From Macrocystis pyrifera (taxonomy: Eukaryota; Sar; Phaeophyceae; Laminariales; Laminariaceae), in the NCBI GenBank assembly GCA_031763025.1, contig JASSKH010000031.1:4822904-4886903 (forward strand): a DNA stretch of 64,000 nt. The letters run 5' to 3'. The notes below the pieces were generated by a model. It saw only the letters and a program-made list of their open reading frames with translations, was not told where the DNA came from and made no database searches. Positions 1 through 64,000 of the stretch are shown one piece after another. Position 1 is the first letter of the stretch. The number at the start of each line of letters is the position of its first letter. Made by a program: the position numbers and the translations under genes.

Positions 1-427
1 GGTTGACGGAGGCGTAGCAGCAGGCAGCTAGACCGGTCAGGAAAGCGAAGGCACCCGCCGAAACTTGGCACTGGCCGTCTTTCTACCGTCTTTCTATTGA
101 TGGTGGAGACGCCCAGTGACTACAGCCTGTTGCCGTGCTACAATCCCTGTTTTATTTGTTGTATTTTTGTTGTTAATTGCCCTATTAGCTTCCAAGTCGC
201 GGGTACCCCTTCCCCCCCCCCCCCCCCCCCCCCCCCACTCCCGTACCCTGCCATTTGCGTCGCCTGCGTCGCCTTGTTGTTGTGTTTGTGATCCTTTGCC
301 TTTGTTGACGTTTTTTTTTTCAGCCTCCGTTGGTCCGTCTGTCTCTCTGTCCTCTTTTGTGTCGGTCGTGTCGTCCTCGACCCACCAACTGGACATATGA
401 CTGCTCGTATTGTGTTGTGTTGTTGAT

Positions 428-531
428 ACGGGGGGCCATAGTAAATAGGACCTATGGTAGACACAAGAACCTATGTATTTCCCTGTTTTTTGCCAACAAT
501 ATTTGGTCCTATTTACTATGGTGCCCCGTAA
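428..531. mobile_element. MITE-A copy in CDK11 intron
   Basis: It has the typical arms (GGGGGGCCATAGTAAATAGG and CCTATTTACTATGGTGCCCC), with the family centre of A/T tracts between them. It lies in the intron before the first visible CDK11 exon. No other gene signal was seen in 1-1152. Confidence 0.9.
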
Positions 532-1152
532 TGGTAGCTCTTTTGTCTCTCTACCCTCTTCTTGTATTCTTGCCTTCCGGCTGGTCTTCTTGTGACCTCC
601 TTATGTTGTCTCGTCACCTAAACGTACCATAGGACTGATCGTGCCAGCAATCGGCAACGTTATCCTCGGGACTCGGCCTGCGCCCTGAGCGCATGTTTGC
701 TTCCTTCCTTCCTTCCTTTTTTTTTTTTTTTTTTTTTCATTTCTGTCTTCTATTTTGTTTTTTGATCCCTCTTCGTGTTTTTCGTTTTCCTTTTGCTTTT
801 TTTTTTCGAGTGTGGATACAAGCGTAACAACACCATGAATGTGTTCCTGGCGTTACTTGGTTGCAAGTGATACGGGATGGTATACCACAGGTCGTGAGTA
901 CTGTTTCCCTGACGACCTGATGTGATGCTAGGGTTGCGCACTATGTCGTACCTGGTATTTTGTTTGTTTTCTCCGGTCGAGATGAGTTTTTGTTACAGCC
1001 TGTTTTGCGACGACCACAGGCAGGATTTCAGGGAAGTGAGCTATGAGAACATCATCATCATCAACGTTACGACACGAAGAAGAACAAAACGATCGGTCGT
1101 GCTCGCAGCTGACGTATTTTTTTCACGATTTTTCATGACCACAAAAATGCAG

Positions 1153-1356
1153 GTGAAGCTGTCTAGAGACAACCTAAAGGAAGGCTTCCCCATCACGGCG
1201 CTCAGGGAGACCAACGTCCTCCTCAGCCTGCACAACCCCAACATCGTGCGCGTCCTGGAGATGGTGATCGGCTCCACCCTCGATAAGGTGTACATGGTCA
1301 TGGAGTACTTCGACCACGACCTCAAGTCTGTCATGCGGCACCTTCGGGAAGAGAAG
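1153..1356 (+). CDS. CDK11: CDK11-type kinase, first exon in window (alpha-C helix and hinge)
   Basis: It is 204 nt, phase 0 at both ends, entered from an AG after AAAAATGC and left at GTGAGG. It encodes [19 protein letters not shown], the cyclin-contact helix with its conserved Glu, then [19 protein letters not shown], strand beta-5 and the hinge. An upstream ATG at 922 keeps the same frame open but encodes nothing kinase-like, so the start must lie on an earlier exon outside the window. Confidence 0.9.
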
Positions 1357-4059
1357 GTGAGGTGGGGGCGGGTGGGCCGTCATTTTGTCATTGATTCTAT
1401 TTTCCTTTTATTGAGGTGGGTGAATGGGTGGGTGGATGGGTGGTCGTTTTTTGTTGTTGTTGTTTTTTTTTTTTTGTCGTCTACGTTCACACGTAGAGAG
1501 TACTGTAGTATCTGGTACGTACGTCGTACGTATTGTGTATGATTTGTGCCATGTGCCTTTTTCCCATGTCTTTTTTTTGTTTCGTCTTTCTTTTCCGACT
1601 TTTTTTTGTTGCTCGTAACCTTCGTCGCTTTTCTTTTTTAATCAATCATGTGCTTTGTTTTTTGTCTTTTAGAGTTTTTTGCCTGTTTCCTTTTTTTCCG
1701 TCTTTTCTTGTTGTCATGCTCTCCCTCTGTCTTTCTCTCTCGCCCTCCCCGTCCCCTCTCTCCGTTTTCTCTACCCCTCTCTGTCCCTCACGGCCTCTCC
1801 CGCTTCCTTTCTCTCCTCCCCCGTCTCTCTCCCCCTCCTTCTTCGTATTTTTCGCAGCGCTGCTTCACTCTGGGGCAGGTGAAAAGCCTCGTGCTGCAGC
1901 TCCTGTCGGCAGTGGAATACATGCATCGACATTGGTACATCCACCGCGATCTCAAGACGTCCAACCTCCTCTACAACCACCAGGCATGTAGGGAGAGGAG
2001 GGAGGGGACAGTTTGGTGGACAAGGAGAGGAGCCGGGGGGGGAGGGGGTGTACTCATTTGTTGCTTGCCTTAGTCATTTGACCATTGACCACGCATCCCT
2101 TTCGAGACGGGGGGGGGGGGGGGGGGGGGGGGAGCACGGGCTGAGGTGGAAGGCCCGGGAGGGGGAGGGGGGGGGGACTCCTTTTTCGCTCTGTATTAAT
2201 AAGCAAAATCTGAGTAAATAGGACTCTTTCAAGATTATGTTGTTGCAACTTGAAACGGGGGGGAGGGTGCACGATTGTAACCGTGTGCATGCATTCTTTT
2301 GGTGTGATTCTTTTTTATGTCCCGTGTGTTGATGACTTTTTGTCCATAAAACGTGGTGTCAGTATCCAACGTACTAGCCCCCCCCCTCCCTCTCCCTGCC
2401 CTCCCCTCCTCTTCTGTGTTTTTCAGGGAAAGCTGGCGGTGTGTGACTTCGGGCTGGCGAGAAAGTACGAGGATCCCATCCGACCGTACACGTCGAACGT
2501 CGTCACGCAGTGGTATCGCTGTCCCGAGCTTCTCCTCGGTGAGAGATAAGCCAGGCCCGTTTTTTCTCCTCTGCTAAAAGTTAAGGTTTCGCTTGCCATC
2601 GCAGGCGGTAAGGGAAAGGCGGGGCGGGGGTGGGGATCGTCAAATCAGTATAGCCAGGGTCAGAACCGTTTTTCCTCCTCCGCAGCCATCAGATGATTAT
2701 GCTTCCTTTTTGGAGGGGGTGGTGGGAGGGGTGGTGGGGGTGTTTTCTCGTCTGTCTTGAGACCCCCCCCTCCCCCAATATATAGGTTGGGTTGGCGTCG
2801 GTTGGCAACAACAGTGTAAAACATGCCGCTCACTGCTTCAGCTACTACAGTAGACAACCAGGGCACCTTTTTTTATTTTATCTTATTTTCGGCGGCCGGT
2901 CACAGCTGGCGATCGAGTTATTGCACTCGTAAATCATTTGTGCGGGGTGGAGCACCTTTACTCGGCACAAGGGGGGGATGATCGTATCACGTCGTGTGCA
3001 CCTGGTACCTAGTATATGGTAAAAGGCACCCAAGAGGCAGTTACATAGTACCCTCGTTGATTTCTCTGGAAGTGGCCACACCAGAAATTAAATCAGCTCA
3101 ATGAAGCTGTCACACCCATGCGCAAGGCTGCCCCACAGGCGGTTCTTAGTAGGATGCAGCATCACCCTTGATTAGTCTCGCCGATTACCTCACGGCGCTT
3201 CTGCGCTTGGTGCAAACAATGCCTGCCTGGTCGGTGAAAACCCGACATGCTCCGTCCCGGCTTTGTGGGGATGCGAGGGTCTATGGTCATACGACGACGG
3301 CCATGCATGATGACGATTATCTCCCCCCCACCCGCTTGCGCCTCCTCATCCTTGTTGTACTCCCTCGTCTCTTTTCTCTGCGCTAGGCGAGAAAATTTAT
3401 AGTACGGGCGTGGACACGTGGAGCGTGGGGTGCATATTCGGGGAGCTCGTCAAGGGGTCTCCTATGTTTCAGGTGCGATGGCGGGATATGCGAGGGGTTC
3501 GGAGGGGTTGGAGGCGGGAATTGCGAGGGGTGGACTGGGTATAGATAAGTTGACAATTGTTTTTTTCACCATATTTTGCAGACGGCGATCAAATCCGTAC
3601 GTGTAGGTATCGGTCATGTCGGTGGCGTTTTTTTGTTGTGGTGGTTTTGATGATTTGTGTCGGATGTGGTGTTGGTAGTTTGTAGGGTTGGTGTTGGATA
3701 TCTGTGGGGTTGGTGTGTGTGATCTTCATGGGGTTGGTGTGTGTTCTTGAGGTGAAACTGCTGTTTCTACCCGTCGACATCCAACACACCCAGTGTCCGT
3801 ATCGAGTCTTCAATCGTAGAGAGAAACATACAAGCTTCGTGCTCACAAAACTACGGCACAAGAGATCGTACAGGACATTGTTATGCAGTGAGCAGAGTAG
3901 ACAATGCATGCAATGCCATGCCATCGTACGGGATACTATAGGCACGACGTACGTGCGCGTTCTATTAATAGCATGCGTTGAAAGAGACAACATCGAAAGA
4001 AACAAACAAAAAAACAATCGAATGGGAAGGGTGTTGTGTGAATGTCGGAGTCGTGGTCG

Positions 4060-4094
<35 letters not shown>

Positions 4095-6725
4095 GATGGT
4101 TGGCGTTTTTTTTTGTTGGGGGGGTGGTGTTTTTCCATATCATAGGTCGAGATTTTTTGTTGTGTTGCGTAAGGCGTTCCTAACAGCCCGCGTGGCGTTG
4201 TGCTCTCGGTTTCCTTTTTTTTTTTTTTTTTTTTTTTGGCGCAATCTGACAAGCGCTGCTGTGCCGGCGCCAAACACGGTGCGATCGACCAGGCCAAGAA
4301 GATGAGGCCAAAATCCCCGACGACAAGCTACCGTTCGCACGACCCTCCGCAGCAGCGCGTACAGTGCGTATGATAAGCCCTCAGTAGGTGCAGTACGTGC
4401 CTCATTGTACGTGCAGTAGGTGAACACCTCGCAGTACGTGCAGTGCATGCCTCACAGTACGTACGACCTGCGGCAGCAATACGCGTGGTACGTGCAGCAG
4501 GTAGTATACAGACAGCAGTGCAGTAGGAGGACGCACGTTTAATCCCTGCTTCTATTACGGGGGACCATGAGTTAATAGGACCTACGGTATACATAAAAAC
4601 CTATATATTTACCTATTTTTACTATCAAAATTTGGTCCTATTTACTATGGACCCCCGTAATATTAATAGCTGGTGTCATTCTTGTTGCTGGTGTTGGTAT
4701 TACGGGGGACCATAGTAAATAGGACCAAATATTGTCAATAAAACTAGGGAAATATATAGGTGTTTGTGGGTACCGTAGGTCCTATTAACTATGGTCCCCC
4801 GTAATAGTTATCGCGCAAACCTCTACGGCAGTACAGCAGCAGCACAAGCATGGAAGACGTCTTCCCAGAGCTTGAGTTTTTGTTCAGTGTGTGCGCACAA
4901 GTACGTGTGCGAAGTTGCCACTTTTGTTCGCTCGCTCATGCACTGCTCGTATTGATGATGTTGTTTACGTACAAGTTTAGTTTTCACTGGGATGTGCGCG
5001 TGCGTGTACGCGCCGCGCGTGCGTTTGACACGCCCGTCCGTGCACAGCGTTGGTTGTCCCGTGATAACGACTTCCTCGATATCCCTCTCTGTGTACGCGC
5101 GTTGGTATACGCTTTTATGTTCGTTCCTGCGTTTTTGTTTGGTGGCCCTTGGTGCCGGTTACCAGGTAGACGCCAGTACTACTCTGCTGCTGCTGTGAAA
5201 TCACATATATAGAACCCTCATGTAACGTGTGCGTAACGGATACACCATGCCGCAAGTACGTATAGTATACGGTGCGATTTTTCCCATCGGTTCGATGCGG
5301 TACGGTGGTCGGTGAGAACCCGACGTGCTCTCCGTCCCGGGATTGTAGGGATGCGAGGGTCTATGGTCATACGACTACGGCCATGCATGATAATGAGTAC
5401 ACCCCCCCCCGCGGGCGCGCCCTTTTGTTTTTCCCCTCTGCTGTATGCGCGTGTCTCCTTCTCGCGTACAATGTCCGTTCGTGTATATTCTTCTGTACTA
5501 TTAAAACGTAATCTACACACATGCTGATTTCCCAATTATTTTTCTGTTGGTGTACATACTGGCGGCGTTTGTTTAGTGTTATATGTAATGCGCTTAATTT
5601 TGTGTGTGTCTTATGTATGTGTGTGTTTGCCTGTTTTGCAGGGTAAGACAGAAATCGACCAGCTCGCGAAGATCTTCGGCGTGCTGGGTTCTCCCACCGA
5701 GGACAGGTGGCCGGGATGGTCCAAGCTGCCCCACGCCAAGAAGGTTGCGTGGCGACAAGGACCGGAGAACCAGCTCAGGGCGACCTTCCCCACGACCGGC
5801 TTCAGGTTAGAGACCGGGGGCGGGGGGGGGGCGCTCGGAGTGGAGTGGAGTGTGGACAAGTGGGGTGGGAGGGAGTTGAGTGTCCGGGGTAGGTGGTTTT
5901 TCCGAGGGGTAGGGGGGGGAGACCAATGATCTGCAGTACATAAGTTGGCGTATCCCATACGGGGATTATCCCATATGGAGATATCCCACTTGACTTGTCC
6001 CGTACGGGGATATCCCACTTGGGTTATATCCCATGTGGAGATATCCCACTTGGCTTGTCCCATATGAAGATATCCCACTTGGCTTATATCCCATGTGGAG
6101 ATATCCCACTTGGCTTGTCCCATATAGGGATATCCCACTTGGCTTATATCCCATGTGGAGATATATCCCATGTGTGATCCCACGGGATACTACGGGATAC
6201 TACGGGATATTATTGATACGAATCAGAACCGAATATGGTGTGTATACATGGAGATGCGTGGGTCCATTGCGGTTTCTGACTGCTGTGGCCTCCCTTAATA
6301 GCAGTGTACATGACCCGGGGGAAGGGAAGGGACGGGAAGGGGAGAGAAGGGAAGGGAAGGAGGGGAAATGGGAAGGGGGGGAGAGGGCAGACAGTCGTTT
6401 TTGCTGTGGTGGCAAGAGACGGTATAGCTGTTGGTGTTGCCGACAACCGTTGTTGTGATTTGCTGTTGTAGACAACCATACAGCAGTTGTGAAGTTGTTG
6501 TGGTCGACAGCTGTTGTCGTGGTTGCGGCCTCTGTTTTTGGCAGACGTGAGTGGCTGCATTGAGAGAGGACAAGAGCAGCACCTGCAACCGTCGTGTTAA
6601 CTGGCGGTCATCGTTGTGGCGGATTAAGGGTTGCCATTCCACTGAGTTGTGTATTGCTGTCGATGTTACTCGTCCGCCCGACTGATCCGCATATTGCTGT
6701 TTTTCCCTCGCCCCCTCGTTTCCCC

Positions 6726-6769
<44 letters not shown>

Positions 6770-8953
6770 CGTGCACGCTCGCTTTTTTTGTCTCGTCCTT
6801 TTTCTTCCCGTGCTTGTACCTACGTCTCCGCTCGTTTTTTTTTTGCTCGCCGTGCGCGTTTGTTTCTCGCCACGTTGTCTTTTTTTTTTTTGTATTCGTG
6901 CTGTTAAAAAAAAAAAAAAAAACTCAAAAACAAAAAATCGAAAACGATTTTTGACCGTGCAGTGGTCAAGCGTCCATCAGCACGCAGGGCCTTGATCTGC
7001 TGAACGGCCTACTCGCTCTGGACCCGGCGCAGCGAACCTCGGCGTCCGACGCCCTCGGGCACTGGTGGTTCACCTCGGAAAAGCCGGCGCCGACACCTGT
7101 GGGCGAGATGCCTCAGGTGAGGGAACAGAGGGGGGAGGAGAAGCAAATAGTAAACTAAAAAAAAGGAATCAGGAACGGGAACAGGAAGGGGCGGTTTGGT
7201 TTGGTTTGGTTTGGTTTGGTTTGGTTTGGTTTGGTTTGGTTTGGTTCGGTTCGGTTGGGCTTGATTCGGTTCGGTTTGGTTGGGTTTGATTCGGTTCGGT
7301 TCGGTTGGGTTTGGTTTGGTTGGGTTAGTGGTACTCATTGCTTTCGGACTGGTTTTGTTTCTCCGCGGTTTGGTTTATGTTGGGGCCTGGGTTGGGTTTT
7401 ACGGCAGTAGTTTGGCTTGTTTGGCTTTTTTTTTTTACCGTTGTAGAGGACTGTTGGCACTGCTGTACTTTCGTGCTGGGGACAAATAAAGTACTTGCAA
7501 TCTGAGTGGATTGTCCCCCAGGGCGGGACTGTTGTATGTAGTTCTAAAAGGGTTGTTTTTTTTTTTTTTTTTTTTTGGTTGTTGGTTGCACCGGTCGACA
7601 TGAGGCCTTGTAGGTACAGACAATACTGGTACCCAAGAGGTTCAAAAGGGAGGACCTTTTTTATTTAGTTTTGGTTTTCGTGTGATTTGGGTTGGGATAG
7701 GGTTGGGTTGGGTTATAGGTCGGGGGTGGGGTGGCTTGGTGGGAAAGGATGGATTGAGTTGGGTGCGCCGAGTTGCGTTGTTTTTTGGGTTGGGTGATTT
7801 TGCTTTGGATTTGCTGGGCGATACGCCTTAAACGTCAAAACGAAAAGAGGCAAAAGTCAGAGGAGGACGTTTTTTTTGCTTTTGTTTTTATTATTACGGG
7901 GGACCATAGTAAATATGGCCAAATATTGTTAGTGAAAATAGGGAAATATCTATAGCTTTTTTTGTGTACCGTAGGTTGTATTTACTATAGTCCCCCGTAA
8001 TAGCTGAGTTGTCATTTAATACGTCAGCTGTATACATTATAGCGAGTATATAGTAGAGTCCCGAAGCGACCCACCTTCGCGGCCTATAAATATTATACCT
8101 GGTATTTGGACGGCGTAAATATCAGGGGGGGTTACATTCCGTGACCTTGATAATATCGAATTGTGCCAGAATATTTGTAGATATGTGTATTTAAGACGTC
8201 ACCTGTCAGATCGACGATTTCTTCGAAGCTCAGATTTGCAAGGTGTGTGATACTTCCATCGCGCGTGCGTATATAAAACGACCGGCCAAAAACGCGTACG
8301 AAAATGTGTTTCGGTTTGTTGGCCCTTCACCAGCAGTGTGCAGTGTCCAAGTTAGACGTCGATAACTCGTAGGCAGACAGCTGCACAACGAAGAAAAGCC
8401 TGCGAAAACCGCATCCGCATCTATTTATCTTCTGAAAAAAAAAACCGGAAAAGCTCCATTCGGAATCTCGGAAATCCGACCTCGCTCTTCAACACTGGTA
8501 TCACTGCTGCAATACTACAACATAATTGCGTTGATCTTGATTGGCCAAAACTTCTTTTTGTACCTACAAAACCCTGTTTCTCTCGTACCTTCGAAAATGT
8601 ACGTCGTATAGCTTTCTGTTGATGACACTGACGCAACACACGCGGAATTCGTCATCGGTTTCCGTTTTCGTTCTTCGTTTTTTTTCGGGCGTTCCGCCCT
8701 AACCGCATCGCAGGTAGACTCTAAGCTGGACACCTACATCAACGACGCGCTGGCGAAGTGGTCGAAGGCCCAGATCGGCAAGCAGAGCACGCGAGGAGGC
8801 GTGTCCCCGCCTCCCCAGTTTCGACCGCAGCAGCACCCGAAGCAGCAGCAGCAGCAGCTGAGGCCGCAGCAGCGGCATCAACACCCACAGTTGCTTCTTC
8901 AGCAGCAGCAGCAGCAGCAGCGATTGGTGGCCAAGAGACAGGCGAAGAAGTAA
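1153..8953 (+). CDS. CDK11: CDK11/PITSLRE-type cyclin-dependent kinase, 5' end outside window
   Basis: Seven exons join in phase to an open frame of 361 codons plus stop: 1153-1356, 1858-1983, 2427-2538, 3387-3472, 5642-5805, 6963-7116 and 8714-8953. In order they encode the cyclin-binding helix [10 protein letters not shown], the hinge [10 protein letters not shown], the catalytic loop [21 protein letters not shown], the activation segment ending [23 protein letters not shown], the C-lobe and a Gln-rich tail. The GS-MDK-like stretch after the helix and DHDLKSVM fit CDK11 better than CDK9 or CDK10. CDK11 kinases act in the nucleus with cyclin L on transcription and splicing (family knowledge). 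The glycine loop and catalytic Lys are missing because that exon lies left of base 1. Oddities: PITALRE instead of PITSLRE, Cys for Ala in the APE motif, a GC donor after exon 2, and introns loaded with repeats. Confidence 0.88.
1858..1983 (+). CDS. CDK11: CDK11-type kinase exon, catalytic loop
   Basis: This 126-nt phase-0 exon follows the acceptor TTTTTCGCAG and encodes the alpha-E helix and the catalytic loop [10 protein letters not shown], with Asp as catalytic base and the Lys and Asn that complete the site. It ends CACCAG followed by GCATGT, a GC rather than GT donor. The next exon continues in frame with GKLAVCDFG, as the family requires, so the GC donor is needed. Confidence 0.9.
2045..2118 (-). 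mobile_element. RP-C2, 3' end only, in CDK11 intron 2
   Basis: G-rich DNA then TGTACTCATTTGTTGCTTGC and CCACGCATCCCTTTCGAGAC, ending in another G run. Confidence 0.83.
2427..2538 (+). CDS. CDK11: CDK11-type kinase exon, DFG and activation segment
   Basis: This 112-nt exon (phase 0 in, phase 1 out) follows a strong acceptor, CTGTGTTTTTCAG. It encodes CDFGLAR with the magnesium-binding Asp and an activation loop with [18 protein letters not shown]. The usual APE is CPE. The donor is GTGAGA; read-through would hit TAA at 2547. Confidence 0.92.
2778..3333 (+). mobile_element. RP-C1 full-length copy in CDK11 intron 3
   Basis: It runs from TATAGGTTGGGTTGGCGTCG to CCATGCATGATGACGATTAT and then C-rich DNA. 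Copies at 59202 and 62912 start and end alike. Inside, GTGCACCTGGTACCTAGTA carries TA-bounded CCTGG and CCTAG inserts that the other copies lack or have in altered form. The C tail opens the pyrimidine tract of the acceptor at 3386. Confidence 0.87.
3387..3472 (+). CDS. CDK11: CDK11-type kinase exon, alpha-F helix
   Basis: This 86-nt exon (phase 1 in, phase 0 out) encodes [20 protein letters not shown], with the Asp and Trp-Ser-Val-Gly-Cys typical of the alpha-F helix. Its acceptor TCTGCGCTAG is preceded by a pyrimidine stretch that begins with the C tail of an RP-C1 retroposon. The donor is GTGCGA. Confidence 0.92.
3760..4010 (+). repeat. DISP repeat copy
   Basis: CCCGTCGACATCCAACACAC, CCAGTGTCCGTATCGAGTC, then ACAATGCATGCAATGCCATG are shared with copies at 14545, 37800, 42240, 44095 and 56275. 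It lies in a CDK11 intron. Origin unknown. Confidence 0.75.
4553..4662. mobile_element. MITE-A copy
   Basis: It is bounded by TA on both sides of TTACGGGGGACCATGAG and ATGGACCCCCGTAA. The left arm carries GTTAATAGG and the right arm CCTATTTACTATGG, so the two arms come from different sub-types. Confidence 0.93.
4698..4806. mobile_element. MITE-A copy
   Basis: It starts 36 bp after the previous copy. The left arm reads CATAGTAAATAGGACC and the right arm GGTCCTATTAACTATGG. Flanking TA is present on both sides. Confidence 0.93.
5295..5412 (+). mobile_element. RP-C1, 5'-truncated copy
   Basis: It contains GGTCGGTGAGAACCCGACG, GGATGCGAGGGTCTATGG, CCATGCATGATAATGAGTAC and an eleven-C tail. It lies in CDK11 intron 4. 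Confidence 0.87.
5642..5805 (+). CDS. CDK11: CDK11-type kinase exon, CMGC insert region
   Basis: This 164-nt exon (phase 0 in, phase 2 out) encodes [18 protein letters not shown], then [12 protein letters not shown], the usual CDK sequence after the alpha-F helix. The acceptor is CTGTTTTGCAG and the donor GTTAGA. Confidence 0.92.
5946..6180 (+). repeat. Minisatellite in CDK11 intron 5
   Basis: Alternating half-units GAGATATCCCACTTGGCTTG and TATATCCCATGTGGAGATAT make a ~60-bp unit repeated about four times. Confidence 0.9.
6963..7116 (+). CDS. CDK11: CDK11-type kinase exon, end of C-lobe
   Basis: This 154-nt exon (phase 2 in, phase 0 out) follows GACCGTGCAG. It encodes [20 protein letters not shown], the conserved Arg-containing last helices, then [13 protein letters not shown]. 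The next AG, 8 nt further in, gives a stop, which supports this acceptor. The donor is GTGAGG. Confidence 0.9.
7192..7330 (+). repeat. (GGTTT)n array
   Basis: About ten GGTTT units followed by variants with GGTTC and GGGTTTGATTC. It is telomere-like in appearance but internal, in the last CDK11 intron. Confidence 0.9.
7446..7535. mobile_element. PAL copy, diverged
   Basis: GTGCTGGGGACAAATAAAG and GTGGATTGTCCCCCAGG are the inner arms of the PAL palindrome. The outer arms have decayed. Confidence 0.55.
7891..8002. mobile_element. MITE-A copy in last CDK11 intron
   Basis: TTACGGGGGACCATAG and CTATAGTCCCCCGTAA are flanked by TA. It occupies the 1.6-kb intron before the Gln-rich exon. Confidence 0.92.
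8714..8953 (+). CDS. CDK11: CDK11-type kinase last exon, Gln-rich tail and stop
   Basis: This 240-nt exon follows CGCATCGCAG and ends at TAA 8951-8953. After a short helix ([19 protein letters not shown]) it becomes Gln-, Pro- and Arg-rich with runs of five and six Gln encoded by pure CAG, then a basic end. The polyglutamine part is probably disordered and length-variable. It is longer than the C-terminal extension I expect after the kinase fold. Confidence 0.85.
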   Translation, partial: VDSKLDTYINDALAKWSKAQIGKQSTRGGVSPPPQFRPQQHPKQQQQQLRPQQRHQHPQLLLQQQQQQQRLVAKRQAKK

Positions 8954-9035
8954 AGGAAGGAAAGCAAGCACATCAGCACCCGTAGCTGCTGCTGCTGCTG
9001 CTGCTGTGCTGCTTCTGCAGCAGCAGCAATAGCGA
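8835..9035 (+). repeat. CAG/CTG runs spanning the CDK11 stop codon
   Basis: CAG runs code for Gln before the stop. After it comes a CTG run (8987-9006) and again CAGCAGCAGCAATAGCGATT, echoing CAGCAGCGATTGGTGG in the coding part. The mRNA end could fold into a CAG/CTG hairpin. Confidence 0.75.
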
Positions 9036-9249
9036 TTGGCCGCGAAAGGATTGACGAAAAAATAGATAAAAGCCAGGGAGGGAGAAGGAGGGAGGGGGGG
9101 AATTGATGAATGGACAAGAAGAGGGAGGTTGGGAGCGCTTGGCGGGGGCGGTTGGTCGGTTTGTGACCTGAAATTTCGAGAGAGAAAAAAGCATGCAAGC
9201 GATGACACGTCATTGAACCAGAACAGGAGACGGGAAATCAACAGGGCCC

Positions 9250-9440
9250 GAAAACACGATGGAATGGAAACGGAAGCGAAAAATGGAATCGGAAGCACAG
9301 ACGCAATCCGTATTGACGGAAAAGGGACATGGAATCAGGAAATGGAATCGGAAAATGGAATCGGAATCCGGCGGTGGGATCGGAATGGGAAAACCCACCA
9401 GGACCCGAACGAGAAGAAAGATGGAAACAATTGAAAGAGC
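9250..9440 (+). repeat. Degenerate GGAATCGGAAATGG repeat
   Basis: GGAATCGGAAGC, GGAATCAGGAAATGG and GGAATCGGAAAATGG recur about ten times. Nearby 8954-9249 shows no gene. Confidence 0.75.
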
Positions 9441-9659
9441 CAGCCTTGCGGTTGTTCCTCCCCACAGCACCCTCCCCCAAACCCCCACCCCTCAACCCAA
9501 CGTCATGGTCTTCAAACCGGACCGAGACCGGACCAGGAGAGGGGAGGGTTGTGGGGGTTCGGGGAGAGGAGGGGGGGAGGGGGCTGAAATTGACGTACGG
9601 GTATAACCGGAAGAGTTTCTGCCGATGTTCACACTTCACGCGTCTGTATCTACTTGCCT

Positions 9660-9920
9660 CTCTCTGTGGGGTCGTTTCGGGATGTAACCATGGGATGCGG
9701 CGAGAATAACTCTGCGATGGTGTCGTTTCGCGATGTAACCGTCGGATGCGGCGCAATAGACAGGCACCCCGCTGTGATCGGGGCGTCACTTGTCGCATGC
9801 TGCGAAGGTTGATACCGTTCCGTGGTATGGGGCTGGAGCTGTCGAGTGCGGCGAGATTTGACACCTTCTGTGATCGAGCTGTAACTGTCGCAATCGGCGA
9901 AATTTTTTAGACACTCCATC
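9660..9920 (+). repeat. Degenerate ~65-bp tandem repeat
   Basis: TGTAACCATGGGATGCGGCG, TGTAACCGTCGGATGCGGCG, TCACTTGTCGCATGCTGCG and CTGTAACTGTCGCAATCGGC mark four diverged units. Confidence 0.7.
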
Positions 9921-9959
9921 CTGCCGTTCGGAATCGCTTATCGCCAGAGACCACCCCTG

Positions 9960-10060
9960 TCCCGACGTGCTCCGACCCGGCGTTGTAGGGATGCGAGGGT
10001 GTATGGTCACACGACTACGCCCATGCATGACATGAGTATACCCCTCCCTCCCCGCCCCCC
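9960..10060 (+). mobile_element. RP-C1, 5'-truncated copy
   Basis: It starts inside CCGACGTGCTCCGACCC and ends CATGCATGACATGAGTATAC followed by a C-rich tail. Confidence 0.82.
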
Positions 10061-10239
10061 GTTCCCTCCCAATTGCACCTCGCGTTTCACAAAAGTACGA
10101 CGAATTGTTTTGGAAAACCAAATTTTTGTAACAGTTGGGCGAACAATAGCTGCTCGACGCAGAAAGTTGAACTGCCGCGACACCTCTCAGATATTTGCCT
10201 TCGGCTTTCGGCGTGGCTAGTTTATCGCGAAATGCAACG

Positions 10240-10790
10240 CTCCCGTTGCTCTGGGGTGCGTTGTTGCGGTTCGGGTCGAAAAAGTGTCGGGTGGAAGTGG
10301 AACGGTTTCGGTTCGATGTGGAATGGTTGTGGTTCGAACGTATTGGGGGTTCCGGTTCGAGGTATCAGGGTTCCGTTGGGGCCGAAACCAGTTGGAGTTG
10401 TAGGTGGTGTAGTTACGGGTCGGGTCGGAACGGTTCCGGTTCGAAGTGGAATGATTCTGGTTTGAAGTGAGATGGTTCCGGTTCGGGCCGAAGCGGCGGT
10501 TCGAGTTCGAACCGGTGCGGTCGGTTACTCTGTTCTTGTCGAAACTGTTCCAGTTCGAAGTGGAATGGTTCTGGCACATAATGGAATGGTTCCGGTCCGG
10601 GTCGAAACGGTTCGGTTTTGAATTTGATATGGTTCCGTTTCGTTTCGAAACGGTTCCGGTTCGAGTGGAGACAGTTTCGGTTAGACGTGGAATGGTTCTG
10701 GCTCGAAGTGGAGCGGTTCTTGTTCCCGTCCTGAGCGTAGTGATTCTGGTTCCTGGGGGGGTAACTTTGACTGGTGGATTCGAAGCCAGA
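10240..10790 (+). repeat. Degenerate GGTTCCGGTTCGAAGTGGAA array
   Basis: About 20 diverged units, unit about 27 bp. Open frames here are by-products of the repeat. Confidence 0.8.
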
Positions 10791-10845
10791 CGTGCCTATT
10801 GTTTTTATTTTGTTTAGAGGTGTTGAGAAGAGGTGGGGACCTCCC

Positions 10846-11226
10846 CCCCCCCTGGGGGTGCATGCTTGATGTCCCCGCGGGCCGCCGCATGCTTGATGTC
10901 CCCGGGGAGGCGCACGCTTGATGTCCCCCAAGGCGGTGCATGCTTGATGTCCCCGGGGGGTGTGTACTCTTGATGTCCCCGGGGGTGTACTGTTCCCGGG
11001 GGAGGCATGCTTGATGTCCCCGGGGGCGCATGGGCGTGGTTGATGTTGCATGCGTGATGTCCCCGGGGGGGCTCATGCTTGATGTCCCTGGTGGGCTCAT
11101 GCTTGATGTCCCCTGGGGGGCTCATGTTTGGTGTCCCCTGGGGGGCTCATGCTTGATGTCCCCAGGGGGCGCATGCGCATGTTTCACGTCCCCGAGGCGC
11201 GCAAGCTTGATGTCGCCGAGGGGCGC
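10846..11226 (+). repeat. ~26-bp minisatellite
   Basis: Unit CTCATGCTTGATGTCCCC plus a G run, about 15 copies. Right-hand units are the most alike. Confidence 0.9.
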
Positions 11227-11379
11227 ACTATGCTTTCTTGGGTGTGTGTCCCGCTTTGCTCCGCACGACGTCGGGTTGCCTCGCGTGGCGGCCGAAAGTA
11301 GTCCAAACTGCTGTGCTGTGTTTCGCCGTGTGACTGACTGACTGCCATGCGAACGGTATGGTGATGAGGGCAGTCATGA

Positions 11380-13930
11380 TCACGGGGAAGGGGCCGAGAA
11401 GAGCAGAGAGGGGGCGCGCGAAGGGATGCGGGAGGGGGGGGGGGGGGATTGGTGATATTTTTTCCCTCTCTTGTGTTTTCCCTTTTTCTGTTCCTCGATG
11501 CTCCGTTTGGCTATCTCTGCCTGACTGATTGTAGGCTGTCGTGGTGGAGCGCCTTTTTTTTCTTTCCTCTCACGGCTCTTCCTGTGATTCCTGTCATGAG
11601 ACATATATACCCAGTAGTATGCCTGATTATTCGGCTGCTGACAGCCAAGAAAAAAATACAAGGAAAAGAAAAAAACATACAATGCCGCGAGGTGTTCTTT
11701 CGTTTTGTCGTGTTTTTTGTTTTCTTGTTTTTTCCCGCAAAACTTTTTCTTTTTTCTTCCTTTTTTCTGAGTGCTCTCCTTGTTTTTTTTTTCATGCGTT
11801 TTTCTTCTTGTCTTGTCGTGGTATCTGGATGTGACCTGTCAGTTTTCATTCTTCTAGCGAAGCGGTGCTCGTACAACAAACAGTGGAGCATGGACGTCCT
11901 ACTTCGGCTTTTTTTGTCCCCTCCCTCCCTTCCTTCCTTCCTGCCTGCCTGCCTGCTCTCTCTCGTGGCGCAAGCTTTGGCGTGGTTTTGTGTGTGTCGT
12001 CTTGTATGGTGTCTCGTTTTTGTCTTGTGTTTTTCTCTTCTTTTCTTTCTTGTTTTTCTCGGGCGGGGTTATTTTTCTTTTCTCTGGCCCCCTTCGTTTG
12101 TAGTTGTTTTTGTTCGTGTTTTTTTTTACGGCGCGATTCGGTTGCGTTCTCGCCTTGTGTGGCGTAGGACCTTTCTTATGCGAGATGTCGTCTAAAACAT
12201 ATATGTCATTGTCTCTCGGGACTTTTCCTGAAAACAACAATCAGCAGTGTGGTGCATGCACGGCTTTTGACGCCCGCTCCCCTCTCCCCCCCCCCAAAAA
12301 AACAACGTTCCGAGGGGTAGGGAGATACATCGAACAAAACGAGTTCGTACCATGGTTTTACGAGTGAGTACGCACGACCTACCCCCCGTGATGAGTACAG
12401 CCCCCCCCCCCCCCTTGGCAATGCCCGCCTGGTCAGTGAAAACTCGACGTGCTCCGTCCCGGCATTATACACAGGGGGTGCGAGGGTCTATGGTCGCACG
12501 ACTACGGCCATGCATGACATGAGTATTCCCCACCCCACCCCACCCCCCCCCCGCCCCCCCCCCGTCTCCCCCGTGGCAACCATGTGTGTTCTTCATGTTG
12601 TCATTCCGCCCCCCTGTATCGCCATCGAGTTGCTTTTGCTTCCCGATGTCCAGAGCTTTTGTGCCTGGTTGAGTTGTTCGCTGAGGACAAGAAGCAGGGC
12701 GCACGGTCGATCGTCGCCTGTCTGCGTGATGGATGCGGACTTTGGTGTGTTTAGAAAGCTGAGTTCTAAATTCGAGGTATATGGTGTGACGCGCCAACGT
12801 TTTTTAGTATCGTTTGGTTCCATTATTACGCGCCCGTTTTCGGTTTCCAGGGAAGGTTGGTGGCCTTTGGGGAGGGGGGGGGGGGGGGGGGGGGGGGTGG
12901 GCAGGATGAGAGAAGGGGACTTGTGAGACTACCACGATTACTGTTCCGGATATGGGCAATGTGATCGCGACTCTTGTGTGTCTGGGTACTCGTGCCGCCC
13001 AACGGAGCGGATGCTACTTTTCTGAGCGAAAGAGGTGCTGGCTATTTATTGTTGCGCTCGGTAGGTAACAGCGGCAGAAAGAAGCAGAAGAAGCGGCAGC
13101 TGCGTGCAGCAGCAGCAGCACAACAAATAGGAGATCAACTGGCTCACACGCGTACTGACGTGGATGGCACGTATTACTTCATGGCTGGGGGGTGGACGAG
13201 CGAACCTGTCGTGTATGGCGGACTGCCCGCCTGTTTTTTTTTTGTTCGGAATTTGCCGTGGACGATGTGATGACAATGGGGGAGGGTGGGGGGGGGACAC
13301 GAAACACGAACAAATTGAAGAAGGCCAAAAACAGGGAGGAATGGATGGGCGGACTGAGCCCTTGCATAGCTAAATAAATCCAGTCGGGGGACGGGGACGG
13401 GGAATACTACTACGAAAAAAATTCTAATATGCAAGTTGTTGCACTTTTTTTGTTCTACGTATTAGTTCTACTACTAGATGGTTGATTTGGTGAATTGTTT
13501 TTTGGCCTGGTTTTTCTCCCTTCTTTCTTTTCCATGTTATTTGGTGGTAATTGAAGGGAGGCGTGTCGGGGGGGGGGGCGGGGGTGGGGGGAGGGTTGGG
13601 GTTCCTATGGGTGTTTTCAACGGACATACGTATCATGTCGTAGCATCCGCCGATATGTGTGTGTGAGTGAAGAGGGAGGGGGCAGGGGGGTACAGAGTAT
13701 ATGATATCGATATATCTTATCAATCTGAGTATCTTGAGGCACAAATTAGTGCCGGGGTTATCTATCTATCTATCTGCTGGTCGGCCATCTCGTATATCAT
13801 AAATCAGTCAATCAGTATATCAAAAGAAGGGGAAATAAAAAAGGTTGTTTTTAGCCAGGTCCGGATTGGTAAGACATATGGCCGGCTGTGCTTGCGGGGG
13901 GCGAACGAAGAGACGCGGCAAGCGGAGGGC
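11380..13930. other. No gene recognised; T-rich DNA and homopolymers
   Basis: Long T-rich stretches (11450-12180) keep hydrophobic frames open but lack codon structure. There are G runs at 12878-12898 and 13569-13590, and two RP-C1 copies at 12370-12560. A CAGCAG patch lies at 13108-13120. Confidence 0.6.
12370..12560 (+). mobile_element. RP-C1 tail plus a second truncated copy
   Basis: GTGATGAGTACAG with a 14-C tail (about 12389-12415) is followed directly by a longer truncated copy ending CATGACATGAGTATTCCCC. The second copy sits behind the C tail of the first. Confidence 0.8.
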
Positions 13931-13946
13931 GGGAGGAAGCGGAGCG

Positions 13947-13981
<35 letters not shown>

Positions 13982-14434
13982 AGGAAAAGGAAGAGAGCGC
14001 GAGGAGGAGGAGGAAGAAGAGGTGGGCGGAGGGGGAGAGTGTGCTGCGCCGTTGTGTCTTATAGCCAAGAGTGAACGGAAGTGGAAAGGGAGGGGAAAAC
14101 ACTGAAATCGAGGAACAACGTAGAGTGAAGCTATAATAATAAGCGGAGGGAGCAACATGATGATAATAAACAAAACAAAACGCCAAAAGTGTACAAAGGA
14201 GAGTTTTCAACCAACCAAAAGACATTTATTTGTGTACCAGTGTGTCTACTGTCCCGTGGTTTTTTTTTCATGGTTGTGGCTCTCGTGTTAAATCTTTCTT
14301 TTTTTTTTTCGGATTGGGGGCGCTGGGGTGGACAGCGTCGGAGCTGGTCTCTGCTGACAATTCCCTATAGTTTGCGAAGGGGCTTTTAAAACAAAAGAGT
14401 ATAATTCGTCTCCCCGAATTCGGAAAATAAATAA

Positions 14435-14466
<32 letters not shown>

Positions 14467-14544
14467 ACGATGTACTCATCACATTTTGTAATATGTCACG
14501 AATCGTGCTTGTTGTGTTGTTCGTCAGGAACGCCCCTAAACCGC

Positions 14545-14700
14545 TATTTCTTCCCGTCGACATCCAGAACGCCATGTGTCCCGATTCTTCAATTTTAGCG
14601 AGAGGTGCGCCCTCTCTGGTGACCACGACGCAAGAGATACTACATTCTAATGCAGTATTAATAGAGCAGAGTAGACTATGCATATATATCTCTGTTTCTG
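14545..14700 (+). repeat. DISP repeat copy
   Basis: CCCGTCGACATCCAGAACGC to GAGCAGAGTAGACTATGCAT, truncated at the right. Confidence 0.72.
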
Positions 14701-15148
14701 TAATTGCAAATGTGTCTGTCTGTCCGTCTGTCCGCATGCCTTATATTTTCGAACACGTTCCAATGATCGACATATAAGTAAGGTCGTTACAGATAGATGA
14801 TATTCGTACGACGTACCAGGTATTCGACTCTTACGGACCTTATATACTGAAACATACCATACCACCAGGCAATATTTAGCCGTATAATACGTCCACCACA
14901 CCATACCATCGTACCATACCACAAACCTACCATATCACGTACCGTGATTTTTCCATGTTACATGTAATAATGTATCCACCAAAGAAACCGTACCATCATA
15001 CCATACCAACATACGATATCACGTTCCGTGCAATACACAACACACCGTACCACGTACCATACCATACCCATACTGTACCTACACCACCCGAGGGCATGCC
15101 CAATTTCAAGGAGAATGCTGTTGAACCGAGGGGCTCAACCATCCGAGC

Positions 15149-15803
15149 GCAGCTCTGCAGCAGCATAACGCAGTAGCAGGAACAACCACAGCCCTGCAGC
15201 AGGAGCGCATATATAGCACTCCCATAGAATCCAAATCCCCAACCCAACCAAGTGTACAACCCGCTTCTCGGTGTGCAATATGAACTCGCAGCCATCACCC
15301 TGCAACAGCAGCAATGCCGGCAGCATTGAGAACAGTACTCAGACTGCGCAGGCCGAACAAGAGAGCAGTCACGCGACGAGCGTGTCAGGTCTCTGGTAAC
15401 GCAGAGTTCACCGGGTGGGTCGCCATCGTGTGAACGCTAACTATCCGCTAGTTGGCCTCGCGTATAGGGTGGGGCGTTGGAAATACGGCCCGTGTGTCGG
15501 GTTGTGCTGTGCAGTGTGTGGTGTTTGCTGTGCTGCGTGTGATCGATACGAAGTCGGGGAAATATGGTGGTCGATCATTTCCAGTTCCAACGCGAGGCTG
15601 TCGGTAAAATCACGAGTGCTGGATGCCCCTCAATGCCGCCGACACTGCTGCTGTTGCAGGGTGATGGCTGCGAGTTCATATTGTACACCGAGAAGCGGGT
15701 TGTACTTGAGTTGAAGGTTCGGATTGTATGGCGGTGCTACATGTGCGCTGTTGCTGCAGAGCTGTGTGGCTGCTCCTGCTGCATGCTGCTGCAGAGCTGT
15801 GCC
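15149..15803. repeat. Long inverted repeat, arms ~180 bp
   Basis: The left arm 15149-15331 and right arm 15629-15803 are reverse complements at roughly 80 percent: both read CTGCTGTTGCAGGGTGATGG and CGAGTTCATATTG, then ACACCGAGAAGCGGGTTGTA. The spacer is ~300 bp. A transcript would fold into a long hairpin. Confidence 0.85.
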
Positions 15804-15839
15804 GTGTGCTGTGCATTTTTGCTGGGTCAGGATGTGCCA

Positions 15840-17735
15840 CAATATGAAAATAAAATTATCAAAAGCTTGCTATTAACTATTAACACCAAATAATGCTATT
15901 ACTATTTTTGACATCCGACAATGCGCAGCATGAGCTTCAGTCAACGTTGATCACTCAAAACATTCTTGAAAGAAGAAAACGACAGAAGTAAAGGAAACCT
16001 ATGCTGAGGTCTAGCTACCTTCTGTGTCTATACTTCCCGCTATGCTTTATCTACAATATCCTGTATTGTTATCCTTGCTTCCTCCTCCGTCTCAAGATGT
16101 GCTCTTGACATTCTATTTTCAGGTCCTAAGCCGCCTCCAAACTCCATCCCCACGCCATCGGTGTGGGTCTGTCATCCCCCCCCCCCCCCCCTGCTCCTTC
16201 TCGCTTCCTGACGGTCCCTAAGCTGGAGTTTGAAGCGAGACACCCTCCTCGAAATGGCGACCTGTGTAGTCACCGAGACGATTTGAAGCAGGCGTTCCTT
16301 CACCAACCCTTTCCTTCCCATCGACCCACCATCCCTCTCCCCCACGACACTAGCTGCCAGCTGGTCGACGAACTTACTTCCCTCTACCCCGAGACGCCCA
16401 AAGCTTTCCACTGCTAAAGTGGCAAGTTTGTGACACCGTTCGTCAAAGGACACATGTCCCGGACGAGCGTAGTGTTGGCGCTTACGCGTCTCGGAAGTAG
16501 AGGCAGCTGATCCATCGTGATCAGCACTGCCTCCTCGCAGGTGTATCTATCTGCGCTTGAGGGTCAGCATGGGTGACGTCCAGCAGGATGGACGTCCCCC
16601 TATACTCTCTATTAGGAGCGTCTCGGAAACCTCCTCTCCTGAGAACAGCGCTCGAATGTATTTCTTCGAGGGCAACAACAATATATTATTGCTGTCCGTC
16701 CGTCCGTCCGTCCGTACTTCCGTCCTTGAAGATAAAAAACGCATACTTTTGATTTTTGTGTCCGAAATAATTACTCATGAGGACGCCTTGTGTACGTTTT
16801 AAACGATCGAGCTTTCCTTCGAAACCGGTACAGCAGTATATGGCAGTGAAGAGTTTACTCCTCGGTTTTGTCTCTCTACGGTACGAGTTCGAAGCAAATT
16901 TCATCGTCATGTATGCCAGGTACCAAGTATATTAGTATGGCTGGTACATTTTTTTACTCACCTTTTCGAAGTGTGTACGTTTTAGTTTTAGTTTTTTTGG
17001 CACCGTGAGTCAACAGGACTTCACCACTAATAACTACCACTCTAACCCAAAATATAAGGACCGTTTCAATTGAATAATTGTATTCTAACGGTACCTATAT
17101 TTCGGGTCATATTGGTATATACCAGGTACACCTCTGTCTTCAATATAAGGACGTTTCTCATTCAATATCAATATACAAGCGCAAGTTATACTGAGAGATA
17201 CAGTAGTGACAATCGGTGCCACTCCGGGTGGAAATGTAAGGACCGTTTTTACTTAAAGTTAGTACGAAGACCAAGCTTTTCTTCTTTTTGTTTTTCTTGT
17301 ATCCTCAGGCGGATTTGTAAAAATAAAGCTACTTAATTAAGTTCACCACACTTCCACGTTCAAATTTCGTGTCGTGTGTCAATCTATAACCCATAGCTGC
17401 CGCTGCAACAGCGGATCAGGCCATACTGATGTTACCGCTGGCGCTTGGGCACTTCGAAGCGCCCCTTACTTTCACGCCCAGCGTATAATAGTAGAACATA
17501 CACGTACCTGGCACCTAACAGGCTTTTTTTTAGTCCACAAAAGTCGGATATAGCGGAGCCACAGCTGGTGGCCAGCCGACTTTTGCTGGCTTACGTCGGG
17601 CGAGGGAATAAGCGAGCGGAATCAGCCCGCTCCCCGGCCGAGGGGGGGGGGGTGGGTGGAGTGGGGGGGCTGTCCCCCAAAAAGGCAAAAAAAAAACGTG
17701 TCCCTAATTCAACCATCCTTCCTACAAGGATATGC
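15840..17735. other. No gene recognised
   Basis: Mixed AT-rich and pyrimidine-rich DNA with a (CCGT)n patch at 16697-16715 and three loose copies of TAAGGACCGTTT between 17056 and 17255. Confidence 0.55.
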
Positions 17736-18040
17736 ACGCCTCGAACAGGTAATGATCTATCTATGTACAAAGATAGATCATCTATAGTTCCTCACCCTGC
17801 CGTTGTGAAGGGCCGTACAGGATCTGCCTTATAGGGCAGATAGATCCAACCCGGAAAACATGCGCTATATACATCGGTCATAATGTGGGTAGTATACGGT
17901 GGTTTCCCACCCCGGCAACACAAGCTAGATCGTACAGAACCGGGAACAGATCTATCTATGATCTGCTGTGAAAAGTCTGCTGTAGATCATCGAGTGGGAA
18001 CGAGTGGGAACCAACCAACGATGATCTATCTGTCCGAGAG
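17735..18040. repeat. Dispersed GATCTATC-rich repeat
   Basis: GGATCTGCCTTATAGGGCAG, CAACCCGGAAAACATG and GTTTCCCACCCCGGCAACAC are echoed at 20225-20520, 21225-21500 and 21870-22010. Confidence 0.6.
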
Positions 18041-18444
18041 GTTTGCAAGCATGGAAACTCTATCGAGGCTGGTGCTGTACGGGCGAGAGAGTGGGCGGGG
18101 GCGGGGGGCGGGGCTACATACCCCTCTTTTCACGACCGCGTTTGGGCCACACTCGGGGCGAGACTATAGTGGCTCTGTGCCTCACTCAAAAACTTGGCTT
18201 GAAAAACAATAGTTGGCGCGCGGTGCAGCGTAACGAACGAAACCCATATATTTTTTTATGGTGCAGGGCGTATGACGGACGAAACCCAAATTCAGACTAT
18301 GAAACCTTTTTTTTCAGAAAACCCTGCGTACTGCTGTGGAATGGAGTGCAAAAAAAGAATTACCTGTGGTACGCCTGTAGGGTGATTAATCGATCGGCCA
18401 AGTGGCTCTGAGCGGCTGCAAGGCAAGGACCCTCCCACCTTGAC

Positions 18445-18716
18445 TATTACGGGAGGGCATATTAAATAGGACCTACAGTACGGTACACACAAAAACCCAT
18501 GTATTTACCTATTTTTACTGACAACATATTTGGTCCTATTTACTATGGTCCCCCGTAATACTTCCTCCTATTTTTACTGACAATATTTGGTCCTATTTAC
18601 TATGGTCCCCCCGTAAGTATTTTACGGGGGACCATAGTAAATAGGACCAAATATTGTACTATACTTACGGGGGACCATAGTAAATAGGACCAAATATTGT
18701 CAGTAAAAATAGGTAA
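18445..18716. mobile_element. MITE-A cluster: one full copy and three part copies
   Basis: A full element (18445-18560) is followed by a right-half copy to about 18616, then two left-half copies at 18625-18658 and 18664-18716. The halves face each other, as expected after one element inserted in another or after rearrangement between palindromes. Confidence 0.85.
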
Positions 18717-18908
18717 ATGCATGGGATTTGAGTGGTTTGTCCCCAAACCGGGACTGCTTACGATTTGATTGAGGGTTTGTCCCGAACACAAGACTGCAGT
18801 CCGAAAAGAGGGGTTTAACCATTTTAGTACCGCAGTCCTTTTTTGGGGAAAAATCACTTGGAATTAGACTGGTTTGTCCCCAAATCGGGACTGCGGTGCT
18901 AAAGGGGG
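18717..18908. mobile_element. Two PAL copies next to the MITE-A cluster
   Basis: GTTTGTCCCCAAACCGGGAC with TTTGTCCCGAACACAAGAC, then CCGCAGTCCTTTTTTGGGG with CCCCAAATCGGGACTGCGG. The second is a clear ~75-bp palindrome. Confidence 0.75.
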
Positions 18909-20220
18909 TTTTTATGGCAGATAGTCGTCACCTCCGCGAAACGACTATTATTAGAGTAACTATTACTGTATAGTCCGACTGATAGCTACGTGCAGTGTGT
19001 AAAATAGTTGGTGATTTAGTCGTGTCAACTATTGATAACAGCCATATTTTTTATTGCCAGGTGGCTGTTGCACAGGTTTGTCTCCGCGGTTGTGTGTTGA
19101 TCGCCCGCACGTTGAAGTTGATGTTATTGTTGAAGATCTCTTTTTTGCTTCCTCCGGAGGGAGACGTCTTGCGGAGGAAGGGACGAGTGCTTCTTCCGCT
19201 TTTTTTAGAGCAACAGATTAACGCCTCCATATAGAAAATAGAGGGGATAGGGGATAACATAATACGTACTGGTATCATAGTGACAACACGTTTATTATTG
19301 TATGTGTCTGCGCTACGTGCAGTACCATCCCCGCAGTCGGCAGTAGAAGTGCTGCTACCAAGTTCACCACGCACCCCCCCCCCCCGCAGGAATAGCGCTA
19401 CATCGCCACCGATATTATAGCGTACGAAAAACACCATAATAGCATACAACACATACCTTGTACAGCAGTTACCGCAGATACCTCAAGTAGAGTGACAACA
19501 TATAACCACCACCATAACTCCCCTCTCCCTCCCTCCCTTCCTCTGATTGGAGAGCAGACAAACACGTAAATACGTAAAGCAAGAACGAAGCAAGAACCGG
19601 TGAACACGTAAACGCTAAAGCCTGCATTCTGTGTTTTACAGCTATATATATACCTGCAGCACTCCTCCTCTTCCCCGAACGGCTACATCGGGCCCAATGC
19701 AGAGGCGCTCCCGGTCGCCAACTTTTTTCCGAAAACATTTTTTTTTTTTAATATTTCAAGCAAAAAGTCGCAAATTTTCTGTCAAAATTTGCAAATCTTT
19801 TGCAAAATTTCTGTTTCTTCTTTTCTTTTTTTTACATTGACAAGAGACGAAAGTGGACTTTTATTTACTCCATCTGCAAAAAAAAACAACTCTGAATGTC
19901 AGCACCAGGGAATACCATTAACACTACGTGCTGGAAGTGCCCAAACCCGGGGGGATCGAACTGCTTAACTCTTTTAGCACCGCAGTCCCGTTTTGGGGAG
20001 AAAACTACTTGAAATTTGACTGGTTTGTCCCCGAAAAAACGGTACAGCACGATACCTGACCTTAACCGCCTCAGGCAACGTAATAAAAAAAAAATACGTT
20101 AAAAACCAAAAAAAAAAAAAAACGAAAAAAGACGTGCACCATCAGATAGATGATGATCAGCTACTGTAAGTAGTTCAAATGTGCGCCAAAAAAAATCATT
20201 AAAAAAACACTCTAAAAAAA
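18909..20220. other. No gene recognised
   Basis: Contains poly(A) patches (20088-20230) and one PAL copy. Short open frames have no codon character. Confidence 0.5.
19970..20052. mobile_element. PAL copy
   Basis: CACCGCAGTCCCGTTTTGGG pairs with GTTTGTCCCCGAAAAAACGG. The distal end has decayed. Confidence 0.7.
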
Positions 20221-20224
20221 AAGA

Positions 20225-20520
20225 CGTGTGAGCATCATCAATCAGATCCCGTTCACACCGCGGACAGATCACCTACAGATACATCATCCGTATATCATTC
20301 AGAAGCTTGACCCCTTTGCCGTTATGATAGGTTGTGCAGGATCTATCTGTGTACGTACAGATCATCCAACCCAGGAAACTTACCGTATAGGTCATGCAGG
20401 TTCGTACGGCTCCCACCCAGCAACATGAGCTATCCCATACAGATCACACATATCATACAGATCATCTGCCCTGAAATGGTCTAGGTCATCAGGTAGGAAC
20501 CGATGATCTGTGCCTGGCGT
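20225..20520. repeat. Dispersed GATCTATC-rich repeat, second copy
   Basis: CATCCAACCCAGGAAACTTA, GGTCATGCAGGTTCGTACGG and CCCACCCAGCAACATGAGC parallel 17800-17950. Confidence 0.6.
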
Positions 20521-21002
20521 GGGTCAGTTCAAAGCACCACACACCAACGATTATTTTACGTAAACATAAAAAAAAAACACACACACACACACACACAAAC
20601 ACACACGCCAACCAACCCCTATTATGCTCGGACGGGAAATATATTCACAGCCCGGACAAAAACAGCTGTACGCGCGATGCGCTCCACTGCCCAACACGAG
20701 CCTCCACGTACGCCGTTACAGCACAGCAGTGCCGCTTGCTGCTATACGAAGTGCCGGTGTACGTGCACCAGCCAACAACACCGGCACAGCAGCCTGCACT
20801 ACCTCCGGACACCTAACAACCCACTAGGTGAATCCCATGCATACGTGCCAAGCGAATCCGCAGGCACAAAAAAATGGTGTCAGACAACCGGCATCAAACC
20901 AACCGCCACTGCTACAAAAAAACAATAGCTGCTCTCACCAACACGCCCTACTAAGAATAGGACGCTCAACTCGCACACACGAAACAAACTTGACGTCACA
21001 AG

Positions 21003-21033
<31 letters not shown>

Positions 21034-21219
21034 CCATGCTGCTTTTGCTGTCAACGCAGACCAAAAAAAACGTACCGTTAATAGACCCAAAAGACGTAAA
21101 GACAGACAGAAAAAAATGAAAACCTTGGTTTGGTGTGCCGGTGGCAGCAACAAGGCTTTTCACCCCCCCTTTTATTTTTGTTCACAGCCTCGGACAGCTC
21201 GTGATCTGTAGATCCCGAC

Positions 21220-21676
21220 AGAACAGATCGCGATGCAGATCATCTCCATGAAAGGTCCCCCGAAAACGACAGATGACGATCCAAGTCGCCCGGACCCCAG
21301 TCGGATTTTTTCATCACGATCTACCTGCCGTACACCATCTAGCGATTCCAACCAGCGCCCACGAACGAACACGCTGTGCGGGAGAGGATCTGTACCGTGT
21401 AAGGAGAGATGCAGCCCAGGAAAAACCATGCACCATATCATGGCGAACATTGAGCTACATCGTACAGACCGATCACGCGGATCAGGAATCTGGTCAATAC
21501 AAAACCGTTAGGTCTTCATATTCACGTACATTTTCCGCCTAGAGCGGTTTCTAGCTCACGAAGCCGGGGTCCATGATCCGCCCGTTACGTAAGAACGTTT
21601 TCTTTCGTATACGCCCCGATTGGAGCCTCCCCCCCCAAAAAAAAAAAACGCCTCCAAGTCTACGAAAAAAAACAAA

Positions 21677-21708
<32 letters not shown>

Positions 21709-22010
21709 GCAAAAACACAAACAAATCCCGCGTTCTTCACGACAGCAAGGGTGGGCGGGTGGGTCGTCTTTTGACGATGCGCTGAAAACAACATCGACAG
21801 CCAACAGAAACCACAAAACCCTGATGGAAACTAGCTGCCTGCCAGGAAAACACAGGTCCCGAGCTAAATAGGACTACAGATCCCCCCAACCTGCCCGCGT
21901 CGTGCAGGCTCTGTATAGAGCAGATCCAACCCGTCAACACGAGCTTTATAAACGGTTCAGACCAGGAGTCTTTTCTGCCCTGTAAGTGTCTACATCCTGA
22001 AGCGGGAATA
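21220..22010. repeat. Dispersed GATCTATC-rich repeat, third and fourth pieces
   Basis: GATCCAACCCGTCAACACGA and GGATCAGGAATCTGG match the copies above. A (CAA)n tract at 21677-21710 separates them. Confidence 0.5.
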
Positions 22011-22145
22011 ATCGACAATATCCACGGCGTAAAAAAACATTCCAAACCGAAACACCCTTATCTCTATGCGATATACGAGAATTCGGAACCTCGTTTCTCT
22101 TTCTCCTCTCCCATGTATGCATGCGTGTCGTATCTCTCGCTCCCC

Positions 22146-22146
<1 letters not shown>

Positions 22147-22192
<46 letters not shown>
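22147..22192. repeat. 46-nt C run
   Basis: Lies immediately before a truncated RP-C1 copy, so it is probably the tail of an earlier insertion. Confidence 0.88.
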
Positions 22193-22199
22193 TTCTCCC

Positions 22200-22290
22200 G
22201 CCGCGCTCCGTCCCGGCATTGTAGGGAGGCGAGGTTCTATGGTCATACGACTACGGCCATGCCATGGATGACATGAGTACACCCCCCCTC
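22200..22290 (+). mobile_element. RP-C1, 5'-truncated copy
   Basis: Only the last ~85 bp are present, starting at GCTCCGTCCCGGCATTGTAG. It is preceded by a 46-nt C run. Confidence 0.85.
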
Positions 22291-22617
22291 CGCTCCCGCG
22301 CCTCACCCCGTCCCCCCCCCCTCTTGCTGAGGTCGCTTCCATGACGGTCAAAGGGAAGCTCCTCGCAAATCACAGTGCGATACAGCGCACGATTAAAATG
22401 CCCATACACCGCATATTAAAGCACATACACATACACATCGTAAGTGTAAAATAAAGCACACATTAAACATACCAGGTATACAACAAGTACGTTCACAAAA
22501 AAACACCACCCACTATTAAACCGCCTGTTTTTTATTCCAGGTACATCACGAAAAACGCAGGCCGGCATTTTGTTTTACCTGCTAGCTGTGGGCTCAAGCA
22601 CTCCCCCCCCGAACCCT

Positions 22618-22748
22618 CTGGTGCAAGCAATGCCTGCCTGGTCGGTCAAAACCCGACGTGCTCCGTCCCGGCATGGTAGGTATGCGAGGGTCTATGGTCA
22701 TACGACTACGGCCATAGATGACGTGAGTACATCCCCCCCCCCCCCTCC
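22618..22748 (+). mobile_element. RP-C1, 5'-truncated copy
   Basis: It starts at GGTGCAAGCAATGCCTGCC and ends GATGACGTGAGTACATCCC with a C tail. Confidence 0.87.
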
Positions 22749-22764
22749 CAGCCCCTGACAATCA

Positions 22765-23070
22765 AAGATGCTACAAGACCGCGGTTTGACCGCTTTGACC
22801 GACCGCCCCCTATAATGAAACTAGTACTAGGAGATCGCGGTTTGAGCCCTTGACTGACTGCCCCCTATACTGAAGCTAGTACTAGAAGGCCGCGGTTCGA
22901 CCCCCCCCTTGGCTGACCGCTCTTATATTTAAACTAGTACTAGAAGGCCGCGGTTTGACCCCCTTGACTGACCGCCCCTCATATTAACACTACATGTAGT
23001 ACTATTAATAGAAGGGCGCGGTTTGACCCCCATGATTGACCGCTCCCTGTACAAAAACTAGCATAGTAAC
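22765..23070. repeat. ~62-bp minisatellite beside the end of the EGF gene
   Basis: Units built on AAACTAGTACTAGAAGGCCG, CGGTTTGACCCCCTTGACTG and ACCGCCCC, nearly five copies. One unit is extended by ACTACATGTAGTACTATTAA. Confidence 0.92.
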
Positions 23071-23243
23071 GCCGCCCAAGGAGGTCTTGACTCCCCAAAA
23101 AATGAACGATCTCCTAGTGCACCACTCTGGCCCGGAATATAGTAACCATTTGGTATCGTTATCAGAGTCCAGAGTGGGGTAATATTCCTGGCCACGGTGG
23201 TATTGTTTCAAGAGGAAGATTGAGCGCGAAATGCAGGCAGTCG

Positions 23244-46378
<23,135 letters not shown>

Positions 46379-46384
46379 CTGATG

Positions 46385-46560
46385 GTGGTCATCATGGTCG
46401 TGGTCGTGGTCGTGGCCGTGGCGGTGGGTGATGGTGATGTTGGTGTTGGTAGTCGTGGGGATGGTGGGAGTGGTGGCGGTGGTGTTTGTGATGATTGTGA
46501 TGATGGTGGGTGGCGATGGCGATGTCGATGGTGATGTTGGTCGTGGAGATGGCGTGGACA
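46385..46560. repeat. GGTGATGGTCGTGGT-type repeat
   Basis: GTGGTCGTGGTCGTGGCCG and GATGGTGATGTTGGTCGTGG; low complexity just 5' of the first EGF-gene exon found. Confidence 0.8.
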
Positions 46561-46709
46561 TTACGTCCAAGGAAGAGAGCGGCATAGGCAAAAGGAAGGA
46601 CGTGCAACAACGCGGTGCAGCGGGGTGGGGCGGGAACTGTTTATTAATACTGACTTTGTTTTACCAGGGATTCAAAGACCAAAATTAATGACGTCGATAG
46701 TGGTGATGG

Positions 46710-46812
46710 TATTACGAGGGACCATAGTAAATAGGACCAAATATTTTCAGTAAAATAGGAAAATATATAGGTTTTTGTCTTTACCGTGGGTCGTATTTAC
46801 TCCCCAGTAATA
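46710..46812. mobile_element. MITE-A copy upstream of the first EGF-gene exon found
   Basis: The left arm TTACGAGGGACCATAG is good. The right arm has lost the CTATGG block. Confidence 0.88.
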
Positions 46813-47084
46813 GTATAGTAGTGGATGGTGATCAGGTTGATAAGGACAAGCGGGCTCTGTTCACCAAGTGTGCTCTAAAAAAGATTAACCGCCACATCTC
46901 ATACTTGGTGACGAGGACGATAATTGAGAAGGTGGTGATCATGGTCATGACTAATAAATGACCACGGAGATGGTGATCGATGACGGCGGAGGCGAGGATT
47001 ATCTCCACGGTGTTCCAAGCAACAGGAGCAGGATACTGTCGCGGTGCGCATGGCCCGAAACAACGTACGGGTAGTATCTCCCTG

Positions 47085-47185
47085 TGGCGTCGTTTTGTGA
47101 GCAGAGAGAGCTTTTATCTCTCTAGGATTGAAGAATCGGCACGGACACTGGTTCTGCTGGATGCTGACGGGTAATAATGAGCGGA
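47085..47185 (-). repeat. DISP fragment, reversed
   Basis: CTCTCTAGGATTGAAGAATC and GGACACTGGTTCTGCTGGAT. Confidence 0.65.
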
Positions 47186-47207
47186 AGAAGACAGACACAC
47201 ATACATC

Positions 47208-47534
47208 ATTACCGGCCCTCTGACGAAAAACCTCTCACGAGAAACCTGAAGTCGGGCTCATCAGGCTGACTTTCTTGCTCTGGGCGCAAGCGAAAAATCA
47301 CTTTTTTGGTGTTGGGCATTCTTATTTTGGTCCCTGAGAATGCTTTCCCCCTGGAGTTGAACAATGAATGGTGCCTTGGGCCCAGGCCAGCCTCACAGGG
47401 AGGAAGGGGTCAACTTGGGCACTGACTACTACAGGTAGGCTGATAGCGTTCTTACGTTTTTTTTAAAGTCAGTTTAGCCTGATTTTCTTGTGAGTAGCTA
47501 ATTAATAGGCACTTTCTTATGAGCGGGCCGGTAC
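47208..47534. mobile_element. Possible TIR element with weak ends
   Basis: TACCGGCCC and GGGCCGGTA are inverted ends, and subterminal CTCACGAGAAACCTG resembles the complement of the right side (CTCACAAGAAAATC). No transposase or clear target duplication was seen. Confidence 0.4.
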
Positions 47535-47594
47535 TTCTACTATTATCACTACTGTATTAATGTGAACAAACTAAATATTGAATAGTAATCAGTA

Positions 47595-47700
47595 CCGGGG
47601 GGAGAAGGGACGACACCTGTGACCACGGCTTGTCCAGAAGGTCGCTGAGGGTAAAACCTCTTCCGAGTTAGGCTGGAAAGTAAAAGTGATAATAAAAAAT
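47595..47700 (+). mobile_element. SINE-T 3' fragment
   Basis: GGAGAAGGGACGACACCTG, CACGGCTTGTCCAGAAGG and TGGAAAGTAAAAGTGATAAT match the 3' third of SINE-T. No tRNA-like head is present. Confidence 0.75.
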
Positions 47701-47711
47701 AGGAAAAAAAA

Positions 47712-47798
47712 GGGCTAAATACGCTTAGTGAAAATACTGGAATATATAGGTTTTTGTGTGTGGTGGGTCCTGATTACTATGCTCCTCCCCCGTTATCA
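47712..47798. mobile_element. Degenerate MITE-A fragment
   Basis: Only the centre (AATATATAGGTTTTTGTGTG) and a decayed right arm (TACTATGCTCCTCCCCCG) remain. It follows a SINE-T fragment. Confidence 0.6.
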
Positions 47799-47799
47799 T

Positions 47800-48149
47800 T
47801 GTGTACATACAGGAAGCGACCACGTTGCTGTGATGTTTAAAAAGGATGCTGTTCGCACTTAACCAAACTAAAGGCAGAGAGCAGTCCTCAGTATCAGCAG
47901 TTTTTCGAACAAATACTGCCCTCTGCAAACTTGTTGTATAACGGTCGATAGCCTCGTAGCGGCAGCTATTTTAAGAACCATCAGCAGCAGCACCCTGCTG
48001 CAGCAGCCGCAGCCCCAAAGCAGCAACGTCCGAGCCTTTATATCAGATTGCAGAACCACAGCAGAACAACAGCAGTCACTATTTTTAGAGTACAGCAGTA
48101 CGTAGTATCATTGCGTTCTCGGGGTCAGGCTGCCACTGCTGCAGGCAAA

Positions 48150-48189
<40 letters not shown>

Positions 48190-48710
48190 ATGCTGATGTA
48201 CCTACACGTTGTTGCGTTGCCGTTGTGCTGCTGTTGCTGCCGCTGCTGTTCATCAAACATCTGCAAAATGAGATGCGCATCTTTGCGCTTGTTGCTCCTT
48301 CCAAGCAACAGTCGCAGTCACAGCAGAGGGTGCTGGGCCCAGGTGGTTCGTGCAAGCACGAGATTCGTGCACACGAGGTGTTTTGTGTTGAAGTTACTAT
48401 ACACAGAGACCATTAAATACGTAATGCAGCGAACACAGGCTCAAAAGATATATACCTGGTACACCAGCAGTAGTAATAATGCTGTAATTGGATTTCGTAC
48501 GAGTTTTCGTACGTACTCCTAGACACATCATTGACATCCAGGGCCGTAGAACGAAAGCAAGACAACGGTAAAGATGCCAGATGTTCTTGCTTGCGGGCTT
48601 GCTATTGCGCATGCATGACTTATAACCATTACGGACCTACGGACCTAAATATGACATGCCGGACAGCTAAAATCCAACTCTCGCTCTCCTCTGCTGCTGT
48701 ATAACTGCTG
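47800..48710. other. No gene recognised; CTG/GAT runs
   Basis: CTG repeats at 48152-48180 run into GAT repeats. Ala, Ser and Leu runs in the open frames come from these. Confidence 0.6.
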
Positions 48711-48713
48711 ATA

Positions 48714-49799
48714 CTATACATGTATGTACTTGTTCCTCGTACCTGGCAAAGGTGAGAACGCCGAGCCGCATGCAAGCGCGGTCGTCAAAAAGGAAGGTCG
48801 CCTGCACAAGAGCTTATTTTGCCTCGGCTTTAAAGGCCTCCTTCTCCTCCTGGCGAACGTCCTTCGAGCCGTCTTCATCACTTTAGCTGTAGCCCTCGCC
48901 ATCACCGCCGCGATCGCCGGCGACGGCGCATCAGCAGCAGCAGCAGCAGCAGCAGCCGGACCTGTTGTCTGGCCAGGAAGTATGTACGCCTCTCTCCTAC
49001 GACGTCTCCGGAAGTCGCTCTTCTGTCTCGGGGAGATGAGAGATGCCGCCCCGCCGGTGCTGCTGCTGCTGCTGCTGCGCTCAGGCTTAGTTTCCCGCGG
49101 TCGCCGAGGAGATGAAATGTCGCTTGAGGAAGAGTGAGACTCAACTGCTGTGAGGCTAGAACCGCTGTCATTTTCGACGTCGTCACCATCAGTACCAGCT
49201 GCAGCAGCTACCGCAGCGGCTAATAACGCAGCAGCAATAGCAACAGCGGAAGTGGCTGCATCAGCAGCAGCAGCAGCAGCAGCAGCGATATCTTCCGTTT
49301 CCCCCTCCTCCTCTTCTTCCTCATCTTCTTCCCCTTCCTCAATCTCCTCGAGCTGCCCCGGCGATCCAACAAACCGATACGAGGAAGTACGCATTAGTCT
49401 CGGGGCACACGATATCCGACGCTGATGATGCAGGTGCGTGCCTCTTGCGCCGTACTCCAAGGGCCGCCCTCTCAGGCCCGGGCCACCAGCAGGCTTCAGG
49501 TCCGGCCTCACCCCCAAAGATCTTCTCGCATTTATTCTAGCCCTGTCGTGGGACAGGCCGCGTGGCCGAGGGTGATATCTCCATCCAGGGCCTGCCACGT
49601 GAACTCGTTGATCTCTAACAACTTCGACTGCAGGCCGGAAATTCTCGTTGCGATTGCCGCCACCACCACGACCGCCACGGCCGCCGGCGCCGCTGATGAT
49701 AATGCTGCTGATGCTGCCGCTGCCGGTTCCTCGGCGCTTGGGATATACCTGTTGGCAGCGCCTTCTGCTCCTATTGATAGCTGCTCGTTTGAGATCCAT
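48714..49799 (-). CDS. Unrecognised 361-codon open frame, low complexity
   Basis: It opens at ATG 49799 and ends at 48714 without introns. The product is very biased: Arg/Gly-rich start, an acidic run around residues 155-170 (EEGEEDEEEEEEGETED), long Ala runs from GCA/GCT repeats, Ser runs, and a basic end. No domain was recognised. Parts of the opposite strand are also open (48724-49137, with a repeated KSLFCLG; 49150-49425; 49425-49850), which trinucleotide repeats cause easily, so length alone is weak support. A different minus-strand frame at about 49550-49640 reads KLLEINEFTWQALDGDI before a stop and looks more protein-like. It could be a nuclear protein, a repeat-derived open frame or a broken gene. 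Confidence 0.3.
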   Translation of the reverse strand: MDLKRAAINRSRRRCQQVYPKRRGTGSGSISSIIISGAGGRGGRGGGGNRNENFRPAVEVVRDQRVHVAGPGWRYHPRPRGLSHDRARINARRSLGVRPDLKPAGGPGLRGRPLEYGARGTHLHHQRRISCAPRLMRTSSYRFVGSPGQLEEIEEGEEDEEEEEEGETEDIAAAAAAAADAATSAVAIAAALLAAAVAAAAGTDGDDVENDSGSSLTAVESHSSSSDISSPRRPRETKPERSSSSSSTGGAASLISPRQKSDFRRRRRREAYILPGQTTGPAAAAAAAADAPSPAIAAVMARATAKVMKTARRTFARRRRRPLKPRQNKLLCRRPSFLTTALACGSAFSPLPGTRNKYIHV

Positions 49800-51354
49800 C
49801 CTCCTCCTGTGTCTGCTGTGCGCTGTGGTACTACCTACTGCTGCTGTTGATAGCTACGCGCAAGAAGAGCAAGTGTGCGCCGAGTAGGTCGGTGCGTAGG
49901 TTTTACACTCTGTTCTATCGTATCACGATACTGGATACGCGAAGCAAGAATTCGAGAAGAAGAAGAAATAATAGCTGAATCTTCGCTGGCCCGGCAGAGA
50001 GTCGGAGGAGAGCGCGAGGGGCCCGGGTGGCCCGGTGAACTGACACAAAAAAAAAAACGGCGAGCCTTTCGATTGGAGCCCCCGACAAGTAGCCACCAAG
50101 ACGCCGCCGACCCAAGGCCATTTACTGGCGAAAGAACCGGGCTGCTAAATAGTGGCCGAGTGCGTAAAATCAATCGCTCTTGCTGCCTTCGAGCTGCTGG
50201 TGGTGGTGGTGGTGCTGCTGCTGCTATTGATGCTGTTGCTGGTGGTGTTGTGGTGCAATCGCTGATGGGGGGATATTATTTGCTGTACCTATAAACATAT
50301 ACCAGGTACAAAGTAGTAATACTTCTGACGCTGCTGAGCAGGTGCTGCGGTGTTATCCCTGCAGCAAGCAGCTGCTGCTGCTAGCACTACATGTGCTTGT
50401 ATATTAAACACCAGTGCTGAATGAGTCAGATGATGGTGCTGTTCTCTGTAATTCTGATGTGTTGTTCATCCGGCGGGAGGGCACTTGCGTGCGAAATTTC
50501 GCGTCATGAAATTCATTTGAGTAAAATTTAGCTCAGAAAATTCAGCGAGCTGATACGGCTGTGGATGTGGTACTGGGATCGGAGAGAGTATAGGGGATAT
50601 CTCGCTGCTGCAATTTTACTAATGATTAATAACATCGTTGTGTTATCAAATAATAGCTCTTTCGGGCGTTGAGAAATATCAAGTACCAGTCGTCGTATGA
50701 TATTCGTATCGCTCGAAGATACGCAGTAGTACTGCTGTGACTAGCTGTACGTAAATACTATCTGTCCGCCTTTCATTGCAACAAAAACAACAGGGCATCG
50801 ATATGTTTCAGTTAAGTTGTAGTTTCAGTTGTATATACCGTAACTATCAATTTAATAATCCGAACGTACGTATACCGTATAGTTATTTCTAGAAAAAGAG
50901 TCCACGGCGGGGGCCTTCGTACGTACCTGGTACGGCCTTTTCTCGTCATATGTCTAAAGCCCAAAGAAATTGGTCATTCAAAACGGTACAGAAACCACTG
51001 CGGCTCGTTGTTGGACCACGACCAAGTCAGATACCAAAACTTTTTTGCGTCGATGTGATTATTACGCCAGCAATTTTTAATACCACTTATTACTTACTTG
51101 CAAAAATCGTGAAAAATGGTTTTACGACGAGGCGTATCGCAGCTTGCAAAGTTGATTATCAACTATTTGATCAACAATCGAACTCACAGCTATTAATAGC
51201 TACATGGTATGCTCTATTCTATGTAGCTGACGTATTTCTAATCTTGTCCTATAAAATAGTAGATAATGCTCGTACCGCCGGTAATGCGTGCCGGTACGTA
51301 CGGCGGGGTATCTGTGTATCAGTTTGTTATTTATTATTATAATATTAATAATTA

Positions 51355-51392
<38 letters not shown>

Positions 51393-51399
<7 letters not shown>

Positions 51400-51709
51400 T
51401 ATCCGTCACTTTTACTTCCCAGCCCACTCGTAGGAGGTTTTACCCTCGACGATCTTCTGGACAAGCCGTGGTCACAGGTGTCGTCCCTTCTCCTCCCCGG
51501 TACGTGCGTGTATTTTTTGTCGCGCATAGGGTTCAGCATTCCCACTGCTCGTCGATTTTCATCGAATGTAGCCAACTCACGCTTTCGCGCTTTCCGCTTA
51601 TCAATTTGTTTATGCAAGAAAAAGTCCCTACAAGCATGCACTCGGTGGGACTTGAACCCACGAAATTGATCTTGACAGGCACGCGGACCACCTACCAAGC
51701 CACCGGGGA
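51393..51709 (-). mobile_element. SINE-T copy 3
   Basis: Body and tRNA-like head as in copies 1 and 2 (here the B box region reads GGTGGGACTTGAACCCACG on the plus strand). The tail is a short T run beside a (TA)n tract at 51358-51393. Confidence 0.87.
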
Positions 51710-51817
51710 CGCCGGTTTTTTAATTATATGCTTACCATCCGGCAATGTGTATGTAGTGTTAATAGTTATATAGTGTTCCAAAAAATACTGAGGAACAGAA
51801 AAAGTGAAGAAGAGCTC

Positions 51818-51931
51818 TATTACGGGGGACCATAACATAGTAAATAGGACCAAATATTGTGAGTAAATATAGGAAAATGTATAGATTTTTGTGTGTATCG
51901 TAGGTCCTATTTACCATGGTCCCCCGTAATA
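51818..51931. mobile_element. MITE-A copy
   Basis: TTACGGGGGACCATAACATAG shows a 5-bp insertion in the left arm (CATAACATAG for CATAG). The right arm is intact, and TA lies at both borders. Confidence 0.92.
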
Positions 51932-52382
51932 ATTGTTTTTTCACCACTGTTGATACTATTAATATCACAGAATGGGCGAAAATAAATACCTGTGGTACGA
52001 ATATTCATCCCGTTTTCACTCCGATGTGAACATCAAACGGGTATTATTATGTTTGTGTGATTAGAGTATTAATAGTATAATGCTTGGTACGTAATAATAC
52101 GTGTGACTATTATATTATGTTGTCTTCGTATTTTTATCGTTCTTACAACCCATCAATTAGCTTCATCAATACATTGATATCATCCACTAGTAGAGTCCGT
52201 GGTCACAGACTGCTGCTCTGATGTGAGACAAAAAAGACAAAACAAGAAATAATCGCAAATTCGTGGGTAGAGCTAGTGAAATGCCAGCGGATGGTATACC
52301 GTAAGTCTGAGATACGAGAACACAATAACACAACAAGCATGACAAGAAAATATGAACAAAATGACTTTCAAACATATATATT

Positions 52383-52880
52383 GGCGGGGGGGGGGGAGCC
52401 GGGGGAACGGGGGAACGGGGGAGAGCGGGTGGAGCGGGGGGGGCAGGGGGCAGGGGGAGTGGGGGGGGGCGGGGGGGGGGGCGATAGGGGCGGATGAACA
52501 GGGGGAAGCGGCGAGAGGAGATAGGGCGGCGCCCTCGCTAGCAGGTCGGGGGAGAGAGAGGGGGACGGGGGGGGGGGGGGAGGGCAGGAGAAACGGGGGG
52601 AGCGGGAGGAGCGGGGGCAGTGGAGAGAACAGGGGGAGCAGGGGGAGCGGGGAGAGGATGGGGAGCGGAGAGAGCAAGGCAGACCAGGGGATCGGGGGGG
52701 GTGGAGAGGGCGGGAGGGGGGGGAGGGGCGGGGACGGGGTACATGGAGCGAAGCTAGCGGAGAAGGGGGGGGGTATAGGGAGGATACAGGAGAAGCGGAA
52801 ACCGGAGGGACGCGAAGTAGTGGTAGAGAGAAAAGAGAAGGGAGAGGAGCGAACCAGAGAAGTGGAGGGAGAGGAGCAGA
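52383..52880. repeat. G-rich purine tract
   Basis: GGGGGAGC-type low complexity over ~500 bp. It gives long Pro- or Gly-rich frames on both strands. It directly precedes the decayed retroelement. Confidence 0.8.
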
Positions 52881-52943
52881 AATGAACGACAGGGAGGGGT
52901 TCGGACCCCAAACGGTGAGGCTCCGGCAGGAGGATCTCCCAGG

Positions 52944-54300
52944 ATGCAGGGGAAAACAGAGAACGGGACGCGCCCCCGTGCAATCCTTGGCGACACTACA
53001 GGTGGAGTGGCGTGCAGGGTCGGCGGTGTAACGCTTCAGCTCGGGCACCGGGCGGTACGTTTTCCATGTGGGCAAGGGCGCTACGTGCTCCACACTCGTT
53101 GTGTGGTTGAGGCCCTTGCGAGAGGCACGGCACCGGCACCACTTCGCTGTCCAGCGGTCGACTGCGGAGTCCTGCATCCCAGACGGGACGAACTGGAGGC
53201 AGCGGTCCAAGCCGACCCGGATCTTCGCAATCGGGCGGCGCGGATAGGAGGGGGGACCATGGGTGACAAGGACCTAAGCAGCCGGGGGCTTTGGTACGGA
53301 TGGGACCAAACCAGCCTGGGCATAAGGACACCACTCGATGCCGTTTCCTTAGACGACCTGAAGCAACGTTTCGCAACCGGGAAAAAAGTGTAGCCGCAGC
53401 TGGCAGGAGCACACGCGCGCCTGAGCGTTCACGTTCGAGGCATCCCCAACCACGCTATGGGAAAGCACTGGCTGAAGCGGGACTTGGCGACGCCGGGTTC
53501 GCTCCTGCGGGCGATAAATTTATGGTACATCATGCCAGCCCTGCTCCACTCACCGGACGACCGGATCAAGAGGCGACAGAAGGTTTGCGCTGGTGGAGAG
53601 CGGGGACATAGTGATCCTGCTCCCATGACTGATAGCGTTTGCCAGGAGAGGGCCCTTGAGACAACGGGATGCCGCCCAGGAAGGTTCGGAGGACGCGAAG
53701 CTTGAACGAGCGTCGTCGGTGTGTCACCACGTGAGAGGGGTCGAAGTGGCAGCACGCAACCTTCTGGCAGAGCCACGATCAGCGAGGAACGAGGAGACGT
53801 GGAACACATTGATGGCCAAGTTCCCCCCCGAAGACCACGCCGCCGTGTCCGCGGCGGCGGCTGCAGTGCTGACGAGAGCCACCGAGGTGGAAGATGGAAA
53901 TGCCTCCCCGTGGCGCCCTGACGATGAGTACGCCTCTAAGATGCTCTTCGGCGCCATCAGCTCCCGAAGCGCCCTCTCAGGCCCCGGAAACGGCGGTCAA
54001 CGATTAACTCATCTACAATCCATCATTCACACCGACATCGGCAGAGAGGAGTTCGGAAGGGGTATGACAGCCTTCTGGCGGGGAATCGTCAACGAGCCGG
54101 ACGCGTTCCTGCCAGAGTTCTGGCAGCTCTTCTTGCAGTCGAGCCTCACTGCGTTGGCGGAAAAGTGTCGGCCGGTTTGCGTGGGCATGACATAGAGGGG
54201 GCTCATCACCGCAGGGGCTATGCGACAGTGGCGGCCGCGGTTGAAGGAGGTATACCGAGACGGAGGAGGGAGCAAGGACAACGAGTGGAGTATGGTAGAT
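52944..54300 (+). pseudogene. Decayed non-LTR-type retroelement fragment (RING-like zinc motif and start of RT region)
   Basis: Frame 52944-53565 encodes a Cys/His-rich stretch (FPCGQGRYVLHTRC, then LRCPAVDCG), and after an in-frame TAG at 53391 it continues with INLWYIMPALLHSPDDR. A frameshift near 53570 moves coding to the frame of 53572, with RFALVESGDIVILLP, a TGA at 53626, then a long open stretch holding GPGNGGQRLTHLQSIIHTD and FWQLFLQSSLTALAEKCRP. It stops at TAG 54193, after which the same frame reads GLITAGAMRQWRPRL to about 54300, where similarity ends. I recall this protein block preceding the polymerase core in retroelements common in brown algae and oomycetes. No YxDD core is present, so the copy is dead. 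Two of the three stops sit where I expect Trp. Confidence 0.7.
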
Positions 54301-54725
54301 TAAGCATATGGCGGGAAGTAGACATAGAAGGTATCTAGACCTTGTGCATAGGTTTCCTTTGTTTCCTCCGTGGTTTTCTTCTTTCAGGAATGTTTTGACT
54401 AGTCAACGTTGAAGCTCATGCTGCACATTGTCAATAAAACATACCAGGTACCTGGTACCTAGTACCTGGTAGATAATAAATGAAATTAATCAGAACACAA
54501 ACGATGCAAGGAGATCAGAAAGGCTGCTACGTAAAAGAGAAGCATACGTACTCAAAAATGACAAATAGCTGCTGCACGGACGAAAGCAACACTAAGGAGA
54601 GGAAGATACCGGCATAAAGACGGCGGGGAGGACAAAGTAAACAATGAAATAAAACATAAAGAGGGATACGGCAAAAAACAAGAAGAAATGAAGAAAGACA
54701 GAACAGAGAAAAGAGAAAATCGTAC

Positions 54726-54870
54726 GCCAGGTGGTGATAGTAACATGGGTTCCCGTCTCTACTAGAAAAAACTTATTCGGAAACCTTGCCACACCCCCTT
54801 TGCCGTCTCCTTCCTCGTCAATAATAGCGGAGTCAAGCGTCATTACTGCCGCTGTCGCCCGCGCCCCCAT
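54726..54870 (-). CDS. Possible coding exon, perhaps 5' exon of the EGF gene
   Basis: ATG 54870 in a good context (TTCCATGGGG) opens 48 codons of balanced composition, including MTLDSAIIDEEGDGKGGVAR and FFLVETGTHVTITTW. It then meets GTACGA in phase 1, followed by a T-rich stretch. Phase 1 is what the exon at 46378 requires. There is no signal peptide, which a secreted protein should have, so it would be an internal exon or unrelated. Confidence 0.22.
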
Positions 54871-56264
54871 GGAACAACTCAACAAGAAACAAACGCATAC
54901 AAAAATAGTTTTAAAAAAAAACTGCTAGAATTCGAAGATCGCGTGCCACCCGAACTGTAATTTCGTTTCTGCATTCGTTCGGCGACAGCTATTATTAGAC
55001 TCTTACTTGACCCGCCGTTTGGGTCATCATTATACTGCCCATTTTTTGAACATGCATTATTTCCAACTTCTAAAATGTTCAAACAAACACCACGACGTAT
55101 GATACCGTATATTTGTATATTTCTTCACATGTTGGCTAAAAAAAAAAAAAATGGACTCGCCCCACGTCCATCACTCCACCACCTGCCGAACCTGTGTGGT
55201 CGATGTTTTGTGTCTCTCTGGCTGCAGGATAATATTAATGTACTCTGTGCTCCACTCCTCCTGTTGCTTGCTGTGTTGCAGGGTGTTACCAACGACGACC
55301 TTCTCCCTTGTACGTCAAATATCTCCAGAAGAGGAGGAGGATGGGGACGTACCACCTTAAGGTTGCCAGATGTTCAGAATATTTTGGCGTTGTGCTGTTG
55401 AAGTGTGGGATATGCGGACCGCAATCACATCATGACAGCGACGGAATGACCGCGCCAAACGAGCACACCAGATGCCGGAGAACCCCGAGTCAAAATATGA
55501 AAAAAGCCGCAACACACCGTCGAAAACAACAACGACAAACCAAACGACAACGACACAACAAAGATAACAACAACAACAACAACAACAGCCAAAGCAACAA
55601 CAACCAAAGACTACAAACAACGAACAACAACCACCAGCAGCGCAGCAGAGCACAGCGCAGCTTCACACGTAGCTCAGCACAACACCGGCGCTATACGCAC
55701 ACGCGTTGTATAGAAGCGACTGCTCGAACGATTAATGAATGAACCAGGCAGGGTAAACGGTAAACAACAAGGAAAAAAATGAACAGCGGACAACGAGTGC
55801 GCACCACGCAGCGCGCACCACGCGCACCGGCTGCTGCTGCTGCTCTGCTGTCGAGCGGTTATGCTGCAGTCCGCAGTCCATGATGAATGTATACAAATAA
55901 TAACGGAGTAACTAAGTGATGGTCGTTGCTCACAGCAAATATAACATGTCAGGAGACATCGTCAGGCAATGCAAATTGTACGCCATCAAGGGTGTGTACG
56001 AAGGGCCGAGCGTTCTAAACTCTGCACTAAAACCTACCAGGCAGCAGTTTAGTGTCAGTCAAGGCATGTATGTCAAGGCGAAGTTGCTGTCTGTCAAAGA
56101 GTGAAAGTGCTGTCTCCTGACATTTTCGCTGCTCACTGGTGCTCGTTGGTGTCGTGTTGTTATATTTACCAGATGGTTGCTGTTGTCGCGGGCGTTGATT
56201 TTGTTTGTCGTTGTGTGTGTGTGTGTCCTTCACATTAAACCGTTCTTCTTTTGTCGTTGTGTGT

Positions 56265-56410
56265 GTGTTCTTCACATTAAACCGTTCTTCTACTCGTCGA
56301 CATCCAGCAAGCCCAGTGTCCGTGCTGATTCTTCACCCTAGAAAGATACGAGCTCTGTGGTCACAGACTACGACACAGAGATAACACACCGTAATGCATT
56401 AATAGCCTAC
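56265..56410 (+). repeat. DISP fragment
   Basis: CTCGTCGACATCCAGCAAGC, CCCAGTGTCCGTGCTGATTC and CTACGACACAGAGATAAC. Confidence 0.7.
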
Positions 56411-56445
56411 GCACGTTCTTCTTGGGTTTTTTATTATTATTATGT

Positions 56446-56523
56446 TATTTCGGGGAACTACGGTAATAGGACCTACGGTACAAACAAAAAGCTCTGCTGT
56501 CAAACAATATGGTCCCCCGTAAG
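56446..56523. mobile_element. MITE-A copy with internal deletion
   Basis: The left part TTTCGGGGAACTACGGTAAT and the right end ATATGGTCCCCCGTAA remain. The middle is replaced by a stretch containing CTCTGCTGTC. Confidence 0.75.
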
Positions 56524-57061
56524 AGATCACGAACCGATATCCTCTCGACAAACAACAAAAAAAAGGCGAGTGTGCACGCGTTCTTGCAGGACTTGACTGC
56601 AAATAGAACTCATGTTCTGTTTGCTGCTCTCCCTGCTCTGCTGCTCTTATACTTACCCGTTCTGTTCCTCTGCGATACTTCATGTCATGCATACCGGTTA
56701 TTACTACCTACCTCTTGTTCGACGTCGACGTGATCGTGAATGCGTTGAAGGGTATCAGTATCAATCATACTGATATGAATAACGACCTATCCTTTCAGCA
56801 GCACGCACTAACGAGTGTACGCCTCGGGCTTTTCCCCTGCCACGACGTCACAACCACGGGCAAGCCACGGGCCGCGAGCAACGGAACACTGCTACAAGTA
56901 TGGGCTACGACGTTCATCAGTAGACTATGAAGCAAAAGGGCGTAATAACGGTCTACCCTGGTCTACCTTGTACTTCGTACTCGTACGAGGGTACGAGTAT
57001 CACCCCTCGACAAAAACACATGTACATGTGGGTGTAACCGATCGTTTCAGAAGCATGCCAC

Positions 57062-57178
57062 CGAGAAATTCGGAAACCCACGTGGCTTCAGCAGGAGCTT
57101 TCGTAACAGCTTCCAGCCCAGGTTCACTCTCGCTGTACAGGGGGAACTGAATTCTTGCGCGCGGCCAGAATCGTCCAT
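57062..57178 (-). CDS. Possible coding exon upstream of and divergent from the CDK10-type gene
   Basis: A strong acceptor (TTTCCTGTCTTGCAG) leads into 38 codons with FPLYSESEPGLEAVTKAPAE and ATWVSEFL, ending at GTGGCA. Composition looks protein-like, but no family was recognised and no partner exon could be joined. It lies 186 nt from the CDK10-type start codon. Confidence 0.2.
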
Positions 57179-57363
57179 CTGCAAGACAGGAAACCGTGCG
57201 ACATAGACACCCATTGCACAAGACTCAACTCTGTCGGGAAAGCTCGTTTGTACTTGGGTCTGTCGTCTGGATTGTCGGTACTACACGTACCAGGTACTCA
57301 CGTGTCAGATCGCGTCTTGTGTGCGCCTGCTCATTTCTCACACCTGGCTGCTGCGTGGTGGTG

Positions 57364-57438
57364 ATGTCAGCTTCGGAGGACTTCTCGTCCGTTGACATGT
57401 TTCCGGGAAGCATGACGGTGTATGGGTCTTGTCGACCG
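57364..57438 (+). CDS. CDK10: CDK10-type kinase exon 1 with start codon
   Basis: This 25-codon exon begins at ATG in GTGGTGATGTC and ends at a consensus donor, CCG then GTGAGT, phase 0. It encodes [16 protein letters not shown] and then MTVYGSCRP. Joined to [13 protein letters not shown] it reproduces the G-x-C-R-x-V-x-x-[FY]-E-[KR]-L-N-R-I-G-E-G pattern of CDK10, which is why this small exon is preferred over other upstream ATGs. Confidence 0.75.
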
Positions 57439-60400
57439 GTGAGTGGCCTGTGGTACTAGAGGACCCGACCTGCCCAAGCAACATGTACGGCAGTATAGCA
57501 GCGCAGCAGCGCGCAATGGGTTTCGTCGAATTGTCGCACGTACATCTGCAGTATGAGATCAGATCAGGAATCAAGCAGTACGAACCAGGTACCAAAGGTT
57601 AAGGTTTGTACGACTGCTGTACCCAGGTTCCGATATACCTGGTATATCAGCAAGCGGCAACAACAGTAGCGGTAGCAGCAAAGACAGTACCGGCAGCAGC
57701 AACGACAGCAGCGGCAGCAGCACTACTGCTGCTGTTACTACTCGCTTGCTGCTGCTGCTGCTATAGTAAGTATACCGAGGATTGCATCCTAGACTGGAAG
57801 TTACATACCGGGTACCTGGTAATATAATGTTATTAATAGTACTATAAATAGTGGTATTTGCTGCAGCTTCTGCGAAGTATACCGAGCATTGCATCCTACC
57901 CTAAAAGTTTAATACCAGGTACCAGGTATCATAAAACATGCCCCGGTTTCCATACTCTTGTCCTGATGGATGCGGCAAAGGGACAAGTCGAAAATAACAC
58001 GGGGCAGTTGACGCCAGCTATCTTCCAATCAAACCACGGGAACCACGTGAAATCACGCCGCACACAAACTAGAAGAAGAAAGACACAGCTCGCAGCTCGC
58101 ACACCCGCAGTCACGCGACGATTGACCTTCGATCTCGACATATAATCCACCCACGGTCAACGAGCTTGGTACCGGGCAAGGCCAGTGAGTGTAAATTATG
58201 GTCTGAGAGGTATAATAGGAATCCGTGGCCTAGGGGGAGAGAGGTTGGCCGCGGCGTCCTATGCTCTTCTTCAAAGCTTTCAAAATGTTCTGTTTCGTGC
58301 CAACGGAGAGGAATCGAGAATTTTTGTCGTCTGTTTTCTACACACCAGCTGCCAAATATGTTTTTAGCAGACGCCTGGCCCACCCACGCCACATATCACC
58401 GACCGAGGTGGAGAACTGTGGTACTAGTGTGGGTCGGAGCCTCTAACCAGCGCGCTTCATTCAGAGTTCGTGACGTAATCGTTGGGTTTGTCGATCGATG
58501 TCCAACCTGAAAAATGGTCTATTTTTTGCCATTGGAGAGGGGTAGAGATTTTTTTTGTCGTCTGTCTTCTACAGACCAGTGCCAAAATGTTTTTTTATCA
58601 GACGCCTGGTCAGCCCACGCCACATATCACCAACCGAGGTGTGAGCACTGTGACACTAGGCTGGGTTGGAGACCTTAACCATCGCATTCCGTTCAGATTT
58701 CATGACGGTGTCGTTGGTTTTGTCGATCGATGTCTGCCGAGGATTCTCATAAAAGTTGGCTCTAGTAAATGGGAATGACTATACATTGCTCCAGTATCTG
58801 CCAGAACAGGGGTTTTACATACATTGCGCGGCGCGCAATTAAAGTCGGCGTAAGCTGTCCCGTGCCGTAGAAAAATTGCCCGGTAAAGGCGACTACCCCT
58901 TTAGTCCGGGCCCCGCGGACAAAAACCAGGCGTTTTTTTTTGTTCGTTTTTCAATTATATATTTATATATTATAGAGAAACTCATGCCTGGCAATTTGCA
59001 ATAAAACATGCCGAGATATAGCCTTCAGCAGATAACCATTGAATGATACGGTGAGGCTACTGCTGGAGCAACCTGCAAACGTGAATGACAACGATGACAC
59101 GCTCAGTAGGCGAGTGAGGGGCTACTCTGTTTCCTCGTACGTAGCCAAAACCTCACACCATCCACACCCCTCCTACATTATATACCCTGGTACCTGGTAT
59201 ACATATATAGGTTGGGTTGGCGTCGGTTGGCGACGACGCTGTAAAACACGCATCTCACTGCGTGAGCTAGACAACCAGGGTACCGTTTTTTTTTCGGGAG
59301 AGGGGGTCGGCGGTCACCACGGCTGGCGGTCGAGTTAGATATTTTGTGCGCGGGGAGAACCTTAACTCCGCACATGGGGGTGATCGTATCACTTAGTGTG
59401 TAACTGGTACATGGAAAGGCACCCACGAGGCAGTTACATGGTGAACCCATTGCTGTATCTGGAAGTGGCTACACCAGAAAATAAATCAATTCGTTGACGC
59501 TGTCATCCATATGCATTAAAATCCGCCTCAAGGGCGGTTCCTAGTAGGATGCAGCTCACCCTTCATGCGACTCGCCCAACACCTCACGGCGCTTCGCGCT
59601 TGATGCATGCAATGTCTGCCGGGTCGGTGAAAACCCGACGTGCTCCGTCCCGGCATTGTAGGGATGCGAGGGTCTATCATCATACGACTACGGCCATGCA
59701 TGATAATGAGTACACCCCCCCCCTCCTTAAGGTAAGCTACAAATGAGTAACCCCCTCCGCCCCCCTGGCGCACGTGCTTCCCTATCGTAGGTGAGCTCGT
59801 ACGAGCGCTTGAACAGGATAGGAGAGGGGGCATATGGGACCGTCTATCGCGCTGTTGACAAGCACACCAACAGCCTGGTCGCCCTCAAGAAGGTGCCAAA
59901 CAGCAACACACACACCTATTTGTGTAGTACTATATGTTGTGATGCACTGGTGTGTGCTCGGCACTGTACTGCTGCCGTACGCTCGAGCTGTCTCTGTACT
60001 CATTGTATTGTACCCATGGTACTGCGGGCTGTTGCTTAGTGCTGTACTGGTGCCAGGTACCCATGTACCTTTTTTTTTTTCGTCTTCGTTTATTTTGTTT
60101 CATCCCCAAATTTAGCTTCGCCCTTTTTTCTCCTCAGCCTCCCTTGTCGTAGCTCAGATCCCGGGTCGCATACATAGCAGATGCGCTTCTCCCTATCTCT
60201 GGAAGTGGCCACACCAGATACTAAATCAGTTCACTGGTGCTGTCATCCATATGCGAGAAAATCCGCCTCTAAAGCAGTTCTTAGTAGGATGCGGCTCACC
60301 CTTCATGCGAATCGCCCAACACCTCACGGCGCTTCGCGCTTGGTGCGAGCAATGTCTGCGTGGTCGGTGAAAACCCGTCGTGCTCCGTCCCGGCATTGTA

Positions 60401-63400
60401 GGGATGCGAGGGTCTATGGTCATACGCCTACGGCCATGGATGATGATGAAGACACTCCCCCCCCCCCCCCCGCCTACTGCGGTATGAAAGTATATATAGG
60501 GGGGAACCAAGAAGAGATTATGTCCGTGGAGAAGGTTGGGAGGTACAAGACAGAAGTACAAGAAATGATAGAAAGAAGGGAAAGGCTAGCACTAAGGAAC
60601 AAGATGAAATCGGAGAAACACTCAAGAGATATACGGGGGATTAAGCGAAGAGGAAGGAATGAAAACGTGTTTTTTGCTCGGCCCAATAGACTTCGCAAAA
60701 ACGCTGAAACTGGAATGAAAGCGTGGTTTTTGCACGGCCCAATAGACGTCGCAAAAACACTGAAACTGGAATGAAAACGTGTTTTTTACACGGCCCAATA
60801 GACTTCGCAAAAACGCTGAAACTGGAATGAAAACGTGTTTTTTTTTTGCACGGCCCAATGGACTTCGCAAAAACGCTGAAACTGGAATGAACGTGTTTTT
60901 TTGCACGGCCCAATGGACTTCGCAAAAACGCTGAAACTGCTATTTCGTGTAGAGGACCTGGACCTGCCAGGAAGAAGAAAGGGGTATACCAGTAGCCGGG
61001 AGGAAGAGAGGAAGTAGACGCACAAATATGTGCCCGTGTGGCAAAGCAATAGAGAGTAGAACTCACAGAGTAGGATAATGTGAATGAAGTGTCCAAGGAG
61101 GAACGGGATGTGCTAGAAGAGGAGATGAGGGAAATAGACGAAAGTTACATTGATGGGTTTGGTACGCTAAATAGCAGCGAGAAAAACGATCGCTATCCTA
61201 GGAGATGGATGGTGGCCACAGGCGGCGAAATAGGAAGGGGATAAGATTAGCAAAAAAAAACTATGTAATATATGGAAACAACGTAATGAGTGCCCAACTG
61301 TTGGAGGTGTCTCTATTAGAAGTAGGAACGGTGCTCCGTCTCGAAAGGAATGCGTGGTCAATGGTCAAATGATTAAGGCTAGCAAAAAATAAGTACGCCC
61401 CCCCCCCCCCCCCCCCCCGCCGCCGCCTTACTACGATACGTGTTTTGCATTTTTTTATCGCGAGAAAACTTCTGCCTTTTCTTCGCTCGTCGACTAGCAA
61501 TGAATTATCTTAATCAGCAGTACTCACACTGCTGTACATTTTAGGTCGGCGTTCTCAGCCCCTGGCTTGAACCTTAGCCCTTCTTGACATACTGCAGCAG
61601 TTATATTGCCAGCGCCTACTGGGATAGCGGTCTAGGATATCATTTCGATATATCGAATTATCGAATTTTCGGTTAACCGTGTCGGACTGCTTCGATTGCC
61701 CTCCATCCCCCCCGCATCCACGTGTTTTTCTTCTGCCGACACTGAACGAAAGTCTGTATGTATCCTCATCGAAATCGTATCGATTACGTTTTGCTGTTTA
61801 CTGGTATCATATCGAAGTCAATCCTCATACATACGATAACCAACGCTATATTGTATACGTATCATACCTGGCACGTATTGTAAGACGGAATGATTACCAG
61901 GGATGTGCGATACCGGTAATGGCTTCCTCATCGGTTCTCCAAATCACGTCCGATTTCGAGATTATGTGTGCTTTTCCATGATGGAAAACGCCTCCTTACA
62001 TAGTGTTTCCCCTATGTTTTGAGCGGTGTACTCAACAGGGGATGGTGTCGATCTATCCCCTGATTTACCGCCTCGTCGGAAGCTTTTTTGGCAGCGATTC
62101 ATGCGAGAGGTTTCCTCATTTCTGCGGTTTCGCGGTGTGTTCGGTACGCCCTAACCATTGTGAGCGGTATCGCACATCCCTGATGAATACGATACTTTCC
62201 GCGCATTTATCGTTTCATCGTCTAGCACCACTTGTATGGCACCATTCAGCCGCCGCCGCTGCTACAAAACGGGAAGAAACATAACGAATATACATTATTT
62301 CAGACACAGGCGCCCAGACCGTCTGCCCACAGACAAACAAACAAAAAAAAGTACCACTGCTGCATGTGCCTTTTTCTCGTCGCGGAAAGCACGAGAGCGT
62401 GTGAGTTAGCAAATTTCGATTAAAAAAAAAACAACGAGCAGTGACGGAAATGCTGAACCCTATGCGCGATAAAAAGGAAGGCATGTACCGAGGGGGCGAA
62501 AGTGCAGGTACCTGTGACCACGGCTTGTCCCCGGAGCTGGAGAGTGAAGGTGGTGGGTTTAAGTACGCATACAGACAGACAGATGCAGTCACCCGCAGAC
62601 ATGCAGGCACACTTTCTTTCCCGGGTCCCAGGGCGAAACATGCCTTGTAAATAGGAAAACCCCCGCTCGTGGACCCCGCTATCGATAGGTGCCAGAGGTG
62701 CGGAAAATGAGAAAAACAGGTCGACTTTAGTGTTCCCATTGTTTTTTTGTTCCAGTCCGGCAAGCGCGTGGACGGGGCGACATTCTCTAAACAGGTATCA
62801 CATTTTCTAGACACCAAGACGCCCCCTCCCTATCCCCTATCCCCCCCCCGCCTCATCCTCATCCTCCTTCTTCCCCCCCCCCCCCCCCCCCGAAAGGTAC
62901 CCCCTCCCAATTATATATAGGTTGGGATGGCGTCGGTTGGCAACGACACTGCAGAACATGCCGTTTACTACTTGAGCTAGACAAGCAGGGGTACCTTGTT
63001 CTTTTTTTTTTCGGCGGTCGGTCACAGGTGGTTGTCGAGCTAGATCATTGGCGCGAGGTGAACAGCCTTCACTCCGCTCAAGTGGGAATGATCTTATCAC
63101 GTAGTGTTTATGGTAAGGCACCCAAGAGGCAGTTACATAGTTCTTCCATTGCTGTCTCTGGAAGTGGCTACACCGGAAATTAAATTCTCTGATTGAAGCT
63201 GTCGTCCGTATGCAAGTCCGCCTCACAAGCGGCTCTTTGTAGGATGTAGCTCACCCTTCAAGCGACTCGCCCGATACCTCACGGCGCTTCGCGCTTGGTG
63301 CAAGCAATGTCTGCCTGGTAGGTGAAAACCCGACATGCTCCGTCCCAGCATTGTAGGGATGCGTGGGTCTATGTTCATACGACTACGGCCATGCATGAGA

Positions 63401-63827
63401 TCGAGTACATCGCTCCTATCGAGCACCCCCCCCCCCCCCCCCCCCCAAACGTAGGTGTCTCTGTTGGGAGTAGGAAAGGTGCTCCGTCTCGACAGAGAAG
63501 CGTGGTCAATGGTCAAGTGGCTAAGACGAGCCAACAAATGAGTACACTCCACCCCCCACCCCACCCTCCCTAAATTCCCCCCCCCCCCCCTTTTCCTCCC
63601 TCCCCCCTTGCAAGGTGATTTTGCACAACGAGAAACAAGACGGGTTTCCTTTAACGTCACTGAGAGAGATCCAGCTCCTCAAGAGCGTGTCGCACCCCAG
63701 CTGCGTTCGCCTGCTGGACGTGGCGGTGGGGAGAAGGAGAGAGATGGTTTTCTTGGTGTTCGAGTACTGTGAGCACGACCTCGCGGGGCTGCTGGACTCC
63801 ACGAAGAAGCCCTTCTCCGAGTCCGAT
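57364..63827 (+). CDS. CDK10: CDK10-type cyclin-dependent kinase, first three exons
   Basis: Exons 57364-57438, 59791-59892 and 63615-63827 join in phase 0 to 130 codons, and the gene runs off the right edge. Exon 1 starts at ATG 57364 and ends YGSCRP, matching the Gly-x-Cys-Arg-x-Val motif that precedes the kinase domain in CDK10. Exon 2 carries the glycine loop GEGAYGTVY and the catalytic Lys in VALKK. Exon 3 has [16 protein letters not shown] (cyclin helix with its Glu) and [14 protein letters not shown] (hinge). CDK10 works with cyclin M in the nucleus (family knowledge). An in-frame ATG at 57196 could extend the N terminus, but its sequence looks non-coding. The catalytic loop and DFG are outside the window. 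Confidence 0.87.
58286..58735 (+). repeat. ~225-bp tandem duplication in CDK10 intron 1
   Basis: 58286-58502 and 58520-58735 share GCAGACGCCTGGCCCACCC / TCAGACGCCTGGTCAGCCC, CGCCACATATCACCGACCG / CACATATCACCAACCG and TTTGTCGATCGATGTC. Confidence 0.85.
59202..59768 (+). mobile_element. RP-C1 full-length copy and second tail in CDK10 intron 1
   Basis: Starts CATATATAGGTTGGGTTGGC and ends GATAATGAGTACAC with a C tail at about 59725. A short ACAAATGAGTAACCCCC (RP-C2-like end) with its own C-rich tail follows, 22 nt before the acceptor at 59790. Confidence 0.87.
59791..59892 (+). CDS. CDK10: CDK10-type kinase exon 2, ATP-binding loop
   Basis: This 102-nt phase-0 exon encodes [20 protein letters not shown] then [13 protein letters not shown]. 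The acceptor is TTCCCTATCGTAG and the donor GTGCCA. Its first codon is GTG, which is not a start here. C-rich tails of two RP-C elements end within 65 nt of the acceptor. Confidence 0.92.
60190..60475 (+). mobile_element. RP-C1, 5'-truncated copy in CDK10 intron 2
   Basis: It starts at CTGGAAGTGGCCACACCAG and ends GGATGATGATGAAGACACTC with a 14-C tail. Confidence 0.87.
60480..61412 (+). mobile_element. RP-C2, longest copy, with coding remnants
   Basis: It ends TGCTCCGTCTCGAAAGGAAT, GTCAATGGTCAAATGATT, AAAAAATAAGTACG and a C tail. The first part is open for about 95 codons ([20 protein letters not shown], then [20 protein letters not shown]), highly charged and probably coiled coil; I do not recognise it. 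It is interrupted by a ~56-bp unit repeated five times at 60663-60942. It could be the longer partner of RP-C1. Confidence 0.75.
60663..60942 (+). repeat. Five ~56-bp tandem units inside RP-C2
   Basis: Each unit contains CGGCCCAATAGACTTCGC or a close variant and AAAACGCTGAAACTGGAATG. The reversed RP-C2 at 28055 has only one, so the amplification is local. Confidence 0.9.
61898..62182. mobile_element. hAT-like MITE with 8-bp target duplication
   Basis: Ends CAGGGATGTGCGATACCG and CGGTATCGCACATCCCTG are perfect 18-bp inverted repeats, and CAGGG is a common hAT end. The flanks are ATGATTAC and ATGAATAC, an 8-bp duplication with one mismatch, as hAT transposases make. At 285 bp it cannot encode a transposase. 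Confidence 0.9.
62375..62560 (+). mobile_element. SINE-T diverged fragment
   Basis: GCGGAAAGCACGAGAGCGTG, CTGAACCCTATGCGCGAT and TGTGACCACGGCTTGTCC match the SINE-T body, with a longer central part. The head is missing. Confidence 0.65.
62912..63446 (+). mobile_element. RP-C1 full-length copy in CDK10 intron 2
   Basis: Starts TATATATAGGTTGGGATGGC and ends GAGATCGAGTACATCGCTC with a ~22-C tail. Its start is preceded by another C run at 62874-62891. Confidence 0.87.
63447..63600 (+). mobile_element. RP-C2 3' end directly before CDK10 exon 3
   Basis: GTAGGTGTCTCTGTTGGGAG, GTGCTCCGTCTCGACAGAG and CAACAAATGAGTACACTCC, then C-rich DNA that runs into the acceptor at 63613-63614. Confidence 0.85.
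63615..63827 (+). CDS. CDK10: CDK10-type kinase exon 3, cyclin helix and hinge
   Basis: This 213-nt phase-0 exon encodes [18 protein letters not shown], then [20 protein letters not shown] and EHDLAGLLD, ending KPFSESD before GTGAGG. The acceptor CTTGCAAG follows the C-rich tail of an RP-C2 copy. The remaining 173 nt of the window read as intron. Confidence 0.92.
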
Positions 63828-64000
63828 GTGAGGGGCGGGGAGAGTCGTTGCCCCCACGTCTTAGAAGTTTTTGTTTTTTTCAGGAGTCTTGAGGGGTCGT
63901 GACCCCAACTCGCAGCTCGGGTCAGGAAGGTTTCGAAGTCTCACGGGTCGGATCGGGTCGGCTCAGGTCGGGTCGGATCAGGATTTTTTCAATTTTTCAC

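Follow-up and report, generated by a model that had tools for sequence, protein, structure and literature searches.

Results

Two element families with one 3′ end

Twenty copies of two related elements, RP-C1 and RP-C2, lie in the 64-kb stretch of kelp DNA analyzed here (the window). By BLASTN, 14 are RP-C1 and 6 are RP-C2, and all have a common 3′ end, in agreement with an earlier note on this DNA that had counted at least 20 sites at which this end is followed by a run of C's. The copies are as follows, with those of RP-C2 given as parts of the LINE described below.

2048–2110, minus strand: LINE 3′ end, minimal copy, C24 run on its 5′ side
2778–3322, plus strand: RP-C1, nearly full length
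5306–5402, plus strand: RP-C1 3′ end
9961–10041, plus strand: RP-C1 3′ end
12418–12525, plus strand: RP-C1 3′ end, C-run on each side
22197–22282, plus strand: RP-C1 3′ end
22619–22731, plus strand: RP-C1 3′ end
24914–24980, minus strand: RP-C1 3′ end
25027–25090, plus strand: LINE 3′ end, minimal copy
25456–25523, minus strand: LINE 3′ end, minimal copy, long C-runs on both sides
28069–28760, minus strand: LINE 3′ part
31850–32083, minus strand: RP-C1, 5′-truncated
32114–32208, minus strand: RP-C1 3′ end
34622–34788, plus strand: RP-C1, 5′-truncated; C-run 34788–34799
39090–39188, minus strand: RP-C1 3′ end
59174–59723, plus strand: RP-C1, full length (59174–59714); C-run 59715–59723
60193–60471, plus strand: RP-C1, 5′-truncated; C-run 60457–60471
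60482–61418, plus strand: RP-C2, decayed LINE 3′ part related to the LINE frames; internal 56-bp tandem repeat 60656–60939; C-run 61398–61418
62912–63446, plus strand: RP-C1, nearly full length; C-run 63426–63446
63453–63598, plus strand: LINE 3′ end (element 63453–63547), then C-rich sequence with a run at 63577–63590

The full-length RP-C1 copy had been thought to start at 59202; its start is corrected here to near 59174, and a run of nine T's lies within it (59286–59294). The RP-C2 copy at 60482 begins directly past the C-run of the preceding RP-C1, and the LINE end at 63453–63547 likewise sits directly behind the C-run of its RP-C1 neighbor, which has a variant end with two GAG(C/T)AC boxes.

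Among the 20 window copies, the 3′ terminus, ...GAGTAC, is fixed and followed by C's. With up to one mismatch allowed, the window contains 11 instances of the end motif AATGAGTACAC, where 1.04 would be expected; 0 of 100 shuffles reached this number. A run of at least five C's (C5+) lies within 40 nt downstream in all 19 window copies that passed a later filter.

RP-C1 is about 520 nt long and non-coding, with a LINE-derived 3′ end, as a SINE would be. No Pol III head (tRNA, 5S, or 7SL) was found in it: a tRNA search of RP-C1 returned none, Rfam gave no family at gathering score over the window, and at a relaxed score it gave nothing meaningful in 59150–59760. Because no relation to tRNA, 5S, or 7SL was found, RP-C1 is a non-coding LINE partner that is only SINE-like. 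The earlier description of a SINE with its LINE thus stands for the common 3′ end and the reverse transcriptase of the LINE and falls short at the Pol III-type head.

RP-C2 represents the 3′ portion of a LINE that codes for a reverse transcriptase and, as a second enzyme, an APE-type endonuclease. The earlier note had asked for an RP-C2 with reverse transcriptase, and this domain (PF00078) was found in two loci, L071 (E = 9.5e-32) and L090 (E = 1.6e-29). L090 has an open frame of 1137 aa in which the endonuclease lies upstream of the reverse transcriptase in the same frame; the endonuclease matches PF03372 above the cut-off (E = 9.6e-11) and PF14529 below it (E = 4e-5). The LINE frame ends within the common 3′ end, about 5 nt before the C-run. 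Rough first-look searches with queries of 100 and 80 aa yielded more candidates for a reverse transcriptase piece (3956) than for an endonuclease piece (687). By sequence, the solved chains nearest to the kelp reverse transcriptase are R2 and LINE-1 ORF2p, and its nearest named relatives are Ectocarpus proteins (60% identity at a query coverage of 95%). No relatives were found in viral contigs; ten hits to a pattern are listed as candidate loci L092–L101.

The similarity of the two 3′ ends is real, with RP-C1 and the LINE aligning across their last ~70 nt where ~75 bp had been claimed. Folded as single sequences, the last 68 nt of the LINE and the last 76 nt of RP-C1 give similar structures, with z-scores of −2.45 and −0.92 and with 3 and 34 of 200 shuffles folding as well, respectively. 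In a sample of 48 hand-picked from 123 extracted tails, however, pairs were conserved no better than in shuffles, 53 of 500 of which reached the observed 92.4%, and RNAalifold gave a different, weak structure. We hold a conserved fold of the 3′ end only as a hypothesis.

The 3′ end and its C's across the genome

Genome-wide, AATGAGTACACCCCCC occurs 3297 times (1652 + 1645), and its reversed control does not occur at all. The claim that copies are truncated to varying extents at 5′ and keep one 3′ end, as is typical of a LINE, was borne out: starts vary, and 112 of 119 RP-C1 and 70 of 116 RP-C2 matches in the window and loci reach the end, in a set that includes loci selected through their 3′ end. 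Part of the 46 RP-C2 matches that stop short of it are matches to the internal tandem repeat.

On one strand, C5+ lies within 10 nt of 1339 of 1443 exact RP-C1 ends. Copies that end without C's, which the earlier note had named as a result that would refute C tails, do exist as a minority (104/1443 without C5 within 10 nt). LINE ends bearing C5+ number 2109 on one strand, a count made only of such ends and so lacking a denominator. Among non-seed copies, 83 of 87 carry C5+ at 3′ within 40 nt, and G5+ is seen at 3′ in 0 of 85 and at 5′ in 3 of 85; the 3′ C's are thus confined to the sense strand of the element. Young LINE copies, which were picked via an internal protein, have a 3′ run in 21 of 21 cases. 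One locus, L036, has no run of three C's within 75 nt of its 3′ end.

C-runs also precede the copies

C-runs are found at the 5′ side as well. Non-seed copies have C5+ within 20 nt at 5′ in 53 of 84 cases, the figure for a control stretch being 14 of 86. Among full-length RP-C1 copies, C5+ ends within 6 nt of the start in 23 of 30 (control, 21/600), and genome-wide, on one strand, 140 of 183 exact RP-C1 starts abut a C-run. At the 5′ junctions of young LINE copies, C4+ lies within 8 nt in 14 of 15 (control, 46/720) and C5+ in 12 of 15 (control, 36/720). LINE 5′ junctions and exact RP-C1 starts therefore both display an insertion preference for a repeat, as microsatellite-targeted LINEs do. A C-run adjoins the start more often in full-length copies (23/30) than in random truncations (17/64), unlike what plain targeting would predict.

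The two sides are unequal. In 13 of 15 young LINE copies the first 3′ run is longer than the last one at 5′, by just 2 to 3 in several and by far more in L072 (4 C's at 5′, 36 at 3′). As side observations, L084 and L010 have a 5′ side without a C-run, many copies sit directly behind the end of another copy, and, judged by eye, 5′ C-runs are often preceded by sequence other than a copy's end.

Target-site duplications

Of the 8 young LINE copies that could be tested, 6 have a duplication that begins inside the C-run; shuffled sets averaged 1.27 and peaked at 4, with 0 of 2000 reaching 6. L069 and L078 have the C-run and no matching duplication. A general scan of 145 mixed copies gave little excess (12 at a score of at least 8; shuffled pairs, 28/433). 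The check for target duplications that had been proposed thus succeeded in the young LINE copies and gave a weak signal in the mixed set.

Apart from L030, full-length RP-C1 copies have no clear non-C duplication. L030 is a full RP-C1 nested in another RP-C1, with a 21-bp duplication that does not start with a C-run; it nevertheless carries a run of nine C's, made up of the final base of GTAC and eight more, at a spot where the host element has no such run. Among the matches listed, no filled/empty pair of loci is cleaner. L018 was considered as a duplication and rejected, its letters being also readable as the element's own start.

Discussion

Since C-runs lie at the 5′ side and duplications start inside them, C-runs look like the preferred target, supplying by duplication much of what appears to be a 3′ "tail." In addition, L030 and L072 show C's in excess of the duplicated target. 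We favor, at a probability of roughly 70%, an APE-type LINE and a ~520-bp non-coding partner that land in C/G runs. The endonuclease would nick the G-strand of a C/G homopolymer, and the 3′-OH of the G-run could then pair with the 3′-terminal C's of the RNA and prime reverse transcription, which for the LINE may often halt where the last ~68 nt begin. A cut of the other strand a few nucleotides on would duplicate the C-run, leaving it on both sides. Additional C's might come from a short C end of the RNA itself, from slippage, or from later growth of the homopolymer. Every insertion would leave C-runs for the next copy, and arrays could be built in this way. Counting against this model are L030, with its duplication that starts without C's; loci lacking a C-run at 5′ (L084, L010) or at 3′ (L036) or a matching duplication (L069, L078); the small excess in the mixed scan; the scarcity of clear non-C duplications in full-length RP-C1; the higher frequency of C-runs at full-length starts than at truncated ones; and the many long C/G runs that have no copy beside them.

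The earlier note had read the C-run simply as a 3′ tail. That C's follow the end, and that L030 and L072 have extra ones, agrees with it; C-runs at 5′ and duplications starting in the run (6/8) do not, and they weaken any reading in which the C's are tail only. In its pure form, with an RNA ending in a long C-run or a reverse transcriptase slipping on a short one, as for L1 poly(A), the 5′ C-runs would be older tails of these families into which new copies landed. The nine C's gained by L030, whose duplication starts without a C-run, the imbalance in L072, and the many copies that follow another copy's end all fit this account. It nevertheless seems unlikely, given that 5′ C-runs often lie behind non-copy sequence, by eye, and that the 3′ run exceeds the 5′ run by merely 2 to 3 in several young LINE copies, as expected if the run is mostly duplicated target.

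The opposite extreme, elements with no C tail of their own that enter existing homopolymers, which grow afterward, would account for two-sided C-runs, for duplications starting within them, and for the many C-runs without any copy. We consider it distinctly improbable: L030 gained C's at a host site having none, the 3′ run is commoner (1339/1443) than the 5′ run (140/183), and it is the longer one in 13 of 15 young LINE copies. Finally, the assembly was made from PacBio reads (PMC10498591), run lengths are uncertain, and some of the listed copies come from small contigs and have almost identical flanking sequence. Read errors do not explain 3′ C's confined to the sense strand, the same junction in more than 1000 copies, or duplications spanning the C-run, and a long-read homopolymer artifact is a highly improbable source of the pattern.

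If C-run targeting is right, each insertion creates fresh landing sites. The window has 55 C/G runs of at least 10, of which 21 were scored beside a copy; one further run (61398–61418) is a LINE tail missed by the scoring rule by one base. The suggestion that the elements explain many of these homopolymers therefore applies to about 22 of 55 and not to most, 33 having no adjoining copy found. The pair is a concrete origin for part of the C/G runs in the kelp genome. One can go further and suppose that the LINE endonuclease is now specific for C/G homopolymers matching the C-rich 3′ end of its own RNA, that tail and target reinforce each other, and that a substantial share of the C/G-homopolymer landscape in this kelp genome was written by the pair; we offer this tentatively, as a little less probable than even. 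Two-sided C-runs and the duplications starting in them make the model testable, and a LINE and partner that end and land in C-homopolymers offer a natural setting in which to test the co-evolution of the tail, the primer strand, and the preference of the endonuclease.

The 3′ tails of retroposons are usually A-rich or short microsatellites. Waldo, Kibi, and Dong are insect microsatellite-targeted LINEs whose own endonuclease inserts them into multi-base repeats; the kelp pair is similar in its simple-repeat insertion and differs in that the repeat is a C/G homopolymer. C-homopolymer targeting, by a mechanism that we infer, is the unusual feature of this LINE and SINE-like partner. Literature searches for poly(C) with retrotransposon, SINE, LINE, or retroposition found no retroposon poly(C) tail in titles and the starts of abstracts.

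In other respects the pair falls within a known kind of LINE and SINE partner. In stringent LINE/SINE pairs of other lineages, the short element copies the LINE 3′ end, and a simple repeat follows (PMC3747384, available text). The 3′ repeats given there include (A)n, (T)n, (ATT)n, (CTTT)n, (CA)n, (CAA)n, (CCAT)n, and (TTG)n, with green-algal RTEX ends of (CA)n, (CAA)n, (CCAT)n, (ACAATG)n, or (CTTGTAA)n; (C)n is not among them. RTE elements of Lepidoptera seed microsatellites and resemble the kelp LINE in their abundant 3′ fragments, in sequence coding for the reverse transcriptase C terminus right next to a simple repeat, and in a 20-bp target duplication that encloses the repeat (PMC2887409, available text). 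There, however, the repeat is argued to have been absent before insertion, whereas the kelp C-run also lies at 5′ and begins the duplication.

The closest parallel in a brown alga comes from Ectocarpus, with the LINEs RTEX-1 and RTEX-2_Ec32 and the ~600-bp non-autonomous RTEX-N1_Ec32 (PMC12477816). The available text of that source states neither a C tail nor a C-run target. As in kelp, a LINE is accompanied by a short partner in thousands of copies, and RTEX-N1_Ec32 has only its 3′ end in common with the LINE, its 5′ part being of unknown origin. If, as this source suggests to us, the Ectocarpus relatives of the kelp reverse transcriptase are RTE-X, then the RP-C2 LINE probably belongs to the same RTE-X group.

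Results

RP-C1, a SINE-like element, and RP-C2, the 3′ part of a LINE, both end in GAGTAC followed by a run of C's, a 3′ end common to 14 RP-C1 and 6 RP-C2 copies in the window. Its 11-base motif, expected 1.04 times in the window, was found 11 times there; across the genome (537,376,219 bases, 223 contigs), the motif plus six C's occurs 3297 times and the reversed control 0 times. The end is reached by 88 distinct copies in the window and locus flanks (52 RP-C1 and 36 RP-C2), excluding the seed match used to fetch each locus. At least five C's in a row (C5+) lie within 40 nt downstream in 83 of the 87 copies with usable flanks, compared with 14/86 for a control stretch 150 to 190 nt downstream; a run of five or more G's was found within those 40 nt in 0/85. 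A genome-wide count restricted to one strand (the gapped pattern overcounts the opposite strand) gave 1443 exact RP-C1 ends, of which 1339 are followed by C5+ within 10 nt. The other 104 are not, and thus copies with the same end and no C tail, which the earlier note had held would speak against a tail, do occur. A subfamily of RP-C1 (window 63395-63425 and loci L065, L026, and L021 elsewhere in the genome) carries two GAG(C/T)AC boxes about 20 nt apart, then C's, an arrangement suggestive of a past extension of the 3′ end.

RP-C1 is about 520 bp long, non-coding, and starts with TATATTATATACCTGG; its 3′ end is the last ~70 nt of the LINE. No relation to Rfam families or tRNA was found, nor any convincing match to the 5′ part of the LINE.

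The reverse transcriptase (RT) that the earlier note proposed to seek in a full-length RP-C2 was found in LINE frames upstream of the RP-C2 end: 642 aa at locus L071 (ended by the locus boundary; PF00078, E 9.5e-32) and 1137 aa at L090, where APE endonuclease and RT stand together. Locus L091, whose beginning is missing, is 97% identical to L090 427-2026, and therefore the LINE is at least 4.8 kb. A 100-aa query from L067 gave 3956 first-look candidates across the genome; 150 were scored, every one with E ≤1.3e-46. Among named relatives, Ectocarpus proteins come closest, at best 60% identical over 95% of the query. In the L076 frame the TGA stop falls within the shared end ACAAATGAGTAC, only about 5 nt (GTACG or GTACA) from the C-run, and the C-terminal residues of database proteins P0001 and P0003 are nearly those of this frame's end. 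One LINE copy holds about five tandem copies of a 56-bp unit (window 60656-60939), in a region that is coding in other copies. A LINE end with near-identical flanks recurs on many small contigs (L039-L044 and L053-L059, on C14, C22, C32, C56, C84, C98, and others); this is a larger repeat or segmental duplication carrying the LINE end.

C-runs also adjoin the 5′ junctions. For RP-C1, a C5+ run ends no more than 6 nt from the start in 23 of the 30 highest-scoring full-length copies (control positions, 21/600), and a one-strand count over the genome shows C5+ in the 6 nt upstream of 140/183 exact starts. LINE junctions came from copies chosen by an internal protein piece, a selection blind to both ends: a 3′ C-run is present in 21/21, and a run ending within 8 nt of the 5′ junction in 14/15 for four or more C's and 12/15 for C5+ (controls, 46/720 and 36/720). 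By eye, several 5′ runs are preceded by sequence other than a copy's end.

The earlier note had asked about target duplications, which most testable young LINE copies show. Of the 15, the eight testable ones have two or more non-C letters separating the C-run from the element; in six of these, the same letters (≥75%) follow a C-run on the 3′ side (shuffles: mean 1.27, maximum 4, 0/2000 at 6).

Table. C-run difference (first 3′ run minus last 5′ run; runs are bounded by the stretch read, and 3′ runs can be interrupted by other letters) and duplication in 15 LINE copies, with two further loci from a general scan
L069: +2; letters after C-run without match at 3′ side
L072: +32; CCCCTACTT
L074: +3; C-run + TC (short)
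L075: +2; CCCCCGTCGAC
L078: +7; letters after C-run without match at 3′ side
L079: -16
L080: +2; C-run + GG (short)
L082: +2
L083: +9 (a longer 5′ run of ten sits just upstream); C-run + TTCCC (agreement by eye)
L084: +1; without such a C-run in the duplication test
L085: -11; C-run + GC (short)
L086: +3
L087: +6
L088: +11; C-run + GAG
L089: +25
L045: general scan; CCCCCCCCCTCCCATGACATATT
L062: general scan; CGCGCCTGATT after C's

The general scan gave little excess overall (score ≥8, 12/145 copies versus 28/433 shuffled; score ≥12, 4/145 versus 3/433). Full-length RP-C1 copies showed no clear non-C duplication apart from L030, where a full RP-C1 lies within another RP-C1, flanked by a 21-bp duplication, TCTGCCTGGTCGGTGAAACCC.

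A low-threshold search placed 31 of 49 LINE copies starting in the last ~135 nt at probe positions 814-823, with 816 and 817 accounting for 19. This hotspot lies at the first bases of the segment common to LINE and RP-C1, ~68 nt from the end (binomial 8e-19, on a manual tally of 30/46 that differs slightly). A predicted 3′ fold, which has no covariation support, might make RT dissociate at this point. Minimal LINE copies, the shared 3′ segment between C-runs, lie at window 2048-2110, 25027-25090, and 25456-25523.

Discussion

The earlier note read the C-run as a 3′ tail. C-runs do follow the 3′ ends, but they stand at 5′ junctions too, and a poly(C) tail alone fails some copies. So does the converse, that the elements simply land in existing C-runs: the run of nine at L030 (the final base of GTAC plus eight) has no counterpart at that place in the host RP-C1. 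Of all the evidence for C's being brought in by the element itself, this is the strongest, and it also counts against a strict requirement for a C-run target. Nor can targeting alone explain why C-runs adjoin 23/30 full-length starts versus 17/64 truncations outside the hotspot (hotspot copies, 18/29); part of that difference may reflect age and imprecise BLAST ends. We favor a combination, a C-run target plus C's borne by the element, at a probability of about 0.7. Many excesses of 2 or 3 C's are consistent with a short C-ended RNA plus a duplicated target; the large 3′ excesses require slippage or later growth.

A mechanism can be proposed for the observed pieces, ends, junctions, and duplications. 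The endonuclease would nick the G-strand, which would pair with the C-ended RNA and prime reverse transcription at the target; insertions would in this way create their own landing sites.

A LINE and a short partner with a common 3′ end are already known, a brown alga included. The kelp pair resembles Ectocarpus RTEX-1/2 and RTEX-N1 as presented in PMC12477816, where RTEX-N1 is about 600 bp with >6000 copies and its 5′ origin is given as undetermined. Homopolymer-C ends and targets are absent from the tail tables of PMC3747384, so far as these were available, and from the literature searched; judged by these sources, they are what is new in the kelp LINE and its partner.

In the window, 33 of 55 C/G runs of at least 10 adjoin no RP-C1 or LINE copy, including those at 24620-24699, 26811-26869, 27519-27591, and 14436-14466, with some of them 59 to 80 long; these may be targets, tail-only insertions, or unrelated runs. 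Protein-kinase exons lie at window 59803-59895 and 63615-63827 (Pkinase, E 1.8e-6 for the first and 2e-6 for the second, neither quite reaching the Pfam cut-off), CDK11B being the best solved relative of the second (E 3.1e-13). Between them lies most of the region singled out in the earlier note, with two RP-C1 and two LINE pieces in sense orientation, apparently sharing one intron.
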